Below are positions 1 through 64,000 of a DNA stretch of 64,000 nt, in pieces. Both the position numbers and the translations under genes were made by a program. How positions within the stretch are numbered: position 1 is the first letter of the stretch; every line of letters begins with the position of its first letter. Source of the DNA: Candidatus Scalindua arabica (GTDB taxonomy: Bacteria; Planctomycetota; Brocadiia; Brocadiales; Scalinduaceae); assembly GCA_018263435.1 (NCBI GenBank), contig JAANXD010000026.1, positions 1 to 64,000 of the forward strand, written 5' to 3'. The notes beneath the pieces are model-generated. The model searched no databases and had not been told where the DNA came from. It worked only from the letters and a program-made list of their open reading frames with translations.

Positions 1-1170
1 TTATTACGGACGCGGGTAGAATCACAGGGTGGCGGGCAGAGTGTTGAGGTTAAGGCTGATGAGGTAAAGGTTTACGGACACTGTGACCCGGAAGAATATG
101 TGATCGGTAAACAGCGTGTTTCCTTTGAACGCCTGAGAGAGATTGCCCATTTAAGGGTCAGAACTAATACATTTGGAGCTGTTACCCGCGTCCGTAATAA
201 ATTGGCCAAAGCTACTCATGATTTCTTTCAAGAGAGAGGCTTTTTTTATATCAATACTCCAATTATAACTGCCAGTGATTGCGAGGGAGCAGGAGAGATG
301 TTCAGGGTAACTACACTTGACCATGCTGCTGTACCCATAAATGAAGGCAATGTTGATTTCAGCCAGGACTTCTTTGGGAAAGAGTCGTTCCTAACTGTAA
401 GTGGACAACTGGCGTTAGAGTGCTATGCCTGCGGCCTGGGTAATGTATATACATTCGGGCCTACATTCCGTGCGGAGAATTCCAATACCTCACGTCATCT
501 CTCAGAGTTCTGGATGATCGAACCTGAGATGGCCTTCGCTGACCTTGATGATGATGCCGATCTGGCTGAGGATTATATCAAGTACCTGATTACCATAGTA
601 CTTGATGAGTGTATTGATGATATGAAATTCTTTAATGAACGTATTGATAAAACCATTATGGATACACTCAGCCATGTAAAAGAGAGTGAGTTTATCCGTC
701 TTAGCTACACAGAAGCAATAGACATATTAAATAAGTCAGGACAAAAGTTTGAATTTGAGACGAACTGGGGCAACGATCTGCAGACTGAACATGAACGTTT
801 CCTTACCGAAAAGGAATTTAGGAAACCGGTAATCGTCACCGACTATCCACGGGAGATTAAGGCTTTTTACATGAAGCAGAATGATGACGGTAAAACAGTT
901 GCAGCCATGGACGTACTCGTTCCCAAGATCGGTGAAATAATCGGTGGTTCGCAGAGGGAAGATGATCTGCAAAAGCTTGATGCACGTATTAAGGGCCATG
1001 GAATGAATCTGGAACCTTACTGGTGGTACCGGGATCTGAGGAAATTCGGTTCAGTACCACATGCCGGCTTCGGTCTTGGCTTTGAACGGTTTGTGCAGTT
1101 TGTTACCGGTATGGAAAATATCCGTGATGTAATCCCTTTTCCCCGTACACCCAAATCGGCTGAGTTCTAG
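1..1170 (+). CDS. asnS: Asparaginyl-tRNA synthetase, 5' end outside window
   Basis: Class II aminoacyl-tRNA synthetase charging tRNA-Asn in the cytoplasm. The frame is open from base 1, so the N-terminal OB-fold part starts upstream. The first codons ([11 protein letters not shown], then [10 protein letters not shown]) fit the end of the anticodon-binding domain, so the GTG at 100 is internal and not the start. The catalytic core is complete: [12 protein letters not shown], motif 2 around [15 protein letters not shown], and motif 3 near the C terminus ([10 protein letters not shown] ending IPFPRTP). AsnRS is favoured over AspRS by the [11 protein letters not shown] stretch and the C-terminal ending. 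The gene is monocistronic as far as can be seen; about 110 bp of non-coding DNA follow. Confidence 0.95.
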
Positions 1171-1224
1171 TTCTTTTTGAAAATCGCATTAAAGTATTAT
1201 AAATAATGACTATGATATTTAACT

Positions 1225-1231
1225 GTTGGGC
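1225..1231 (+). other. Integron-type core site GTTGGGC
   Basis: The 7-mer fits the GTTRRRY core of integron attachment sites and is followed by GGCATATAA. It lies 52 bp before the orphan gene at 1283, and a matching GCCCAAC lies just after that gene at 1818-1824. By itself a 7-mer is weak evidence; the paired placement around one short orphan gene is what makes it worth recording. Confidence 0.35.
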
Positions 1232-1282
1232 GGCATATAATTAATTCAAATTTTTAACTCGAATTGCTCAAGATGAATAAAG

Positions 1283-1789
1283 ATGGTACGTTTAATTAAA
1301 GTTTTGTTGAGGTCTGCAGGAATCCTATTTTTTATCGTTTTGATCGGCTACCTACTTGTTGCGTTTCTCCTGCCGACTCCCAAAGAGCCAGAACCTATTA
1401 GCCTGAATGGCAGCAAATTTGAGCGAGTTTTTGAACCATTCGACGGCCAATTTGTGGCAGTTTATATTACGAAGAATATCTCAGATGAAGAGAGTCTTAA
1501 GTACCTGCAAGAATGGGAAAATTTGAATGCTGGATTTGATAGAAGGGATTTGACTGAACTTGTAGGCTTTGACAAACGACGTAGTTCAATATCAAACATT
1601 AGATGTCTCGTTCTAATCGATTGTCGTAATGGCAAGTACCATCGATTCAAGGAAGAGCATTATGACGAAAAAGGAGGATTAATTCATTATATATCTTCTG
1701 AAGAAAAGCAAGATACGTGGGTTCAAATTTCTAAGGCATCAATCATAGATGAACTTGCAATGCGTTTTTGTGAGAAGTCAGCATATTGA
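1283..1789 (+). CDS. Hypothetical membrane-anchored protein (168 aa), cassette-like
   Basis: I do not recognise a family. Residues 7-29 are a single hydrophobic segment (ILFFIVLIGYLLVAFLL), followed by Pro-rich TPKEPEP and a charged, probably extracytoplasmic domain of about 135 residues. It is probably an N-terminally anchored or secreted protein. The gene stands alone between asnS and the cobalamin cluster and is bracketed by integron-like GTTGGGC and GCCCAAC sites, so it may have arrived as a gene cassette. No clear Shine-Dalgarno precedes the ATG. Function unknown. Confidence 0.6.
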   Translation: MVRLIKVLLRSAGILFFIVLIGYLLVAFLLPTPKEPEPISLNGSKFERVFEPFDGQFVAVYITKNISDEESLKYLQEWENLNAGFDRRDLTELVGFDKRRSSISNIRCLVLIDCRNGKYHRFKEEHYDEKGGLIHYISSEEKQDTWVQISKASIIDELAMRFCEKSAY

Positions 1790-1814
1790 GAAATATTATA
1801 TAGAGGCAAATTAC

Positions 1815-1870
1815 TGCGCCCAACATTTCGCTGAAAATGCACGCGCAAAAACCTGCACGCCTCTCAGCTC
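1815..1870 (+). repeat. Degenerate attC-like palindrome after orphan gene
   Basis: GCCCAAC at 1818-1824 fits the RYYYAAC box of an attC site. It is followed by an imperfect palindrome: GCTGA at 1830-1834 pairs with TCAGC at 1864-1868, with TGCACGCG and CCTGCACGC stretches between them. The expected closing GTTRRRY box is missing: the sequence runs straight into the cobQ leader. If it is an attC site it is truncated and probably inactive. Confidence 0.4.
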
Positions 1871-1892
1871 TATTTATTAATGGAGTCTCAAT

Positions 1893-3479
1893 TTGAAGGC
1901 AAAGGCTATAATGGTACAGGGGACGGGTTCAGATGTCGGTAAAAGCATTCTGGTGTGTGCACTATGCCGTATTTTCCAACAGGAAGGTTTGAAAGTCGCA
2001 CCGTTCAAGGCGCAGAATATGTCTAACAACTCTTATGTAACAGTAGGGGGTGGGGAGATGGGCAGGGCGCAGGTAGCACAGGCTGCAGCCGCAGGATTGC
2101 GACCCGTCGTTGAGATGAATCCAATTCTACTAAAACCTACCGGCAATAATGGGTCACAGATTATAACTATGGGGAAGCCGATTGGCCACATGACTGCTAA
2201 CGAGTATTATGGGAACAAGGAGAAGATGCTGGATATTGCAAGAGAAGCATATTCAACATTGAGCGAACAATATGACGTTATCGTTATTGAAGGTGCCGGC
2301 AGCCCAGCTGAAGTTAATATCAAGGATGATGATATTGTAAATATGAGGATCGCCGAAATTGCTGATGCGCCGGTAATACTCGTAACAGACATAGAAAGAG
2401 GCGGTTCTTTTGCATGGATAGTCGGCACGCTGGAGCTTTTAAACGGTGATGAAAGAGAGCGTGTCTGCGGTATTATTATAAACAAATTCAGAGGTGATAT
2501 GGGAATACTGGAGCCGGGAATTAAAATGCTGGAAGAGAGGATCAATAAGCCTGTTTTAGGTGTTCTCCCATATTTCACAGATATAAATATAGACAGTGAA
2601 GATTCGGTCTGTCTTGATTCAGGCAATTGGAAACTGCATAATAAAAACTATATACCATCTGAATCTCAAATTGATATTGTAGTCATAAAATTACCCAGGA
2701 TTTCCAATTTTACCGATTTTGATGTACTTAAGAGAGAAAAAAATATCTGCGTAAGGTTTGTTGACAATGCGCAGTCAATAGGTAACCCTGATTTGATTAT
2801 TATACCGGGTTCCAAGAATACAATAGGCGACTTGAAAGTTATCAAAGAGAATGGTATTGCTGATACAATTAAAAATCTTTCAAAGAGTGGGACTATGGTT
2901 ATCGGGGTCTGCGGTGGGTATCAGATGCTTAGCAAGGAAATCAGGGATTCGGAAAATGCAGAATCTAAGATTACTCAAATAGGGGGCCTGGGTCTTATAG
3001 ATGCCAAGACTAATTTTATGCTGCAAAAAAGTACCTATCAGGTCAAAGCTCAGATACATGATAGCCTGATCAGTCAATCTGGCCTGAAGGATTTCAATAC
3101 AAGAAGCGAGATAACCGGTTATGAAATTCACATGGGAGAGACAGAGCTGCTTAACGGAACATTGCCATTTTTGAAAATCATAGAGAGATCTGAAAAAGAG
3201 GTGTGTATGGACGACGGGGCAATCTCTGAAGATGGGAACGTGATCGGCACATACGTACACGGTATTTTTGACAATGATGAATTCAGGTTGGAACTCATCA
3301 ATTGTCTCAGAAGAAGAAAAGGCCTTTCATACATTCAACTCAAGGATCTGAGTAAGGTAGACAAAGAGAGGCAATATGATAAACTTGCAGATCTGTTTAA
3401 GAAACATATTAACATGGATTTGATTTATGAACTGATTGGCGATTTAAAAAATTTCAACGCAGAGGCGCTAAGGACGTAA
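1893..3479 (+). CDS. cobQ: Cobyric acid synthase CobQ/CbiP
   Basis: Glutamine-dependent amidation of the side chains of adenosyl-cobyrinic acid a,c-diamide to cobyric acid. An N-terminal dethiobiotin-synthetase-like ATPase domain carries GTGSDVGKS (residues 10-18) and the QNMSNNSYVT stretch. A C-terminal class I glutamine amidotransferase domain has nucleophile Cys340 in GVCGGYQML and the later GTYVHGIFDN histidine. At 528 residues it is slightly long. The TTG start at 1893 is preceded by TGGAG; an ATG at 1911 is inside the conserved N terminus. The last nine or so residues (NFNAEALRT) are read from a dispersed repeat that also supplies the stop, so the C-terminal tail is not native-looking. 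First gene of the cobalamin cluster. Confidence 0.95.
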   Translation: MKAKAIMVQGTGSDVGKSILVCALCRIFQQEGLKVAPFKAQNMSNNSYVTVGGGEMGRAQVAQAAAAGLRPVVEMNPILLKPTGNNGSQIITMGKPIGHMTANEYYGNKEKMLDIAREAYSTLSEQYDVIVIEGAGSPAEVNIKDDDIVNMRIAEIADAPVILVTDIERGGSFAWIVGTLELLNGDERERVCGIIINKFRGDMGILEPGIKMLEERINKPVLGVLPYFTDINIDSEDSVCLDSGNWKLHNKNYIPSESQIDIVVIKLPRISNFTDFDVLKREKNICVRFVDNAQSIGNPDLIIIPGSKNTIGDLKVIKENGIADTIKNLSKSGTMVIGVCGGYQMLSKEIRDSENAESKITQIGGLGLIDAKTNFMLQKSTYQVKAQIHDSLISQSGLKDFNTRSEITGYEIHMGETELLNGTLPFLKIIERSEKEVCMDDGAISEDGNVIGTYVHGIFDNDEFRLELINCLRRRKGLSYIQLKDLSKVDKERQYDKLADLFKKHINMDLIYELIGDLKNFNAEALRT

Positions 3480-3628
3480 AGAAAAACTAAATGAGAAATT
3501 TGGCCACAGATTTTCACAGGCAAAGACTGACAAAAAATTAAGGGATTAAGAGAAGTTGACAGGAGAACATAAAATTAAAAAATCAAAACAAATAGTTTTT
3601 GTACTTTGTGTTCTTTGTGGCTTCGTGT
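3456..3628 (+). repeat. Dispersed intergenic repeat with imperfect inverted ends
   Basis: The left end (3456-3486, a GCAGAGGCGCTAAGGACG-type sequence) and the right end (3596-3628, CTTTGTGTTCTTTGTGGCTT type) are imperfect inverse complements of each other. They enclose about 110 bp of A-rich DNA with a CACAGATTTTCACAGG piece. Sequences of this style recur between genes in many environmental bacterial genomes. It overlaps the 3' end of cobQ and forms the cobQ-cbiB spacer. There is no ORF of its own. Confidence 0.5.
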
Positions 3629-3636
3629 GATAAACT

Positions 3637-4671
3637 ATGATGAATGATTATTTGACAGTACAAATTGCGATAGCCTTTGTTCTCGATATCATGATCGGGG
3701 ATCCCAGATGGCTTCCACATCCAATAAGAATGATAGGGAAGTGTATTGAATACCTGGAAATATTATTGAGAAAGGTGTTCAGGTCAGAGCGTACGGCAGG
3801 CATATTTCTTACGGGTATTATAGTATTGGGATCTTATGTAATAACTTTTAAGATAATAAGCTTCTTTTACGGCTTAGGAACTCTTTGGGGAATTGCTGCC
3901 AGTATAATTACTATCTTCTACTCACTTTCTATTCGTGATCTTTTAAATGAAACAAGGGGAGTCTTGAAGGCACTCAAATCAGGTAACTTGCCCAAAGCAC
4001 GCAGCAATCTTTCCCGGATTGTAGGAAGGGATACTCATAATCTTAGCGAGAAACAGGTTGTAACGGGCTGTATTGAAACCTCGGCGGAAAGCAGTGTAGA
4101 TGGGATAATTGCACCACTGTTTTATGCCTTTATTGGTGGCCCTGCACTTGCAATGGCATACAAGGCAGTCAATACCCTGGACTCTATGGTTGGATACAAG
4201 AACGAAAAATATAACAATTTCGGATGGGCATCAGCCAGACTTGATGATGTCGCTAATTTTATCCCTGCAAGGATTGCAGCCATAATCCTGCCAATATCTT
4301 CATTAATATGTGGTGCAGATTTCTCAAATTCTATAAAAATAGTTAATAGGGACGGGCAAAAGCACCCCAGCCCAAACAGCGGAATTCCAGAAGCAGCTAT
4401 TGCAGGTGCATTAAAAATCAGCCTTGGCGGGCCGAGTGTATATAACGGTATACCTTCTGACAAGCCTTTCATAGGTGACCCTATAAATAACATTCACTTT
4501 GATGATATCAGTAATACTACAAGGATTGTTATGGTCTCAGCAATTATTTTAGTTGTCTCCGGCATCACCTTTATGTTGATTGGCGATTTCTTGTCTATGA
4601 ATGGAGGCTGGTTTACGCAAAGAATAAATGAACTATTTACCACAAAGACATTTTATAAGATTAGTTCTTAA
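3637..4671 (+). CDS. cbiB: Adenosylcobinamide-phosphate synthase CbiB/CobD
   Basis: Integral membrane enzyme that attaches the aminopropanol arm to adenosylcobyric acid, giving adenosylcobinamide (phosphate). Family hallmarks are IAFVLDIMIGDPRWLPHP near the N terminus, ETSAESSVDGIIAPLFYAFI in the middle, and HPSPNSGIPEAAIAGAL with LGGPSVYNG in the C-terminal half. At 344 residues it has several hydrophobic segments (about 53-90, 155-175, 210-230, 297-318). It follows cobQ across a repeat-filled spacer, so co-transcription depends on read-through. Confidence 0.93.
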   Translation: MMNDYLTVQIAIAFVLDIMIGDPRWLPHPIRMIGKCIEYLEILLRKVFRSERTAGIFLTGIIVLGSYVITFKIISFFYGLGTLWGIAASIITIFYSLSIRDLLNETRGVLKALKSGNLPKARSNLSRIVGRDTHNLSEKQVVTGCIETSAESSVDGIIAPLFYAFIGGPALAMAYKAVNTLDSMVGYKNEKYNNFGWASARLDDVANFIPARIAAIILPISSLICGADFSNSIKIVNRDGQKHPSPNSGIPEAAIAGALKISLGGPSVYNGIPSDKPFIGDPINNIHFDDISNTTRIVMVSAIILVVSGITFMLIGDFLSMNGGWFTQRINELFTTKTFYKISS

Positions 4672-4693
4672 TAACTGATTAGGCGCAATTATT

Positions 4694-6100
4694 TTGAGTA
4701 ACTTACCCCGAATTATGATTGCCGGAACAAATAGTGGCGTGGGCAAGACTACGGTTACTTTGGGTATTATGTCTGCCCTGGTCAGTAAGGGGATAAAAGT
4801 ACAGGGGTTTAAGACCGGACCTGATTATATAGACACTTCGCATCATAAATTTGTTACAGGAAATTCATCCCGGAATCTGGACACATGGATGATGAGTGAT
4901 AGTGTTTGCCGGGAGCTGTTTAAACGTTCGGCTATTAATGCTGACATATCAGTCATCGAGGGGGTAATGGGTCTGTACGATGGCAGTATTGATTCTACAG
5001 GGCATGGCAGTAGTGCACACCTGGCAAGCGTCCTGAAAGCTCCGGTTATCCTGGTAGTCAGTGCGAAGGGTATTGCGCAAAGTGCCGGTGCTGTCGTAAT
5101 GGGTTATAAGGAGTTTAGCAAAGGTATAAATCTCTCTGGCGTCATTGTAAACAATATCGCAAGCCACAGCCATTATGATTGTATTAAAAGATCTATAGAA
5201 GAGACTTGCTCAGTCCCGGTTCTTGGGTATTTGGATAAAGATAATGAAATAACAATTCCCGAAAGGCATCTTGGCCTAGTGCCATCAGAGGAAAACGCCG
5301 GCCATTCTGACCTTTATGAAAAATTGGGGAAAATGGTACTGAAAACCATAGATATTGATGGGTTGCTCAATACAGCACGATCGGCGGACGAATTTCCTGA
5401 TTGCAAAAAATCTATCTTTTGTGACAGAAATAGTGCTTTGCAGGTAAACCTGGCAGTTGCAAGAGACAACGCTTTCTGTTTTTACTATCAGGATGATATT
5501 GAATTATTTGAAGCATTGGGGATCAGGATTAAATACTTCAGTCCTCTTCATGATAGATGTATCCCGGATGACGTGGATGGTATATTTCTTGGCGGTGGCT
5601 TTCCTGAATTAAATGCTGGAAAGCTTATGAAAAATGAAACAATGAGAGAATCGATATTGGATGCATATAATAACGGAACTATTATTTACGGTGAATGTGG
5701 CGGAATGATGTATCTGCTGGAAAAATTAATTGACTGTGATGGCAGATCGTTTAAGATGGGTGGAGTGCTGGGTGGTACATCCGTGATGCAAAACAAGAGG
5801 CAAGGGTTGGGATATATCATTGCTGAGGCAACATGTGATAATGTGATCTGCAAAAGGGGGGATACTTTCCGTGCACACGAATTCCATTGGTCGAAATTAC
5901 TGGACGTACCTGATGATACTGCTTTTGCTTATAAAACACAAAAAAGCAATGGAAAACAATCTAAGGCTGACGGTATTTGCGGGAAAAATGTTTTAGCATC
6001 TTATACTCACGTACATTTCAGCAGTAATCCTGAACTGGCAAGAAATCTGTTATTATCAATGGCAAATGCTTCAAGGAACAAAGAAGTATCAACATTATAA
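4694..6100 (+). CDS. cobB: Cobyrinic acid a,c-diamide synthase CobB/CbiA
   Basis: ATP- and glutamine-dependent amidation of the a and c acetates of (cobalt-)cobyrinic acid. The N-terminal ATPase P-loop is GTNSGVGKTT (11-20), followed by GPDYIDTSHH. The C-terminal glutamine amidotransferase domain has Cys335 in YGECGGMMYL, and the HVHFSSNP segment near the end carries the histidine. It is 468 residues, normal for the family. The TTG start at 4694 directly precedes the conserved P-loop region; no ATG is available before residue 8. It lies 22 bp after cbiB, consistent with one transcript. Confidence 0.94.
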   Translation: MSNLPRIMIAGTNSGVGKTTVTLGIMSALVSKGIKVQGFKTGPDYIDTSHHKFVTGNSSRNLDTWMMSDSVCRELFKRSAINADISVIEGVMGLYDGSIDSTGHGSSAHLASVLKAPVILVVSAKGIAQSAGAVVMGYKEFSKGINLSGVIVNNIASHSHYDCIKRSIEETCSVPVLGYLDKDNEITIPERHLGLVPSEENAGHSDLYEKLGKMVLKTIDIDGLLNTARSADEFPDCKKSIFCDRNSALQVNLAVARDNAFCFYYQDDIELFEALGIRIKYFSPLHDRCIPDDVDGIFLGGGFPELNAGKLMKNETMRESILDAYNNGTIIYGECGGMMYLLEKLIDCDGRSFKMGGVLGGTSVMQNKRQGLGYIIAEATCDNVICKRGDTFRAHEFHWSKLLDVPDDTAFAYKTQKSNGKQSKADGICGKNVLASYTHVHFSSNPELARNLLLSMANASRNKEVSTL

Positions 6101-6161
6101 TCCATTTATGGACGGGAGTAACATGACATATAACTTAGGTCGCTTCACGATAAAAACCATC

Positions 6162-6205
6162 CTTCGACTCCGCTCAGGATGACGTCACACTGAGCGGAGT
6201 CGAAG
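6162..6205 (+). repeat. Perfect palindromic repeat, 16-bp arms
   Basis: The arm at 6162-6177 (CTTCGACTCCGCTCAG) is exactly inverted at 6190-6205, with a 12-nt spacer that itself contains TGACGTCA. It lies in the cobB-cbiX spacer. With no T-run beside it, it looks like a REP-type extragenic palindrome rather than a terminator, though it could still stabilise or attenuate the transcript. Confidence 0.8.
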
Positions 6206-6325
6206 TGTTATCAACATTGATATTCCTATACATCATATTCAGTAAGTTATCAATCTTTTATTCTGTCTGTTTATTTTTACCGGGCAAAACACAAAAAATA
6301 AGCGATAGAAAGGAGCTAATTTTTT

Positions 6326-6700
6326 ATGAAAACAGGTGTAGTTGTGCTTGCACATGGAAGTAAGGTTAGAACCGGTAATGAGGGTTTGTTTAAGATAGTA
6401 GAAATGTTGCGTGCAATGGGGAAATGGGACATGGTGGAAGCATGCTTCCTGCAACTGGCAAAACCAGGACTTACCGAGGCAGTTGAAGATATAATTGAAA
6501 GAGGAGCAAAGAGGGTGGTAGTTATGCCGCTTTTATTGTTCAGCGGAAACCATGTTACGAAGGACATTCCCGAGGAAATAGAGAAGGAGCAGAAGAAATT
6601 TCCTGAAGTAGAATTCTACTATGCAAAGAGTATTGGCGCTGACGAACGCCTTGCCCAGATAACAAGAGAGAGAATAGAAGCGGCGACTAATCATGTCTAG
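6326..6700 (+). CDS. cbiX: Sirohydrochlorin cobaltochelatase, short form (CbiX-S)
   Basis: Inserts Co2+ into sirohydrochlorin, the early-cobalt step that defines the anaerobic cobalamin route. A single CbiX domain of 124 residues, about half the length of two-domain CbiX, so it should act as a homodimer. Metal-site histidines are visible as His10 (VVLAHGSK) and His76 (LFSGNHVTKDIP). The start is supported by AAAGGAGC 12 bp upstream. Whether it charges only cobalt, or also nickel or iron as some short forms do, cannot be read from the sequence; the neighbouring cbi genes argue for cobalt. Confidence 0.9.
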   Translation: MKTGVVVLAHGSKVRTGNEGLFKIVEMLRAMGKWDMVEACFLQLAKPGLTEAVEDIIERGAKRVVVMPLLLFSGNHVTKDIPEEIEKEQKKFPEVEFYYAKSIGADERLAQITRERIEAATNHV

Positions 6701-6788
6701 TATGCATCAAATACAAATAGTCAGGCGTGATGCCTGATCTATATTATCATTCATGGTGCCGCAAAGTGGAAGGGACATCAGTTGGAAC

Positions 6789-7451
6789 ATGGAAAACCAA
6801 ACTAAGGACTATTCAGAAAACCCTCAGGAAATAATAGATGAAAGTTTCGATATTATCGACAATCTTGTCGATTTCGACAAAATACCGGAATCTTCCAGGC
6901 CTATAGCAAGAAGGGTCATTCACGCAACAGGCGATACTGACTTTGCAGACAATCTCATAATTAATCCTCAGGCAGTAGAAGCTGCAGTTAATGCTATTTC
7001 TAATGGTAAATCTATAGTTACAGATGTAAATATGGTCAAGGCGGGAATTAGCGCAAAAGCAATAAATCGATTCGGAGGAAAGATAATCTGCAGGATTGCA
7101 GAAGAAGCTGTTGCCAAAAAGGCAAAAGAGACGAATAAAACACGTGCTATTACGTCCATGCAGGAGTCCCTGGCCGATATATCAGGAGGTATTGTCGCGA
7201 TAGGAAATGCCCCAACGGCAGTCTTTTCGATCATTGATCTTATCAGGAGAGAGGGGGTAGTACCTGCTCTTGTAATAGCGGTTCCGGTCGGCTTTGTAAA
7301 GGCTGCTGAATCGAAAGAGGCTTTAATGACATTCCTTGACAACAAGAAAGACATTCAGATTCCTTATATAGTCAACATCGGTAGAAAGGGCGGAAGTGCA
7401 GTTGCAGTCGCAATTGTAAATGCTTTAATAAATATTACTAAGGAAATGTAG
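6789..7451 (+). CDS. cbiC: Cobalt-precorrin-8 methylmutase CbiC/CobH
   Basis: Moves the C-11 methyl to C-12, giving cobyrinic acid. The catalytic His lies in SSRPIARRVIHATGD, and IINPQAVEAA, VTDVNMVKAGI and GNAPTAVF match the family. I place the start at the ATG at 6789 (220 residues); an upstream in-frame ATG at 6753 adds twelve residues unlike the family. The stop codon TAG (7449-7451) lies inside the GTAG tetranucleotide that opens a REP element, so the C terminus abuts a repeat. It sits between cbiX and cbiD. Confidence 0.92.
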   Translation: MENQTKDYSENPQEIIDESFDIIDNLVDFDKIPESSRPIARRVIHATGDTDFADNLIINPQAVEAAVNAISNGKSIVTDVNMVKAGISAKAINRFGGKIICRIAEEAVAKKAKETNKTRAITSMQESLADISGGIVAIGNAPTAVFSIIDLIRREGVVPALVIAVPVGFVKAAESKEALMTFLDNKKDIQIPYIVNIGRKGGSAVAVAIVNALINITKEM

Positions 7452-7542
7452 CGGAAACCTTTAGGTTTCCTTTGTATACGTTATAATGGAAGGCTGAAGT
7501 CGTACCATAGGTAGATCTGCCTCTGGCATGACCTTCCGCTAC
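7448..7542 (+). repeat. Inverted pair of GTAG-type REP sequences
   Basis: It opens with GTAGCGG and hairpin GGAAACCT-TT-AGGTTTCC (7453-7470), and closes with an inverted member ending CCTTCCGCTAC (CTAC at 7539-7542, which is GTAG on the other strand). The same family recurs at 43182-44214 around a RAYT transposase gene. It fills the whole cbiC-cbiD spacer and supplies the cbiC stop codon. A GTAG head followed by a hairpin is the known signature of RAYT-mobilised REPs. Confidence 0.75.
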
Positions 7543-7556
7543 AGAATTAAACTATA

Positions 7557-8639
7557 ATGAAACATAATTACGGATATACTACCGGAAGCTGTGCGGCTGG
7601 TGCAGCGAAGGGGGCTGCATTTGGACTCCTTCAGGGAGCAATACCTGATACCGTAGACCTGACAATACCGGCAGATGTAACACTAAAATTAAGCCTAATT
7701 CATCGCAAAGTTGGTAAGGATTTTGCCGAATGTGCTGTTCGTAAATACTCTGGAGATGATCCTGATATTACAAATGGTTGTGAAGTCTATGTCAGGATCA
7801 AAAGATCAGAGGCAAATGGAATAAGGTTCATGGGAGGGGATGGTGTTGGCCTGGTTACAAAATCAGGACTGCAAATTCCTCAGGGTGAACCGGCTATAAA
7901 TCCTGTACCACGATCTATGATCAAGAATTCTCTAAGAGAGGTTCTTGGTGAACATAGCAGGATAGATGTTTCAGTTACTGTGCCTGAAGGTAAGAAGCTG
8001 GCAAAAAAGACATTTAACGGTCGATTGGGTATAATAGATGGTATTTCTATAATAGGGACTACCGGTATTGTCAGGCCAATGTCTCTGGATTCATTCAAGG
8101 TTTCGCTTTTGTGTGGTTTGGATGTTGCAAAGGCGGCCGGCCATGATTCAATTGTTCTTGTTCCGGGAAGTATTGGTGAAACTGGATTCCTCAAGCATTT
8201 CAATATCTCTAAATATCAGGTAATCCAGATGAGTAATTTCGTTGGCTTTATGCTTGATGAGGCAGTTAAGCGTGGATTCAAAGATATTATAATAGGTGGG
8301 CATCCGGGTAAGCTGGCCAAGTTGATTCGTGGTGATTTTGACACGCACAGCTCAAAGTCAAAACCGGCAAATGATATCCTGATCAAGATATTCAAGAGAG
8401 AGAAATTAAGTTCAGCACTTATCAACGAACTTAACGATTCCTCTACAGTTGAAGGAATGGTAGAGATTATTAATAAACATAGTGATATGCAGGTATTTGA
8501 TCGTATTGCAGATGATGTTCAATCGGTAACTGATCGGCACATTTCATCTAAAGCAAATATCGGAACAATATTGTTTGATATGAGGAAAAACATTATTGGG
8601 GTTTCTAAGGGTTTTAAGGATTGGCAAAGAAGCTTGTAA
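7557..8639 (+). CDS. cbiD: Cobalt-precorrin-5B C1-methyltransferase CbiD
   Basis: C-1 methylation of the corrin ring, specific to the anaerobic pathway. The N terminus NYGYTTGSCAAGAAKGA is the family signature; GGDGVGLVTKSGL and the GGHPGKLAKL stretch near residue 250 also fit. At 360 residues it is standard. The ATG at 7557 comes directly after a REP pair and has no obvious Shine-Dalgarno. The 3' end overlaps cbiE by 19 bp, so translation of the two is probably coupled. Confidence 0.95.
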   Translation: MKHNYGYTTGSCAAGAAKGAAFGLLQGAIPDTVDLTIPADVTLKLSLIHRKVGKDFAECAVRKYSGDDPDITNGCEVYVRIKRSEANGIRFMGGDGVGLVTKSGLQIPQGEPAINPVPRSMIKNSLREVLGEHSRIDVSVTVPEGKKLAKKTFNGRLGIIDGISIIGTTGIVRPMSLDSFKVSLLCGLDVAKAAGHDSIVLVPGSIGETGFLKHFNISKYQVIQMSNFVGFMLDEAVKRGFKDIIIGGHPGKLAKLIRGDFDTHSSKSKPANDILIKIFKREKLSSALINELNDSSTVEGMVEIINKHSDMQVFDRIADDVQSVTDRHISSKANIGTILFDMRKNIIGVSKGFKDWQRSL

Positions 8640-9277
8640 ACAAAATCATTATAGTAGGCTGTGGCCCGGGTTCAAAGAAGTTTATGACCGGCCAGGCCTC
8701 GCAATACATAAAAGATGCTGATGTTCTGGTCGGAAGCAGGAGGCTATTGTCATTATTTTCGGACGCAGAGGCTGTTAAGTATACTTTAAATAGAAACTAC
8801 AAACAGCTCATCACACGAATCATTTCTCTGAGCAAGAATAAAGGTGTAGTAGTCCTTGTAAGTGGAGATCCCGGTTTTTTCAGTTATGCTAAACTTATAG
8901 TTGACAAGGCAGGAATAGAAAACTGTGAAGTTGTTCCCGGTATCAGTTCAGTACAGCTGGCTTTTGCCAGGATTGGCAGGACCTGGAATGATGCTTGTTT
9001 CATGAGCTTGCATGGACGAACAGGCAGGCTTGCTGCACTCATCAGAAGGGTTAGAGAGTATGAAAAGGTTGCAGTATTAACAGACAATTCTAATAATATG
9101 AAGCTTATTGCCAGGAGATTGTTAGATGAAGGTTTAAAAGAGAGAAAGGTATACGTCTGTGAAAACCTTTCTTTGGACAAAGAGAGGATTCGTGAATTTG
9201 ATGTAACTTCTCTGCTGAAAGTACAGGTAAAAGGCTTAAACGTGATTATAATCCTGGATGAAGAATCGAGTGAATAA
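8621..9277 (+). CDS. cbiE: Cobalt-precorrin-7 C5-methyltransferase CbiE
   Basis: S-adenosylmethionine-dependent corrin ring methylase of the tetrapyrrole methylase fold: IIVGCGPGS at the N terminus, LVSGDPGFFSY in the middle, and VVPGISSVQLAFARIG. It is 218 residues, so it lacks a fused CbiT decarboxylase domain; no cbiT is present in this window. It starts at a TTG inside the end of cbiD and its own end overlaps cbiL by 20 bp, indicating a tight cbiD-cbiE-cbiL operon. Confidence 0.88.
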   Translation: MAKKLVNKIIIVGCGPGSKKFMTGQASQYIKDADVLVGSRRLLSLFSDAEAVKYTLNRNYKQLITRIISLSKNKGVVVLVSGDPGFFSYAKLIVDKAGIENCEVVPGISSVQLAFARIGRTWNDACFMSLHGRTGRLAALIRRVREYEKVAVLTDNSNNMKLIARRLLDEGLKERKVYVCENLSLDKERIREFDVTSLLKVQVKGLNVIIILDEESSE

Positions 9278-9989
9278 GAATAATGTAGCAGGAGAATTTT
9301 ATGGTGTTGGTGTAGGTCCCGGAGATAGTGAATTAATTACATTAAAGGCAGTTCGTATTATAAAGTCTGTAGATTGTATCTTTGCACCAAGAGCAGATTC
9401 AAAGAAATCAAGTCTGGCGTTAGACATAGTTAAGGACATTACAGCAGGGAAACGTATTGTTGAGCAGATTTATCCCATGGTCAAGGATAAGACAAAACTT
9501 GAAGCAGCATGGAGAAAGTCTGCAAATGAGATAAAAGACGAAATAGAATCCGGAAACAGTGTAGCTTATCTGACTATTGGAGATCCGTTAACATTCAGTA
9601 CATATTGCTATCTTTTACAGCAGCTCTCCGAAATTATCCCCTCACGAAACATCCACACAATTCCCGGCATTACGTCTTACAACGCTGCTACGAGTCTGGC
9701 TAATTTTCCAATGATTGAACAGGACGAAAAACTGGCCATAATACCCGTCTCGAATGATATCAGCGAATTACGTCCAGTACTTAATAACTTTGATACTGTA
9801 GTCCTGATGAAGGTGGCAAAGAAGCTGGACGAGGTGATTGAGCTTCTGGAAGAGATGAAACTCATTGACAATTCACTGTTTGCTTCTTATGTTGGATTAG
9901 ACAACGAATATATTACCAGAGAACTCAGCTCACTTAAAGGAAGCGGCAAGGGGTATTTGTCCGTAATCATCGTCAGGAAAATAAAATAG
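9258..9989 (+). CDS. cbiL: Cobalt-precorrin-2 C20-methyltransferase CbiL
   Basis: Second corrin methyltransferase of the operon, acting early on cobalt-precorrin-2. The tetrapyrrole methylase signature YGVGVGPGDSELITLKA sits at residues 14-30, AYLTIGDPLTFSTY around 105 and TIPGITSYNAA around 135. The APRADSK stretch and GDPLTFSTY favour CbiL over CbiF or CbiH. It is 243 residues and the last gene of the cluster. The genes for CbiF, CbiG, CbiH, CbiJ and CbiT are not here and must lie elsewhere if the pathway is complete. Confidence 0.88.
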   Translation: MKNRVNKNNVAGEFYGVGVGPGDSELITLKAVRIIKSVDCIFAPRADSKKSSLALDIVKDITAGKRIVEQIYPMVKDKTKLEAAWRKSANEIKDEIESGNSVAYLTIGDPLTFSTYCYLLQQLSEIIPSRNIHTIPGITSYNAATSLANFPMIEQDEKLAIIPVSNDISELRPVLNNFDTVVLMKVAKKLDEVIELLEEMKLIDNSLFASYVGLDNEYITRELSSLKGSGKGYLSVIIVRKIK

Positions 9990-10054
9990 CTATTCTTAAA
10001 CAATTTATAGTATATTATGTAAGATATAGTCATTAATACTTTTATGAGAGAAAT

Positions 10055-11644
10055 ATGGAGAAATTAGAGAAGTTTAAAAAACTGGGATTATCAGAAAATG
10101 CATTATTGGCGCTGAAGAGAAGGGGATTTGAAGAACCTACTCCGATTCAGCAGAAGACCATTCCAATTCTGTTAAAAGATAAAAGAGACCTGATTGGTCA
10201 GGCACAAACCGGTACAGGAAAGACAGCTGCATTTGGACTGCCAATTATTGAACGGATAAAGGAGAAGACAAAAAAGACTCAGGTTCTTATTCTTGCTCCA
10301 ACAAGAGAACTGGCCATCCAGATTTCAGATGAATTAAACTCCCTGAAAGGAAACAAAAAATTACATATAGTGCCTATATATGGAGGCCAGTCTATAGATC
10401 TACAGCTCAGAAGCTTAAAGAAAGTTGTCGACATAGTAGTTGGTACTCCCGGACGTGTGATAGATCATATTAAAAGGAAAAGTATGAATCTGAAGGATAT
10501 ATCATATTTAGTGCTGGATGAAGCGGACGAAATGCTGAATATGGGTTTTCTCGAGGATGTTGAGCTTATATTAAATGCTACTAATCAAAAGAAGAGAACT
10601 ATGCTGTTTTCTGCCACAATGCCTAAGGAAATATTGAGAATAGCTAAAAAGTATATGGGCGAATATGAATTTGTATCAATAAAGAAAGAGCAGCTGACTG
10701 CAAACCTGACTGACCAGATATATTTTGAAGTGTCCACTTCAGACAAATTTGACGCATTATGCAGAATCATAGATATCGAGCATGAATTCTATGGACTGGT
10801 TTTCTGCAGGACTAAGGTTGACGTAGACAAGATTGGCAGGCGTCTTGTCGACAGGGGGTACGATGCTGATGCACTGCATGGTGATATATCTCAGTATCAA
10901 AGAGAAACGATCCTGAATAAATTTAAGAGAAAGAGAACCAATGTTCTCGTCGCTACAGATGTTGCTGCGAGAGGTATTGACATCATTGATCTGACTCACG
11001 TAATTAATTTCTCTCTGCCTCAGGACCCTGAATATTACGTACACCGAATAGGAAGGACCGGAAGGGCCGGGAAAGAAGGTACAGCCATAACGTTTGTTAC
11101 ACCGGAAGAATACAGGAGTCTTCTGTTTATACAGAGAATAACCAAGGCTAAGATTAGAAAGGAAAAAATACCCAAAGTAAAAGACATCATAGATTCCAAG
11201 AAGAAACGGATAAAGACACAACTTAAGAATATTATTAAATCAGATATAAATGGTGATTACATCAATATGGCGCAGGAGCTGTTGCAGGATCAAGAGCCGG
11301 AGAATATCATAGCCGCTCTTCTTAAGCATTCATATCAGGATGAGCTTAGCGGGAAAGGCTACAGTGAAATCAAAGATATATCTGTTGATAAGACAGGAAC
11401 AGCAAGGCTGTTTGTGGCACTTGGCAAGTCAGATGCTATGACGCGTAAAAAATTGGTAACTATGATTAAACACAAAACCAATATTGAAGAAAGCAAAATT
11501 GTTGATGTTAAGATATTTGACAAATTCTCATTTATAACAGTTCCTTTTGAAGACGCAGAGATAATACTACATATATTCAAAAAGGAAGGTAAAGGCAAAA
11601 GGCCGATAGTCGTACGGGCCAAAAAGAAGCCGGCTAAGAGATAA
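10055..11644 (+). CDS. deaD: DEAD-box RNA helicase (DeaD/CsdA-like)
   Basis: ATP-dependent RNA unwinding, probably in ribosome assembly or mRNA turnover. The full helicase core is present: Q-motif region EEPTPIQQKTIP, motif I AQTGTGKT (50-57), PTREL, TPGR, VLDEADEML, SAT and HRIGRTGRAG. Residues of roughly 445-520 form a DbpA/CsdA-type RNA-binding domain (KDISVDKTGTARLFVALG), followed by a basic tail (GKGKRPIVVRAKKKPAKR). At 529 residues it is shorter than E. coli DeaD. It stands alone behind the cobalamin cluster. Confidence 0.93.
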   Translation: MEKLEKFKKLGLSENALLALKRRGFEEPTPIQQKTIPILLKDKRDLIGQAQTGTGKTAAFGLPIIERIKEKTKKTQVLILAPTRELAIQISDELNSLKGNKKLHIVPIYGGQSIDLQLRSLKKVVDIVVGTPGRVIDHIKRKSMNLKDISYLVLDEADEMLNMGFLEDVELILNATNQKKRTMLFSATMPKEILRIAKKYMGEYEFVSIKKEQLTANLTDQIYFEVSTSDKFDALCRIIDIEHEFYGLVFCRTKVDVDKIGRRLVDRGYDADALHGDISQYQRETILNKFKRKRTNVLVATDVAARGIDIIDLTHVINFSLPQDPEYYVHRIGRTGRAGKEGTAITFVTPEEYRSLLFIQRITKAKIRKEKIPKVKDIIDSKKKRIKTQLKNIIKSDINGDYINMAQELLQDQEPENIIAALLKHSYQDELSGKGYSEIKDISVDKTGTARLFVALGKSDAMTRKKLVTMIKHKTNIEESKIVDVKIFDKFSFITVPFEDAEIILHIFKKEGKGKRPIVVRAKKKPAKR

Positions 11645-11684
11645 TCACCAGAACGATTCAGAGTATGATAGGGGGGCAACAGGT

Positions 11685-12368
11685 TTGAAGGTAAAATCTA
11701 TGACAAAATGCCTAAGTCAATATGCCCTGCTTATACTTATTACTACGTGCCCGACTCTCTTTTGTTCATCGGTTTCAGCATTTGAGAGGCGTCCCGCACC
11801 ACTTTTTCCACCTGATAAGATATTCCTGCTTGAAGAACCTCGTGATTGGCAAGATAAAGAAGAAATACTGGACAGACTTCGAATAAGTCCCGGAGATAAA
11901 ATTGCGGATATAGGGGCAGGTTCAGGATATTTCACTATTCCTCTAGCTTCAAGGGTTGGGGATAAAGGTATGGTCTTTGCCGAAGAGATTCAAATAGAGA
12001 TGGTCAACTATATCACAAAAAAAGTGGATAATCTGGGGCTGAATAATGTCAGAGTTGTCTTTGGAAAAGTCGAAGACCCCTCACTTCTGGATGATTTTTT
12101 TAACCTTGTCTTCCTTACAAACACATATCACGAATTGGAAAAACCTCTCTTAATGCTAGAAAATATTAGGAATGACCTCAAATACAACGGCAAATTGGCC
12201 ATCATTGACTGGGACCCTGAAAAGAAATCGCCGTTCGGGCCTCCATTGGATTTGAGAGTTTCCAAAGAGACAGTCATTAAAGAGGTAGAGAGAATCGGAT
12301 TTGATTTAATAGAAAGACATAGGTTTATGCCATATCATTATTTCCTGGTATTCAGAAAAATACCGTAG
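11685..12368 (+). CDS. Exported class I SAM-dependent methyltransferase
   Basis: The Rossmann methyltransferase core begins at about residue 70: GDKIADIGAGSGYFTIPLA is the SAM-binding motif I, FLTNTYHELE corresponds to motif IV and GKLAIIDWDPEKKSPFGPP to the motif VI region. A hydrophobic N terminus (residues 10-30, ALLILITTCPTLFCSSVSA) predicts a signal peptide, unusual for a SAM enzyme because SAM is cytoplasmic. Homologues of this kind are seen in respiratory anaerobes and planctomycetes; the substrate is unknown. TTG start at 11685 after GGGGGGC; an ATG at 11700 would also keep the signal peptide. Confidence 0.75.
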   Translation: MKVKSMTKCLSQYALLILITTCPTLFCSSVSAFERRPAPLFPPDKIFLLEEPRDWQDKEEILDRLRISPGDKIADIGAGSGYFTIPLASRVGDKGMVFAEEIQIEMVNYITKKVDNLGLNNVRVVFGKVEDPSLLDDFFNLVFLTNTYHELEKPLLMLENIRNDLKYNGKLAIIDWDPEKKSPFGPPLDLRVSKETVIKEVERIGFDLIERHRFMPYHYFLVFRKIP

Positions 12369-12422
12369 TATCTGCAAAGATTTCGCAAGAGTAGTAAAAT
12401 AACAAAAGGAGTATATGGATTT

Positions 12423-13478
12423 ATGGCTCAAGTAGGCTACCAATCAGATCCCCTCAAAAAAAGACTGTCCAAAAAACAATTTATAGAATTACATCTCAAA
12501 CAAGGTGTTTCTCAAACTGAAATAGCAAGGCGGTTTAACGTATCGATATCCAGTCTTATTAGACTTAAGAAACAGTATGATATTCCTACGAACAAAAATA
12601 TTAAGAAATTACAAGCCCAACAGCGGGATAAGGTTTCACTAGAGAACCAAACTATACCAGAAGAAATTAAACGACTTTATTGGAATGATAACCTATCTCT
12701 TGCTGAGATTGGAAAGCGTTTCAATGTTGATAGGACAGTTGTGTTTGGATATATGAAAAGACACAACATTCAAATTCGTAATAAGAGTCAGGCCAGAAAG
12801 CTTGCTGCTAACGAGGGTCGTTTGTCTATGGATTTATACGAGATTAATGATAAATTCTTCAGTAGATGGTCAGCTAAAATGGCATGGGTACTTGGCTACA
12901 TATTTGCGGATGGAAATATTCATCCGCAAGCACAAGGGACTTATTGCTTAAGTATTTCCTCCAAAGATACATCATTGCTTCAGAATATCAAAAAAGCAAT
13001 GAAATCAACACATCCTATCAAGAAAGTAATACATAAAGAATGGTTTGTATATAGATTATTTATTACTCGCCCGCAAATAAATAGTGATTTGTCTAAATTA
13101 GGATTGATTCCTCGCAAAAGTTTAATAATATTGTTTCCAAAGGTTCCTCAAAGATTCTTGTCACATTTTATAAGGGGAGTTTTTGACGGAGATGGCTCTG
13201 TATTTTTTGATCCAAGAAGCAAGAAATCACCTTTGCGTGTCAGTTTCTCAAGTGGCTCAAAGGCATTTATGACTGCCCTTGAAACAAAACTTCATATGCA
13301 TGCAGGGCTTAGCAAAAAAACAATATATGAAGCACATCGTGTGAATACCAGCTATTACATAAGATACAGCCATAAAGATTGCCTAAAATTCTTTAATTAC
13401 ATTTACGAGGATGCAGATGAATCCATCAGGCTTGAGAGGAAATACCAGAAGTGCATTGTCGGAAGAAATGGTATATAG
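12423..13478 (+). CDS. Free-standing LAGLIDADG homing-endonuclease-like protein with two HTH domains
   Basis: Two helix-turn-helix units head the protein: residues 20-52 (QTEIARRFNVSISSLIRLKK) and 80-113 (LAEIGKRFNVDRTVVFGYMK). Two LAGLIDADG-type helices follow: LGYIFADGN at about 157-165 and FIRGVFDGDGS at about 249-259, each with the catalytic acidic residue. The layout is that of a monomeric two-motif endonuclease with its own DNA-binding front end. It has its own ribosome site (AAAGGAG, 13 bp before the ATG) and is not inside an intron or intein that I can see. It lies just upstream of queE. Confidence 0.8.
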   Translation: MAQVGYQSDPLKKRLSKKQFIELHLKQGVSQTEIARRFNVSISSLIRLKKQYDIPTNKNIKKLQAQQRDKVSLENQTIPEEIKRLYWNDNLSLAEIGKRFNVDRTVVFGYMKRHNIQIRNKSQARKLAANEGRLSMDLYEINDKFFSRWSAKMAWVLGYIFADGNIHPQAQGTYCLSISSKDTSLLQNIKKAMKSTHPIKKVIHKEWFVYRLFITRPQINSDLSKLGLIPRKSLIILFPKVPQRFLSHFIRGVFDGDGSVFFDPRSKKSPLRVSFSSGSKAFMTALETKLHMHAGLSKKTIYEAHRVNTSYYIRYSHKDCLKFFNYIYEDADESIRLERKYQKCIVGRNGI

Positions 13479-13634
13479 GCATTTGCTTGCTAATATATCT
13501 CTTTTATTTTGGGCCCTCTGAACGTCTGATAACAATTCTTATGTTATGTTGGAAAAATATCGTTATTTCGGCTGTTTTGCCTTATATCCTGCCGAGTAGC
13601 ATATTTACGCTGTTCTGGTCATCAAAATACATAT

Positions 13635-14291
13635 ATGAGTAAAATTGCCCCCCTTTTATGTGTAAATGAGATATTTAAGAGTATTCAGGGCGAATCCTCC
13701 TATGCTGGGATTCCATGCGTCTTTGTCAGACTGACAGGATGCAATTTGAGGTGTTCGTATTGTGATACTACTTATGCTTATGACGAGGGGACAAGGATGT
13801 CGGTGTATGAAATATTAAGTACAATAAAAGGGTATGACTGTAAGAATGTATGTATTACAGGGGGCGAGCCTCTGCTACAGAAAAGTGTCACTAAATTGAT
13901 AAATCTTCTAAAAAAGAGCCAATATAAGATTTTTGTAGAAACAGGCGGAAGCATTAACATAGATATGCTGCCAAAAGCTGTAATCAGAATTATGGATATA
14001 AAATGTCCTGACAGCGGAATGGACAAAGAAATGGACTGGGATAATATCGAGAAACTAAAGGTCAGGGACGAGGCTAAATTCATAATATCATCTAAAAAGG
14101 ATTATGAATGGGCTAAGCGAATTACCAGAAAATACAAGTTAACAGACAGGGCGCAGATATTATTCGGCGTTGCTTATGGGAAGATAAAACCGAAAACACT
14201 GGCCGGCTGGATTTTAAAAGACAGGCTTGAAGTACGTCTCCAGCTTCAACTTCAAAAGTATATATGGCCGGATAAGGCCAGAGGTATATAA
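13635..14291 (+). CDS. queE: 7-carboxy-7-deazaguanine synthase QueE
   Basis: Radical-SAM enzyme converting 6-carboxytetrahydropterin to 7-carboxy-7-deazaguanine on the way to queuosine. The 4Fe-4S ligands are Cys36, Cys40 and Cys43 in TGCNLRCSYCDTTYA; FKSIQGESSYAG precedes them and CITGGEPLLQ (about 74-83) follows. It is 218 residues, typical. It is followed at 14507 by queC, the next enzyme of the pathway, across a repeat-containing spacer. Confidence 0.95.
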   Translation: MSKIAPLLCVNEIFKSIQGESSYAGIPCVFVRLTGCNLRCSYCDTTYAYDEGTRMSVYEILSTIKGYDCKNVCITGGEPLLQKSVTKLINLLKKSQYKIFVETGGSINIDMLPKAVIRIMDIKCPDSGMDKEMDWDNIEKLKVRDEAKFIISSKKDYEWAKRITRKYKLTDRAQILFGVAYGKIKPKTLAGWILKDRLEVRLQLQLQKYIWPDKARGI

Positions 14292-14292
14292 G

Positions 14293-14414
14293 TAATGAAA
14301 AGCACCAAATAACAAGATCCAAATATCAAATTAATTCCAATTTCTGAAATTCTAAACATATAAACAAATAGATTTTTGATTATTCCCGCCTAACAAACTG
14401 GCGGACAGGCGGGC
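14293..14414 (+). repeat. Dispersed intergenic repeat with CCCGCC...GGCGGG palindrome
   Basis: The queE-queC spacer holds an A-rich stretch of the CCAAATAACAAGATCCAAAT type, which recurs between genes in many bacterial genomes. It is followed by CCCGCC (14385-14390) and GGCGGG (14408-14413), an inverted repeat with ACTGGCGGACA between. No ORF and no T-run follow, so I read it as extragenic repeat DNA rather than a terminator. Confidence 0.45.
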
Positions 14415-14506
14415 ATTGTGATTTAAAATACTAGCTTTACTCTTTATGATATTTGGACATTGTATTTTGCAATTTATTTGTAATTTTACTCATAAGGGTG
14501 TTCTAT

Positions 14507-15199
14507 ATGGAAGAGTCAAATTCATTAGATAATAAAGGACTTGCCATAGTTCTCTTAAGCGGGGGTCTTGATAGCTGTGTGACTACTGCTATTGCTAATA
14601 CGGAACACACTATCGCCCTGCTTCATGTAGGATATTCTCAGCGTACTCAATCGCGAGAGTATAAATCATTCAGGGCAATTGCAAATTATTACAAGGTTCC
14701 GGAGGCAAGGATTCTCTCAACAAAGATTGACTATTTAAGCAAGATCGGTGGCTCCAGCCTTACCGATCCTGACATTCCTGTAGACAAAGAGATCACGACC
14801 AGACAAATCCCAATGTCTTACGTACCATTCAGGAATACACATCTATTATCAATAGCCGTATCATGGGCCGAGGTAATTAGAGCTGAGAAGATATATATCG
14901 GAGCTGTCCAACAGGATAGCTACGATTATCCGGATTGCAGGGCAGAATACTATGATGCCTATAACAGGCTTGTTGAAGTGGGGACAAAACCGACAACTAA
15001 CATAAAAGTGGTGACCCCCCTACTAAATATGAATAAATCTGAGATTGTCAAAAAAGGAATTGAGCTTACCGCCCCCCTCAACCTAACCTGGTCATGTTAC
15101 GAAAGGAACGACATGGCATGCGGCCGCTGTCAGAGCTGCACACTACGCCTGAAGGCATTTACTGATGCGGGCGTAGAAGACAAAATCCCATATGTTTGA
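14507..15199 (+). CDS. queC: 7-cyano-7-deazaguanine synthase QueC
   Basis: ATP-dependent conversion of 7-carboxy-7-deazaguanine to preQ0. The PP-loop is VLLSGGLDSCVTT (about 15-27), with IGAVQQDSYDYPDCR mid-protein. The zinc site is the C-terminal SCYERNDMACGRCQSC with four cysteines. The ATG at 14507 follows AAGGG; the frame is open 54 bp further upstream but without family-like sequence. The last 69 codons are present a second time 797 bp downstream, after a toxin-antitoxin pair, which suggests that insertion replaced or duplicated the gene's 3' end. Confidence 0.94.
   Translation: MEESNSLDNKGLAIVLLSGGLDSCVTTAIANTEHTIALLHVGYSQRTQSREYKSFRAIANYYKVPEARILSTKIDYLSKIGGSSLTDPDIPVDKEITTRQIPMSYVPFRNTHLLSIAVSWAEVIRAEKIYIGAVQQDSYDYPDCRAEYYDAYNRLVEVGTKPTTNIKVVTPLLNMNKSEIVKKGIELTAPLNLTWSCYERNDMACGRCQSCTLRLKAFTDAGVEDKIPYV
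14993..15199 (+). repeat. queC 3'-end direct repeat, copy 1
   Basis: This 207-bp segment, the end of queC, aligns without gaps to 15790-15996 (constant offset 797). By hand count there are about 19 mismatches (roughly 91% identity), spread over both ends around a central block of about 83 identical bases. Both copies end in a stop at the same codon position. It marks the left boundary of the toxin-antitoxin insertion. Confidence 0.9.
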
Positions 15200-15295
15200 G
15201 AAAGAATAATGTAATCAGATATAGTTCTTGAATAAACGCACACATAATTGTATATTCTGAAGAAATGACAAATAGAATTATTTGGAGATAAATAG

Positions 15296-15484
15296 ATGCA
15301 AAGTATAAAACAGAAGGTAATTGAGATGATACAATCACTTCCCGAAGGGGTAACTGTTGATGATATCATGGAAGAGCTGTATTTCAGACTTCAGGTAGAT
15401 GAGGGTTTAAGAGAACTTGATGAAGGTAAAGGTATATCTCACGAAGAAGTTGAAAAACGGATGTCCAAATGGCTCACAAAATAA
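15296..15484 (+). CDS. Antitoxin of a RelE/ParE-type pair
   Basis: 62 residues, acidic, with no recognised DNA-binding fold: SLPEGVTVDDIMEELYFRLQ is a helical segment and GKGISHEEVEKRMSKWL is the likely toxin-binding tail. Short acidic partners like this regularly precede ParE-family toxins. Its last 16 bp overlap the toxin start, as in translationally coupled toxin-antitoxin operons. ATG after TTTGGAGATAA. Assignment as antitoxin rests on the neighbour. Confidence 0.8.
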   Translation: MQSIKQKVIEMIQSLPEGVTVDDIMEELYFRLQVDEGLRELDEGKGISHEEVEKRMSKWLTK

Positions 15485-15756
15485 GATGGTCTCCACGGGC
15501 AGTTTCAAACCTCGAGGACATTTGTAATTATATAGCAGTGGACTCCGAATACTACGCCATCCTTTTTGCAAAGAAAATAAACTCAATCATTAAAGCTATC
15601 CCTCAATTCCCCAAGGCAGGCCGTATTGTTCCAGAATATGCAGATGAACACATACGCGAAAGGATTTATAAGAACTACAGGATTGTCTATCGGATTAAAG
15701 AAGATATTATTGAAATAGTTGCAATATGTCATGGATCAAAACCCATTTCTTCTTAA
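15469..15756 (+). CDS. RelE/ParE-family toxin
   Basis: 95 residues with the ParE/RelE fold signature: IRWSPRAVSNLEDICNYIA at the start, FPKAGRIVPEY in the middle, and IRERIYKNYRIVYRIKED followed by IVAICHGSKP at the end. ParE members poison gyrase and RelE members cleave mRNA; the sequence resembles the ParE branch more, but the target is not decidable here. It overlaps the antitoxin by 16 bp. The pair sits between two copies of the queC 3' end, so it entered by recombination. Confidence 0.87.
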   Translation: MAHKIRWSPRAVSNLEDICNYIAVDSEYYAILFAKKINSIIKAIPQFPKAGRIVPEYADEHIRERIYKNYRIVYRIKEDIIEIVAICHGSKPISS

Positions 15757-15789
15757 AATATTATATTATCATTAGACTAAAACCGCTAA

Positions 15790-15996
15790 ACAACCAACAT
15801 AAAAGTGGTTACCCCCCTACTCAATATGAATAAAACAGAGATTGTCAAAAAAGGGATTGAACTTGACGCCCCCCTCAACCTAACCTGGTCATGTTACGAA
15901 AGGAACGACATGGCATGCGGCCGCTGTCAGAGCTGCACACTACGCCTGAATGCTTTTGCTGATGCGGAAGCAGAAGATAAAATTCCGTATGTTTAA
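15790..15996 (+). pseudogene. Second copy of the queC 3' end (remnant)
   Basis: It encodes the QueC C terminus again (from VVTPLLNMNK through the zinc-binding SCYERNDMACGRCQSC to DKIPYV) but no PP-loop domain, so it cannot be a functional synthase. It is gap-free against 14993-15199. The residue changes (KAFTDAGVE to NAFADAEAE) show that the copies come from diverged sources or have separated for some time. An in-frame GTG at 15805 could still be translated to a 63-residue peptide; no ribosome site is evident. Confidence 0.85.
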
Positions 15997-16097
15997 GAAA
16001 TAAGATAAATCGGTTGACAATGAAATGATTAAGTTTAAATTTAGTATCAATTACAATAATGAGAAGTGCTGTTAGTCTCTTTAAAAAATAAACTTTC

Positions 16098-16585
16098 TTA
16101 TGAGTGCTGAATGGACAAAGAGATACAACTAATCGTATAGCTGTTATGCAACTCTCTGTCACCAATATCATGGTGCCAACCACCTTCTTCTACGTCATAA
16201 ATTGCTTGCAACTTAGAAACAACAAAACCAATTAAATCCACAGCAATTGGAGATTCTGGATGATATTCTAAAACTTGAAATGCCACAAAATCACCCTCGT
16301 TAATACGAATAACTTTATTATTTATTGTTTTTGCTATTACCGAAACACCTCCATCATTACTGGCAAGCAATAACTTTAGGTTTTGCAGTCCACCAGAAAC
16401 ATTACTTGTTTCTTTTACTATGGCTGGCAAAATAGTATCCTTTTGCATTGAATTATCAATAAATTTACAGGCATATGTAAAAGCTGACTGATTATCCTTA
16501 AAATACAAAACCTTACTCTCTTTTTCATTAAATTTTCTGGTTCATAGTATACATATTCTCTTCTTTTTAAATCTTCAACATCCAC
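16098..16585 (-). pseudogene. Hypothetical gene with one frameshift
   Basis: The downstream frame (16508 to 16098) encodes about 136 residues of an unrecognised protein (SNVSGGLQNLKLLLASNDGG, GGWHHDIGDRELHNSYT). It lacks a good start: only TTG at 16508. Upstream, another frame begins with GTG at 16585 behind AGGAAATGG and reads DVEDLKRREYVYYEPEN. Joining the frames near 16521-16540 (runs AAAATTT and GAAAAAG) gives a continuous protein of about 162 residues, as if one base had been lost. It is either a real frameshift or a sequencing error. Function unknown. Confidence 0.55.
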
Positions 16586-16680
16586 TTTAGACCATTTCCT
16601 GAATATAAATCTATATTACGTATGGATTACAATTTTTGCATAGCACGTATTATATTCCATTTTTTGGCTGAAATACTTTT

Positions 16681-16711
16681 TATCTGTGTTTAACTGCGAA
16701 AATCCGCGTCC
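16681..16711 (+). repeat. Dispersed repeat of the CTGCGAAAATCC type, copy A
   Basis: It lies directly after the stop of the LolA-like gene. Together with 17581-17611 it shares CTGCGAAAATCC and the surrounding TATC-GT-TTAA pattern in the same orientation, so the LolA-like gene lies between two degenerate direct copies. This style of repeat is common between genes in environmental bacteria. Confidence 0.5.
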
Positions 16712-16715
16712 AAAA

Positions 16716-17441
16716 TTATTTAAACGGCTCTATAATATCGACATCATCCGACAAATTCAATACAAACTCATCATCGGATATTTCTGTATTAATCTCAATA
16801 TGAGTTAAATGAATAGTGTTTATAATCTCGCCGTCACTCTCAAATAGCTGGTATTGCACCGGCAGCCAGAGTCCCTCCTTGATCCATAATAACGTCCTGT
16901 CATATTCTGAATCGAATGTCGCTCTGGGAATAAGTTCCAGGTGGAATAGTGTCTCTTCTTCAGTAGAAACAACGTCCAGGAGTGTAACTTCGTAATTTGT
17001 CTTCACCTTCTCTGCAGTATAATCATAGCCTAATTCAAATATGTCCACTCCCTGTGGAGAATCATCACCACTCATCTCATATTTTTCTACCTGTCTCTCT
17101 TCAATATGATATATCCAGAGATACGATCCGTCTATGACATTGATTTCGTTCCTCGGAGGAAAGAAGTTTACGTTAATCAGCTTCGGTTTTTTAAATTGCA
17201 GAAATCCAACAGAAACCTCCTCCGAATCAAGCAGTGTTATAACCCTTGAGTACTTTATTTCAGCCTCCATTGTTTTCAGCCTGGAATTCGCCCCTTCCAC
17301 GTTTACCAGTATTTCGTCCAGATCATAGTCACCAACACTGTCCGAACCAGATGAAACGGCGGGGTTCAGCATTAAGGAACCAAAGGTAAGCGCAAGAATG
17401 ATATAAGAGATCTTATTTATAAACATAACCGATTCTAACAT
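16716..17441 (-). CDS. lolA: LolA-like periplasmic lipoprotein carrier
   Basis: 241 residues with a signal peptide (hydrophobic 13-27, then NPAVSSGS). The mature part matches the LolA/LolB beta-barrel type: VEGANSRLKTMEAEI, FLQFKKPKLINVNF, VIDGSYLWIYHIEERQVEKY, and the C-terminal HIEINTEISDDEFVLNL. It should carry outer-membrane lipoproteins across the periplasm or belong to a close relative (DUF2092 or MucB-like proteins share this fold). Both possible start codons lie in a 10-bp-arm hairpin at 17421-17452; ATG at 17426 (MFINKIS) is an alternative start. No Shine-Dalgarno is seen. Confidence 0.75.
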   Translation of the reverse strand: MLESVMFINKISYIILALTFGSLMLNPAVSSGSDSVGDYDLDEILVNVEGANSRLKTMEAEIKYSRVITLLDSEEVSVGFLQFKKPKLINVNFFPPRNEINVIDGSYLWIYHIEERQVEKYEMSGDDSPQGVDIFELGYDYTAEKVKTNYEVTLLDVVSTEEETLFHLELIPRATFDSEYDRTLLWIKEGLWLPVQYQLFESDGEIINTIHLTHIEINTEISDDEFVLNLSDDVDIIEPFK

Positions 17442-17452
17442 TGGTTATGTTT
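17421..17452 (-). promoter_or_regulatory. Hairpin over the LolA-like start codon
   Basis: The arm AAACATAACC (17421-17430) is exactly inverted as GGTTATGTTT (17443-17452) with a 12-nt loop. On the mRNA the first ATG of the LolA-like gene falls in the loop and the second in the downstream arm. It could control translation, or it could be a regulator-binding palindrome; only the symmetry is observed. Confidence 0.35.
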
Positions 17453-17580
17453 ATTTCAAGTAATAAGTGAAACTCAATATTAAATCATAAATCTATAATT
17501 GACAATCCATTACCCCCTCTGCCTTTAAATGTTGACAGTAAAATAAGCAACTGTTACCATAATGATCAAAATGTTTTTTG

Positions 17581-17611
17581 TATCCGTCTTAATCTGCGAA
17601 AATCCCTGCCC
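17581..17611 (+). repeat. Dispersed repeat of the CTGCGAAAATCC type, copy B
   Basis: Degenerate partner of 16681-16711. It ends four bases before the first GTG of the phosphorylase frame (17615), so the only canonical start codon available to that gene sits on the edge of a repeat. Confidence 0.5.
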
Positions 17612-17614
17612 GAC

Positions 17615-18529
17615 GTGCTGTTTGGCGGGTGTGTCCTACATTTTCCAGGGAGCAGCCCAATCTCATATACATTTGCTGTTATTGGTGGAAGTGAAGCCTA
17701 CAATTTATTGATGTCTAATAAATTAAATGGCGAGCGTATTGGACAGATAGATACCCCTTTTGGAGAATCTCAGGCAATATTCAAAATAGATGCAGAACAT
17801 GGCAGCTTTCTATTCCTTTCGCGTCATGGAGAGAAAGGATATTCCAGGACAGCTCCGTACGTCAACTACAGGGCTAATATCTATGCGCTGAAGGAACACG
17901 GAGTGAAGCAAATTGTGTCGTGGTCTGGACCCGGCGCAATTAATACTGAATATAAGATTGGTCAATATGTGGTTGTAGACGATCTGATTGACGAGACCAA
18001 AAACAGAGAATACACATTTTTCAAGAATAAGGGAATAGGCTTCATTCGTCAAAGCCCAGTATTTTGTCCGAGTCTCAGGCTTTCCATAATCGACTCTATG
18101 AAATCGCTTAAGTTTGATCATGCGGTAAGTGGTACATATGTATGCACACAGGGGCCCCGCTTGGAAACGCCTGCTGAAATCAGGAAATATGCCTCTTTTG
18201 GTTCTGATCTGGTAGGAATGACCCTGATCCCGGAAGTGTTCCTTGCGAAGGAACTCGAGATGTGCTATGCGTCCATATGTTATGTCACCAATTATGCGGA
18301 GGGCGTTGTTGACAGTGAATACAGGCCCGGAGAACTGTTTGAGGGTCTTTCATCAGACAGTGATAGAGAGGCCGTTGCAAATAGTGTCAGCAGATTTCCG
18401 GTTATTATTGCAGCGATAGCAGGTGCTATTAACAATCATGATGTGAATTGCAAATGCCAATTATCAATGGAGCGGTATAAAAAGAACGGAACAATTGGTG
18501 ATGACTGGCATGAGTGGGTTACTTCGTGA
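17615..18529 (+). CDS. mtnP: MTAP/PNP-family nucleoside phosphorylase
   Basis: Purine nucleoside phosphorylase superfamily, closest to methylthioadenosine or methylthioinosine phosphorylases: FAVIGGSEAYN, LSRHGEKGYSRTAPYVNYRANIYAL reduced to the RHG and VNYRANI motifs, GTYVCTQGPRLETPAEIR, and GSDLVGMTLIPEVFLAKELE. Family members begin within a few residues of the IGG motif, but no ATG, GTG or TTG lies between GTG 17615 and that motif, so the start is either this GTG (about 20 extra residues, at a repeat edge) or a non-standard codon. It lies 43 bp before an amidohydrolase; the pair may act on adenosyl by-products or on futalosine intermediates. Confidence 0.8.
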   Translation: MLFGGCVLHFPGSSPISYTFAVIGGSEAYNLLMSNKLNGERIGQIDTPFGESQAIFKIDAEHGSFLFLSRHGEKGYSRTAPYVNYRANIYALKEHGVKQIVSWSGPGAINTEYKIGQYVVVDDLIDETKNREYTFFKNKGIGFIRQSPVFCPSLRLSIIDSMKSLKFDHAVSGTYVCTQGPRLETPAEIRKYASFGSDLVGMTLIPEVFLAKELEMCYASICYVTNYAEGVVDSEYRPGELFEGLSSDSDREAVANSVSRFPVIIAAIAGAINNHDVNCKCQLSMERYKKNGTIGDDWHEWVTS

Positions 18530-18572
18530 AATTCGGTTGCCTATCAGCTTATGGACAGTTTGAGAAAACATA

Positions 18573-19829
18573 ATGCTACTATTAAAATCAAGGTACTTAT
18601 TAAAAGATGCTTCTACTGTAATAGATAATGGCGCTGTCTTAATTGACAATGGAAAGGTAAAGTTTGCAGGAAGTGCCAACGATATCAGCAACCGTGAGTC
18701 ATGCCAGATTATTGATCTTGGAAATTCAGCAATAGTGCCCGGTTTTGTAAATACTCATACCCACCTTGATTTGACACATTTACACAATATTATTAAATAC
18801 AATGGCGACTTCACGGATTGGATAAGACAACTGGTTGATGCAAAGAAAGAGTGGACAGAGAGTGAATATCTTTCATCCATTCGCTCAGGAATTAAGAGCA
18901 GCCTTGAGTCAGGTACAACAACAGTGGTCGATATTACCAGAAACGGCCTTGCTCTGGAGGAATTACAGAAGAGTAAAATCAGGAAATCTCTTTTTTATGA
19001 ACTTATAGACTTTAATCCGGATAGTACAGAGAGTACAATTGACAACTTCAAGAATATGATAAGGAAGGTCAAGCGTGACGACCTTCTCTCAATTGGAATA
19101 TTCCCGCATGCACCTTATACTGTGTCAGAGGAGCTTTACAGAAGATCTAAAGCTGTTGCCGAGGAGTCAGGATTTAGTATTGCCACCCATATATCTGAAA
19201 CAATCGATGAGGCCCATTTTCTAACAAGAGGGACTGGAAAATTTATCTCTCTGTTAAGAGATTTTGATATGTTAAAAGAGTGGAAGCCTCCGGGTTTAAA
19301 GCCGGTGAACTACTTGAAAAATATTGGATTTTTAGAGAATGGGTGTATACTTGTTCATTGTAATTATTTAAAAGGTGAAGAAGTTGATCATATTGAAGAA
19401 TCTAACTCGACCATTGTCTTTTGTCCCAGAAGCCATAAATATTTCCGTCATAAAGATCATCCTTCTTACAAACTGGGAAATCGTGACATAAATGTAGCCT
19501 TGGGAACTGATAGCCTGGCAAGCAATGATTCACTCAGCATATTGGATGAAATGAAATATATTTATACTCAGCACAAAACCTCAAAACCTCAGGATATTCT
19601 TTGTATGGGTACCATTGCAGGGGCAACAGCCTTGAGGTTAAATGATAAGATTGGTAAACTTGAAGAGGGTTATGATGCTGACATTGCTGTAGTTGACATA
19701 AAAAAAGAAACAGTTACCAATATTTATGATGGAATATTTTCACATGATTCTGAGTGTGTTCTTACGGTTGTTTCAGGAACAATTTGTTATGATAAGCATG
19801 GAGTAACCAGGGAAGCATCGGTTAACTAG
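18573..19829 (+). CDS. Amidohydrolase, MTA/SAH or aminofutalosine deaminase type
   Basis: 418-residue metal-dependent deaminase of the MtaD/SsnA branch of the amidohydrolase superfamily. Metal ligands are visible in VPGFVNTHTHLDLTHLH, FPHAPYTVS, THISETIDEAHF, VHCNYLKGEE and GTDSLASNDSLS. Adenosine-type deaminases of this group act on methylthioadenosine, S-adenosylhomocysteine or 6-amino-6-deoxyfutalosine. With mqnE 5 kb away and a purine phosphorylase just upstream, the futalosine role is attractive but is inference. It is probably co-transcribed with the phosphorylase and followed closely by serS. Confidence 0.82.
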   Translation: MLLLKSRYLLKDASTVIDNGAVLIDNGKVKFAGSANDISNRESCQIIDLGNSAIVPGFVNTHTHLDLTHLHNIIKYNGDFTDWIRQLVDAKKEWTESEYLSSIRSGIKSSLESGTTTVVDITRNGLALEELQKSKIRKSLFYELIDFNPDSTESTIDNFKNMIRKVKRDDLLSIGIFPHAPYTVSEELYRRSKAVAEESGFSIATHISETIDEAHFLTRGTGKFISLLRDFDMLKEWKPPGLKPVNYLKNIGFLENGCILVHCNYLKGEEVDHIEESNSTIVFCPRSHKYFRHKDHPSYKLGNRDINVALGTDSLASNDSLSILDEMKYIYTQHKTSKPQDILCMGTIAGATALRLNDKIGKLEEGYDADIAVVDIKKETVTNIYDGIFSHDSECVLTVVSGTICYDKHGVTREASVN

Positions 19830-19856
19830 ACTAATACGATAAGGAGTGACTTGTAG

Positions 19857-21134
19857 ATGTTAGACATTAACATTATTAGAAACGATATTGACAAAGTAAA
19901 ACAGGCTATTGTCAATAAGAATGAAACAACAAGCCTTGACTCTTTCCAGGAACTCGACTCGAAACGTAAAGCGCTCTTGATTGAATGTGGCGAACTTCGA
20001 AACAAACGAAACGTTACGTCGAAAGAAATCAGCAAATTGAGATCTAAAAAGGAAGATGCTGCAGAATTGATACAGGAAATGAAGGGAGTTTCTGACAAGA
20101 TAAAACAACTGGAAGCAGAAACAAATACCGTGAGTGATAATCTGGACTCTTTGCTTATAAGGATTCCAAACATACCCGCAGATGATGTTCCTGTAGGAAA
20201 AGATCCAACTTCAAACGTTATTGTAAAATCATGGGGAGAAAAAAAGGTTTTCTCGTTTACCCCCCTCCCCCACTGGGAGCTGGGTAAAAAGCTGGATATT
20301 TTAGATTTTGAAAGAGCAGCAAAAATTTCTGGTGCCGGATTTACACTGTATAAGGGTGCAGGTGCAAGACTGGAACGCGCACTCTACAATTTCATGCTGG
20401 ACCTCCACACACAAGAGCATGGGTATCGTGAAGTATTGCCACCTTATCTTGTAAACAGGACATCTATGACAGGAACGGGGCAACTGCCCAAGCTGGAGGA
20501 AGATATGTATAGACTTCCTGATGATGATCTGTTCCTTATTCCTACAGCGGAAGTCCCGGTGACAAACATCCATGCAAATGAGATATTATCAAACAAGGAT
20601 CTTCCAATCTTATACGCTGCCTATACGGCTTGTTTCAGGCGCGAGGCGGGTTCATACGGAAAGGACACCCGGGGGATGATACGGGTTCATCAATTTAATA
20701 AGGTCGAATTAGTAAAATTTGTACAGCCTGAAACCTCTTATGATGAACTTGAGTCCCTGTTATCTGTTTCGGAAAAGGTATTGCAGCTGCTGGGTCTGCA
20801 GTATCAGGTAGTGAAACTGTGTACTGGTGATTTGAGTTTTGCTGCCGCAAAGTGCTACGATATTGAGGTATGGTCTCCCGGTGTAGACAGATTCCTGGAA
20901 GTATCTTCATGCAGTAACTTCGATGATTTTCAGGCCAGGAGGAGTAATATTCGCTATCGTGATGATGAAAATGGTGACCTGAGATTCGTACATACATTAA
21001 ATGGTTCAGGTGTTGCTCTGCCCAGAACCATGATTGCTATTATTGAAACATATCAAAAGGAAGATGGTACTGTAGAGATACCTGAAGTGCTCAAGCCCTA
21101 CATGAATGGATTAGATATAATCAGGAGCGTTTAG
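19857..21134 (+). CDS. serS: Seryl-tRNA synthetase
   Basis: Class II synthetase with the usual N-terminal coiled-coil arm (residues 26-105, Lys/Glu-rich) and a C-terminal catalytic domain. Motif 2 is [23 protein letters not shown], seen as [12 protein letters not shown] then [12 protein letters not shown]. Motif 3 is the [16 protein letters not shown] segment near residue 385. It is 425 residues, standard. The ATG at 19857 is preceded by AAGGAGTGA. Its end overlaps the convergent ispF by 14 bp. Confidence 0.96.
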
Positions 21135-21606
21135 AATTATTTGTCAATGTAACTACTGCTTGAGCTGCGGCGGATTCAGACCTCCCTATTGAATCCATAC
21201 CTTCATTAGTTGTCGCTTTAACATTAACCCTTTCTGGTTCTACCATCAAAAGCTCAGAAATCCGTTTCTCCATATCTTTTTTCTGCTTGCTTATCTTCGG
21301 CTCCTGTGAGATGAAGACTACATCAACATTATTTACATGCAGCCCCTTCTCCCCTACCAGTTCCATTATCTTGTTCAGAAGGATTTGGCTTGATATACCC
21401 TTCCATTTATCGTCTGTGTCAGGGAAGAGTTCGCCAATGTCTCCCAAGGAAGCTGCGCCCAATATAGCATCACCTATGGCGTGTAAAACAACATCTGCAT
21501 CAGAATGACCTGATAATCCTGAGTGATGATCAAAGCTGATACCGCCTAAGATTAATTTTCTGTCTTTTACAAATCGATGTATGTCATAACCTATTCCTAC
21601 ATACAT
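21121..21606 (-). CDS. ispF: 2-C-methyl-D-erythritol 2,4-cyclodiphosphate synthase
   Basis: Zinc enzyme of the MEP isoprenoid route. The metal ligands and signature are in GIGYDIHRF (8-12 region), [28 protein letters not shown], and the C-terminal [16 protein letters not shown]. It is 161 residues. Convergent with serS and overlapping its 3' end by 14 bp, so there is no room for a terminator between the two. No ispD is adjacent. Confidence 0.95.
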
Positions 21607-21701
21607 AAGAGATATGGGGGTAACATGAAAAACTGATTTTATAAATAATTGGTGAATTGAGGGGTCAGGATTTTTCCAAATCCATTAAATTAATCAGGCG
21701 T

Positions 21702-22487
21702 CTAATAGCCTTCACTCCTGAGCGCAGCAAGTCTCTCATTCGCATATCTAAGTAACTCTTCATCTCTGCATGTTTTAAGTGCCATTTCATAATGCCTGAC
21801 TGCTTCTTTATAATCGTGTAGAAACATATCGTAAGCCCTTGCTGCCATGTATCGAGCTGGCCTGTCTGTATTTGGATTTAGTTCGAAACATTTTTTATAG
21901 TAGTAGACCGAACCTTCATAATCTTTGAAATGACGACTTTCATAAACTTCAGCAAGTTCATAAGCTGCATCATCTGCTACGTCACTTTCCGGATATTCAT
22001 CTAATATCTTCTTAAGTCTTGCAGCAGCATATGACAACTTAGATTTTCTACTTGCCAGATTCAATATATTTTTGTAATTCTTTCCATCTTGAAACAATAT
22101 ATTAGCTTCTTCTATGTTTTGTGTAGGGCTGATATCTGATACATCTTCATCAGCAGAAAGATATTTGAGTTGAGGAATTTTATTGAGTGCCTTTAGTTCC
22201 TTTCTGGCTTTCTTTACTCTGGATTGATATCCGATATCCATATAAAACTGAATTAATTCCGTCAATGCATTTCTGTAGCTTTCCCTTGAGGATTTAATAG
22301 TGCTGATAATCTGCTCTTCGCTGGACTTCATTTCAGACAGATCTTTGTCTTTGTTTAGTGTACATGCTTCACAAAACGCCTGTCCATCAGCAATTCGTGC
22401 GTAACAACGTTCACAGCTCGCCGCCCATGCGAAATTAGAGACCGTGAAGATTGAAACAATTAACGAAAGTATAATTAAAGTTCTCAT
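21702..22487 (-). CDS. Periplasmic TPR-repeat protein with N-terminal zinc ribbon
   Basis: 261 residues. A signal peptide (1-22, ending FAWA) is followed at once by a CxxC...CxxC pair (CERCYARIADGQAFCEAC) that could bind zinc or form disulfides. Residues 130-255 hold tetratricopeptide-like helices (AAARLKKILDEYPESDVADD, YEGSVYYYKKCFELNPNT, YKEAVRHYEMALKTC), similar to outer-membrane assembly TPR proteins. It lies 38 bp after the dynamin-like GTPase on the same strand and may share its operon. Specific role unknown. Confidence 0.7.
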   Translation of the reverse strand: MRTLIILSLIVSIFTVSNFAWAASCERCYARIADGQAFCEACTLNKDKDLSEMKSSEEQIISTIKSSRESYRNALTELIQFYMDIGYQSRVKKARKELKALNKIPQLKYLSADEDVSDISPTQNIEEANILFQDGKNYKNILNLASRKSKLSYAAARLKKILDEYPESDVADDAAYELAEVYESRHFKDYEGSVYYYKKCFELNPNTDRPARYMAARAYDMFLHDYKEAVRHYEMALKTCRDEELLRYANERLAALRSEGY

Positions 22488-22524
22488 ATTCTTTTCACTA
22501 TCAGAGCATCTATTTAAAATACTT

Positions 22525-24261
22525 CTAATTATTGCCGCTTTTGCGAATTAAATCCTTAGTTTGCTCTGAAAGTTTTTTCAAATCTGCAATCTGCCTGTTG
22601 ACCTCTTCTCTTTCAGACCATCTGGTATCACGATAGGATGATATCCTGTTTCCGATATCTTCTATTACCCTGTCTATAATCTTCTCAAATTCAAACTGTA
22701 TCATATTGTTGTATCTCTCGCTAATAGCATCGACCCGCTGGATAAATTCACTTCTATATTTTTTTCGCTTTAGTGGATAGATTGAAAAACCAATTCCTGC
22801 AAGTATTCCAGCTACAATCAACCCCAAGATGTTAGGGATGAACAATGTACTAAGACCTATTATAATCGCAATTGCAAGTCCTTCTAAAACAACGAAATTT
22901 ATAAACCCGCCTTGCACTACCCTGTATACCCTTGCTCCCTCTAATTCTCCATCAAGTTCCTGAAATTGGTTAGCAAACTCCCTCAGATTTACATGCTTTT
23001 CAGGCTCACGACTTGAAGAATAATGTTCTTTGCGTTTTGGAGACTCTTCATTTATTTTTCGCTGTAAGGAGATCTCTGATTCAATATAGTCATGTGCCAT
23101 ATCCCACAAAATGTTATTATTTCTGTCAACATAGTCTATAGCATCATTTATTATCCGTTCCAATTCTGTCCTCGGATTTGCCATACCAAATACTTCTCTC
23201 TTGAACTTGTCATCAACTTTTTCGCGTGCAAACTTCGTAGTTATGGTGGATCTAATATTCACATAATAATTCAAGAAGCTATCAACTTTCTCTTTTAATC
23301 TGGAGAAAACAGATTGTATCTCTGTCTTATATTTAAGGATATAGTCTGTCATATCCTGCCTTTTGCTTCTTAATCGTTTTTCGAACATTTCAACGCTTTT
23401 GATTTCGGTGTTACAATGCGACACCTTTTCATCCAGACCTCCCTTGAGATCGTCAAAAACATTTGTAAGATACTTTAAAGGGCTGAGAATTTTAAGATCC
23501 ATTTTTGTTTCATAATCCATCTTCTCAAAAATAAAATTCTCTACCATTTCAATGTTGCTTTTTTGCAGTACCTCTGCATCACCGGATGTCTTCGCTACAA
23601 AAGCGTCTTTTGTTGATATTGTAATTATTTTGGGTTCGAAACCAAATAGCCTGTAAAAGTTTTTTTCTATAAATGTTACTATTTCACTTTGCTCTTCATC
23701 CGTCTTTAAATCTATCTTATTCAATAAGAATAGAAGTTTTCTGTCCCATTTGCCTTTTAGTAACTGGAGAAAGGACCTCTCACTTTCTGTAAAAGGATGA
23801 TCAGCTGATGTAACAAAGAGAACTACTTCAGCCCGATGAATAAAGCTTTCAGTAATCTGTTGATGTTCTTCTATAATTGAGTTCGTTCCGGGCGTGTCAA
23901 CAATTGTAATATCTTTTAACGCATCCAGGGGATATGTCATCTTGTTCTGATGATCATCAATATCTTCAGATGATATCTCATCTCCGTAGGTTAACAGTGT
24001 AATTTTACCTGTTGATGGCGTGGGACCGTCTTCGAGAATTCTTTTCCCGCAGAGTGCATTGACAAAACTGGATTTTCCGGAATTGTATTCACCTGCAACA
24101 ACCATGTATAAAGGTTCACTTATTTGAGCGGCCATTTCAGAGACTTTTTTCTCTGTTTCAACGTCCCCTATCCTATAAAAGAACTTTTTCACATCCTGTA
24201 GGAGATTAACAACCTGTTCTATATTATCCTGGTTTTCCGGTGTTTTTGCTATTTCTAACAT
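22525..24261 (-). CDS. Bacterial dynamin-like GTPase with transmembrane hairpin
   Basis: 578 residues. G1 is GEYNSGKS (57-64), G3 is DTPGTNS (from 122) and G4 is NKID (181-184), all intact. A long helical stalk (250-440, Lys/Glu-rich) follows. A hydrophobic hairpin (about 458-500, LAIAIIIGLSTLF and ILGLIVAGILAGIGF) would insert into a membrane as in BDLP and the DynA/LeoA relatives. Family members remodel membranes or answer envelope and phage stress. The gene is followed by a periplasmic TPR protein. A single GTPase rather than the common tandem pair is present. Confidence 0.85.
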   Translation of the reverse strand: MLEIAKTPENQDNIEQVVNLLQDVKKFFYRIGDVETEKKVSEMAAQISEPLYMVVAGEYNSGKSSFVNALCGKRILEDGPTPSTGKITLLTYGDEISSEDIDDHQNKMTYPLDALKDITIVDTPGTNSIIEEHQQITESFIHRAEVVLFVTSADHPFTESERSFLQLLKGKWDRKLLFLLNKIDLKTDEEQSEIVTFIEKNFYRLFGFEPKIITISTKDAFVAKTSGDAEVLQKSNIEMVENFIFEKMDYETKMDLKILSPLKYLTNVFDDLKGGLDEKVSHCNTEIKSVEMFEKRLRSKRQDMTDYILKYKTEIQSVFSRLKEKVDSFLNYYVNIRSTITTKFAREKVDDKFKREVFGMANPRTELERIINDAIDYVDRNNNILWDMAHDYIESEISLQRKINEESPKRKEHYSSSREPEKHVNLREFANQFQELDGELEGARVYRVVQGGFINFVVLEGLAIAIIIGLSTLFIPNILGLIVAGILAGIGFSIYPLKRKKYRSEFIQRVDAISERYNNMIQFEFEKIIDRVIEDIGNRISSYRDTRWSEREEVNRQIADLKKLSEQTKDLIRKSGNN

Positions 24262-24353
24262 AAATTTAAATAGTTTTCTTGTTTTCTAGATGAAGATTCG
24301 ATGAATGCCTTTAGTTACAAACACTTACGAAAATTAATTATAAGGCATCATGT

Positions 24354-24761
24354 CTATGCGTCAAGTAAATTTTCTTCTGTATTTACACAAGCTATTGCAT
24401 CAATCTCAATTTGAGCATCCATGGGTAATTTTGCCACCTGAACGGTAGACCTGGCAGGCGGCAAATCGTGAAAATATTGTGCATAGGTCTCATTAACTAC
24501 AGGGTAGTTTTCCAGGTCGGTCAGAAAAATAGTAGTACGCAGTACATTATTTAGAGAAGAACCACCTGCTGTCAGAATATCATCCATGTTTTTAAGTATC
24601 AGTTTTGTCTGCTCATTAATGTCACCTTGCAGGATTTTGCCGGTTTCAGGATCTATTGGTATTTGACCTGAAACGAAAATAAGATTATCAAATCGAATTG
24701 CCTGTGAATATGGCCCTATTGCCTGTGGGGCATCTTTAGTTGAAATGATTTCTTTCTGCAC
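24354..24761 (-). CDS. ridA: RidA-family enamine/imine deaminase
   Basis: Hydrolyses reactive enamine/imine intermediates released by PLP enzymes. It is 135 residues with the YjgF/RidA signatures: KDAPQAIGPYSQAI at the N terminus, IFVSGQIPIDPETG, and the C-terminal PPARSTVQVAKLPMDAQIE, where the Arg is the substrate carboxylate-binding residue. Monocistronic on the minus strand; divergent from mqnE with about 127 bp between, which probably holds both promoters. Confidence 0.93.
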   Translation of the reverse strand: MQKEIISTKDAPQAIGPYSQAIRFDNLIFVSGQIPIDPETGKILQGDINEQTKLILKNMDDILTAGGSSLNNVLRTTIFLTDLENYPVVNETYAQYFHDLPPARSTVQVAKLPMDAQIEIDAIACVNTEENLLDA

Positions 24762-24888
24762 ATTATTCCTCCAGATTTGTTCTATAGTATAAAATAAACA
24801 ATGTATTTATTTTTCAAATACATCTACAGTTATATTCTTGAATTTAAAGAGTTATTTTGATATTTTCAAGCATAATAAGGAAATCATT

Positions 24889-25983
24889 ATGCAATCATTG
24901 AAAAATATACTGAATACAGACTTAAGTGATATACGTGAAAAAGTTATGGATGTCCACCGCCTTGATTACGAAGACGGTATCAGATTATTTGAGTCTTCTG
25001 ATATTCTTGCCATAGGCGGCCTTGCAAATATAGTCAGGGAAAGAATTAACAAGAATATAGGCTATTACATTATAAACAGACACATAAATTATACAAATGT
25101 ATGTAAAAACAGGTGTAAGTTTTGTGCATTCAGCCGTAATAAAGATGAAGAAGGTGCTTACCAGATGAGCATTAAGGAGATATTGGATAACGCCTCACAA
25201 ATCATTCATGACAATTCTACAGAACTACATATTGTTGGTGGCCTTCACCCTGAACTGGGGCTTGATTACTATGTTGACATGATAGGCTCGATTCATGAAG
25301 AATTTCCTGATGTGCACCTTCAGGCATTTACGGCTGTCGAAATTGCCCATTTTGCTGAAATCTCAGGCATGTCGACATATGAGACATTAAAAAAATTAAA
25401 AGATGCCGGCCTTGGGTCTCTTCCCGGTGGCGGGGCGGAGGTATTCTCAATAGATGTCAGGGAAGAGCTTTGTCCGGAAAAACTTAGCGGTGATGAGTGG
25501 CTGAACACTATGAGGACTGCTCACAATTTGGGAATGAGGAGCAATGCTACCATGTTGTACGGCCACATAGAAAAAAATGAAGACAGAGTCAACCATTTAT
25601 TAAAGCTGCGTGAGCTACAAGATGAGACTGGTGGATTCATGTCATTCATCCCTCTGGCGTTTCATCCGAAAAATACTGATCTGAATGATTTCTCCAGCAC
25701 TGCTGGAATTCTGGATCTGAAGATGCTTGCTATAGGGAGATTAATGCTGGACAATTTTGATCATATTAAAGCATTCTGGATAATGCTAGGTATTAAGCTG
25801 GCACAAATTTCACTTAGTTTTGGAGTTGATGACATAGATGGCACAGTGGCTGAAGAAAAGATTACACACTCTGCCGGGGCTGAAACACCGGAGTCATTGA
25901 CGGTAGATGAAATTAAATCACTGATAGAAGAAACCGGACGTGAACCTGTTGAAAGAGACACCCTTTACAACCAGGTAAATTAG
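24889..25983 (+). CDS. mqnE: Aminofutalosine synthase MqnE
   Basis: Radical-SAM enzyme joining SAM to 3-enolpyruvylbenzoate to make 6-amino-6-deoxyfutalosine, in the futalosine route to menaquinone. The cluster ligands are Cys72, Cys76 and Cys79 in VCKNRCKFCAF. HIVGGLHPELG, LPGGGAEVFS and FIPLAFHPKNT follow MqnE rather than MqnC. I start at ATG 24889 (AAGGAAA 8 bp before); the frame is open 51 bp further up. It is followed by a strong bidirectional terminator. mqnA, mqnC and mqnD are not in the window. Confidence 0.93.
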   Translation: MQSLKNILNTDLSDIREKVMDVHRLDYEDGIRLFESSDILAIGGLANIVRERINKNIGYYIINRHINYTNVCKNRCKFCAFSRNKDEEGAYQMSIKEILDNASQIIHDNSTELHIVGGLHPELGLDYYVDMIGSIHEEFPDVHLQAFTAVEIAHFAEISGMSTYETLKKLKDAGLGSLPGGGAEVFSIDVREELCPEKLSGDEWLNTMRTAHNLGMRSNATMLYGHIEKNEDRVNHLLKLRELQDETGGFMSFIPLAFHPKNTDLNDFSSTAGILDLKMLAIGRLMLDNFDHIKAFWIMLGIKLAQISLSFGVDDIDGTVAEEKITHSAGAETPESLTVDEIKSLIEETGREPVERDTLYNQVN

Positions 25984-26044
25984 AAGTATTCAACTAACTG
26001 AATGGAATGAAAAACTCCATTTCAAATCACATCTCTGCAAATAA

Positions 26045-26093
26045 AAAAGGCCCTTTAAAACATCTTTGCAGACGCCTTAAAGAGCCTTTTATT
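26045..26093 (+). terminator. Bidirectional terminator between mqnE and a cytochrome gene
   Basis: AAAAGGCCCTTTAA (26045-26058) pairs with TTAAAGAGCCTTTT (26077-26090) with one mismatch and an 18-nt loop. The A-run on one side and T-run on the other make it usable from both strands, serving convergent mqnE and the cytochrome gene at 26108-26506. Confidence 0.8.
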
Positions 26094-26107
26094 CATCTTG
26101 CTTAAAA

Positions 26108-26506
26108 TTATTTACTACCACCAAAAGCTCTAACAATGTTTACGAGCTTTTGAATAGCACTTTCTGAAACCCTACCTCTACACTGTGTGCATCCTTTATC
26201 ATTAGCTTCCAGAAACTTAATAAGCTGTTCGTCTGTTTTTGAAGACTGCCAAGCTTCATCTGTGAAATCTGGAACACCCATTTTTTTACCTTCTGATGTG
26301 CCCTTGCCACCATTACCATGGCAATATACACAAGTTTCCATTGTACCGAATGAGCCCTGAATAGCACCGGTCGCAAAAACAAAGTAATAACTTTTTTCCG
26401 GATTTCCGTACAAGTCTTCCAGTTCATCAGCCTGACTGTTCAAGCTTAAAGCGAAACATGATACTGCAACAATTGCTGCGATACACAATAAATTAAATTT
26501 TTTCAT
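26108..26506 (-). CDS. Small secreted c-type cytochrome (class I-like)
   Basis: 132 residues with a signal peptide (1-26, ending SQA). One covalent heme site, CVYCH (59-63), is followed by HGNGGKGTSEG, and Met76 in KKMGVPDF is a possible sixth ligand; the C-terminal helix QKLVNIVRAFGG matches class I cytochromes. A second cysteine pair, CTQCR (106-110), has Arg where a heme site needs His. It might be a lost heme site or a disulfide. First of three cytochrome genes in a row on this strand; probably periplasmic electron transfer. Confidence 0.85.
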   Translation of the reverse strand: MKKFNLLCIAAIVAVSCFALSLNSQADELEDLYGNPEKSYYFVFATGAIQGSFGTMETCVYCHGNGGKGTSEGKKMGVPDFTDEAWQSSKTDEQLIKFLEANDKGCTQCRGRVSESAIQKLVNIVRAFGGSK

Positions 26507-26588
26507 TTATAAAACCCCCTCTAATCATAACGATTACAAATTTTATCTAATCTTGAGTAATATAATAAAAGCTCTTTTGAACACATAC

Positions 26589-27005
26589 TTACGGTCTCAG
26601 ACGCATCTCTGTACGGTATACTTTGTGGCATGCCTTACATGAAAGATACAAAAATCTCATAGAGTGTCCAACTGATTCAACGGCACCCTCTTTTGCAGCG
26701 CCTGCTGCTGTTACTATATGTTCAAGATGGGTAGCGACCAGCTTGCTTATCGCCTCATGGTTCTTGTCGTTGTGTTCTCGCTTTCCTTCATTTTCAAGAG
26801 CAGCTTTAGCGGCTGCTTCAACACCTTTGTAATCGTAAGGATTAAATTCGTCGCCAGGTAGCAGTCCATCGTTCATCTTCATTAACTGATAATGCTTTAT
26901 CTGCTCTTTACATATATCCTGATCTGACGCAATTCCGACGGATGTGCCTGCTATAAACATTGCTACTACTAATATGCCTGCTACAAAGAAATTTTTTCCC
27001 TTCAT
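26589..27005 (-). CDS. Cytochrome c' -like (class II) protein
   Basis: 138 residues with a signal peptide (hydrophobic 7-26). The only heme motif, CKACH (123-127), is near the C terminus, as in the four-helix-bundle cytochrome c'/c-556 class. Helical segments such as GVEAAAKAALENEG and ISKLVATHLEHIVTAAG support that fold. ATG preceded by AAGGAGG. It has its own leader; 82 bp separate it from the next cytochrome gene. Function probably periplasmic electron transfer or NO binding; not decidable. Confidence 0.83.
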   Translation of the reverse strand: MKGKNFFVAGILVVAMFIAGTSVGIASDQDICKEQIKHYQLMKMNDGLLPGDEFNPYDYKGVEAAAKAALENEGKREHNDKNHEAISKLVATHLEHIVTAAGAAKEGAVESVGHSMRFLYLSCKACHKVYRTEMRLRP

Positions 27006-27302
27006 TTTACTTATGCCTCCTTAAATTAAAAAAAAATTAAGCTCCTTTCACTGGTTTGCCAAAGAGTCAAGCCTTGGTCTGTGTGTATGTATAACAAACC
27101 TTGTAAAGTTCTACATAATATCATCTATTAAAATATAAAACTCCACCCCCCCTTTCCTTTGAAATACATCATAAAGATGTGAAATCTTATTAATCCAGTA
27201 ACTCCAAACCGGGCTAAATATATCATCGTACCGGAATAGAGTCAAGTAAAAACTCCTACTAAATAACTAACGAAATATTTTATGGGTTTATGGCTCCAGA
27301 TG
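27006..27302. other. Cytochrome intergenic region, nothing recognised
   Basis: About 300 bp between two minus-strand cytochrome genes. It contains a run of A/T next to the downstream gene's AAGGAGG ribosome site and a CCACCCCCCCTTTCC tract near 27150. I see no ORF, clear hairpin or repeat; it presumably holds the promoter of the 26589-27005 gene. Confidence 0.4.
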
Positions 27303-27824
27303 CTACTCCTTATGCTTTTTTTTGTACAAATTTGGATATATATGGATCTTTAAATGCTTGTGACATATAGCGCAAGTCTGTCTTAAGCGTCTTACCTGCC
27401 ACTGTTGATCCTCAAGAGAACCTTCCTTATCCCTATTTTTGGCTATTTCAGCCATTTTATCCGCTTCTTCCTCCATGAGCTTCATCTGCTTTTCATATCT
27501 AGAGTCATCAGGCTTTGCGAATTTAACTCTAACTTTCTTTGTAATCTTCGCAATATTTTCCCCCGCTTCCTGGATTATTCTCCACTGTTTCTTCTTGTAT
27601 TTATAATAACCCGACATTGCTTCTACCGCTTTATAACTGTCGTCGATATCCTGCATCAACAATGCCAGTTCACTCTTCTCCTTTTCTGGTTGCTCTTCAC
27701 CCATAAGCTCATCAGTGCCTTCTATCTGCTCTGTCGGCATAGGTTTGTCCGCGGCTTCAACGTTGACTTTATATAGGAAACTGATTACAAAATATATGCA
27801 TAAAACAATTAAAAACTTGTACAT
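27303..27824 (-). CDS. Cytochrome c' -like protein with charged helical body
   Basis: 173 residues with a signal peptide (1-24). One C-terminal heme site, CAICH (151-155), follows a long charged helical region (50-148, with KQMKLMEEEADKMAEIAKN), the class II layout again but with a Lys-rich tail after the heme (LYKKKHKE). It is divergent enough from its neighbour at 26589 that recent duplication is unlikely. Probably periplasmic. The three cytochromes may serve one respiratory chain, but spacing suggests separate transcripts. Confidence 0.78.
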   Translation of the reverse strand: MYKFLIVLCIYFVISFLYKVNVEAADKPMPTEQIEGTDELMGEEQPEKEKSELALLMQDIDDSYKAVEAMSGYYKYKKKQWRIIQEAGENIAKITKKVRVKFAKPDDSRYEKQMKLMEEEADKMAEIAKNRDKEGSLEDQQWQVRRLRQTCAICHKHLKIHIYPNLYKKKHKE

Positions 27825-27861
27825 AGCAATAACCTCTCTTATTTAAAAAAAACTCGGATGA

Positions 27862-28065
27862 TTGAGTGCCGCAGAAAACATGCCGATCCACTTGACTAAT
27901 ACAATAAAATATAAGATACAGCAATTAAACATCTTACAAGCACAAATTCAAAAAGATCAAAAGATTATAGCAGAAGTATGGCTAAATTCAACCGATATAT
28001 TGAAGCAAAATAGCCAAATCTATAAATTTCTTGCAAATATTTTCACCCAGCAATATAATCCTTAA
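27862..28065 (+). CDS. Possible small helical protein (67 aa)
   Basis: Open frame from a TTG at 27862 with no clear ribosome site, ending 30 bp before proS. The product is polar and helical (QQLNILQAQIQKDQKIIAEV), lacks recognisable homology, and has low-complexity base composition. It might instead be untranslated proS leader. Kept at low confidence. Confidence 0.25.
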   Translation: MSAAENMPIHLTNTIKYKIQQLNILQAQIQKDQKIIAEVWLNSTDILKQNSQIYKFLANIFTQQYNP

Positions 28066-28095
28066 AACTTTCTTTAAATTAAGCTAATAATTCAT

Positions 28096-29802
28096 ATGAA
28101 GTGGTCCCAGACATTTATACCAACCTTAAAAGAGAACCCTAGTGACGCTGAAGTTGAGAGTCACAGGCTGATGATACGATCCGGTATGATCAGGAAATTG
28201 TCTGCCGGAGTCTATTCATACCTGCCACTCGGAACGAGAATATTAAATAAGGCAATCAACATTATCAGGGATGAAATGGATAAATCCGGTGCGATCGAAC
28301 TATTCCTTCCGGCATTACAACCATTGACTCTCATAGAACTTAGCGGAAGAATAGATGCTTTTGGTGAGGACTTATTACGTATGAAAGATCGTCACAAGCG
28401 AGATATTGCCTTAAGCCCTACCCACGAGGAAGTTATCACGGATTTGGTAAAGAATGAAGTTAGTTCCTATAAACAACTGCCATTAATTCTTTATCAAATA
28501 CAGACGAAATTCAGAGATGAGGCAAGGCCAAGATTTGGTGTTTTGAGAAGTAAAGAATTTCTGATGAAGGATGCTTATAGCTTTGACACTAATATTGATA
28601 GCCTGAATAAGAGTTATCAGAAAATGTATGATACTTATTGCCGAATCTTCGAACGATGTAAATTAGATTATTTAGCGGTAGAAGCTGACTCTGGTGCTAT
28701 GGGCGGTGACGTTTCACACGAATTTATGATCCCTAATGAGAACGGCGAGGACGTAATAGTTAAATGCAGGAATTGTGATTATTGTGCAAATATTGAGAAA
28801 GCAGAGTCGTCTCCAATTGAATCTAAAGACGAAATTACACCGGAAGAACTGAAAGAGGTTTCTACACCTGGGATGACTACAATAAAAGAGGTAAGTGACT
28901 TTCTCTGTATTGAACCTGATAGAATGGTTAAAACCCTGATTTACACATATAACAGTCAAAATGTTGCCGTCCTTGTACGTGGAGACCATGATGTAAATGA
29001 ATCTAAATTGGCAAAGGTAGTATCTGATGGGAATATAACTCTAGCCGATGAAGATACGGTTGTTAAGCTGACAAATTCTCCAGTGGGCTTCGCTGGCCCT
29101 ATTGGATTAAAGACACAAGTCATTGCAGACCAGGCAGTCTCGATGATGGAGAATTGTGTTGTGGGAGGCAACAAGGCGGATACCCATATTATAAACGCAA
29201 ACCTGGAGCGGGATTTCAATATTGATATGGTTACTGATATTCGTTATGTCACAGAAGGCGACAGATGTCCTAAATGTAATGATTCGCTCGATATTTCTCA
29301 CGGAATTGAGCTGGGACATGTCTTTAAACTGGGAACAAGGTACAGTGGCTCACTTGATGCAAAGTTCCTTGACAGTAATGGAAAAGAGCAACTAATAATC
29401 ATGGGATCATATGGCATCGGAGTTAACAGGATTCTGGCAGCAACTATTGAAAAATCTCATGATTCAAACGGCATAATCTGGCCACTACCATTAGCGCCTT
29501 ATGAGGTACTGGTAGTGCCTATAAATATTAAAGATGATGTTATCATGAATACTGCCACTAAGATCTATGATGATTTATGCGAAGAAGGGATTGAAGTACT
29601 TCTTGATGATAGAGACCAGCGACCGGGTTTTAAATTTAAGGATGCTGATCTTATAGGAATACCAATAAGAATAACAGTCGGCAAAAGGCTAAAGGAAACC
29701 GGTGAGCTTGAGATCAAGTTGAGGTCTAAAAGCGATACGCATTATGCAAAGCCTGAAGAAATAACTACTGAAATCAGAAACCTCATGGACTCCCTGAAAT
29801 GA
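28096..29802 (+). CDS. proS: Prolyl-tRNA synthetase, bacterial type with editing domain
   Basis: Class II synthetase, 568 residues. Motif 1 and 2 regions are seen in SGAIELFLPALQPLT, SPTHEEVITDLV and QTKFRDEARPRFGVLRSKEF. The INS editing domain sits at about 230-385 (SDFLCIEPDRMVKTLIYT, VGFAGPIGLK), followed by GIELGHVFKLGTRYS and motif 3 GSYGIGVNRILAA. The C-terminal anticodon domain has LDDRDQRPGFKFKDADL. The INS domain identifies the bacterial ProRS type. It heads a plus-strand run with DUF4416, ndk and a lipoprotein. Confidence 0.96.
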   Translation: MKWSQTFIPTLKENPSDAEVESHRLMIRSGMIRKLSAGVYSYLPLGTRILNKAINIIRDEMDKSGAIELFLPALQPLTLIELSGRIDAFGEDLLRMKDRHKRDIALSPTHEEVITDLVKNEVSSYKQLPLILYQIQTKFRDEARPRFGVLRSKEFLMKDAYSFDTNIDSLNKSYQKMYDTYCRIFERCKLDYLAVEADSGAMGGDVSHEFMIPNENGEDVIVKCRNCDYCANIEKAESSPIESKDEITPEELKEVSTPGMTTIKEVSDFLCIEPDRMVKTLIYTYNSQNVAVLVRGDHDVNESKLAKVVSDGNITLADEDTVVKLTNSPVGFAGPIGLKTQVIADQAVSMMENCVVGGNKADTHIINANLERDFNIDMVTDIRYVTEGDRCPKCNDSLDISHGIELGHVFKLGTRYSGSLDAKFLDSNGKEQLIIMGSYGIGVNRILAATIEKSHDSNGIIWPLPLAPYEVLVVPINIKDDVIMNTATKIYDDLCEEGIEVLLDDRDQRPGFKFKDADLIGIPIRITVGKRLKETGELEIKLRSKSDTHYAKPEEITTEIRNLMDSLK

Positions 29803-29827
29803 ACTTTGTAGTTACAAGAATGGTGAC

Positions 29828-30367
29828 ATGGCTGATATTAACTGCCCAAAACCAGTAAAACTATTCGTAGGTATTCTTTCCAGTGATAATACACTTTTAG
29901 AGGAAGTAGAAAATTTACTGGTAAATCGTCTTGGTAAGGTTGACATTAGAAGTGAAATTTTCCCGTTCGATTTTACAGAATACTACAAAAAAGATATGGG
30001 CTCAAATATCTCAAGGCAGTTTCTATGTTTCAAGGAACTTATAAACCCGGAAGAACTTTCTACTATTAAGATCTGGACAAATGAATTAGAGGATGAGATC
30101 AAACGTAACAGGAAGTCTGATGTTGCCAGGCCAATTAATCTTGATCCAGGATATCTAACGCATTGCAACCTGATACTTGCATCTGCAAAAGATTATTACC
30201 ACAGGATTCATCTCCAAAATGGTATTTATGCGGAAGTAACCCTGTTTTATCAACATGAAGTTTTCAAGAATTTGCCCTGGACGTATCCTGATTTCCAGAC
30301 AGAGGAATATAAGGACTTTTTCTTAAAGGTAAGGGCTTTGTATGCAAAGGACATTAGCAATAATTAA
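29828..30367 (+). CDS. DUF4416 family protein
   Basis: 179 residues. KPVKLFVGILSSDNTLLEEV at the start, FPFDFTEYYKKDMG, and INLDPGYLTHCNLILASAKDYYHRIHLQNGIYAEVTL are the conserved blocks of DUF4416, known from planctomycetes, deltaproteobacteria and allied phyla; no function is established. The GYL...LASAKD...HRI blocks hold conserved polar residues that could form an active site. Overlaps ndk by 26 bp, so translation is coupled with it. Confidence 0.8.
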   Translation: MADINCPKPVKLFVGILSSDNTLLEEVENLLVNRLGKVDIRSEIFPFDFTEYYKKDMGSNISRQFLCFKELINPEELSTIKIWTNELEDEIKRNRKSDVARPINLDPGYLTHCNLILASAKDYYHRIHLQNGIYAEVTLFYQHEVFKNLPWTYPDFQTEEYKDFFLKVRALYAKDISNN

Positions 30368-30824
30368 ACCTGACGCTGTCCAACGCCGTTTAATTGGTAA
30401 AATAATCAGCAGGTTTGAAGAAAAAGGTTTGGAGATAATTGGATTAAAGATGACCGTTATCCCTAATGATCTTGCAAAGAAGAACTATTCTGTTCATGAG
30501 GGTAAAGACTATTTTGAAAAGCTTGTAAGGTTTATGACTTCCGGGCCTGTAGTAGTATTGGTTTTAAGAGGAAAGAATGCAATAGGAGTTGTCCGGAAGC
30601 TGATGGGTTCCACGTCCGGTCATGAGGCCGATCCGGGAACAATAAGAGGTGACTATGCAATAAGCGGCCGTTTCAACCTTATACATGGATCGGACTCAGT
30701 CGAGTCTGCCGAGAGAGAGATTCCCATTTTCTTTGACGATTCAAGCATTATAGAATCTGAAAAATCAGACTTAAAATGGATATACGATATGTCCGACGAC
30801 CTAACTGGTGAGAATCTTATTTAA
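30342..30824 (+). CDS. ndk: Nucleoside diphosphate kinase
   Basis: Transfers the gamma phosphate among nucleotides. ERTLAIIKPDAV-type start (RTLAIIKPDAVQRRLIGKII), MGSTSGHEADPGTIRGDYA and the catalytic histidine in FNLIHGSDSVESAEREI are intact. It is 160 residues, slightly longer than the usual 140-150 because of a C-terminal extension (IESEKSDLKWIYDMSDDL). It overlaps DUF4416 upstream, and a lipoprotein gene starts one base after its stop. Confidence 0.95.
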   Translation: MQRTLAIIKPDAVQRRLIGKIISRFEEKGLEIIGLKMTVIPNDLAKKNYSVHEGKDYFEKLVRFMTSGPVVVLVLRGKNAIGVVRKLMGSTSGHEADPGTIRGDYAISGRFNLIHGSDSVESAEREIPIFFDDSSIIESEKSDLKWIYDMSDDLTGENLI

Positions 30825-31664
30825 ATGCAATTTAAATCATCCATATTAAAACCAATTCTTGTTATTGTTCTTCTCGTCCCTATCGGTTGTGCTACACAAA
30901 AAGCCAGGCCTTACATCGATGACAAACTATTAGGGAAACCAGGCATTGATCTCAGCAAGGTCCAAACTCTATCCTTGCCACAAGTAGAAGAAACCGTAAT
31001 TTCAGAAAGCATAAATCTAACCAGCCTGAAAGCAAAAGCCGACATAACATTAACAAGCCCTGAGATCAACGGAGAATTCAAGTGTAAAGGAGTTGTGAGA
31101 TTTCAAAGGCCCGGAAAAATAAGGGTAATAGGCTCCAAGCTCGCAAGGACCGTATTTGATATGCTTTCGGATGGAGAGAACTACTGGTTCTACCTGCCGA
31201 AGGAGAAAGTGGTTTATAAAGGAAAATGCAATGTAACGAGAAAGACAAATACTAATGCATACATATTCCCCGATGATATAGCCGCCCTCCTGGAATATGA
31301 CAGACTATTTGAGGCCAGACACTCCTATATGGAAACATGGCCAACTTTCTGGCTTGTTCACATATTAGAACAAAGAAGTAAAGAGTTTATACCTTATGGC
31401 AGGTTAAGTGTGGATAGGATTGATAACACTGTAACGGAACTTACGATGTTTAAGCCTGATAGTGCTGTCCGTGTACAGGCGTCTTTAAGTGATTATGCAG
31501 AAATAAACGGCCAGTCTATTCCTAACGTAGTTCAGATTAATTGGCCGGATACAAATACTACCTTAACCTTAAACCTGAACAACATTAGTATAAACGAACC
31601 CCTCAAACCTGAAATATTTCAATTCAAGAAACCAAAAAGAGCCGGGATTGTTGAAATAAATTAG
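30825..31664 (+). CDS. Outer-membrane-type lipoprotein, LolB/DUF4292-like
   Basis: 279 residues. A lipoprotein signal peptide ends in the lipobox PIGC (Cys22), followed by ATQKA with no Asp at +2, which favours outer-membrane sorting. The mature part resembles the LolA/LolB beta-barrel: LTSLKAKADITLTSPEINGEF, KCKGVVRFQRPGKIRVIG, FDMLSDGENYWFYLPKEKVVYKG and KPEIFQFKKPKRA at the end. It could accept lipoproteins at the outer membrane (LolB-like), in which case the LolA-like protein at 16716 is a potential partner. Translationally coupled to ndk. Confidence 0.72.
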   Translation: MQFKSSILKPILVIVLLVPIGCATQKARPYIDDKLLGKPGIDLSKVQTLSLPQVEETVISESINLTSLKAKADITLTSPEINGEFKCKGVVRFQRPGKIRVIGSKLARTVFDMLSDGENYWFYLPKEKVVYKGKCNVTRKTNTNAYIFPDDIAALLEYDRLFEARHSYMETWPTFWLVHILEQRSKEFIPYGRLSVDRIDNTVTELTMFKPDSAVRVQASLSDYAEINGQSIPNVVQINWPDTNTTLTLNLNNISINEPLKPEIFQFKKPKRAGIVEIN

Positions 31665-31688
31665 TTAAGACGATTCACAAATCATTTC

Positions 31689-32132
31689 TCAGTCTGACTC
31701 TGCATCCATAATCTTTCCCACACGTCTGGCATGCCTGCCGCCCTCAAACTCAGTTTCAACAAACAGTTTTATCTTCTGTTCCAACAAATCATGATTCACC
31801 ACATCTGCGCCTAAACACAACACGTTAGCATCATTGTGCCTTCTGCTCATCTCCACTGTGAACAGATCGTGACAGACAGTTGCCCGTACACCTTTTACTT
31901 TGTTTGCGATGAGTGACATACCGATTCCTGTCCCGCATACCAGGATAGCTCTATCGCATTCTCCTTTCCCAACAGCTTTAGCAGCCAGAAGCCCATAGTC
32001 TGTATAGTCTACAGAATCATTGCCATTCTTAGTTCCAAAATCTACGGCTTCATGCCCAATATTAGTGAGGTATCCGGCAATTAAATTTTTGTATTCAAAT
32101 CCTCTATGATCTGATGCTAAGGCAATCTTCAT
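31689..32132 (-). CDS. rpiB: Ribose-5-phosphate isomerase B
   Basis: 147 residues of the RpiB/LacAB type: IALASDHRGFEYKN, AVDFGTKNGNDSVDYTDYG, LVCGTGIGMSLIANKVKGVRA with the catalytic Cys, and CLGADVVNHDLLEQKIKLF. It interconverts ribose 5-phosphate and ribulose 5-phosphate. Its 5' end overlaps the upstream Sua5-family gene by 29 bp, so the two are one transcript. Confidence 0.94.
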   Translation of the reverse strand: MKIALASDHRGFEYKNLIAGYLTNIGHEAVDFGTKNGNDSVDYTDYGLLAAKAVGKGECDRAILVCGTGIGMSLIANKVKGVRATVCHDLFTVEMSRRHNDANVLCLGADVVNHDLLEQKIKLFVETEFEGGRHARRVGKIMDAESD

Positions 32133-32736
32133 TTAAACACCTGTTCAACCTTTCTTTTCCAATTACACCATGACGAACAATTTTAAAAGTGTTATCCACT
32201 ATTTTTACAACGGTTGAAGGCTTACCGGCTTCTGCCGGTCCACCGTCCAGGATCACATCAACCTTGTCTGAAAAGTTGCTAATTACCTGCTGTGCATCAG
32301 TTGCTGGAGGTCTTCCTGAAATATTTGTGCTTGTTGATACAATTGATTTTCCTGCTGCATTGAGAAGGTCTCTGACGACATGATGACTTGAATTTCTGAT
32401 GCCTACCGTACGGTTATTTGGAAGATCAAAAACAATAGTTAAAGGACCCGGCCAGAATGCACTTATCAATCTTCCGGCAATTAACGGTATATGTTTTACG
32501 TGTTTTGTTACGTCGTCAGGCTCCGCAATCATTATAGATAGTTGCTTGTGCCTCGGCCTTTGCTTAGCCCTGTATAAATTATCAATAGCTCTTTCGTTGT
32601 CAGCACATACACCCAGTCCATATACTGTTTCAGTTGGAAATGCGACAATCCTGCCGGAACGCAATGCCTGCGCGGCAGTCCTTATATTTTCAAGATATGT
32701 ATCATTATCATCCAAACATAGGATTTCAGCTGTCAT
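32104..32736 (-). CDS. ywlC: L-threonylcarbamoyladenylate synthase (Sua5/YrdC/YwlC)
   Basis: Makes threonylcarbamoyl-AMP for the t6A tRNA modification. 210 residues: ALRSGRIVAFPTETVYGLGV, YRAKQRPRHKQLSIMIAE, WPGPLTIVFDL, VGIRNSSHHVVRDLL and STSTNISGRPPATDAQQV are the YrdC-fold blocks. It has the single YrdC domain without the C-terminal Sua5 domain. Overlaps rpiB, an arrangement common in clostridia and planctomycetes. Confidence 0.93.
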   Translation of the reverse strand: MTAEILCLDDNDTYLENIRTAAQALRSGRIVAFPTETVYGLGVCADNERAIDNLYRAKQRPRHKQLSIMIAEPDDVTKHVKHIPLIAGRLISAFWPGPLTIVFDLPNNRTVGIRNSSHHVVRDLLNAAGKSIVSTSTNISGRPPATDAQQVISNFSDKVDVILDGGPAEAGKPSTVVKIVDNTFKIVRHGVIGKERLNRCLNEDCLSIRS

Positions 32737-32971
32737 AAATTGTCTCTTTGTGAATATTTATTCGCCTATTAATTAATCTTTTCGCATCTCAACTCCAGTA
32801 TCTTGCCTCTCAACACTTCCATCCAAATATATCACCTTCAAATTATATTATCAACTTTATTATGTTTATTTACATTATCATGCACAAATCCTTTTCACCT
32901 TGACAAGAAAATAACTAGCTGATAGATTTACATCGAATTCCATCTTAAACAAATCCAGTAATCTACATAAA

Positions 32972-34816
32972 ATGAGAACCGTAAAAAGCATACCTTTTCT
33001 GTTTATATTCAAGCCAATCGTATCCCTCTTCATATTGTTAGTCTTCTTCTCTCATTCTGCTATTGCCATGGAAACAATGGATACCGATGAGATCACACCG
33101 GGTATGAAAGGCTATGGGAAAACTGTATTTTCAGGCAGTCAAATTGAGTCTTTTGATGTAGAGATCCTGGGAGTCTTAAAGAACTGGGAAGCAAGAAATG
33201 ATATGATACTCGTAAAGATGACCGGAGGGCCTTTAGAAAAAACCGGAATTATTGCAGGTATGAGCGGCAGTCCGGTTTATGTTGATAACAAGCTTATAGG
33301 AGCTGTGTCTCATGGATGGAGCTTTGCCAAGGACGCAATTGCCGGAGTCACTCCCATAAGAGCAATGCTGGATGTACTTAAAATTGATTCAGAGACAAGA
33401 GAGAATACTTATGCAGGAAATAACAGCACATGGAGCACATCATTAAGTACTCAGGATTCTGATGTTGTCGCCAGATTACAATCACATGGATTAATACATG
33501 AAAGCGTATTGACCAAAAGTTCCAACCCACAGCAGCCATTTACGCTCAGCCTTGTTCCAATTCAAACACCAGTAATTATCTCTGGATTTGATTATAGAAG
33601 CCTGAACAGTGTTAGTCCCCTATTCAACAAACTCGGCAGATTTTCTTTACAGGGTACCAGTGGCAGCAGCAATTCACCTACAGATTTATACGACTTTCAG
33701 CCCGGCTCATCAGTTGCAGTTGAAATAATCAGGGGCGATCTGAGCGCTTCTGCAATCGGAACTGTAACCTATAGAGACGATAAGAATATTCTCGCTTTCG
33801 GTCATCCACTAATTCAAATCGGAAGCACTGATCTGCCAATGTCAACAGCACAAGTTCATACAGTATTGGCAAGCCAGTCAGGCTCAGTTAAGATGGCATC
33901 ACCCGGCGAAATCATAGGAAGGATTTCTCAGGACAGGAGATCGGCTATTGCCGGAAGAATTGGAGAATATACGAAAATGTTACCCTGCCAGACAGAAATA
34001 CGAGGGTCTCTAAATGTTAAATACAACTTTGAAATTGTTCACAATAAGGTGTTAACACCGATCCTTTTTCAAATGGCAGTTGAGAGTGCATTACTTGCTA
34101 CAGAAAAAACTATAGGAGAAAAGTCTGTAAACTTGAAACTTGATATTGGTATCGCCGGCAGAAAGGAATCTATCAAGATAGAAAACAGGTATTTTGATTC
34201 AGGGCCCTCATGGTTTCCCATTTACAATACCATTCAGCCCATTACAACTTTACTGAACAATGAATTCCAAACGACAGAAATAGAATCTATTAAGTTAGTT
34301 GCTGACATTTCAGAAACCAATAATATCGCTTCTATTGCAAATATTAGAGTCAGCAAAAGATGGGTTGCGCCCGGAGAAGAAGTACACTTGAGTATCAGAT
34401 TAAGACCAAATACTCAGGATTACGTATCCATACCAGTAGGAATTAAAATACCGGATGATGTTGTTCGTGGAACCAGTGTAAGGGTAACTGTATGTGATGC
34501 CATTATCAGCAGAATGATGGAAATGGTAAGCGCTCCGGGACATTTTTCACCAGCCAGCTTTGAACAATTAGTAAATAATCTGGAGGACACAGAAAGTAAT
34601 AATAACATAATCGTAAAAATCAAATTAAATAAGAGAGGCCTGACGTATAATGGTGAAGATTTCCCGTCACTTCCAAATTCTTTCTTGACTATAATGTCCC
34701 TGTCAAACCAAAGTGGAGCCGCCCCCCTGCAAAGTGAAACAGTTAAACGAATCCCGACAAAATGGCTTATCAACGGCAAAAAGACTATAATATTATTTGT
34801 AGATAATAAGAGCTGA
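32972..34816 (+). CDS. Exported SpoIVB-type (S55) serine peptidase-like protein
   Basis: 614 residues with a signal peptide or anchor (10-32). The S55-type domain spans about 40-300: DEITPGMKGYGKTVFSG, GIIAGMSGSPVYVDNKLIG (96-110, with the nucleophilic Ser block), GAVSHGWSFAKDAIAGVTPI, and ILAFGHPLIQIGSTDLPM with a likely His. The remaining C-terminal 300 residues are beta-rich and unrecognised. In sporulators SpoIVB cleaves a membrane signalling protein; here the target is unknown, and sporulation genes are absent. It directly precedes a secreted propeller protein, a likely partner. Confidence 0.78.
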   Translation: MRTVKSIPFLFIFKPIVSLFILLVFFSHSAIAMETMDTDEITPGMKGYGKTVFSGSQIESFDVEILGVLKNWEARNDMILVKMTGGPLEKTGIIAGMSGSPVYVDNKLIGAVSHGWSFAKDAIAGVTPIRAMLDVLKIDSETRENTYAGNNSTWSTSLSTQDSDVVARLQSHGLIHESVLTKSSNPQQPFTLSLVPIQTPVIISGFDYRSLNSVSPLFNKLGRFSLQGTSGSSNSPTDLYDFQPGSSVAVEIIRGDLSASAIGTVTYRDDKNILAFGHPLIQIGSTDLPMSTAQVHTVLASQSGSVKMASPGEIIGRISQDRRSAIAGRIGEYTKMLPCQTEIRGSLNVKYNFEIVHNKVLTPILFQMAVESALLATEKTIGEKSVNLKLDIGIAGRKESIKIENRYFDSGPSWFPIYNTIQPITTLLNNEFQTTEIESIKLVADISETNNIASIANIRVSKRWVAPGEEVHLSIRLRPNTQDYVSIPVGIKIPDDVVRGTSVRVTVCDAIISRMMEMVSAPGHFSPASFEQLVNNLEDTESNNNIIVKIKLNKRGLTYNGEDFPSLPNSFLTIMSLSNQSGAAPLQSETVKRIPTKWLINGKKTIILFVDNKS

Positions 34817-34835
34817 TTTACAAAAAGATATCCTA

Positions 34836-37130
34836 ATGAAAATATTAAAACCATACTCATTCGCCATCATCCTGATGGTACTAACATTCTTAACAGTATG
34901 TACAGATCACACACATGCAGTTACTACAAAAATATGGACAAGCACTGAACAGGCAGAGATTGCAAAAGGTAAGCTGCAGAATATATCTGTGCATAAGAAT
35001 GGAAAGTTTACACTGTCACCTGAGAAGCGGAGAATTAATGAAATTCCGGCTGCATATGTCTGGTGTCTTGTTGCAGATGGTACTGATTCACTATTTGCCG
35101 GCACTGGTAATCCCGGCTCCATATTCAAAGTTCGTCACGATGGTAACGTAGTAGAATACTATAAAACCTCTGAACTACACGTCCAGACCCTAGCCATAGA
35201 TACCGCAGGAAATGTCTTCGCCGGCACATTGCCTCATGGGAGAATTTACAAGATCACTTCAGAGGGCAAAGGAGAGATTTTCTGTGAACTTCCTGACCCT
35301 TATATATGGGATATGATTGCCGATAATAATGGTAATTTATATGCGGCAACAGGCGACAACGGCATTATCTATAAAATCTCGGATAGAGGCATCCAATCAA
35401 TTTTCTTTGATTCCCCGTTCTCAAATATACTCGATCTCGTCATTGATAATGATAGTAACATTTACGCAGCAAGTGAACCGGAGGGCATTATCTACAAGAT
35501 AACACCGGACGGCAAGGCCACTGTTCTTTACGATGCAGAAGAAGATGAAATACATTGTCTGGCCATAGATAAAAATGGTGTTTTATATGCCGGAACTTCA
35601 TCCGGTACACCTCCGACTCTGCACGCTCCATCACCTCCTGAGCTTCCTGAAGTCCTGTTGCCGCTGCTCATGGAAGAATTTCCCGGCGAGCCAAGTGATG
35701 TCTGGCTTGATTATATCCTGTCCGGTAATGATTTAGAAGTTACTGATCAACCTTCGATGAAGGATGCTTATGCTGAAAACGGAATTGGAGAAAGACCGGT
35801 GATGCCTGAGATGAACTCAGTATACAGAATAGATAAGAATGGAAGAGTAAGAGAAATATTTGTAGTAAAAGATTCTTTTATCCTCTGCCTGTCAGTTGAT
35901 GACAACAATGATCTTCTTGTTGGTACAGGAAATATGGCGAAGCTCTTTAAGATTGATAGTAATGAAGATGCCAGTTTGCTTTATGAATTCGGTGAATCAC
36001 AGGTCCTGGATATTCTTTCATATAAGGATGGAATCAAATACATGGCAACCGGAAACAATGCAAACATTTACCAACTATCAGGTGCATACTCTAACGAAGG
36101 CACCTATGAATCTGCAGTTCACGACACTACATATATTTCTTCGTGGGGATGCATATCATGGAAAGAAAAAAAACCATCACAAACAAGTATCTTATTGTCT
36201 ACAAGATCCGGAAATAATAAAAAGCCTGATAATACATGGAGTGACTGGACCAGAGAATATCAACAAAATGGCGAAAAGATACAGAGCCCTCCTGCCCGTT
36301 TTATACAATATCGCACTACCCTTACGACTGACAATTCAAAGGCGACACCTGCCCTTGACGATGTAAGCATTGCATATCTGCCGCAAAATCAGTCACCCAT
36401 AGTCAGAAATGTCGAGGTTACTACTCCCATACATTCTCCTGACAATGCATTAGATAAACGGAATGACACTGATAAAAAGAAGACGGCTCCTTCCTCCCCG
36501 AACGATGTATATCTCGGTGGCATACAGAGAAATGTTTATGAACACGTATCACACGAACCAAAGAAACTGATATCATGGGAAGCAGATGACCCTAATAACG
36601 ACAAACTCGAATTTGATCTTGAATATAAGAGTGTAGATGAAAACAAGTGGAAGGAACTGAAAAGAAATGTTAAAGAAGTAAATGAATTCTCTTGGAATAC
36701 AAACAGGATACCTGACGGATACTATCAGGCAAAAGTCACAGCTAATGACGACCTGGATAATCCATTAGAGCTTGCACTAAAGGAGGAAGTAGAGAGTGAT
36801 ACCTTTCTGATAGACAATACAAGGCCGGTAGTATCAGATCTTAAAACAGTTGTTAAGGGCGACTCGATTGACAGGCATGGCAGGTCCGGCTATAGGATAA
36901 TTGTATCTGGTATCGCAAAAGATGAAATGTGTAATATAACCGACATCCAATACTCTATAAATTCAGGAGAATGGAAGACTGCATTCCCCGAAGACAAGAT
37001 CTTTGATTCTACGGAAGAATCTTTTCTGCTTGAAATTCCCTACATTTCTGCAGATGAACATACCATAGTGGTCAACGCAACAGACTATGAGGGTAATATA
37101 GGCAGCAGCAGGATAGTCTTTAATCCGTGA
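34836..37130 (+). CDS. Large secreted beta-propeller protein
   Basis: 764 residues with a signal peptide (1-29). Residues 60-420 carry repeated blades of the pattern NGNLYAATGDNGIIYKIS (also NIYAASEPEGIIYKIT, NVFAGTLPHGRIYKIT, VLYAGTSSG), as in NHL/SMP-30-like or quinoprotein-type propellers. Residues 430-530 resemble a carbohydrate-binding/jelly-roll segment. Residues 580-764 look like Ig/fibronectin-type domains (WEADDPNNDKLEFDLEYKS, DGYYQAKVTANDD). No catalytic motif is seen; cell-surface scaffold or binding is likely. 20 bp behind the S55-type gene, so one operon. Confidence 0.72.
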   Translation: MKILKPYSFAIILMVLTFLTVCTDHTHAVTTKIWTSTEQAEIAKGKLQNISVHKNGKFTLSPEKRRINEIPAAYVWCLVADGTDSLFAGTGNPGSIFKVRHDGNVVEYYKTSELHVQTLAIDTAGNVFAGTLPHGRIYKITSEGKGEIFCELPDPYIWDMIADNNGNLYAATGDNGIIYKISDRGIQSIFFDSPFSNILDLVIDNDSNIYAASEPEGIIYKITPDGKATVLYDAEEDEIHCLAIDKNGVLYAGTSSGTPPTLHAPSPPELPEVLLPLLMEEFPGEPSDVWLDYILSGNDLEVTDQPSMKDAYAENGIGERPVMPEMNSVYRIDKNGRVREIFVVKDSFILCLSVDDNNDLLVGTGNMAKLFKIDSNEDASLLYEFGESQVLDILSYKDGIKYMATGNNANIYQLSGAYSNEGTYESAVHDTTYISSWGCISWKEKKPSQTSILLSTRSGNNKKPDNTWSDWTREYQQNGEKIQSPPARFIQYRTTLTTDNSKATPALDDVSIAYLPQNQSPIVRNVEVTTPIHSPDNALDKRNDTDKKKTAPSSPNDVYLGGIQRNVYEHVSHEPKKLISWEADDPNNDKLEFDLEYKSVDENKWKELKRNVKEVNEFSWNTNRIPDGYYQAKVTANDDLDNPLELALKEEVESDTFLIDNTRPVVSDLKTVVKGDSIDRHGRSGYRIIVSGIAKDEMCNITDIQYSINSGEWKTAFPEDKIFDSTEESFLLEIPYISADEHTIVVNATDYEGNIGSSRIVFNP

Positions 37131-37264
37131 ATCCTCATGTAATTAATCACTTTGATTTTGACTTAAATATAGTTTTCTGATACCATTCCAACTAAATGTT
37201 GCAGTAAATTATTGTATCAGACTTGTACTTGTCTAGACTAGGAAGCATTTTAGTGGAGGCACAA

Positions 37265-37480
37265 ATGCATAACGAATTTACGGCTATTATTGAGAAGGAT
37301 GAAGATTGGTACATAGCATACTGTCCGGAAATTCCAGGCGCCAATGGACAGGGTACCACGCTTGAGGAGTGTAAAAATAGCTTGTCTGAAGCTATATCTC
37401 TAATCCTGGAAGACCGAAGAAATGATGTTTTACGTGGGATACCTGAAGGTGTCATACAAGAAGTTGTTACAATAAAATGA
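37265..37480 (+). CDS. hicB: HicB-family antitoxin
   Basis: 71 residues from ATG 37265 behind GTGGAGG; the frame is open 42 bp further up. EFTAIIEKDEDWYIAYCPEIPGANGQGTTLEECKNSL is the partial RNase-H-like HicB domain, here seen as WYIAYCPEIPGANGQGTT. It ends without a separate DNA-binding domain, the short HicB form. Its last 4 bp overlap the hicA start. Confidence 0.85.
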   Translation: MHNEFTAIIEKDEDWYIAYCPEIPGANGQGTTLEECKNSLSEAISLILEDRRNDVLRGIPEGVIQEVVTIK

Positions 37481-37662
37481 AAAGACATCATTTGCTTAAG
37501 CATTTAAGAAAACACGGATGTTTCCTTAAAAGAGAAGGACGTTCTCATTCCTTATGGTGTAACCCTCAAACCGGACATGCAGAAGCTATCCCCAGACATA
37601 ATGAGATTCCAAATAAACTTGTAAAGAAAATTTCCAAAGCTTTATCTATACCTGAATTATAA
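37477..37662 (+). CDS. hicA: HicA-family mRNA interferase toxin
   Basis: 61 residues with the dsRBD-like HicA fold: LLKHLRKHGCFLKREGRSHSLW with the active-site His in GRSHSLW, and AIPRHNEIPNKLVKKISKAL. Expected to cleave mRNA when HicB is lost. ATGA overlap with hicB. One of two hicBA pairs in this window (the other at 47537-47943); their sequences differ, so they are not recent copies. Confidence 0.87.
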   Translation: MKRHHLLKHLRKHGCFLKREGRSHSLWCNPQTGHAEAIPRHNEIPNKLVKKISKALSIPEL

Positions 37663-37716
37663 TTCAGAGTTTTATATATTGTATATACATAGACTCATTA
37701 GTCTTGGAATCAAATT

Positions 37717-38043
37717 ATGGTTGAAATAAAGAAGATTGTTGATGGTTTTAAACATGCATTTGCAACTGGTGGAGAGAAACTGGGGGATAATGACACCGAA
37801 TTAATCAGAAAGCTGGCTGATTACGTAGTCAAGAGAGACATGTCCGTACCTGCTGTAATGCTTCTTGAGTCTGTCAGGCCATTAAACTTTGTTGGCAGTC
37901 AGTCCATGGTCTTCTTTAAGCCAATCCTTTCACGTTTTTTCTCCAGATATGAATATGACAGAATATCCAACATTTTAGAAAAAAGAGAAGTTGTAGATCT
38001 GCTTATAAATGAAATTGAGAAAAAGGCAAATTCCAAAGGCTAA
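37717..38043 (+). CDS. Small conserved protein preceding the MutL-like ATPase
   Basis: 108 residues, no signal peptide, mostly helical (DTELIRKLADYVVKRDMSVP, AVMLLESVRPLNFVGSQSMVFFKPIL, YEYDRISNILEKREVVDLL). A conserved-looking SQSMVFFKP block suggests a membrane-proximal interaction surface. It begins 9 bp before the MutL-like gene and reads in the same direction, so it is probably a subunit or partner of that system. I do not recognise a characterised family. Confidence 0.7.
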   Translation: MVEIKKIVDGFKHAFATGGEKLGDNDTELIRKLADYVVKRDMSVPAVMLLESVRPLNFVGSQSMVFFKPILSRFFSRYEYDRISNILEKREVVDLLINEIEKKANSKG

Positions 38044-38052
38044 TTTACCAAA

Positions 38053-39852
38053 ATGACTAACGATCTTAATATAATTGTTGCCACAGATTGCGGCAGCACG
38101 ACTACAAAGGCAATACTTATAGAGAAAAAGGGTAACGAATATCGCCAGACATTCAGGGGTGAAGCGCCAACAACCGTAGAGGCTCCTTTCGAGGACGTGA
38201 CAAGAGGTGTGCTTAATGCCTTTGCCGAGCTTGAGGAGTTATCAGGCCGAAAGATACTGGATGGTGAGAAAATCATCACACCGGCAAAAGGCGATACCGG
38301 TGTTGACGTATACATATCAACCAGCAGTGCAGGCGGCGGACTTCAAATGATGGTTGCAGGTGCAGTAAAGACTATGTCGGCACAAAGCGCACAAAAGGCC
38401 GCACTCGGTGCTGGCGCAATAGTTATGGACGTAATTGCATCAAATGACAAACGCTTGCCTCATGAGAAGATCGAGAGAATAAGGGATCTGCGTCCGGACA
38501 TGATACTTCTGTCTGGTGGGACAGACGGAGGGACTGTTTCGCACGTTGTAGAGTTAGCAGAGTTTATAGGCGCCGCCAATCCCAGGCCACGACTGGGGAT
38601 GACTTTCCAATTACCTGTTATATACGCCGGTAATAAGGATGCACGGGAAAGGGTCAGTGGTGTCCTGGAGGAAAAGACTGCACTGAAAGTAACAGACAAT
38701 CTTCGGCCTACGCTGGAGAGTGAAAACCTGGGCCCGGCAAGGCAGGAGATCCAAAACCTCTTTTTAGAACATGTAATGGCACATGCTCCAGGATACAAGA
38801 ACTTAATGTCATGGACTGGTGTTCCTATAATGCCTACACCGGGTGCTGTTGGCGAAATGATGCAGGTGGCTGCAAAAAAAGATGATATTAATGTAGTCGG
38901 AGTGGACATTGGAGGAGCAACAACCGATGTGTTCTCGGTTTTTGATGGAGTCTTCAATCGCACAGTAAGCGCTAATCTGGGAATGAGCTATAGTATATCA
39001 AATGTTATTGCAGAAACAGGAATTGAAAACATTATGAAATGGCTTCCCTTTGATATAGATGAAGCGGATATCCGCAACAGAATAAAGAACAAGATGATTC
39101 GCCCTACTACTATCCCGCAATTACTGGAAGATCTTAAACTTGAACATGCTATATCAAGAGAGGCATTAAGGCTGGCATTTGAACAGCATAAGGCTCTTGC
39201 AGTTGGCCTGAAGGGTATACAAAAACAGAGGGATATATCTGAGACATTCGAACAGGTTGCAACAGAAGAGACTCTTATCGAAATGAATAAGCTCGATCTT
39301 ATTATCGGCAGTGGCGGAGTTTTGTCTCATGCTCCCAGAAGGTCTCAGGCAATGATGATGATGATTGATGCATTTCAGCCTTACGGTACAACCATGATTG
39401 CAGTAGACAGTATATTTATGATGCCGCACCTTGGTGTGCTTTCAACGATTAACGAGACTGCAGCTACAGAGGTATTCGAAAAGGATTGCCTGATCTATCT
39501 CGGCCCTTGTATCTCTTTAACTAATACAGGAAAGCATGGTATCAAATGCCTTGACTATGTTATCACATATTCAGGTGGAAAGAATACTGAAGATTCACTC
39601 TTACTTGGAGAGCTTAAGGTATTTGACTTAAAAGATGGAGAGAAGGCAAAAGTCGAAATAACGCCAACCAGGCAATTTGATGTGGGTGAAGGTAGTGGCA
39701 AAAAGACTGTTAAAGAGGTTACAGGTGGTGTAGTGGGCCTCGTTATTGATGCTCGAGGCAGGCCATTTGACCCCAAAGAGGGCAAGGCCAGGGAACCCCT
39801 GGCAGAAGTACTTTCTAAGTGGAATAAGGCCTTTGATGCGTATCCGGAGTGA
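38053..39852 (+). CDS. MutL/GlmL-type ASKHA ATPase
   Basis: 599 residues of the MutL (glutamate mutase L) family. The ATPase signatures are VATDCGSTTTKAILIEK (phosphate 1 loop) and VVGVDIGGATTDVFSV (phosphate 2), with MDLIIGSGGVLSHAP near residue 415. Classical GlmL proteins serve as chaperones for adenosylcobalamin-dependent mutases. No glmS/glmE mutase genes are here; instead the gene heads a set of conserved and membrane proteins, suggesting a different job for the ATPase. The nearby cobalamin cluster is 30 kb off and probably unrelated. Confidence 0.85.
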   Translation: MTNDLNIIVATDCGSTTTKAILIEKKGNEYRQTFRGEAPTTVEAPFEDVTRGVLNAFAELEELSGRKILDGEKIITPAKGDTGVDVYISTSSAGGGLQMMVAGAVKTMSAQSAQKAALGAGAIVMDVIASNDKRLPHEKIERIRDLRPDMILLSGGTDGGTVSHVVELAEFIGAANPRPRLGMTFQLPVIYAGNKDARERVSGVLEEKTALKVTDNLRPTLESENLGPARQEIQNLFLEHVMAHAPGYKNLMSWTGVPIMPTPGAVGEMMQVAAKKDDINVVGVDIGGATTDVFSVFDGVFNRTVSANLGMSYSISNVIAETGIENIMKWLPFDIDEADIRNRIKNKMIRPTTIPQLLEDLKLEHAISREALRLAFEQHKALAVGLKGIQKQRDISETFEQVATEETLIEMNKLDLIIGSGGVLSHAPRRSQAMMMMIDAFQPYGTTMIAVDSIFMMPHLGVLSTINETAATEVFEKDCLIYLGPCISLTNTGKHGIKCLDYVITYSGGKNTEDSLLLGELKVFDLKDGEKAKVEITPTRQFDVGEGSGKKTVKEVTGGVVGLVIDARGRPFDPKEGKAREPLAEVLSKWNKAFDAYPE

Positions 39853-39874
39853 AACAGGTTTACAGAATCATATA

Positions 39875-39885
39875 GTTATTTGTTA
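39875..39885 (+). repeat. Left inverted flank of the first four-helix-bundle gene
   Basis: GTTATTTGTTA here is exactly inverted at 40325-40335, overlapping the stop region of the intervening four-helix-bundle gene. The surrounding DNA is also AT-rich and repeat-like (TTAGCTTTTAGCTTT). Confidence 0.4.
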
Positions 39886-39947
39886 AATGTTATTGGTTAA
39901 AAGTATGAAGTTCTCAGAAAGTTATTTTATTAGCTTTTAGCTTTATC

Positions 39948-40334
39948 ATGAAGAAAGCTAGCTTAAAAAGCTTCGAAGATTTAGAATGCTGGAAAGCTTG
40001 TACTGAAGTGAGAAGATTTACAACAACATTGGTAAAGACCTTTCCAAAGGAAGAAATATTTGCCTTAGTTGATGATATGAAACGAGCTGCACGTTCATGT
40101 ACTCACAATATTTCAGAAGGCTTTGGGCGTTTTCATTTTCAGGAAAACATTCAATTCTGCAGACAAAGTCGGGGTTCTCTTTACGAACTAATCGACCAAT
40201 TAATTACATCTAAAGACGATGGTTATATTGATTCTAAACAATATGATGAAGGAAGAGCCCTGATATCTAAAGCTCTTGCTCTATTGAATGGATACATAAA
40301 CTACCTGGTCCGCCAGAAAACTAATAACAAATAA
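39948..40334 (+). CDS. Four-helix-bundle protein, 23S rRNA-IVS family (copy 1)
   Basis: 128 residues: FEDLECWKACTEVRRFTTTL, MKRAARSCTHNISEGFGRF and YINYLVRQKTNNK are the blocks of the small four-helix-bundle family first seen as ORFs within intervening sequences of 23S rRNA genes. Function unestablished. Inserted between the MutL-like gene and its 383-residue partner and flanked by an 11-bp inverted repeat, so it looks like a small transposed unit rather than part of the surrounding operon. Confidence 0.85.
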   Translation: MKKASLKSFEDLECWKACTEVRRFTTTLVKTFPKEEIFALVDDMKRAARSCTHNISEGFGRFHFQENIQFCRQSRGSLYELIDQLITSKDDGYIDSKQYDEGRALISKALALLNGYINYLVRQKTNNK

Positions 40335-40335
40335 C
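40325..40335 (+). repeat. Right inverted flank of the first four-helix-bundle gene
   Basis: TAACAAATAAC, exact inverse complement of 39875-39885. It coincides with the stop codon region of the four-helix-bundle gene (stop at 40332-40334). Confidence 0.4.
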
Positions 40336-40359
40336 AATTAGCTTATAACTACATTCGAT

Positions 40360-41511
40360 ATGACACATGCATATACGCCAGGCTTAAGGCTGTCGGAGAA
40401 AATACGGATAAGTAAAAGCAGGAACCTCCCGCTTCCAGGTGATGTGATTGTAAAAAAAGATGATATCGTCAAATCAGATGATATTGTTGCCAGGACAAAT
40501 CTGCCAGGAAAGGTTCATTCTGTTAATGTGGTTAACCGTCTTGCAATCCTGCCAGGCGATTTACGCAAGAACATGTTAAAAAAGGAAGGTGAGAGTGTCA
40601 AGAAGGATGAACCTATAGCAGAGACCAGTCCATTTATTAAGATGTTCAAGTCTGTTTGCCTGTCGCCAATAACCGGCAATATTGAAAGTATATCAGATAT
40701 TACCGGCCAGGTATTATTAAGAGAACCTCCAAAACCTGTTCAGATCAGTGCGTATATAGATGGCAGGGTTGTAGAGACTATAGAGAAAGAGGGTGTTGTA
40801 ATAGAGACTTACGCAACCTTCATTCAGGGCATATTCGGCATAGGAGGTGAGACAACAGGCGAATTGCAGATTGTTGTAGAGTCACCGGGTGACATTGTAA
40901 AACCTGAAGATTTGAATGAAAATCACAAGGACAAAATAATAGTTTGTGGTTCAATCATCTATTACGATGCGATAAAGAAGGCATCAGATGTTGGCGTAAA
41001 AGGAATTGTTGTCGGTGGAATTCGTGATAAAGATATCAACGAACTATTAGGCTACGATTTAGGGGTTGCAATTACAGGATCAGAAGATATTAATATAACA
41101 TTGATAATAACTGAAGGTTTTGGCCAGATCAGAATGGCACAGAAAACATTTGATATACTAAAGCATAGAGAAGGCTCCATAGCATCTATAAATGGTGCAA
41201 CTCAGATAAGGGCCGGTGTTGTCAGGCCGGAAATTGTAATCCCTTATAATAAGGGTGAAATCGAAAAAACATCTGATACAATTGCCGGAGGCGAGGCTTC
41301 ATCAAATGAAGAATCTGCCGGTATTTCGACAGGTGATCCAATCCGTGTAATCAGGAATCCACATTTTGGGAAGATCGGTAAGGTTAAGGCCTTGCCGAGT
41401 GAGTTGAAAACTATTGAAACAGAAGCAAAGGCCAGGGTGTTGGAAGTTGAATTTTCTGATGGACAGACTGCTGTTGTACCAAGGGCAAATATTGAGGCGA
41501 TTGAGACGTAA
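40360..41511 (+). CDS. Conserved 383-residue partner of MutL-like ATPase
   Basis: No characterised family recognised. The N-terminal 150 residues resemble lipoyl/barrel-sandwich modules (LPLPGDVIVKKDDIVKSDDI, LSPITGNIESISDITGQVLL). The middle has QGIFGIGGETTGELQ, then VKGIVVGGIRDKDIN and TEGFGQIRMAQKTFDIL. INGATQIRAGVVRPEI is strongly conserved-looking. The C-terminal 60 residues are a KOW-like barrel (GDPIRVIRNPHFGKIGKVKAL). No lipoylation DKA motif is visible. Its place behind the MutL-like ATPase and ahead of membrane genes suggests a cytoplasmic coupling subunit. Confidence 0.7.
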   Translation: MTHAYTPGLRLSEKIRISKSRNLPLPGDVIVKKDDIVKSDDIVARTNLPGKVHSVNVVNRLAILPGDLRKNMLKKEGESVKKDEPIAETSPFIKMFKSVCLSPITGNIESISDITGQVLLREPPKPVQISAYIDGRVVETIEKEGVVIETYATFIQGIFGIGGETTGELQIVVESPGDIVKPEDLNENHKDKIIVCGSIIYYDAIKKASDVGVKGIVVGGIRDKDINELLGYDLGVAITGSEDINITLIITEGFGQIRMAQKTFDILKHREGSIASINGATQIRAGVVRPEIVIPYNKGEIEKTSDTIAGGEASSNEESAGISTGDPIRVIRNPHFGKIGKVKALPSELKTIETEAKARVLEVEFSDGQTAVVPRANIEAIET

Positions 41512-41512
41512 A

Positions 41513-41540
41513 TACGGGTTACATGTTGTGGGTTGCGAGT
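41513..41540 (+). repeat. Left inverted flank of the second four-helix-bundle gene
   Basis: 28 nt whose inverse complement matches 41925-41952 at 22 of 28 positions by hand alignment (GGGTTACATGTTGTGGG-type against CCTGTAACTTGTAACGCG-type sequence). It ends 15 bp before the start codon of the four-helix-bundle gene. Confidence 0.55.
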
Positions 41541-41555
41541 ATACATGGAGGTAAA

Positions 41556-41921
41556 ATGAAAAGTTATCGAGATTTGGAAATCTACAATTTGTCATATTAT
41601 CTAGCTATTAAAATACACAAAATGTCTTTAAAACTTCCAAAGTACGAATTATATGAGGAAGGAAACCAGATAAGAAGATCATCAAAAGGAATTACTTCCT
41701 GTATCGTAGAGGGTTATGGCCGAAGGAAATATAAAGCAGATTTTGCTAAGTTCATTATTTATGCGCATGCTTCTTGTGATGAAACAATTCTGCACTTGAA
41801 TTTCATAAAAGATACACATGCGTTTGTTGAAAAAGAAATTCAAGTATTATTTGATGCTTACAACAAATTGGGTAGTAAAATAAACAAATTCATTCAATAC
41901 GTAGAGAAAGAATGGAAATAA
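41556..41921 (+). CDS. Four-helix-bundle protein, 23S rRNA-IVS family (copy 2)
   Basis: 121 residues from ATG 41556 behind GGAGGTAAA. YRDLEIYNLSYYLAIKIHKMS, RRSSKGITSCIVEGYGRRKY and FIYAHASCDETILHLNF are the family blocks. It differs strongly from copy 1 at 39948, so the two are independent insertions and not a tandem duplication. It is flanked by 28-nt inverted repeats and again lies between genes of the MutL/DUF6754 system. Confidence 0.85.
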   Translation: MKSYRDLEIYNLSYYLAIKIHKMSLKLPKYELYEEGNQIRRSSKGITSCIVEGYGRRKYKADFAKFIIYAHASCDETILHLNFIKDTHAFVEKEIQVLFDAYNKLGSKINKFIQYVEKEWK

Positions 41922-41924
41922 TAA

Positions 41925-41952
41925 ACTCGAAACCTGTAACTTGTAACGCGTA
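41925..41952 (+). repeat. Right inverted flank of the second four-helix-bundle gene
   Basis: Partner of 41513-41540, beginning 3 bp after the stop codon. The pair encloses exactly one ORF, the arrangement of IVS elements in rRNA genes, but here in an intergenic position. Confidence 0.55.
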
Positions 41953-41963
41953 ACTTTCAACTC

Positions 41964-43172
41964 ATGCACAAAATATTTCTTACGTTCATTTTATCCATCT
42001 TATTACTGCCTTGTTCTTCTACATTTGCAGCGGAAGTAGACATGCTCACCCCGCCTTCTGACTTCCAGGCCTATGACACACCCAATGATAACGGCAAAAG
42101 CGTAACACTCAGATGGCCTTCTTCTCACTCCGAATCTACAGAGGCTGAATACGTCGTATATGCGTCTTTGAGTAAAAATGGACCTTTTACCACAGAGGTA
42201 TTACGCATAAATTCCAAGACAATGTATGAGGACGGTTCTGATTCTAATTTCCATCATGTAGAAATCAAACCCGGAAAATTCTTCAAAAAGGAATCTGATG
42301 CTACAGACGTTAGGCCGAGTTACTTTTTCAGACTCGTTATGATGTCAAATCTTGAGAATTCCGCTGTTAAAGATATTGCTTCAGTTACTCCAAAGGGAAA
42401 TTGGTTTAATTGGAAGAAGCTAAACAACTTTATAATTCTGATAGCCTTTTCAACGCTTGTATTGTGGTTTATTGAACATGCAAAGAAGAATCCTAATCTC
42501 TATCTGAGGAAAATAAGCGGGCTGGATGCCATAGATGAGGCACTGGGAAGAGCAACTGAAATGGGTAAGCCTGTATTATATGTGCATGGCCTGAACGGTA
42601 TGGGTAGTATTTCTACAATTGCAGCTGTAAATATACTTGGAAGGATTGCTATAAGGGTTGCTGAATATGACACTACACTCAAGGTTTCAAACATCGACCC
42701 GATCGTTTTATCAGTAAGCCAGGAGGTTGTTAAGGAATCGTACCTGGAAGCCGGAAGACCTGATGCTTACGTACAAGATAATGTATTTATGGCGGCTTCT
42801 GAACAATTCCCTTATGTTGCCGCAGTAAGTGGTATAATGATACGTGAGAAGCCTGCTGCAAATTTCTTTATGGGATATTTCTATGCGGAATCTCTTATCC
42901 TTGCGGAAACCGGTGCCGCCACAGGTGCTATACAAATTGCGGCAACAGATTCTTATACACAACTCCCCTTCTTTATAACTACATGTGATTATACACTGAT
43001 AGGTGAAGAATTATATGCCGCCAGCGCATATTTGTCCAGAGAGCCATTACTTCTAGGCAGTTTGCGTGCACAGGATATTGCTAAGGGGATTATAATAACC
43101 GCACTCGTAGTAGGTACAGCACTTGCAACAGTTGGTATTGGTTTTATAAGCTTTCTTTTTAAGGCCGGTTGA
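41964..43172 (+). CDS. DUF6754-like membrane protein with fibronectin-type front
   Basis: 402 residues. Signal peptide 1-22 (PCSSTFA), a fibronectin-III-like domain at about 30-140 (PPSDFQAYDTPND, VTLRWPSSHSESTEAEYVVY), a membrane segment 156-172 (IILIAFSTLVLWFIEHA), then a domain starting LYLRKISGLDAIDEALGRATEMGKPVLY. The C-terminal half includes AAVSGIMIREKPAANFFMGYF, LAETGAATGAIQIAATDS, and a final membrane helix (GIIITALVVGTALATVG). The second half matches what I know as DUF6754, uncharacterised. It probably anchors the MutL-linked system. Confidence 0.72.
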   Translation: MHKIFLTFILSILLLPCSSTFAAEVDMLTPPSDFQAYDTPNDNGKSVTLRWPSSHSESTEAEYVVYASLSKNGPFTTEVLRINSKTMYEDGSDSNFHHVEIKPGKFFKKESDATDVRPSYFFRLVMMSNLENSAVKDIASVTPKGNWFNWKKLNNFIILIAFSTLVLWFIEHAKKNPNLYLRKISGLDAIDEALGRATEMGKPVLYVHGLNGMGSISTIAAVNILGRIAIRVAEYDTTLKVSNIDPIVLSVSQEVVKESYLEAGRPDAYVQDNVFMAASEQFPYVAAVSGIMIREKPAANFFMGYFYAESLILAETGAATGAIQIAATDSYTQLPFFITTCDYTLIGEELYAASAYLSREPLLLGSLRAQDIAKGIIITALVVGTALATVGIGFISFLFKAG

Positions 43173-43181
43173 AATAATCAT

Positions 43182-43245
43182 GTAGCGGAATGGCTTCAGC
43201 CTTCCATTATTCTGGACAAGGTGGAAACCTGAAGGTTTCCGCTAC
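43182..43245 (+). repeat. Paired REP (BIME), copy 1
   Basis: 64 nt: GTAGCGG head, hairpin GGAATGGCTTCAGCCTTCC (43187-43205), linker, hairpin GGAAACCT-GA-AGGTTTCC (43223-43240) and closing CTAC. It is identical at every position to 44151-44214 and sits upstream of the RAYT gene. Each half begins with GTAG read outward-in, the RAYT recognition tetranucleotide. Confidence 0.9.
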
Positions 43246-43262
43246 AGACATTCATAGCAAAT

Positions 43263-43286
43263 GTAGCGGAACGCCTTTAGGCTTCC
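43263..43286 (+). repeat. Single GTAG-type REP upstream of RAYT
   Basis: GTAGCGG followed by hairpin GGAA-C-GCC-TTTA-GGC-TTCC. Same family as the flanking BIMEs, unpaired, 22 bp before the RAYT start codon. Confidence 0.8.
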
Positions 43287-43307
43287 ACATACAAAACTAA
43301 ATCTAAT

Positions 43308-43766
43308 ATGAAAATACAAAGAAAACGCAATAGATTACAACACTTCGATTACGAAGGAAGCTATGCGTACTTTTTAACAATATGCTGCTATGACAATGGA
43401 AATTATTTCACAAATAAAAATACAGTGTCTACAATTCTTGATTCGTTAAACCGTATATCTTCTGAAATGGATTTTTCCATTTTAGCATACTGTTTTATGC
43501 CTGACCATTTACACATTCTTACGTCAGGTGATGAAAAAGTAAATCTGATTAAATTTATAAAAACATTTAAGCAAATAACAGGATATAATTTCAAGAAAGC
43601 TTCTGGAAGAAGGTTATGGCAAAAGAGCTTTCATGATCATGTAGTACGTAAAGAAGAAAATCTGAATTCAATAGCGGAATATATATTTAATAATCCGGTT
43701 AGAAAGGGTCTTGTTAAGAATTACGAAGACTATCCGTCTTTAGGCCCTAAATGGCGAGTTTCATGA
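43308..43766 (+). CDS. REP-associated tyrosine transposase (RAYT, Y1-HUH)
   Basis: 152 residues of the IS200/TnpA-REP superfamily. The HUH motif is H67-L-H69 in CFMPDHLHILTSG and the catalytic tyrosine is Tyr125 in LNSIAEYIFNNPVRKGL; RLWQKSFHDHVVRKEEN is the conserved block between. It should nick and move REP sequences bearing GTAG. Its last codons (WRVS and stop) come from a 279-bp MITE inserted at 43752; removing the MITE and one CCTAAA copy gives an ending PKD-stop at 44037-44042. Catalytic residues are untouched, so activity is probably retained. Confidence 0.9.
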   Translation: MKIQRKRNRLQHFDYEGSYAYFLTICCYDNGNYFTNKNTVSTILDSLNRISSEMDFSILAYCFMPDHLHILTSGDEKVNLIKFIKTFKQITGYNFKKASGRRLWQKSFHDHVVRKEENLNSIAEYIFNNPVRKGLVKNYEDYPSLGPKWRVS

Positions 43767-44030
43767 CATCGTTTACACTTTTTGTTTCATGAGACCGTAT
43801 ACACTTTCTTTCCCATTTTCTCCCACTTAAGGGTGAGGAGAAAATGGGAAAGAAAGTGTGTACAACAACTAACGGTCATAAACTCTTGTTAATAACTACT
43901 TATAAAAATGTCACCGATCATTTAACCATAGGCTTTTGGAGAAGGTAGAAACAATTTTGCTAAAGTGTAAACGATCTCATGACACAGCTAGTAGTACTAA
44001 AAAGTGTAAACGATGTCATGAAACTTGGCA
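43752..44030 (+). mobile_element. 279-bp MITE with 32-bp inverted ends and 6-bp target duplication
   Basis: The first 32 nt (43752-43783) and last 32 nt (43999-44030) are inverted repeats with two mismatches; 26 inner positions are perfect. The ends are TG and CA. CCTAAA directly flanks both sides (43746-43751 and 44031-44036). A second, weaker inverted pair lies inside (around 43785-43807 and 43958-43983), giving repeated end motifs as in IS21/IS481-type elements. No transposase ORF. A 23-bp perfect hairpin (43801-43859) fills part of the interior. Inserted at the very end of the RAYT gene. Confidence 0.88.
43801..43859 (+). repeat. 23-bp perfect hairpin inside the MITE
   Basis: 43801-43823 is exactly inverted at 43837-43859 with a 13-nt loop; the arm reads ACACTTTCTTTCCCATTTTC then TCC. 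Strong enough to form an RNA hairpin if transcribed. Confidence 0.85.
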
Positions 44031-44043
44031 CCTAAAGATTAGT

Positions 44044-44067
44044 GGAAGGCTAAAGCCATTCCGCTAC
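44044..44067 (-). repeat. Single GTAG-type REP downstream of RAYT
   Basis: On the minus strand: GTAG (44067-44064), then CGG and the hairpin GGAATGGCT-TT-AGCCTTCC. It begins two bases after the inferred original RAYT stop (TAG 44040-44042), so the transposase gene and its REP are adjoining. Confidence 0.8.
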
Positions 44068-44083
44068 GAGCTAATGAATATTT

Positions 44084-44109
44084 GTAGGAGATCTGAAAAC
44101 CACCGCTAC
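44084..44109 (+). repeat. Degenerate REP pair
   Basis: GTAG at 44084-44087 and the inverse CTAC at 44106-44109 enclose GAGATCTGAAAACCACCG, a degraded member of the GTAG-type REP family found around the RAYT gene. Confidence 0.4.
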
Positions 44110-44150
44110 GAAATGTATAATTGTTAACAATGAAATTACTGTGGATATTT

Positions 44151-44214
44151 GTAGCGGAATGGCTTCAGCCTTCCATTATTCTGGACAAGGTGGAAACCTG
44201 AAGGTTTCCGCTAC
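44151..44214 (+). repeat. Paired REP (BIME), copy 2
   Basis: 64 nt identical at every position to 43182-43245. With it, this copy brackets the RAYT gene and the MITE. It ends 38 bp before the next membrane gene. Confidence 0.9.
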
Positions 44215-44252
44215 ATTTATATATTAATTAGAACGAAAGGAATAGAAGCAGG

Positions 44253-44906
44253 ATGAACTTTTTTAAGAGGACAATACCACTCATAATCGCATTTATAATG
44301 GGAGTTATGATGGCATTTCAATATTATGTGCCTCATGAAGCATCTCAATCTCTATTGAAGATTGTAAGCCGCTGGGGAATTACAATTGCTGGATTCGCAG
44401 TATTCATTGGTGCGTACAGCTTATTCCACCTTCATTGGAATAAGATTAAACGTAAAGTTCCCGGATGGGGCTACAGCAATTTCGTTTTCTTCGGGGCCGG
44501 AATAACAATTATATTCGGCTTATACAACGGTGGAGAATTCTTCTTTCACGACAAACAGGAAGGGACTATGTTTGACTGGATGTACTTCAATGTGCAGGTT
44601 CCCGCCGGTGCGACAATGTTTTCCATACTTGCTTTTTTTATGGCGTCTGCTGCATACAGGACTTTTAGAGCAAGGACAAGTGAAGCTACCATATTGCTAG
44701 TAGCTGCCATTATTGTAATGCTTGGACGCGTACCTGTCGGCGCCTTGATCTGGGAATTTCTCCCCCCTATTGCTGACTGGATAATGTCTGTACCAAATAT
44801 GGCAGCCAAAAGAGGTATCCTGATTGGTGTATCAATCGGTGCTATTGCGACTTCACTAAGGATAATCTTTGGAATTGAAAGAGCGTATCTCGGAGGTGGT
44901 GACTAA
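44253..44906 (+). CDS. Polytopic membrane protein of the MutL/DUF6754 locus
   Basis: 217 residues with about six membrane segments (6-24, 40-58, 72-92, 118-136, 145-162, 185-203). GWGYSNFVFFGAGITIIFGLYNGG and FDWMYFNVQVPAGATMFSILA are distinctive stretches with polar residues. No transporter or enzyme family is recognised. ATG preceded by AACGAAAGGAATAGAAGCAGG-type sequence giving AAAGGA. The stop overlaps the next start (TAATG), so the following gene is translationally coupled. Confidence 0.72.
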   Translation: MNFFKRTIPLIIAFIMGVMMAFQYYVPHEASQSLLKIVSRWGITIAGFAVFIGAYSLFHLHWNKIKRKVPGWGYSNFVFFGAGITIIFGLYNGGEFFFHDKQEGTMFDWMYFNVQVPAGATMFSILAFFMASAAYRTFRARTSEATILLVAAIIVMLGRVPVGALIWEFLPPIADWIMSVPNMAAKRGILIGVSIGAIATSLRIIFGIERAYLGGGD

Positions 44907-45715
44907 TGGAAAGATTGCTCAGGGTAGACAGGCGGATCCTCTTTGCTTTTGTTGCAGCTGCAGTAACTATTCCCCTGCTTATTAAATTTGATTTACCTGT
45001 ACCGGCAACCAGAGAAGTCAGGGGAATATATGACAAGATCGATTCTCTCTCTGAAGGATCACACGTACTTATAGCCTTTGATTACGACCCTGCATCAAAA
45101 GAGGAACTCCAGCCTATGGCAGTAGCACTTTTACATCACTGTTTCGAAAAAGATATTAATGTAATTGGAATGACGCTCAATCCCGGAGGTACCGGTCTGG
45201 CAGATAGTGCGATAACCGAAGTAGGAACTGAATATGGAAGAAAATATAAGGAGGATTACGTCTTCCTTGGATATAAGACCGGTGTAGAGTTAGTTATGAT
45301 AAACATGGGGGAAAATATCTATTCAGCCTTTCCAAATGACTTCAAAGGCAATGCAACCACAGATATGCCGGCACTCAAGGGTGTTCAATCACTACAGGAT
45401 TTTGATTTTGTAGTAGACCTGGCATCCGGTTCGAGCATTGAAGCATGGATAGCATTTGGGAAGGAAAAATATAACTTTGATCTTGGCGCTGGGTGTACCG
45501 CCGTAATAGGCCCTGATATGTACCCCTTCTTACAATCAAAACAAATAGATGGGCTGATGAGTGGATTAAAAGGTGCTGCTGAATATGAAACTCTCATAAG
45601 CCGAAAGTCATCGGCAGTTGCAGGCATGTCTCCGCAGAGTGTAGTACATGTGCTCGTTGTATTGTTCGTGATATTTGGAAATTTCTTATATTTTATGACC
45701 GGACGAAAGAAATAA
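44906..45715 (+). CDS. Membrane-anchored alpha/beta protein of the MutL/DUF6754 locus
   Basis: 269 residues. Membrane helices at both ends (12-27 and 245-263) enclose a globular domain: GSHVLIAFDYDPASKEELQPM, FEKDINVIGMTLNPGGTGLAD, FLGYKTGVELVMINMGENI, FDFVVDLASGSSIEAWIAF and LGAGCTAVIGPDMYPFLQS. The alternating beta-alpha pattern suggests a Rossmann-like binding domain, with the loop between helices placing it on one side of the membrane. Not a family I can name. Coupled to the genes before and after (3-bp gap to the next). Confidence 0.7.
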   Translation: MERLLRVDRRILFAFVAAAVTIPLLIKFDLPVPATREVRGIYDKIDSLSEGSHVLIAFDYDPASKEELQPMAVALLHHCFEKDINVIGMTLNPGGTGLADSAITEVGTEYGRKYKEDYVFLGYKTGVELVMINMGENIYSAFPNDFKGNATTDMPALKGVQSLQDFDFVVDLASGSSIEAWIAFGKEKYNFDLGAGCTAVIGPDMYPFLQSKQIDGLMSGLKGAAEYETLISRKSSAVAGMSPQSVVHVLVVLFVIFGNFLYFMTGRKK

Positions 45716-45718
45716 AAG

Positions 45719-46453
45719 ATGGATAAAAAAGCAGATATTTCAATCCTGACATGGATACTGGTTGCGTTTTGTATCGTAAACATATTCTTCCTGGTAACAG
45801 GGAAATTGGGTTTTGACGCAAAAGGATTGGGCACAATTACGGCAGTTGCACTTACACTTGCCATGTACAGTTTCTTATACAAAGACAACCCTGTATTTAA
45901 AATCGCCGAGAACCTGTTCGTGGGAGTGGCCATGGGATATTGGATCATTATCACATGGTTTAACATTCTCAAGCCTGATGTCTATGAACAGCTAATAGTT
46001 CCTTTTTTCAAAGATACCGGTAATGCTCCTCATTATATTGTCATCATACCCACATTACTAGGTATCTTTATGCTTTTAAGATTTTCTAATAAACTATCGT
46101 GGCTCAGCAGATGGTCATTCGCATTTGTTGTTGGTCTGGGCGCAGGCATAACTATACCAAACTTCATACATGCCTTCATATTAAAACAGCTTACTTTTAA
46201 TTCACTGATCGCGGCAACTCTTCCTGATAGTATAAACAATTTTCTGATACTGTTAGGAGTAGTATCAGTGTTAATTTATTTCTTCTTTTCTCTGGAACAC
46301 AAGGGTGTCATAGGAGGAGTCTCAAAAATAGGTGTGTGGTTCCTGATGATAGCCTTTGGTGCTTCTTTTGGGTTCACTGTGATGGCCAGGATGTCACTCC
46401 TGATAGGGCGAATACAGTTCCTGATAAGAGACTGGCTTGGGATAATACAGTAA
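45719..46453 (+). CDS. Polytopic membrane protein, end of the MutL/DUF6754 locus
   Basis: 244 residues with about seven or eight hydrophobic segments (ILTWILVAFCIVNIFFLVTG, ITAVALTLAMYSFLY, GVAMGYWIIITWFN, IVIIPTLLGIFMLL, FAFVVGLGAGITIPNFIHAF, FLILLGVVSVLIYFFFSLE, WFLMIAFGASFGFTVMA). A charged LEHKG loop precedes the last two helices. No known family recognised. It is 3 bp after the preceding gene, so the three membrane genes form one operon. Convergent with the next gene. Confidence 0.72.
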   Translation: MDKKADISILTWILVAFCIVNIFFLVTGKLGFDAKGLGTITAVALTLAMYSFLYKDNPVFKIAENLFVGVAMGYWIIITWFNILKPDVYEQLIVPFFKDTGNAPHYIVIIPTLLGIFMLLRFSNKLSWLSRWSFAFVVGLGAGITIPNFIHAFILKQLTFNSLIAATLPDSINNFLILLGVVSVLIYFFFSLEHKGVIGGVSKIGVWFLMIAFGASFGFTVMARMSLLIGRIQFLIRDWLGIIQ

Positions 46454-46467
46454 GTAACAGAAAGATA

Positions 46468-47406
46468 TTACTTCTTCAGTTTTGAAAGAATACCTAATCT
46501 GAGTAATGGCAGCATTATCTCATGATGGCCTGTGATTGAATATCCATGTGTAGTTGGACGCTTTACTACATTTGTTTGAGGACGGTAATGTTGAATCATA
46601 TCCATATTTGCCGTTGTGAAATTCTTCACCTTTCTGCCTAGATTACGTGCAACGGTAATTGCCTTCAAAAAGACCTCAGGCATTATGACGGCAGAACCTA
46701 CATTGAGCCAGACCCCACCCTCAAGTTCAGAAACAACCGAGCACAGTATCTTAAAATCGACATGGCTTGATTCTCCCATATCACTCCCTGAGACACCTGG
46801 ATGCATGTGGATTATGTCTGTACCAATAGCGACATGAACTGTAACGGGTATATTCAGCCGGGCACCGGCGGCCAGGATGCTGTGCTGACTATGTTTGTAT
46901 TTATCCTTTATTATTTTGTTACCAAGCGACCTGCCCAAACCACACTCAGGCACTGATGCAGCAGCCTGAATACCCTCCGCAGTTTCCTTCGCCATACCAA
47001 AAGTTCCATCCTTGAGGCTGTGGGATACATCTTCAGAGGTCTCTCCTATCAGTGATAATTCGTAATCATGTATAGCGACGGAACCGTTCATTGCAACTGC
47101 AGTTACAATACCACGCTTCATCAAATCTATGACAATGGGTGAAAGACCGCATTTTATAACGTGAGCTCCTATTGCCAAAACTACCTGACGCTTCTTATTG
47201 TGTGCCTTGACTATACTATCGATTACGTTTCTCAGATCATTAGCCGCCAACACCTTTGGAAGGGAGTCTATGAACTTATTAAAGTCTCTGTACTGAATAA
47301 CTTTGCCGAATTGATCTATTTTGACAAGATTCTTTCTCTTTTTTATTGAGTATGTTATTATCTTTTCCAGGTTTATTGGTTTGTGTTCCTTCTTTTGTTT
47401 TTTCAA
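46468..47406 (-). CDS. Conserved uncharacterised Rossmann-like protein
   Basis: 312 residues from TTG 47406 behind AGGAGG; the frame is open 81 bp further through a REP-like palindrome, which I exclude. Conserved blocks: VVLAIGAHVIKCGLSPIVID, VTAVAMNGSVAIHDYELSLI, GETSEDVSHSLKDGTFGMA, TVHVAIGTDIIHMHPGVSG, VWLNVGSAVIMPEVFLKAI, and TTANMDMIQHYRPQTNVV. The Gly-rich and His/Asp-rich pattern suggests a nucleotide-binding enzyme; there is a faint resemblance to the deoxyhypusine synthase fold, not enough for a name. Function unknown. Confidence 0.7.
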   Translation of the reverse strand: MKKQKKEHKPINLEKIITYSIKKRKNLVKIDQFGKVIQYRDFNKFIDSLPKVLAANDLRNVIDSIVKAHNKKRQVVLAIGAHVIKCGLSPIVIDLMKRGIVTAVAMNGSVAIHDYELSLIGETSEDVSHSLKDGTFGMAKETAEGIQAAASVPECGLGRSLGNKIIKDKYKHSQHSILAAGARLNIPVTVHVAIGTDIIHMHPGVSGSDMGESSHVDFKILCSVVSELEGGVWLNVGSAVIMPEVFLKAITVARNLGRKVKNFTTANMDMIQHYRPQTNVVKRPTTHGYSITGHHEIMLPLLRLGILSKLKK

Positions 47407-47451
47407 AACTAAAAAACCTCCTGATTCTATAGTGCAAATTAATAAATAATT

Positions 47452-47481
47452 GGTGGATTCACTTCGCTTAATCCACCCTAC
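47452..47481 (-). repeat. GTAG-headed palindromic repeat (second REP family)
   Basis: Read on the minus strand it starts GTAGGGTGGATTAAGCG and folds GGTGGATT with AATCCACC. It has the GTAG head seen in the RAYT-linked family but different stem sequence. It lies upstream of the uncharacterised gene's probable start and accounts for the spurious extra open frame there. Confidence 0.65.
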
Positions 47482-47536
47482 ACGCAAATTCCTTCATTAT
47501 ATATTGTTCTAAAAAAGTGATAATATTTTATTGTCT

Positions 47537-47743
47537 TTATAATTCGTTTTCTTTTATTTCAGCAATTTTTACTAAGAATTTCAATAAGCCTCTTTTCAAG
47601 TCCTTATTACTGTGAACCGGTACACTTATACGTACTTTTTTACCAGATTTCATATATACATGATGGCTTCCTTTTATTGTTTTTAACAGCCAGCCTTTTT
47701 TCTCTAAAACCTTACAAAAATCCTTCCCAGATATACTTCTCAT
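47537..47743 (-). CDS. hicA: HicA-family mRNA interferase toxin (second pair)
   Basis: 68 residues: SGKDFCKVLEKKGWLLKTIKG then the active-site His in GSHHVYMKSGKKVRISVPVH and KDLKRGLLKFLVKIA, the HicA fold. Overlaps the HicB start-to-stop region by 4 bp on the minus strand. The toxin differs from the one at 37477. Confidence 0.88.
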   Translation of the reverse strand: MRSISGKDFCKVLEKKGWLLKTIKGSHHVYMKSGKKVRISVPVHSNKDLKRGLLKFLVKIAEIKENEL

Positions 47744-47943
47744 ACATTAATTTCCAATATTTTGTCTTCCGGTTTTAACTTGATATCTTCTGTCTCGATT
47801 GAAAGACATGCATCCGTTGCTTCATAGATATTTTGCAATAACTCCTCCCATGTATCACCCTGGGTTACACAGCCAGGTATGGAAGGAACCTCCGCCCAAA
47901 ACCCCCCCTCTTCCGCTTTATGAACGACTACCTTAAGCTTCAT
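47740..47943 (-). CDS. hicB: HicB-family antitoxin (second pair)
   Basis: 67 residues of the short HicB form: VVVHKAEEGGFWAEVPSIPG and CVTQGDTWEELLQNIYEATDA. ATG behind GGGAGGTTATTC. It precedes hicA, overlapping it by 4 bp, and no DNA-binding domain is attached. Confidence 0.88.
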   Translation of the reverse strand: MKLKVVVHKAEEGGFWAEVPSIPGCVTQGDTWEELLQNIYEATDACLSIETEDIKLKPEDKILEINV

Positions 47944-48015
47944 ATGAATAACCTCCCAATATAGGATTTAATTTATAGATTTCTCTTTGTGATTAAATGT
48001 ACAAAATTATGTAGA

Positions 48016-49086
48016 TCAAGATTTGAAAACTCTATCTATTGCCTCTTTATACAACTCAATTCCCTTCGTTATCTGTATTTCAATCTTCAGTGATAGAATA
48101 TTGAAACCTTTTATATCCATATTTCTTATTTTTACAATATCTTTTTGTGTAACCACAACTGCATCAGCGTCAAGAGATCTTGCTTCAGAAATAATATCAA
48201 TTATTTCCGCCCTGTTGTAGTTATGATGATCATGAAACTTCCTGTGTTTTACAAGATCGGCTCCCAGTTCTTTTAATGTATAAGCAAAAGACTCAGGATT
48301 CCCGATTGCGGAGAGTGCGTAAATCCTTTTCCCCTTTAACCACTCAAGTCTCTGGATTGAGCCATCCGTAATACTCTCAATATGCACCGGCCTGTGGATT
48401 GATTCACAAACAGGAGCATCATTATTTACATATCTCAACTTTGTATATATTGATTTTATTGCTTGTTCTTTAGATTGATCACAGCGCGATATTATAAACA
48501 GGTCTGCACGTTCAAGGTTTTTAAGCGGTTCCCTGAGGCTTCCTCTGGGTATCAGGTTCTCTCCTCCAAACGGGTTAAGCGAATCTATCACTACAATGTC
48601 CAGATCACGCTTTAATCTGAAGTGTTGAAACCCGTCATCAAGTAACAGGCAATCCACGCCAAACTCTCTAATTGCTTTTTCACCGTTTGACACCCTGTCC
48701 TTACCCGCTAAAACAGGTACATTCCGAAGATTTTCCTTTAAGACGAGACATTCATCATTAATATTGTCGTTGTCTTCCTGTAAAGGGTTATTACTTCCAT
48801 AACCTCTACTTAATATTGCAACTTTCTTATTCTTTTCATGAAGACACCTTGCCATGAATTCCACCAAAGGTGTTTTACCTGTACCTCCAGTAGTTATGTT
48901 CCCGATACTGATTACCTCAACGGGTAGCCTTGTGCTTTTTAATACGCTGTTAGTATAAAGGAAATCTCTTGTATTCAGGACTGCTGAATATGGATACGTA
49001 AATGCAGAAAGGGTCGATTTGATTAAGGCTGCAATAAAACCTCTTTGCTGCCCGTAAAGGATTGATAAATAATATTCCTTTAACAT
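48016..49086 (-). CDS. lpxK: Tetraacyldisaccharide 4'-kinase LpxK
   Basis: Phosphorylates the 4' position of the lipid A disaccharide at the inner membrane, so it indicates a lipopolysaccharide-bearing outer membrane. 356 residues: the P-loop is TTGGTGKTP (65-73), with SRGYGS, DCLLLDDGFQHFRLKRDLDIVVID and GGENLIPRGSLREPLKNLERAD. An N-terminal hydrophobic segment (15-40) is the membrane anchor. It stands alone, without kdtA or other lpx genes nearby. Confidence 0.94.
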   Translation of the reverse strand: MLKEYYLSILYGQQRGFIAALIKSTLSAFTYPYSAVLNTRDFLYTNSVLKSTRLPVEVISIGNITTGGTGKTPLVEFMARCLHEKNKKVAILSRGYGSNNPLQEDNDNINDECLVLKENLRNVPVLAGKDRVSNGEKAIREFGVDCLLLDDGFQHFRLKRDLDIVVIDSLNPFGGENLIPRGSLREPLKNLERADLFIISRCDQSKEQAIKSIYTKLRYVNNDAPVCESIHRPVHIESITDGSIQRLEWLKGKRIYALSAIGNPESFAYTLKELGADLVKHRKFHDHHNYNRAEIIDIISEARSLDADAVVVTQKDIVKIRNMDIKGFNILSLKIEIQITKGIELYKEAIDRVFKS

Positions 49087-49121
49087 AAAAAGGTTTAAGA
49101 GGAGATTATTAAGAGATTATT

Positions 49122-49769
49122 TTATTCCAGAGGGACTGACCAGTAAGCATTGTCCAGAAATTGTTTCCAGGATTGATATTTGTTTGAACCTAGCTTTAAC
49201 TGTATAATTGGGCAATGTTTGGGTTGAACCGGCTTACGAATCAGCTTCATCCCGGCTTCCAGAGGCCTACGGCCCCCCTTGTGTTTATTACAATCAGTAC
49301 AGGCACAGACAATATTCTTCCATGTACTTATCCCACCTTGAGTCCTTGGCACAACATGATCCAAGCTTAGTTCGGAAGTGGGAAATCTTTTGCCACAGTA
49401 CTGACATATATTCTTATCTCTGGCAAATATGTTCTTTCTATTAAACTTAACCCTGGTTTTAGGGAGCTTGTCATACACAACCAGCCTGATAATCTTCGGT
49501 ACTCTGATTTCTATAGAAAATGTCCTGATGCTTTCGTATTGATCCTCATCAGGCAATTCGAATTCTGCCTTGAATGCAGAAACATCCACCCAGCTTGAAA
49601 AATCATAAGAATTATACTGGCCATTGTCAATTGATACAACTTCAGCACTCTCTTTAAACAGTAATGCAAATGCCCTCTTTACATTTACTATATGAACTGC
49701 TGCATAGAACTTGTTCAGAACCAAAACACTGGACTCCAACGCTCTAACGTTCTGCATAAAGGCTCCCAT
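49122..49769 (-). CDS. HNH endonuclease family protein
   Basis: 215 residues. N-terminal half of unknown type (SSVLVLNKFYAAVHIVNVKRA); C-terminal HNH zinc domain at 120-165 with ICQYCGKRFPTSELSLDHVVPR and NIVCACTDCNKHKGGR. The catalytic His is His138 of the DHV block. This particular form, with the FYAAVHIVNVKRAFALL start, is a widespread chromosomal gene in planctomycetes and cyanobacteria and not associated with a phage here. Target unknown. Confidence 0.88.
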   Translation of the reverse strand: MGAFMQNVRALESSVLVLNKFYAAVHIVNVKRAFALLFKESAEVVSIDNGQYNSYDFSSWVDVSAFKAEFELPDEDQYESIRTFSIEIRVPKIIRLVVYDKLPKTRVKFNRKNIFARDKNICQYCGKRFPTSELSLDHVVPRTQGGISTWKNIVCACTDCNKHKGGRRPLEAGMKLIRKPVQPKHCPIIQLKLGSNKYQSWKQFLDNAYWSVPLE

Positions 49770-49799
49770 ATGCTTTAAATTATAATACGCATTCAGTTG

Positions 49800-50852
49800 T
49801 TATGTAATACTTTCTGCGATAAGGTCTCCCACCTCAGTGGTAGAATATCCCATCTTTCCTGCATTTACTCCCTTAAGTTTGGTGCCTACAACCTTAATCA
49901 CAGCATCTTCAATAGATTTGGCAGCTTCTTCCTCACCCAGCTGATCAAGTAGCATTCCACATGCAGCTATAGCGGCAACAGGATTAATAATATTCTTACC
50001 AGTGTATTTCGGAGCTGATCCTCCAATTGGCTCAAACATGGAAACGCCCTCGGGATTAAGATTACCGCCTGCTGCAATGCCCATCCCGCCCTGGATCATA
50101 GCACCTAGATCCGTAATAATATCACCAAACATATTACACGTCACAATTATATCAAACCACTCAGGGTTTTTTACCATCCACATACAGGTGGCATCAACAT
50201 GTGCATATTCACGAGTGATATCACTATACTCCTCCCCTACTTCATTAAACACACGCCACCACAGGTCGTGAGCATAAGTCAGGACATTTGTCTTTGCACA
50301 AAGTAACAGTTTCTTTCTTTTGCCTCTTTTCCTCGTGTATTCAAATGCATAACGTACACAGCGCTCTACTCCCTGCCTCGTATTAATCATCTCCTGCGTA
50401 GCAACTTCTTCCGGAGTACCCTTCTTTAAGAACCCCCCTACCCCAGCGTATAGCCCTTCATTATTTTCGCGCACAACCACAAAATCAATATCATCAGGCC
50501 CTTTATCCTTGAGAGGACAATCAACTCCCGGATACAGTTTTACAGGACGTAAATTAATATACTGCTGTAAATCAAACCTCAGCCTCAGGAGGAGCCCTTT
50601 TTCAAGAATACCGGGCTGAACTTCAGGGTGCCCAATCGCGCCAAGGAATATCGCATTACATTGTTTAAGCTCCTCGACTACAGAATCAGGTATAACTTCA
50701 CCAGTTTTTAAATACCTGTCACCACCAAGATCATATTCAATTATCTCATACTTGAAACCCTTCTTCTGGCTTACCGCATCAAGTACCTTTAATCCTTCAC
50801 GAACGACTTCAGGTCCTGTCCCATCACCGGGGATCGTTGCAATATTATACAT
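49800..50852 (-). CDS. leuB: Isopropylmalate/isocitrate dehydrogenase family protein (LeuB-like)
   Basis: 350 residues: IATIPGDGTGPEVVREGLKVLD at the N terminus, LRPVKLYPGVDCPL, VVVRENNEGLYAGVGG, and the metal/NAD region VTCNMFGDIITDLGAMIQGG with GGSAPKYTGKNIINPVAAI. The family splits into isopropylmalate, isocitrate, homoisocitrate and tartrate dehydrogenases; LeuB is most likely given usual annotation of such sequences, but no leuA, leuC or leuD is nearby, so the substrate is uncertain. Confidence 0.82.
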   Translation of the reverse strand: MYNIATIPGDGTGPEVVREGLKVLDAVSQKKGFKYEIIEYDLGGDRYLKTGEVIPDSVVEELKQCNAIFLGAIGHPEVQPGILEKGLLLRLRFDLQQYINLRPVKLYPGVDCPLKDKGPDDIDFVVVRENNEGLYAGVGGFLKKGTPEEVATQEMINTRQGVERCVRYAFEYTRKRGKRKKLLLCAKTNVLTYAHDLWWRVFNEVGEEYSDITREYAHVDATCMWMVKNPEWFDIIVTCNMFGDIITDLGAMIQGGMGIAAGGNLNPEGVSMFEPIGGSAPKYTGKNIINPVAAIAACGMLLDQLGEEEAAKSIEDAVIKVVGTKLKGVNAGKMGYSTTEVGDLIAESIT

Positions 50853-50950
50853 GTTATAATCATATTCCTTATATCGTGAGCAAAAAATTTACTAGAAAAG
50901 TGATACTAACAATTATTCATACTTTTTCAAAGAGAAAAATATTTTACAAC

Positions 50951-51784
50951 TCAGCAATCTCCCTCTCTGGTCTGAGATGGAAAGTGAGCCAACCTGTAAC
51001 CACTACCCAGGGCTATCGATCCCTTTATTATTTCTATTATGAATTCCCTTGCAGTTGTAATTGAACTAATCATGTCGTTTCCTTTTGCCAGTTCGGTGGC
51101 TATAGCTGCAGAATATGTGCATCCAGTACCATGAACATTTCCTGAATTTATGCGCTCATCTTTGAAGTCTTGAAACGATTCCCCATCATAGAAAATATCA
51201 ACAACCTCTGCATCCTCATCCAAAGCTCCATCACTGCCAGCTCCCCTAATCATGCTATGGCCTCCTTTTATCAATACATTCTCAGTACCCTGTTCATGTA
51301 TTACTCTGGCCGCATCTTTAGCATCAGAGAGACTACTAATTTTACGATCTGTCAGGGCTTCTGCTTCCGGGATATTTGGTGTTACCAGACAGGATAGAGG
51401 AATCAAGTCAGAACGTATTTTGTTAACGCCTTCTAAAGATAAAAGCCTTTCGCCTTTGTGAGACTTGATCACCGGATCAACTACTATCTTTTTGAGTTTA
51501 TACTTTTTTGCCATTTCGCATACTATTTCAATAACCTCCTTGCTCACAAGCATACCTGTCTTCACCGTATCTGTTCCAATATCTGAAACCACAGCATCTA
51601 TCTGTTGGCCCACTATTGAAGCCGGGACAGCTAAAACAGAACTTACTCCAAGTGTGTTCTGTACAGTAATAGCTGTAACTGCACAGGTACCGTAAGCACC
51701 AAGCTTATTTATAGTCTTCAGATCAGCCTGCACACCAGCCCCGCAACAAGAATCAGAACCAGCTATAGTTAAAACTTTATACAT
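50951..51784 (-). CDS. thiD: Hydroxymethylpyrimidine (phosphate) kinase ThiD
   Basis: Ribokinase-like enzyme phosphorylating HMP and HMP-P for thiamine. 277 residues: VLTIAGSDSCCGAGVQADLK, GTCAVTAITVQNT, IVVDPVIKSHKGERLL, VTPNIPEAEAL and the anion-hole/catalytic block NSGNVHGTGCTYSAAIATEL. No other thi genes are in the window. Confidence 0.93.
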   Translation of the reverse strand: MYKVLTIAGSDSCCGAGVQADLKTINKLGAYGTCAVTAITVQNTLGVSSVLAVPASIVGQQIDAVVSDIGTDTVKTGMLVSKEVIEIVCEMAKKYKLKKIVVDPVIKSHKGERLLSLEGVNKIRSDLIPLSCLVTPNIPEAEALTDRKISSLSDAKDAARVIHEQGTENVLIKGGHSMIRGAGSDGALDEDAEVVDIFYDGESFQDFKDERINSGNVHGTGCTYSAAIATELAKGNDMISSITTAREFIIEIIKGSIALGSGYRLAHFPSQTREGDC

Positions 51785-51939
51785 TGTATCAGGTTGTTTA
51801 TTCTACAATTTCTAAAATAATGACTAGCTGTGTCATTAGTAAGTTACGATATACATTTAACTTGTAATCTATAATGACTTTTTGTAAAATTACTAACTAG
51901 TATAAAATTTAAATAAATCACAAGCAAAGGAAATATTTT

Positions 51940-52692
51940 ATGTCAAATTTAAACCTATCTAATTTAAATGCACAGATAAAAGATCGGATGGAACCGTTCT
52001 TTAATGAAATACTTCCCTCTTATGAGAGTCAAATCAATTCTATATATATAATAGGCAGTGCTGTTACGAGTGACTTTGATGTAAAGACATCTGACGTCGA
52101 CTCACTTATAGTGCTTAAAGAAAAGACCCTAGATATCTTTGACTTCATAGCACCAATCGGCAAAAAATACGGCAAGAGAAGAATCAGGGCCCCAATAATA
52201 ATAACTAATGATTACATACACTCTTCACTTGAGGTTTTCCCTATTCAATTTCTAAATATGCAAACTATTAATGAACTCGTTTATGGTGACGATGTTCTTA
52301 ACAGTATCAAGATTGAAAAGTCAGATTTACGACTTGTATGTGAAAGAGAATTAAAGGGTTGGATCCAGAACCTGGGTCAGGCATACATAAAATCCCTTGG
52401 TAATGACCGTATAATAAAAGAACTGTTTGTCAGTTTTCTCTCTGCATATATTCCAATTTTCAGGGCTATACTTTTCCTATACGACAGAGAATTACCAAAG
52501 GACAGAAATGCCGTACTGGACATGTGTGAAGGTGTTCTGAATGTTAAAATGAGTGTCTTTAGAGAATTAGTAACGATTAAGCTGGGCAAATACAAACCAA
52601 CACACGAAGATTTGAAAAACGATTTCCAGAGGATGTATAACACCATTGATGATATCGCAAAAATAATTGATCAATATCAGGTACAGCCATGA
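51940..52692 (+). CDS. Nucleotidyltransferase-fold protein
   Basis: 250 residues. The pol-beta-type nucleotidyltransferase motif is YIIGSAVTSDFDVKTSDVDS: GS at about 37-38 followed by the Asp-x-Asp pair (SDVDS). A helical C-terminal half (LGQAYIKSLGNDRIIKELF, DRELPKDRNAVLDMCEGVLN) resembles substrate-binding bundles of kanamycin-type or MNT-family enzymes. Substrate unknown. Overlaps the TPM gene by 4 bp (ATGA), so one operon. Confidence 0.78.
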   Translation: MSNLNLSNLNAQIKDRMEPFFNEILPSYESQINSIYIIGSAVTSDFDVKTSDVDSLIVLKEKTLDIFDFIAPIGKKYGKRRIRAPIIITNDYIHSSLEVFPIQFLNMQTINELVYGDDVLNSIKIEKSDLRLVCERELKGWIQNLGQAYIKSLGNDRIIKELFVSFLSAYIPIFRAILFLYDRELPKDRNAVLDMCEGVLNVKMSVFRELVTIKLGKYKPTHEDLKNDFQRMYNTIDDIAKIIDQYQVQP

Positions 52693-53498
52693 CTTGTAAA
52701 AAACATCTTGTGTTATTCACAATTACATTAATTACCCTGTTTGTATCCGCAATAACGGCGTTTGGAGCTGCAGATATTCCTGCACCAAAAATGCATGTTG
52801 CTGATCGTGCAAAGATAATAGACAAGAAAACAGAAGGCAGGCTTAATGCTTTCCTGGCAGAACTTGAATCTAAAACAGGCGCCCAGATGGTAGTCTTGAC
52901 TGTCAAGACTACAGGAGGAGTACCTATCGATCAATTCTCAATTGATCTCGCTAATGCATGGAAACTTGGACAGTTTGAACAGGACAATGGTGTGCTCATG
53001 GTTATTGCCAAGAAAGATAGAAAATACAGCATAGAGGTTGGCTCTGGCCTGGAGGGGGTGCTTACAAACAATTTTTGTGCAGAAATAGGCAAAGTCCTGT
53101 TTGTACCAAATTTCAGAAATGGCAACTTTAATGAGGGTATCTACCAGGGTTCCGCAGCAATCATAAATAAAATAGCAAAGAATGCCGGTATTACTGTCTC
53201 TGGAGCACCGACAAGAGTACAACTGCCCAGGAGAAGAAGTTCAGGACTATCGTTTTTGCCAATTCTTTTAATCTTCGTACTACCGATGTTACTGGGTGGC
53301 AGACGAAGGGCGTACGGAAGAAGCCGTTGGGGAGGAATGGGCATGGGAATGGGAGGAATGATGATGTTGCCATTTTTATTTGGTGGCTTTGGCGGTTTTG
53401 GCGGCCATAGAGGCGGTAGTTCAAGTGGTGGTTTCGGCGGTTTTGGAGGCGGACTAGGTGGAGGCTTTGGAGGAGGAGGCTTCTCAGGCGGTTGGTAA
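52689..53498 (+). CDS. Secreted TPM-domain protein with Gly-rich tail (YgcG-like)
   Basis: 269 residues. Signal peptide 1-26; TPM (YgcG) domain at about 33-155 (VADRAKIIDKKTEGRLNAFL, KTGAQMVVLTVKTTGGVPID, IEVGSGLEGVLTNNF, FRNGNFNEGIYQGSAAI). A membrane segment (about 184-197) is followed by a Met/Gly-rich and then almost pure Gly/Phe/Ser tail ending GGGFSGGW, typical of this family. Proposed roles include photosystem II repair and membrane assembly; here unknown. Confidence 0.88.
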   Translation: MTCKKHLVLFTITLITLFVSAITAFGAADIPAPKMHVADRAKIIDKKTEGRLNAFLAELESKTGAQMVVLTVKTTGGVPIDQFSIDLANAWKLGQFEQDNGVLMVIAKKDRKYSIEVGSGLEGVLTNNFCAEIGKVLFVPNFRNGNFNEGIYQGSAAIINKIAKNAGITVSGAPTRVQLPRRRSSGLSFLPILLIFVLPMLLGGRRRAYGRSRWGGMGMGMGGMMMLPFLFGGFGGFGGHRGGSSSGGFGGFGGGLGGGFGGGGFSGGW

Positions 53499-53556
53499 TC
53501 CCTGCTTGTCTACCTGAACATTTCCATATGTATATACATGCCACTCACAAAGGTCC

Positions 53557-54372
53557 TTACCAATCAAGCGCCTGAAGAGATTTGTCCGTGACAAATCTTG
53601 TTACAAGGGCAAGAAGCCAGGTATGCTCGTTTATTTCAAACTCTTTCCTCGACACCTTTGCCCTTACAAGAGCCATTTCTGAGCCTTTATGGAATTCAAC
53701 TGACCTCACTGCCACATAGTTTATATCGACATTAATAAATCCGCGAGAACCGAAAGTTCCGTAAAGGTCAACATCCTTAAAATCAAAGGCTTCGACATTC
53801 TCTCCCTTTTTTCTCAAACGGAAAGAAAAGGATCCGTAAAAGACCAGTGCCTTTGCCTTCTGGTTCATTCCTTCTTTAAAAGTATCGAAATCATCACCCC
53901 AATTCAAATCAAGCTCTACCCTGTCGCTGTCAAAGAAAACCTCGTAAAATGGTTTTTCCCGGTTATGCCTGACCAGGTGAACCCTGGTAATCCTCCTTGG
54001 AAATTCGCGATTGGTAAAGACTTCACTTGAAATCAAAAGCTTAATCGTCGATTCACGATCAAGATAAATCTCATCATTCTCAATTGATGTATATTTGGAA
54101 ATGTAAAAAAGCATGGTATAAAACTGCTCTAGTTTTGACCGGAGTATAGAAACATCAAAAAGCTCCTTCAGCTCTTTATCCATCTCACTATTCCTCTCTT
54201 TAAACAGCTTTGCTTCCTCAGTATCAACAAGCGCATAAACATCATCTAAAACCTGATTTATACTAAAATCCGTCGACTTTGTAACCGATCTACCTGATCT
54301 AGAACCAGATGCGAAGACTGGGATGGTGACCAATAATAACACCAAACATATACAAGTAGAATTTTTGAACAT
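53557..54372 (-). CDS. Exported hypothetical protein (271 aa)
   Basis: Signal peptide 1-22 (CLVLLLVTIPVFASGS). The mature protein is mixed alpha/beta: INQVLDDVYALVDTEEAKLF, SKYTSIENDEIYLDRESTIK, KPFYEVFFDSDRVELDLNWGD, YGTFGSRGFINVDINYVAVR, and EMALVRAKVSRKEFEINEH. I recognise no family. It is convergent with the TPM gene, 59 bp between. Probably periplasmic or outer-membrane. Confidence 0.7.
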   Translation of the reverse strand: MFKNSTCICLVLLLVTIPVFASGSRSGRSVTKSTDFSINQVLDDVYALVDTEEAKLFKERNSEMDKELKELFDVSILRSKLEQFYTMLFYISKYTSIENDEIYLDRESTIKLLISSEVFTNREFPRRITRVHLVRHNREKPFYEVFFDSDRVELDLNWGDDFDTFKEGMNQKAKALVFYGSFSFRLRKKGENVEAFDFKDVDLYGTFGSRGFINVDINYVAVRSVEFHKGSEMALVRAKVSRKEFEINEHTWLLALVTRFVTDKSLQALDW

Positions 54373-54505
54373 TTCTTAACTCTTTAAAATAATGATAACT
54401 GACCATTCAGATGGACAGCTACAAATGTAAATCTTCCCATCCAGCGATAATAATTAAAACATTTAATGTTATACAAGGTTTTACATAAATACAATAGTTT
54501 TTTTG

Positions 54506-55108
54506 TTATACATCTAAATACTTAATCCATGATTTGGCAATAAGGGCATGTCCTTCAGGAGATGGATGCACACCATCCGGCGCCCAATATTCCGGAACCT
54601 CTAATGAACAGGCCTCTTGGAATATTTTATCCAATGGTACCAGTACAGCAGCATATTCGTTCGCCAGTTTGCGAATGACTTCAATTTTGGGGTTCAAATC
54701 TTCCCTGTATACATCATTGCCTACTGAAAGCAGAAAAGGTTCACACATTATAACCCTTGAATTCAACTCGTTTGTAGTACGTTTCAAGAGTGTCCGATAT
54801 TCTTCTTCAAATTCCGTTATTGGTGTTATTAATGTATCATTTACGCCTACCAGAATAGACAGCCAATCGGGTTGCAGACTAATGCAATCAACATCCCAAC
54901 GACAAACAAGATCTCTTACCTTGTCACCGCTTACCCCTCTATTTATGAATTTAAATTCGTATTCAGGATATTTCTCCGGCAACATTATCGTTAATATCCT
55001 GACATATCCCTCTCCCAGACTATCCGGACCATCCCAGCTTCTCCCACAGTCAGTAATACTGTCACCTTGAAAAAGTATTAAAGTTCTATTCGCCAATAGA
55101 TTCTCCAT
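54506..55108 (-). CDS. SGNH-family (GDSL-like) hydrolase
   Basis: 200 residues. Block I is ILFQGDSITDCGR with the nucleophile Ser, the Gly block is FINRGVSGDKVRDL, block III ILVGVNDTLI has the Asn, and block V PDGVHPSPEGHALIAK has the Asp and His. No signal peptide, so probably intracellular. An esterase or lipase for an unknown substrate. It is followed upstream by a 69-residue ORF on the same strand. Confidence 0.88.
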   Translation of the reverse strand: MENLLANRTLILFQGDSITDCGRSWDGPDSLGEGYVRILTIMLPEKYPEYEFKFINRGVSGDKVRDLVCRWDVDCISLQPDWLSILVGVNDTLITPITEFEEEYRTLLKRTTNELNSRVIMCEPFLLSVGNDVYREDLNPKIEVIRKLANEYAAVLVPLDKIFQEACSLEVPEYWAPDGVHPSPEGHALIAKSWIKYLDV

Positions 55109-55117
55109 AATGAAATG

Positions 55118-55327
55118 TTATGATTGAAAAAGGTTTATGAACTCCTCCACCTTTAAATGAAAAACGAAATCGGCAGAACTATCGAGGGGGGTTTCAGAAA
55201 GTGTTATTATAGCAAGAAGTGCGCCATTTTCTTCTGCAATTGAGGGGATAGACCCAACTATTCTTTCACTTTTACTAACGGCAGATTTAAATGTCGCTAT
55301 GTTATTTTTGCTGTCATAAAGCTTCAT
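55118..55327 (-). CDS. Hypothetical short protein (69 aa)
   Basis: Ends 9 bp before the SGNH hydrolase start. The product has a KLYDSKNNIATFKSAVSKSE start and a regular beta/alpha look (GALLAIITLSETP, FVFHLKVEEFINLFQS). The ATG has no obvious ribosome site. No known family. Its position suggests translation together with the hydrolase. Confidence 0.45.
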   Translation of the reverse strand: MKLYDSKNNIATFKSAVSKSERIVGSIPSIAEENGALLAIITLSETPLDSSADFVFHLKVEEFINLFQS

Positions 55328-55400
55328 CAGAATATTATTACTAAAATGTGTATTCTAATGAAAGTATATTCTTTGATATAAGAAACAATGTTATAATCTT

Positions 55401-55811
55401 TTAATTCTCCAATAGTTTCCCAAGCTCATCAAGATGTTCCTCTTCATCTGCCAGTATATCTTCAAGCATTCTCCTGGTGGTATGGTCATCAGAAACATCC
55501 TTAATAAATCCCTTAAAGGCCTCAATTGCACCCTTTTCTACCTCACAGTTTACCCGTATCATGTCTTCAAGTTTTTCAGGTACATCTACCTTATCAATCT
55601 TCATTGTGGGAGTACCACCAAGAGCCGTTATTCTTTCCGCAATTGCATAAGCGTGCTTCATTTCTACTATACTTAATTTCTTAAAAATTTCTGACACCAC
55701 CGGACTATTAATACCTTTCGCCAGATAGTGATGTTGAGAATACTGCATTATAGCTGTAAGCTCTTCAACTCTAATCTTATTCAAAATCTCAATTATCTTA
55801 TTATTATCCAT
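55401..55811 (-). CDS. bfr: Bacterioferritin-like ferritin
   Basis: 136 residues of the ferritin-like fold. Di-iron ligands fit VEELTAIMQYSQHH (Glu17), SIVEMKHAYAIAERI (Glu50, His53), NCEVEKGAI (Glu90 or Glu92) and LADEEEHLDEL (Glu123, His126). At 136 it is shorter than Bfr (about 158) and lacks the C-terminal fifth helix, so heme binding and full 24-mer assembly are uncertain. The desulforedoxin gene at 55955-55833 lies immediately upstream on the same strand; it has an AAGGAAGGGGGC ribosome site. Confidence 0.85.
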   Translation of the reverse strand: MDNNKIIEILNKIRVEELTAIMQYSQHHYLAKGINSPVVSEIFKKLSIVEMKHAYAIAERITALGGTPTMKIDKVDVPEKLEDMIRVNCEVEKGAIEAFKGFIKDVSDDHTTRRMLEDILADEEEHLDELGKLLEN

Positions 55812-55832
55812 AAATCTTGCCCCCTTCCTTTA

Positions 55833-55955
55833 TTAAGGTTGTTTAATTTCCATCACCTGGTCACAACATTTTAAGGTGCCATCTCCACCATTTCTTACTT
55901 CAACCTCAGTTCCACATATTTCACAATAATACACTTCACTTTTATGTGAAGACAT
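55833..55955 (-). CDS. Desulforedoxin-type protein (40 aa)
   Basis: A 40-residue ORF missed by length limits: ATG 55955 to TAA 55833. Four Fe ligands are visible: the CEIC pair (YYCEICGTEVEV, Cys11 and Cys14) and the adjacent CC pair in LKCCDQVMEI (Cys30, Cys31), the desulforedoxin Fe(Cys)4 pattern. Desulforedoxin domains donate electrons to superoxide reductase; here it is a separate protein, in line with the one-domain superoxide reductase encoded divergently at 56472. The stop lies 21 bp before the bfr start, so both are on one transcript. Confidence 0.88.
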   Translation of the reverse strand: MSSHKSEVYYCEICGTEVEVRNGGDGTLKCCDQVMEIKQP

Positions 55956-56176
55956 AATTACACTCCTTATAAAATAAAGGTCATTGTCAATTCTTAATAA
56001 CTTCTATACTGCCCTTCTTCCAATTAACTGCAATTCAAAAATCGCAATATTCATACCAATGATTTATTTTCGTAGCCATAGTTTTTTCAATTCTTATAAG
56101 TACCGTAACTGCATAGGCTTATATTCTCATATATTTTAGAAATCTATTCTAATCAAAACCATCTTTCATGCAAAAG

Positions 56177-56230
56177 CGTAATATTTTCGTTTTTAAGGTT
56201 TAGCTATTAACACAAAACGTAATATATTCG
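56177..56230 (+). promoter_or_regulatory. Paired 13-mer, candidate operator
   Basis: CGTAATATTTTCG and CGTAATATATTCG occur on the same face of the helix (41 bp apart) between two divergent oxidative-stress genes. Each copy is close to a palindrome. A regulator shared by both sides is plausible; which regulator is unknown. Confidence 0.35.
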
Positions 56231-56410
56231 CAAACCAGCTTTTAGGTTGGAGAAATTGATTGTTCCTGGATTTTACCTTAATGACGTATGCCTTTGTTAC
56301 TTATATGCTTAAACGTAAACAGCAACATCATGCCCGTAAACATTCATTAATGGCATTGATATTGCTAAATTAAACGTATAAATTAACAGTATTTAAAGCT
56401 ATAATGGATG

Positions 56411-56440
56411 TTAAGAGTACATTGTAGCAAAGGATATAAT
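56411..56440 (+). promoter_or_regulatory. Candidate sigma-70 promoter for superoxide reductase
   Basis: TTAAGA (56411-56416), 18 bp, TATAAT (56435-56440), 31 bp before the start codon. The -10 box is a perfect consensus; the -35 box matches weakly. Confidence 0.4.
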
Positions 56441-56471
56441 CTTTTTAACTTTCTAAAAGAGGAGGTTAGTA

Positions 56472-56846
56472 ATGAGTGACGAAAAAGCACTGTTTTGTAA
56501 ATTAAATACCCTGGAAAACGCTGATAAAGATTCGCCGGTAACCAAAAAGCATGTCCCTGTTATTACGGTACCACCAGTCTTAAAGACCGGTGAGTTTTAC
56601 GACGTAAAGATCACGGTTGGAGAAATGGAACATCCAAATGAAAATGAACATTTTATTCAATGGATTGAATTTTACATTGGCAGTGTGTATCTGGGAAGAT
56701 TTGATTTTGCACCAGTAATGACTAAACCAGAGATAACAATACCCCTGAAACTAAGCCATAGCGGCCTGGATTCTACATTAAGGGCAATATCGCGTTGCAA
56801 TAGACACGGTCTTTGGGAAGGCACCGCTCAGGTAAAGACAGAATAG
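56472..56846 (+). CDS. sorA: Superoxide reductase (neelaredoxin type)
   Basis: 124 residues, reducing superoxide to hydrogen peroxide. The iron ligands are His27 (KKHVPVIT), His54 (GEMEHPNENEH), His60, His112 and Cys109 (ISRCNRHGLW). It has no N-terminal desulforedoxin domain, so it is a one-iron neelaredoxin that likely accepts electrons from the separate desulforedoxin nearby. The usual Glu before the Lys-His (E-K-H-V-P) is a Lys here (Lys25), so the glutamate lid ligand is absent, as in a few natural variants. GAGGAGG ribosome site. Confidence 0.93.
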   Translation: MSDEKALFCKLNTLENADKDSPVTKKHVPVITVPPVLKTGEFYDVKITVGEMEHPNENEHFIQWIEFYIGSVYLGRFDFAPVMTKPEITIPLKLSHSGLDSTLRAISRCNRHGLWEGTAQVKTE

Positions 56847-56942
56847 TGGTGGTGAGCTATTCTTCCAGAAAAAACATTTATTGGTAACTTTACAATTTAC
56901 ATATGAAAGTACGTTATAATCGTTTACCAGACATAATTATTA

Positions 56943-58373
56943 GTGAATACTAAGAATAAAAAGTACCGTATAGAAAAAGATTCATTAGGCGAGGTAAAAG
57001 TGCCTTTAGAGGCTTACTATGGTGCGCAGACTACCAGGGCACTGGACAACTTTCCAATCAGCGGTATCAAGCCGCACCCGATATCTACCATGTCGATGGT
57101 TTACATAAAGAGAGCTGCTGCTAAGGTAAATAATGAATTAGGGTGTCTCGACAATGAGAAAAGTGAAGCGATCATAAATGCTGCTGACAGGATTATTGAA
57201 GGAGAATTTAAAGACCAGTTTGTTGTAGATGTTTATCAAGCGGGTGCCGGCACCTCATTTAATATGAATGTAAATGAGGTGATAGCCAACATTGCAATTG
57301 AATCTTTAGGCTGGGAGAAAGGAAACTATTCAGTCATACACCCGAATGACCATGTGAACCTGGGTCAATCAACAAATGATGTCTTCCCGGCTACAATGAG
57401 AATCTCTGCATTGTATCTACTGAAGGAATTATTTCCTGTAGTCGATGCGCTTGCAAAATCATTTAATAAAAAGGCAAATGAGTTCGACAAAACCATAAAA
57501 TCAGGCAGAACACATCTCCAGGATGCAGCGCCCATAACATTAGGGCAGGAGTTCTCAGGCTATGCTGATGCAGTTTTAAAATCGGCAAAAAAGATTAAGA
57601 AGGCAAACGATGCATTAAAGGAATTAGGTATTGGCGGTACAGCAGTTGGAACAGGACTAAATTCACATCCTGATTATAAAGAGAGAATTGTTAATGAATT
57701 ACAGAATATCACAAATTTAGACATAAGAGGTGCTGCTAATTATTTCGAGGCAATGCAAAGCAATGCACCTATTACTGAAGTATCAGGCGCCTTGAAAGTA
57801 TTAGCAATTGAGTTGATCAGGATTGCCAATGATTTGCGTCTTTTAAGTTCGGGACCGAAAACCGGTCTTGCGGAGATAACACTGCCGGCAGTACAACCGG
57901 GATCTTCAATCATGCCCGGTAAGGTTAATCCGGTTATGGCCGAAATGCTGAATATGGTCTGTTTTTCCATAATAGGGAACGATCTAACGATCACAATGGC
58001 ATCACAAGCAGGACAACTTGAATTAAATGTAATGATGCCGGTAATGCAGTACAAACTGCTTGATTCTATTTCAATATTGACAAACGCCACGAAGGCATTT
58101 ACTGACAAATGCATAAAGGGAATTACTGCAAATGAGGATAGATGCAATCAATATGCTACCAATAGCATGTCTATAGTAACAGCCTTGAATCCTTACATAG
58201 GCTACTCAAAGGCCGCAGACATTGCAAAGGAGTCATTATTGACAGGCAAATCTATAAAAGAAGTCGTATTAGGAAAGAAATTATTATCTGAGAAAAAAAT
58301 CAATGAAATACTTTCACCTATGTCGATGACTAAACCTGGTTTTATTAAGACTGATAATGATGCCGATTTATGA
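56943..58373 (+). CDS. aspA: Aspartate ammonia-lyase / class II fumarase family
   Basis: 476 residues. Family signature GSSIMPGKVNP at about 320-330; SGRTHLQDAAPITLGQEF and LGQSTNDVFPATMR are also intact. EKDSLGEVKVPLEAYYGAQTTRAL and GNDLTITMASQAGQLELNVM resemble aspartase more than fumarase C (YYGAQT instead of YWGAQT). It catalyses reversible deamination of aspartate to fumarate, or fumarate hydration; the sequence does not settle this. GTG start at 56943 without strong ribosome site; monocistronic between stress and cytochrome genes. Confidence 0.85.
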   Translation: MNTKNKKYRIEKDSLGEVKVPLEAYYGAQTTRALDNFPISGIKPHPISTMSMVYIKRAAAKVNNELGCLDNEKSEAIINAADRIIEGEFKDQFVVDVYQAGAGTSFNMNVNEVIANIAIESLGWEKGNYSVIHPNDHVNLGQSTNDVFPATMRISALYLLKELFPVVDALAKSFNKKANEFDKTIKSGRTHLQDAAPITLGQEFSGYADAVLKSAKKIKKANDALKELGIGGTAVGTGLNSHPDYKERIVNELQNITNLDIRGAANYFEAMQSNAPITEVSGALKVLAIELIRIANDLRLLSSGPKTGLAEITLPAVQPGSSIMPGKVNPVMAEMLNMVCFSIIGNDLTITMASQAGQLELNVMMPVMQYKLLDSISILTNATKAFTDKCIKGITANEDRCNQYATNSMSIVTALNPYIGYSKAADIAKESLLTGKSIKEVVLGKKLLSEKKINEILSPMSMTKPGFIKTDNDADL

Positions 58374-58433
58374 AGACTGCCTGTTTATTGAAAATAACCG
58401 TCTTTTTAATTTAAAAACAAGGAATGTTACTAA

Positions 58434-59009
58434 ATGAATAAAAACATAAAAATGTTTAATATTGTTAGTTTCACTTTTCTATTAGCTCTCTCAACCGGAT
58501 TACTAAATGCAGAACAAGTAGATATATCAGAAACTGAAATGTTGCGGGAATCTTACTTGCAGGGTACCAGAGAAGAAAAGAAACAACAATGTAGTAATGA
58601 AGTTTCTCCTGCACTGGGAAGAGAATGCTCCTTCTGTCATAACGAAGATGTGACTGATTTTACCGAAGAAGGAAATAAAGCAAAAGTTATGATGAAAAAT
58701 GCAATTGCACTTGGTGTAAAGTGTGATTATTGCCATGCGGGAAAGAAACAATTTACAGACAAATTAGAAGTAGCTGTAAAAATGATTAAATTGGGAAAAA
58801 TGATGGATGTTGAATGCAGTTATTGCCATGCAGGAAAGAAAGCTCTTACTCAAAAAGGAGTGACTGCCAAGACAGCCATGCTATTGCAAGATTGGACAGG
58901 AACCGGCAACAGGAAATGCCTGAAATGTCATGTTGAAAAGAAGCAATTTGAATTAAATGATCATGGAGAAGAGATTCTAAATTCACAAAAAGGACTTTTG
59001 GATATGTAG
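58434..59009 (+). CDS. Secreted tetraheme c-type cytochrome
   Basis: 191 residues with signal peptide 1-26. Four heme sites: CSFCH (65-69), CDYCH (97-101), CSYCH (128-132) and CLKCH (162-166). The second and third units share HAGKKQFTDKL and HAGKKALTQKG with similar spacing, evidence of internal duplication. It has a KVMMKNAIALGVKCDYC helix preceding each motif, like the heme-binding helices of reaction-centre tetraheme subunits. Periplasmic electron transfer. Partners may be the 64-aa and monoheme cytochrome genes downstream. Confidence 0.87.
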   Translation: MNKNIKMFNIVSFTFLLALSTGLLNAEQVDISETEMLRESYLQGTREEKKQQCSNEVSPALGRECSFCHNEDVTDFTEEGNKAKVMMKNAIALGVKCDYCHAGKKQFTDKLEVAVKMIKLGKMMDVECSYCHAGKKALTQKGVTAKTAMLLQDWTGTGNRKCLKCHVEKKQFELNDHGEEILNSQKGLLDM

Positions 59010-59129
59010 AATATAAAGAGTTCTATCTACCCATGTTTCAAGCTAGAAAAATTATTGAGAGTCGCAATAAACATTGACATACTTATAGTTATCCTTTTTT
59101 AACCACATTTTGTATATGGAGGAATATTC

Positions 59130-59324
59130 ATGGCAAAAGTAAAAACATTTAGTTCACAACTCAAAATATTTCATGTACATGAAGAATTGGAGGCGCTTGA
59201 CAAAGCAGTAAATGACTTTATAGAGCAAAATAATATAGGAAAGATTATTTCAGTAAGCGATTCGTCAACAGTAAATGCCGACGGTGGTACAATGGGACTC
59301 ATACGCGTAGTAGCATATGAGTAG
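59130..59324 (+). CDS. Small conserved-looking protein (64 aa)
   Basis: Good ribosome site (ATGGAGGAATATTC before ATG). The protein is compact and charged: VKTFSSQLKIFHVHEELEAL, VNDFIEQNNIGKIISVSDSS, and GGTMGLIRVVAYE. No known domain recognised; the shape suggests a small alpha/beta fold. It lies between two cytochrome genes in the same direction and may serve the same system. Confidence 0.65.
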   Translation: MAKVKTFSSQLKIFHVHEELEALDKAVNDFIEQNNIGKIISVSDSSTVNADGGTMGLIRVVAYE

Positions 59325-59360
59325 ATAATTAATCAACCATTTGGAAATGGAGGCAATAAC

Positions 59361-59696
59361 GTGTTTACAAGAATATTAATTGTAGTTGTCTTACAAGCCG
59401 CAATTGGATTTTTAGTATTGCCGGGAATACTTGCCGATGATATCGATGGGCAGGATCTGTACACAAGGCACTGTGTTTTATGTCATGGTGAAGACGGTAC
59501 AGGCAAAACTGATTTGGGAGCGGGGCTAGGTGCGCGTGACTTCAACGATAAGAAGTTTCAGGCTGGCATAACAGATGAACAGATCGTAGAACAGATTGCA
59601 AGTGGGACCGAAGAGAAGATGTTTCCATTTAAGGATAAACTCACAGCAGAGGAGATGAAGGTATTGGTTCCAGTAATCAGGGCATTTGGCGAATAA
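59361..59696 (+). CDS. Small class I c-type cytochrome
   Basis: 111 residues with signal peptide 1-25. Heme site CVLCH (38-42) in YTRHCVLCHGEDGTGKT, Met87 in EEKMFPFKDKL is a likely axial ligand, and the C-terminal helix MKVLVPVIRAFG matches the class I fold (close to nitrite/sulfite donor cytochromes). Starts at GTG 59361 behind GGAGGCAATAAC. Ends just before an inverted-repeat region that may terminate it. Confidence 0.87.
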   Translation: MFTRILIVVVLQAAIGFLVLPGILADDIDGQDLYTRHCVLCHGEDGTGKTDLGAGLGARDFNDKKFQAGITDEQIVEQIASGTEEKMFPFKDKLTAEEMKVLVPVIRAFGE

Positions 59697-59700
59697 AGAA

Positions 59701-59776
59701 CCCCTCACCTCCCTGCATGTTTACCCGATGGCTGGTGGGCTGTCAGGCAGACTTATACAGGGAGGTTTTGGGGGTT
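59701..59776 (+). promoter_or_regulatory. Long stem region after the cytochrome gene
   Basis: CCCCTCACCTCCCTG (59701-59715) pairs with CAGGGAGG (59758-59765) and, after a TTTT bulge, GGGG (59770-59773). The enclosed 42 nt contain a GATGGCTGGTGGGC piece. It lacks a terminal T-run, so it is more likely a structured transcript element or repeat than a simple terminator. Confidence 0.35.
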
Positions 59777-59830
59777 ATTAACAGTATTAATGTACATATA
59801 CCAAGAAAACATTCATAAGAAAGGAACATA

Positions 59831-60274
59831 ATGATGAGCACTAGTGTTTCAGAGGAAACAGAAAATGCAATTGGAAATACCAGGTTTAACACTTCGAAAT
59901 ATGCTATACATCGACAAATAGAAGATTCACAGGATGAACAATTTTCTAAAGAGAGGCAGCATCCTTGTTACATTGCTAAACTTCCTTCACACACTGCAAG
60001 TATGAATGTTGGTGTCGTTGTTGCAGGTGGAACATCAGGCAATCATCGTCACTACTACGAAAGTTTAATTTACATAATAAAAGGCAATGGATATTCAGTT
60101 GTAGAAGGCAATAAAGTGGAATGGGAAGCAGGTGATATTATCTATGCCCCACCATGGTCATGGCATCAGCATTTTAATACAGATCCTGATAATGAAGTTC
60201 GTTATGTTGCATATACTAATGCACCACTTCTGCAAAATGTTGGAGGAATTGCAAGAAGAGAAGAAGCTGTGTAG
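59831..60274 (+). CDS. Cupin-domain protein 1
   Basis: 147 residues. Cupin motif 1 is GNHRHYYESLIYIIKGNG (H-x-H, then Glu) and motif 2 is GDIIYAPPWSWHQHFN with His and Asn; three His and one Glu should bind a metal. A leading 40-residue arm (NTSKYAIHRQIED) precedes. No catalytic family is recognised; monocupins of this kind include dioxygenases and regulators. The next gene encodes a close relative. Confidence 0.8.
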   Translation: MMSTSVSEETENAIGNTRFNTSKYAIHRQIEDSQDEQFSKERQHPCYIAKLPSHTASMNVGVVVAGGTSGNHRHYYESLIYIIKGNGYSVVEGNKVEWEAGDIIYAPPWSWHQHFNTDPDNEVRYVAYTNAPLLQNVGGIARREEAV

Positions 60275-60318
60275 TTTTGTAGGGTCATATCACAAATAAA
60301 CAAAAAGGAGGACTATTT

Positions 60319-60780
60319 ATGAGTACTGAAACAAAAATTGATACCAGAGCAACTTCTGCAGAGTTTGGAAAGACTACAGATCATGTCAAGGTCAAGATGC
60401 CTGACAAGGTAATTGTTCATCAGCTTGAAAAGCAATTAAATTCTTCTTATTCAGAAGAGAGGCAATGTTCGGTTTCTATTGCAGATCTCCCATCTTATAC
60501 CGTAGGTGTTGACATTACGTCAATACAACCTTCTAGTAATGACAGAAACCACCGTCATTATTATGAAGCATTAATCTTTTTTCTGGAAGGCAGTGGTTAC
60601 TCTGTTATCGAGGGAGAAAGGGTTGAATGGGAAGCAGGCGACGCCCTTTACATTCCACCTTGGTCATGGCACCAGCATTTTAATACAGACCCTGATAAAG
60701 TGGTGCGATACCTCTGCGGTACAAATGCACCGTTACTGCAAAGTGTTGGAGAAATAGACTATAGAGAAGAAGCTGTATAA
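60319..60780 (+). CDS. Cupin-domain protein 2 (paralogue)
   Basis: 153 residues. The cupin motifs are NHRHYYEALIFFLEGSG and GDALYIPPWSWHQHFN, and the ending (NAPLLQSVGEIDYREEAV) parallels that of protein 1 (NAPLLQNVGGIARREEAV). AAAGGAGGAC ribosome site. The pair arose by tandem duplication long enough ago for the N-terminal arms to diverge; they probably form a heterodimer or have divided substrates. It is 44 bp after protein 1 and 30 bp before the CDF transporter gene. Confidence 0.82.
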   Translation: MSTETKIDTRATSAEFGKTTDHVKVKMPDKVIVHQLEKQLNSSYSEERQCSVSIADLPSYTVGVDITSIQPSSNDRNHRHYYEALIFFLEGSGYSVIEGERVEWEAGDALYIPPWSWHQHFNTDPDKVVRYLCGTNAPLLQSVGEIDYREEAV

Positions 60781-60810
60781 CAGCTGACATCTTATCAATA
60801 TTAATGTCAT

Positions 60811-62001
60811 ATGAAAATGCAATTCAACAAAAGATTAGCAAAGCTGTTCATAAGTGATTTTGATAATACGGATAACAAAAAAGTTCGTATCAAGTATGGC
60901 CTGGTTGCCGGTTGGTTTGGTATTTATTCAACCTTTGTGCTTTTCGTGATAAAGATGACCATTGGAATTTTGTCCGGGTCTGTGTCTATGGTTGCTAATG
61001 CCTTTCATCTCCTTTCGCATCTAGCCAACTCAATTATCCTTGTAATCAGCTTCAAGTTGACTGCCCGCCCTGCTACAGAGAAGAATCCATTTGGCCACGG
61101 AAGGATGGAGCATATAGCTCCACTTATTATGTCAATATTCTTATTTATCTCAGGTATTCAGATAGGAGAGCATTCACTCCAGCAGGCGATTGAACCTCAC
61201 GAACTACACTATTGGCCAGCATTACCATGGATTCTGCTCTTTACAATTGTGGTGAAACAGTGGCTTTCACGGTTTGTAACTTTTCTTGGCAAAAGTGTTG
61301 ATTCACATGCTATTCTAACAAATGCTGCTCACCATAATATCGAAATGGTAATGACACTTGCTGTTATTGGAGGACTGGTTGTCGGCCATTATCTTCATCA
61401 TCCTGAGGTAGATGGCTATATTGGGATTCTGGTATCTGCATGGTTATTATTTCTCGGATATACTCATGGAAAAGAAGCTATCGTTCCGCTCCTCGGGCAA
61501 GCCCCCAGCAAGGATATTATAAATAAGATTCGAGAGACAGCACAATCTGTCAAAGGAGTAGAAAATGTTCACGAAATCATCGTGCATGACTATGGTTCGA
61601 TGTATTTGATTTCACTCCATGCGGAGATTCCGGCAGAATTAGGCGCTGTAGAAATGCATGAAATTACCGAAATATGCGAACATAAACTGAGAAAAACATT
61701 TGGTGGTGAAGCAGTATGCCATATGGACCCGATGATGGAAATGACCCCGGAAATCAAGGCTATCGAGGACAAGTTCAAGCAAATCATAAAGACTTTTCCA
61801 CAAATTGTAAGCTATCACGACTTTCGTGTAGTTGCAGGAACCAAGGGAAGAATAATTATTGTAGCTGATATTGACTTGAAAGAAGAGATAGATGAAGAGG
61901 ATTTCGGCCAGATATCAAAAAAACTTGCTATTCAAGTTAAAAAAGAAATAGAGCACGTTCTTTACTCTAATTTCTATATTACACCAAAGTTCTCATATTG
62001 A
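60811..62001 (+). CDS. Cation diffusion facilitator (CDF) family transporter
   Basis: 396 residues. Membrane domain with SMVANAFHLLSHLANSIILV (metal-site His/Asn near residue 65-69), FGHGRMEHIAPLIM, and VDSHAILTNAAHHNIEMVMT (metal-site His). C-terminal cytoplasmic domain has VHEIIVHDYGSMYLISLHAEI. The site residues deviate from the standard HxxxD pattern (here H-L-L-S-H and N-A-A-H-H), so the metal may differ from Zn. A second small domain ends the protein (about 310-396). Probable divalent-metal efflux. Confidence 0.85.
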   Translation: MKMQFNKRLAKLFISDFDNTDNKKVRIKYGLVAGWFGIYSTFVLFVIKMTIGILSGSVSMVANAFHLLSHLANSIILVISFKLTARPATEKNPFGHGRMEHIAPLIMSIFLFISGIQIGEHSLQQAIEPHELHYWPALPWILLFTIVVKQWLSRFVTFLGKSVDSHAILTNAAHHNIEMVMTLAVIGGLVVGHYLHHPEVDGYIGILVSAWLLFLGYTHGKEAIVPLLGQAPSKDIINKIRETAQSVKGVENVHEIIVHDYGSMYLISLHAEIPAELGAVEMHEITEICEHKLRKTFGGEAVCHMDPMMEMTPEIKAIEDKFKQIIKTFPQIVSYHDFRVVAGTKGRIIIVADIDLKEEIDEEDFGQISKKLAIQVKKEIEHVLYSNFYITPKFSY

Positions 62002-62066
62002 ATATTTAATATAATAGAGAATCTGTTAAACAGAAAGAACGATACATTAATATATTTTCTATCTTT

Positions 62067-62921
62067 TCAATCAGGTTGATTTAACCCATCTTTAACCATC
62101 TGGACATGATCATCAAACGATGCGATTTCCTCTCTGAAGAAAAGCCCCTGGTAAATTGGATCAGTGCTTTCTGCCAGCATCATAGCTCTTGAACGGTCCA
62201 GTGTATCATGTTCTTCAGGAAGCTTTACCGCCGCATCATTCCAGCTATCATACGTGACAACTTTATTAAACACCACACAGGGTGACAAGTCGTGGATAAA
62301 TGAAAAACCTTTATGACTGATGGCTTTAGTAATTAGTTCAGACACCATATCCCGTTCTCTGGAAAAGGTCCTTGCCACAAAGGTAGCCCCGTATGCCAGT
62401 GCGAGAGTGGTGGGATTTAGAGGGCGTGCAATATTTCCATATGGAGATGTACCGCTCTTCATGCTCATTGGTGAAGTAGGGGATATCTGGCCTTTGGTTA
62501 GACCGTAAATACTGTTATCCAACAATATATAGGTCAGATTGAAATTACTTCGCGCAGCATGTGGAAAATGACCACCTCCTATCCCTACGCCGTCACCATC
62601 TCCTCCAACTACTACAACAGTTAAGTCCGGACTAGCTACTTTAATACCGGTAGCTATTGGTATAGCCCTGCCATGCAATCCATGTAATCCAAATCCTTTA
62701 ATGAAAAATGGAAATCTGCCGGAGCAGCCAATTCCGGAAACTACTACAAAATCCTTAGGTGGGATTTTCAGTGTTTCAGCAGCTTCATATAGACCGTGTA
62801 GTCCTGTAAAATGACCACATCCGGGACACCAGGTAGGAAGGTTGTCTCTCCACTGCTTTGTTTTAGAAGCCTTGGCCTTCTCAAATTCTTCAAGTACAGT
62901 TTTTTTACTTAGAAAGCTCAC
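62067..62921 (-). CDS. korB: 2-oxoacid:ferredoxin oxidoreductase, beta subunit
   Basis: 284 residues, the thiamine-diphosphate-binding beta subunit: LPTWCPGCGHFTGLHGLYEA, VSGIGCSGRFPFFIKGFG, HGRAIPIATGIKVASPDL, GGDGDGVGIGGGHFPHAARSN and LDNSIYGLTKGQISPTSP are the family blocks. With the alpha subunit just upstream it makes an acyl-CoA from a 2-oxoacid (2-oxoglutarate or pyruvate) and reduced ferredoxin. Start overlaps the alpha stop by 17 bp. No separate gamma or delta subunit is adjacent in this window. Confidence 0.92.
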   Translation of the reverse strand: MSFLSKKTVLEEFEKAKASKTKQWRDNLPTWCPGCGHFTGLHGLYEAAETLKIPPKDFVVVSGIGCSGRFPFFIKGFGLHGLHGRAIPIATGIKVASPDLTVVVVGGDGDGVGIGGGHFPHAARSNFNLTYILLDNSIYGLTKGQISPTSPMSMKSGTSPYGNIARPLNPTTLALAYGATFVARTFSRERDMVSELITKAISHKGFSFIHDLSPCVVFNKVVTYDSWNDAAVKLPEEHDTLDRSRAMMLAESTDPIYQGLFFREEIASFDDHVQMVKDGLNQPD

Positions 62922-64000
62922 TGTTCGCCTCCATAATTTTTTGGGCTATTTTTAAGGGACTTACCGGTTCCACCGCAGGTATATGAACCTCAATAGGTTT
63001 TATACCATATCGTGATTTTAGTAAAGCTGCATACTGTCCCTGATAATTCATCTCAGGTACAATAATCTTCTTACATGAAGCAAAGAATTTTAGAAATAAA
63101 TCCTCGCGTTGCGGATGGATCATAATGGATTTGATTAATTTCGTCTTAACCCCATTTTTCTTCGCTATTTCCATGCCTTCTAATATGGAGCCTATTGTTG
63201 ATCCCCAACCGGCAATGCCAATTTCCGCAGTTTCATCTCCAAGAATATTTGCATGAGGAAGGTCAGCCATCATAGATTCAAATTTACGAAACCGTTTTGC
63301 TGTCATCATACTGTGCACATCAGATTCATAATTGGGATTCCCGGTGACTGAATGTTCAAGGCCGGTAGTAGAGTAAACGGCTCCAGGTTCTCCCGGCACG
63401 ACCATGGGAGAAACACCATCGTCAGTAATTTGATAGCGTAGGAAATCTTCTAACTGCTCTGACGTTGGTTTCTTTCTGGTACATCTATCCCTGTCAATAT
63501 TTTCCTTGATCGTAACGGTTTCTATACGCTGTCCCAAAAAGAGATCACTTAGAAAGATAACAGGAGTCTGGTATTTCTCGGCAATGTCAAAGGCCAGCTG
63601 AATACCGCTATAGCACTCTTCAGAGTTGCTGGGTGCCATTACTACCCGGGGAGAATCTCCGGCACCACCATAAAGTGCAATATTAAGATCTCCCTGCTCA
63701 ACCTTAGTAGGGAGGCCTGTAGAAGGCCCACCGCGTTGAACGTTAACAATAACAGTCGGGATTTCAGCCATTACCGACATATTAATCATTTCGCTCATCA
63801 GTGAAATGCCGGGGCCTGATGTGGCCGTCATTGCACGCTTTCCCGCAAACCAGGCTCCAAGCACAGCACCTATAGCTGCAATTTCGTCTTCCATCTGAAG
63901 GGTCCATCCACCCAGCTTCGGCAATTCCTTTGCCGCGATCTCCATGATTTTTGTTGCAGGTGTAATGGGGTATCCCGCAAAAAATTTCAAACCGCAATCT
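62905..64000 (-). CDS. korA: 2-oxoacid:ferredoxin oxidoreductase, alpha subunit (5' end outside window)
   Basis: The frame is open through the window end (DCGLKFFAGYPITPATKIMEI), so the gene continues beyond 64000. Blocks: FFAGYPITPATKIMEIAAKEL, EDEIAAIGAVLGAWFAGKRA, TSGPGISLMSEMINMSV, NVQRGGPSTGLPTKVEQGDL. The C-terminal half includes AEIGIAGWGSTIGSILEGM and IVPEMNYQGQYAALLKSRYG. The TTG at 63990 is internal to the family alignment. This is the fused alpha-gamma-type arrangement or the alpha subunit alone; the missing N terminus (gamma part) decides. Confidence 0.92.
   Translation of the reverse strand, partial: DCGLKFFAGYPITPATKIMEIAAKELPKLGGWTLQMEDEIAAIGAVLGAWFAGKRAMTATSGPGISLMSEMINMSVMAEIPTVIVNVQRGGPSTGLPTKVEQGDLNIALYGGAGDSPRVVMAPSNSEECYSGIQLAFDIAEKYQTPVIFLSDLFLGQRIETVTIKENIDRDRCTRKKPTSEQLEDFLRYQITDDGVSPMVVPGEPGAVYSTTGLEHSVTGNPNYESDVHSMMTAKRFRKFESMMADLPHANILGDETAEIGIAGWGSTIGSILEGMEIAKKNGVKTKLIKSIMIHPQREDLFLKFFASCKKIIVPEMNYQGQYAALLKSRYGIKPIEVHIPAVEPVSPLKIAQKIMEANSELSK

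Follow-up and report, generated by a model that had tools for sequence, protein, structure and literature searches.

A single-copy RAYT gene and its inner REP pair occupy different gene gaps in related Scalinduaceae genomes

The window, i.e. the whole stretch of 64,000 nucleotides that was analysed, comes from an anammox-type bacterium and contains a small transposase gene set among GTAG-headed hairpin repeats (REPs), some of which are arranged as inverted pairs (BIMEs). A preceding sequence-only reading had assigned the DNA to a planctomycete-like genome, in agreement with its origin from the Scalinduaceae (Planctomycetota), to which Ca. Scalindua sediminis also belongs; over the 1.2 kb compared, its locus L072 is identical to L150 of genome G013 ('same family'). 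All genomes used here are draft MAGs (G002 is 82% complete). G000 denotes the window genome and G011 its sister and closest relative; gap A lies between upA and a MutL-like gene and gap B between DUF6754 and ORF44253. The following features were assigned:

43182-43245, plus strand: outer left BIME, 64 nt, with REP a forward, a spacer of the 15-nt type and REP b inverted; identical to 44151-44214
43263-43287, plus strand: inner REP of type c (GTAGCGGAACGCCTTTAGGCTTCC), bounding the REP-RAYT-REP unit on the left; the same sequence bounds the G002 unit on that side
43308-43766, plus strand: RAYT gene, Y1 HUH transposase of 152 aa (Pfam Y1_Tnp, NCBIfam NF047646, PDB 4er8, dN/dS)
43752-44030, strand unspecified: 279-bp MITE with inverted terminal repeats (TGGCGAGTTTCATGACATCGTTTACAC) and a 6-bp target duplication CCTAAA (43746-43751 and 44031-44036)
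44042-44067, minus strand: inner REP of type a, bounding the unit on the right and overlapping the region of the ancestral stop codon
44084-44109, minus strand: degenerate REP without a stable hairpin
44151-44214, plus strand: outer right BIME, identical to 43182-43245; its right junction, CTAC/ATTTA, is the REP junction of gap B in G014 and G013
7448-7542, strand unspecified: related REP pair at a distance from the RAYT locus, one of the dispersed REPs

The two 64-nt BIMEs with inverted GTAG hairpins, 0.97 kb apart, the two single REPs between them and the related REPs at 7448-7542, a real pair, had all been described in the sequence-only reading and were recovered here. The identity of the BIMEs even covers 66 nt (43181-43246 and 44150-44215), at a start-to-start distance of 969 bp with an intact RAYT gene in between. 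The degenerate REP and the 279-bp MITE had been missed.

With the NCBIfam model NF047646 (REP_Tyr_transpos) the transposase reaches 110 bits at a cut-off of 80, which bears out the earlier naming of this HUH/Tyr transposase as a RAYT and of the locus as a REPtron. Pfam Y1_Tnp matches the protein as well, and its PDB match is E. coli TnpA_REP (4ER8, E 9e-9). The motifs HLH (67-69), WQ and YIFNNP (at 125) are intact and, judged by a dN/dS of 0.13-0.16 against two relatives, the gene is under purifying selection. It lies between two inverted GTAG-headed REPs; among 98 distinct homologues a forward GTAG hairpin was found upstream of 63 and an inverted one downstream of 52, where about 1 would be expected. 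With IS200/IS605 elements the RAYT shares a related Y1 catalytic domain, the position of the gene between hairpins and, presumably, movement as a unit. It differs from them in its inverted hairpin ends, in its score with the IS200/IS605 model NF033573 (34.2 bits, below the cut-off of 55) and in its copy number, which is one in the genome (next best match 39% identity) instead of several near-identical copies. Relatives with a close RAYT also have a single copy per genome at this similarity level. Placed by published motifs alone (PMC6006769), the protein would be nearest to TnpA_Y1 subclass 2.5 (Bertels group 3) of Pseudomonas and Stenotrophomonas, with which it has in common a length of ~151 aa, the DHLH and WQ motifs, short REPs and a 1-nt gap between GTAG and stem. 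However, YIFNNP fits subclass 2.4 (YIxNNP) and not YI[VI]ANP, and the REP copies of the window genome number tens, not hundreds. Up to ~17 more Y1 transposase genes or fragments occur in G000 (e.g. at L012, L014 and L015); several of these further genes are bordered by GGGACA-type inverted repeats without REPs, like the TIRtrons of PMC3733652.

Each 64-mer is composed of a forward REP a (GTAGCGGAATGGCTTCAGCCTTCC) and an inverted REP b (GTAGCGGAAACCTTCAGGTTTCC), and its single-stranded DNA folds with -15.1 kcal/mol (z -4.7). It resembles REPINs (PMC3116915), in which an inverted REP pair likewise folds as one long hairpin. In contrast to the many dispersed near-identical copies of a REPIN or mobile BIME, a genome-wide count, as proposed in the sequence-only reading, revealed two exact copies of the 64-mer, both at the RAYT locus (next best match 85% identity); only related REPs are dispersed, and the dispersed relatives of 71 nt lie largely within a MITE (see below). 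A TTTA/TTCA loop of the REPs, seen across phyla, was considered as a new signature and rejected, as counting the T-A closing pair as part of the stem brings it into line with the published TY-type loop (PMC3733652).

The 9-mer GTAGCGGAA is found 8 times in the window versus 0.11 expected, and the pattern GTAGCGGAA-N-TTCC 41 times genome-wide, where the reversed control gave one match. By eye, two of the genomic matches formed no hairpin, leaving ~39 real hairpins. REP centres lie mostly outside coding regions: ORFs of at least 100 aa cover 72% of the fetched loci but contain 4 of the 44 centres. The sister G011, which lacks a close RAYT, contains 3 REPs versus 41, 36 and 15 in the three genomes that have one, but 24 were counted in G004 and 70 in G014, again without a close RAYT. 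The count proposed in the sequence-only reading is therefore ambiguous, and the link between RAYT and REPs is suggestive, not clean.

The commonest genomic BIME is ~71 nt long. Equating it with the 64-mer was considered and rejected, because the two differ in their spacers and many copies of the 71-nt BIME are found inside a MITE of ~145 nt, whose terminal repeats (CAATGTCATTGAATTAAG) measure 18 bp. The ~145-nt copies at L221:1448-1595, L031 ~1436-1580, L033, L054, L222 and L238 carry an inverted REP pair in full; flanks of this type are absent at the 64-mers of the window. It is an evenly balanced question whether most REP and BIME copies owe their spread not to the RAYT studied here but to other RAYTs or to a DDE-type MITE with a captured BIME. 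In favour of such a spread, copies of the 71-nt BIME with up to 100% identity occur in other species and in G014, a member of a second genus, also where this RAYT is lacking, and the wider ~145-nt MITE is 92-97% identical in the best pairs at non-orthologous sites with unmatched flanks. Furthermore, the core of its terminal repeat lies near 9 of 29 REP clusters (17 of 53 REPs) versus 6 of 2000 control windows, and G014 has its 70 REPs but no RAYT close to that of the window. On the other hand, 20 of the 29 clusters show no terminal repeat by the same core criterion, and the counts of 41 and 36 in two RAYT genomes, against 3 in the RAYT-less sister G011, speak against it. In any case part of the BIME family rides in a MITE that took up a BIME and brings it from one species to another, and this MITE is also present in genomes lacking this RAYT, so that REP number is no measure of RAYT activity and can mislead when used as its readout.

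Other elements in the genus carry the CAATGTCATTGAATTAAG terminal repeat without a BIME. Another inverted REP pair, formed by type a and a GGAGGTTT-type REP and 104-117 nt long, occurs at L043, L047 and L048; its homology runs past the REPs, so it may belong to a larger repeat. Some type-a REPs (L030:1430, L033:1451, L054) contain a G+C-rich palindromic insert (CCCGCCTGTACC...GGCGGGTAG) in the hairpin loop. Nothing in the window reached the Rfam gathering score.

Synteny of a seven-gene block extends over 12 genomes, and the RAYT occurs in different gaps of this block: gap B in G000 and G001, gap A, ~5 kb away, in G002, and neither gap in G011. Ten genomes, G011 included, have a gap B without RAYT, and gap A is a short REP-free stretch in G000, G011, G009 and most others (unreadable in G001). 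The G002 unit measures 521 bp, and its two ends coincide exactly with the GTAG of REP c and with the CTAC of the inverted REP a. No outer BIMEs accompany it, and no homology to the window was found beyond the inner REP ends. The right inner REP sequence of the window recurs at the right end of the G002 unit and immediately after the G001 RAYT. By these comparisons the unit common to the species is the inner REP-RAYT-REP and not BIME-RAYT-BIME, and the different gaps indicate that this inner piece changed position within the genus. The earlier suggestion that BIME-RAYT-BIME could move as one unit is left unsupported, because the relocated unit of G002 carries just the two inner REPs. RAYTs are reported to tend to stay at one chromosomal position among related species, which is no part of their definition; here the position is not kept. 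Because two lineages have the RAYT in gap B, a move from B to A would be the likelier direction.

Besides the unit, gap A of G002 carries ~15 nt extra. In G013 a homologous RAYT splits a phoB-/phoR-like gene pair, and the two genes overlap or are separated by no more than 45 nt in each of 12 other genomes in which both were found; the insertion edges reach up to 74 nt past its REPs; REP-exact ends consequently rest on one case. Across the order, pairs of RAYTs at ~73-80% identity have mostly unrelated flanks. Among the genomes compared the RAYT is 86-88% identical versus 88-90% for core proteins, which makes it as old as the clade and disfavours a recent horizontal acquisition.

The unit of the window is 805 bp long instead of 521 bp as in G002, because the 279-bp MITE entered between RAYT and right REP. 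This MITE is absent from the G001 and G002 units; its insertion point is located three bases ahead of the stop codon seen in G002, it changed the C-terminus of the RAYT from D to WRVS and it split the gene from the right REP. Further copies reside at C41, C81 and C12, the one at C81 with its own 6-bp duplication CATAGT. The family (window 43752-44030; L062 ~1760-1980; L061 1-125; L063 ~1586) is characterized by several terminal repeats (GTGTAAACGATGTCATGAAAC) and by target duplications of 6 bp, and would resemble IS21-type ends. A parent IS was searched for both the 279-bp and the ~145-nt MITE and none was identified.

Some RAYT-less versions of gap B contain REPs at the position of the outer 64-mers. 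In G014 a single double-foot REP matches the outermost left 64-mer junction by its left offset of 12 nt, and its right flank, CTAC/ATTTA...AAAGAAAGGAA, corresponds to the outermost right one. The REP in gap B of G013 has its right junction in common with the right 64-mer, and G002 exhibits a decayed REP at the corresponding offset (equally good in 1 of 500 shuffles); a RAYT remnant was sought in gap B of G002 and none was found. The REP site therefore predates the RAYT there, and the outer 64-mers look like a resident BIME at an older REP site, now on both sides, rather than the ends of the unit. Their doubling may go back to a circle that integrated at the resident BIME, to amplification of this BIME or to copying combined with gene conversion. 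Since the outer REPs of G001 differ from the 64-mers, the identical pair is either recent or held identical by conversion.

Taken together, the locus is a REPtron, and we consider it probable that its RAYT moved the REP-RAYT-REP piece between gaps and that the outer 64-mers stem from a resident, older BIME. Cognate GTAG hairpins are placed immediately before the single-copy RAYT gene and at its original stop codon; the RAYT would most likely cut the inner REP pair, as single-stranded DNA, at its GTAG foot. At least one move of the piece between gaps of one gene cluster would have taken place in this genus, and a BIME at the pre-existing REP site would have come to flank the unit on both sides. 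Against this reading weigh the REPs in genomes without this RAYT and the left REP of type c, which is not amplified (one copy genome-wide). Whereas the term REPtron stands, the earlier wording "active or recently active" is plausible only, given the purifying selection on the RAYT and the identical 64-mers. Only tentatively, and leaning slightly against it, do we go further and regard REP-RAYT-REP as an autonomous mobile element, with a Scalinduaceae RAYT that transposes its own gene and did so at least once over ~5 kb.

Alternatively, the RAYT could be sessile and domesticated as published for other REPtrons. Recombination of dispersed REPs with each other, homologous or illegitimate, or an ancient duplication with differential loss would then account for its positions, and the RAYT would not have acted on its own gene. 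The single copy per genome at this similarity level, the divergence like that of core genes, the published lack of mobility (PMC8266576, PMC2817692) and the dispersed REPs, which could recombine, all fit this explanation. We nevertheless judge it unlikely: the empty gap A of the relatives has no REP, so that REP-REP recombination would have had no partner there, and the moved piece terminates at the inner REPs. Two or more separate horizontal acquisitions, one unit entering gap A (G002) and others gap B (G000, G001), would suit the patchy presence of the RAYT in the genus and the mostly unrelated loci of the more distant RAYT pairs, but appear improbable, as RAYT divergence follows core divergence and independent arrivals at the same seven genes would require either coincidence or a hot spot.

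The E. coli REPtron (yafM/TnpA_REP, PDB 4ER8) likewise has its RAYT between inverted GTAG REPs, with BIME-2 on both sides (PMC2817692), and the catalytic domains are related. The E. coli protein, however, belongs to group 2, its REPs are long and bulged, and its gene is not known to move. In the literature RAYTs count as the first bacterial transposases to have been domesticated, and 'no evidence of tnpAREP mobility' is reported (PMC8266576); RAYTs at new sites have in some cases been ascribed to duplication or horizontal acquisition (PMC3686654). Among the papers searched, none mentioned both anammox and RAYT. This type of locus is already known; its value lies in the relocation case, a candidate counterexample to RAYT immobility from draft MAGs, which suggests that a gene class thought immobile can move. 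If the element is autonomous, not all REPtrons are domesticated and sessile as now stated. The filled and empty sites, with homology ending at the inner REPs, provide a natural test case for the movement of RAYT genes and for its ends.

Two small genes of the four-helix-bundle type (23S rRNA IVP type, TIGR02436) are situated in the same syntenic block, at 39948-40334 and 41523-41921 of the window. The latter is missing in G002, G011, G003, G010 and G012 and occupies the same gap in G009 and G008.
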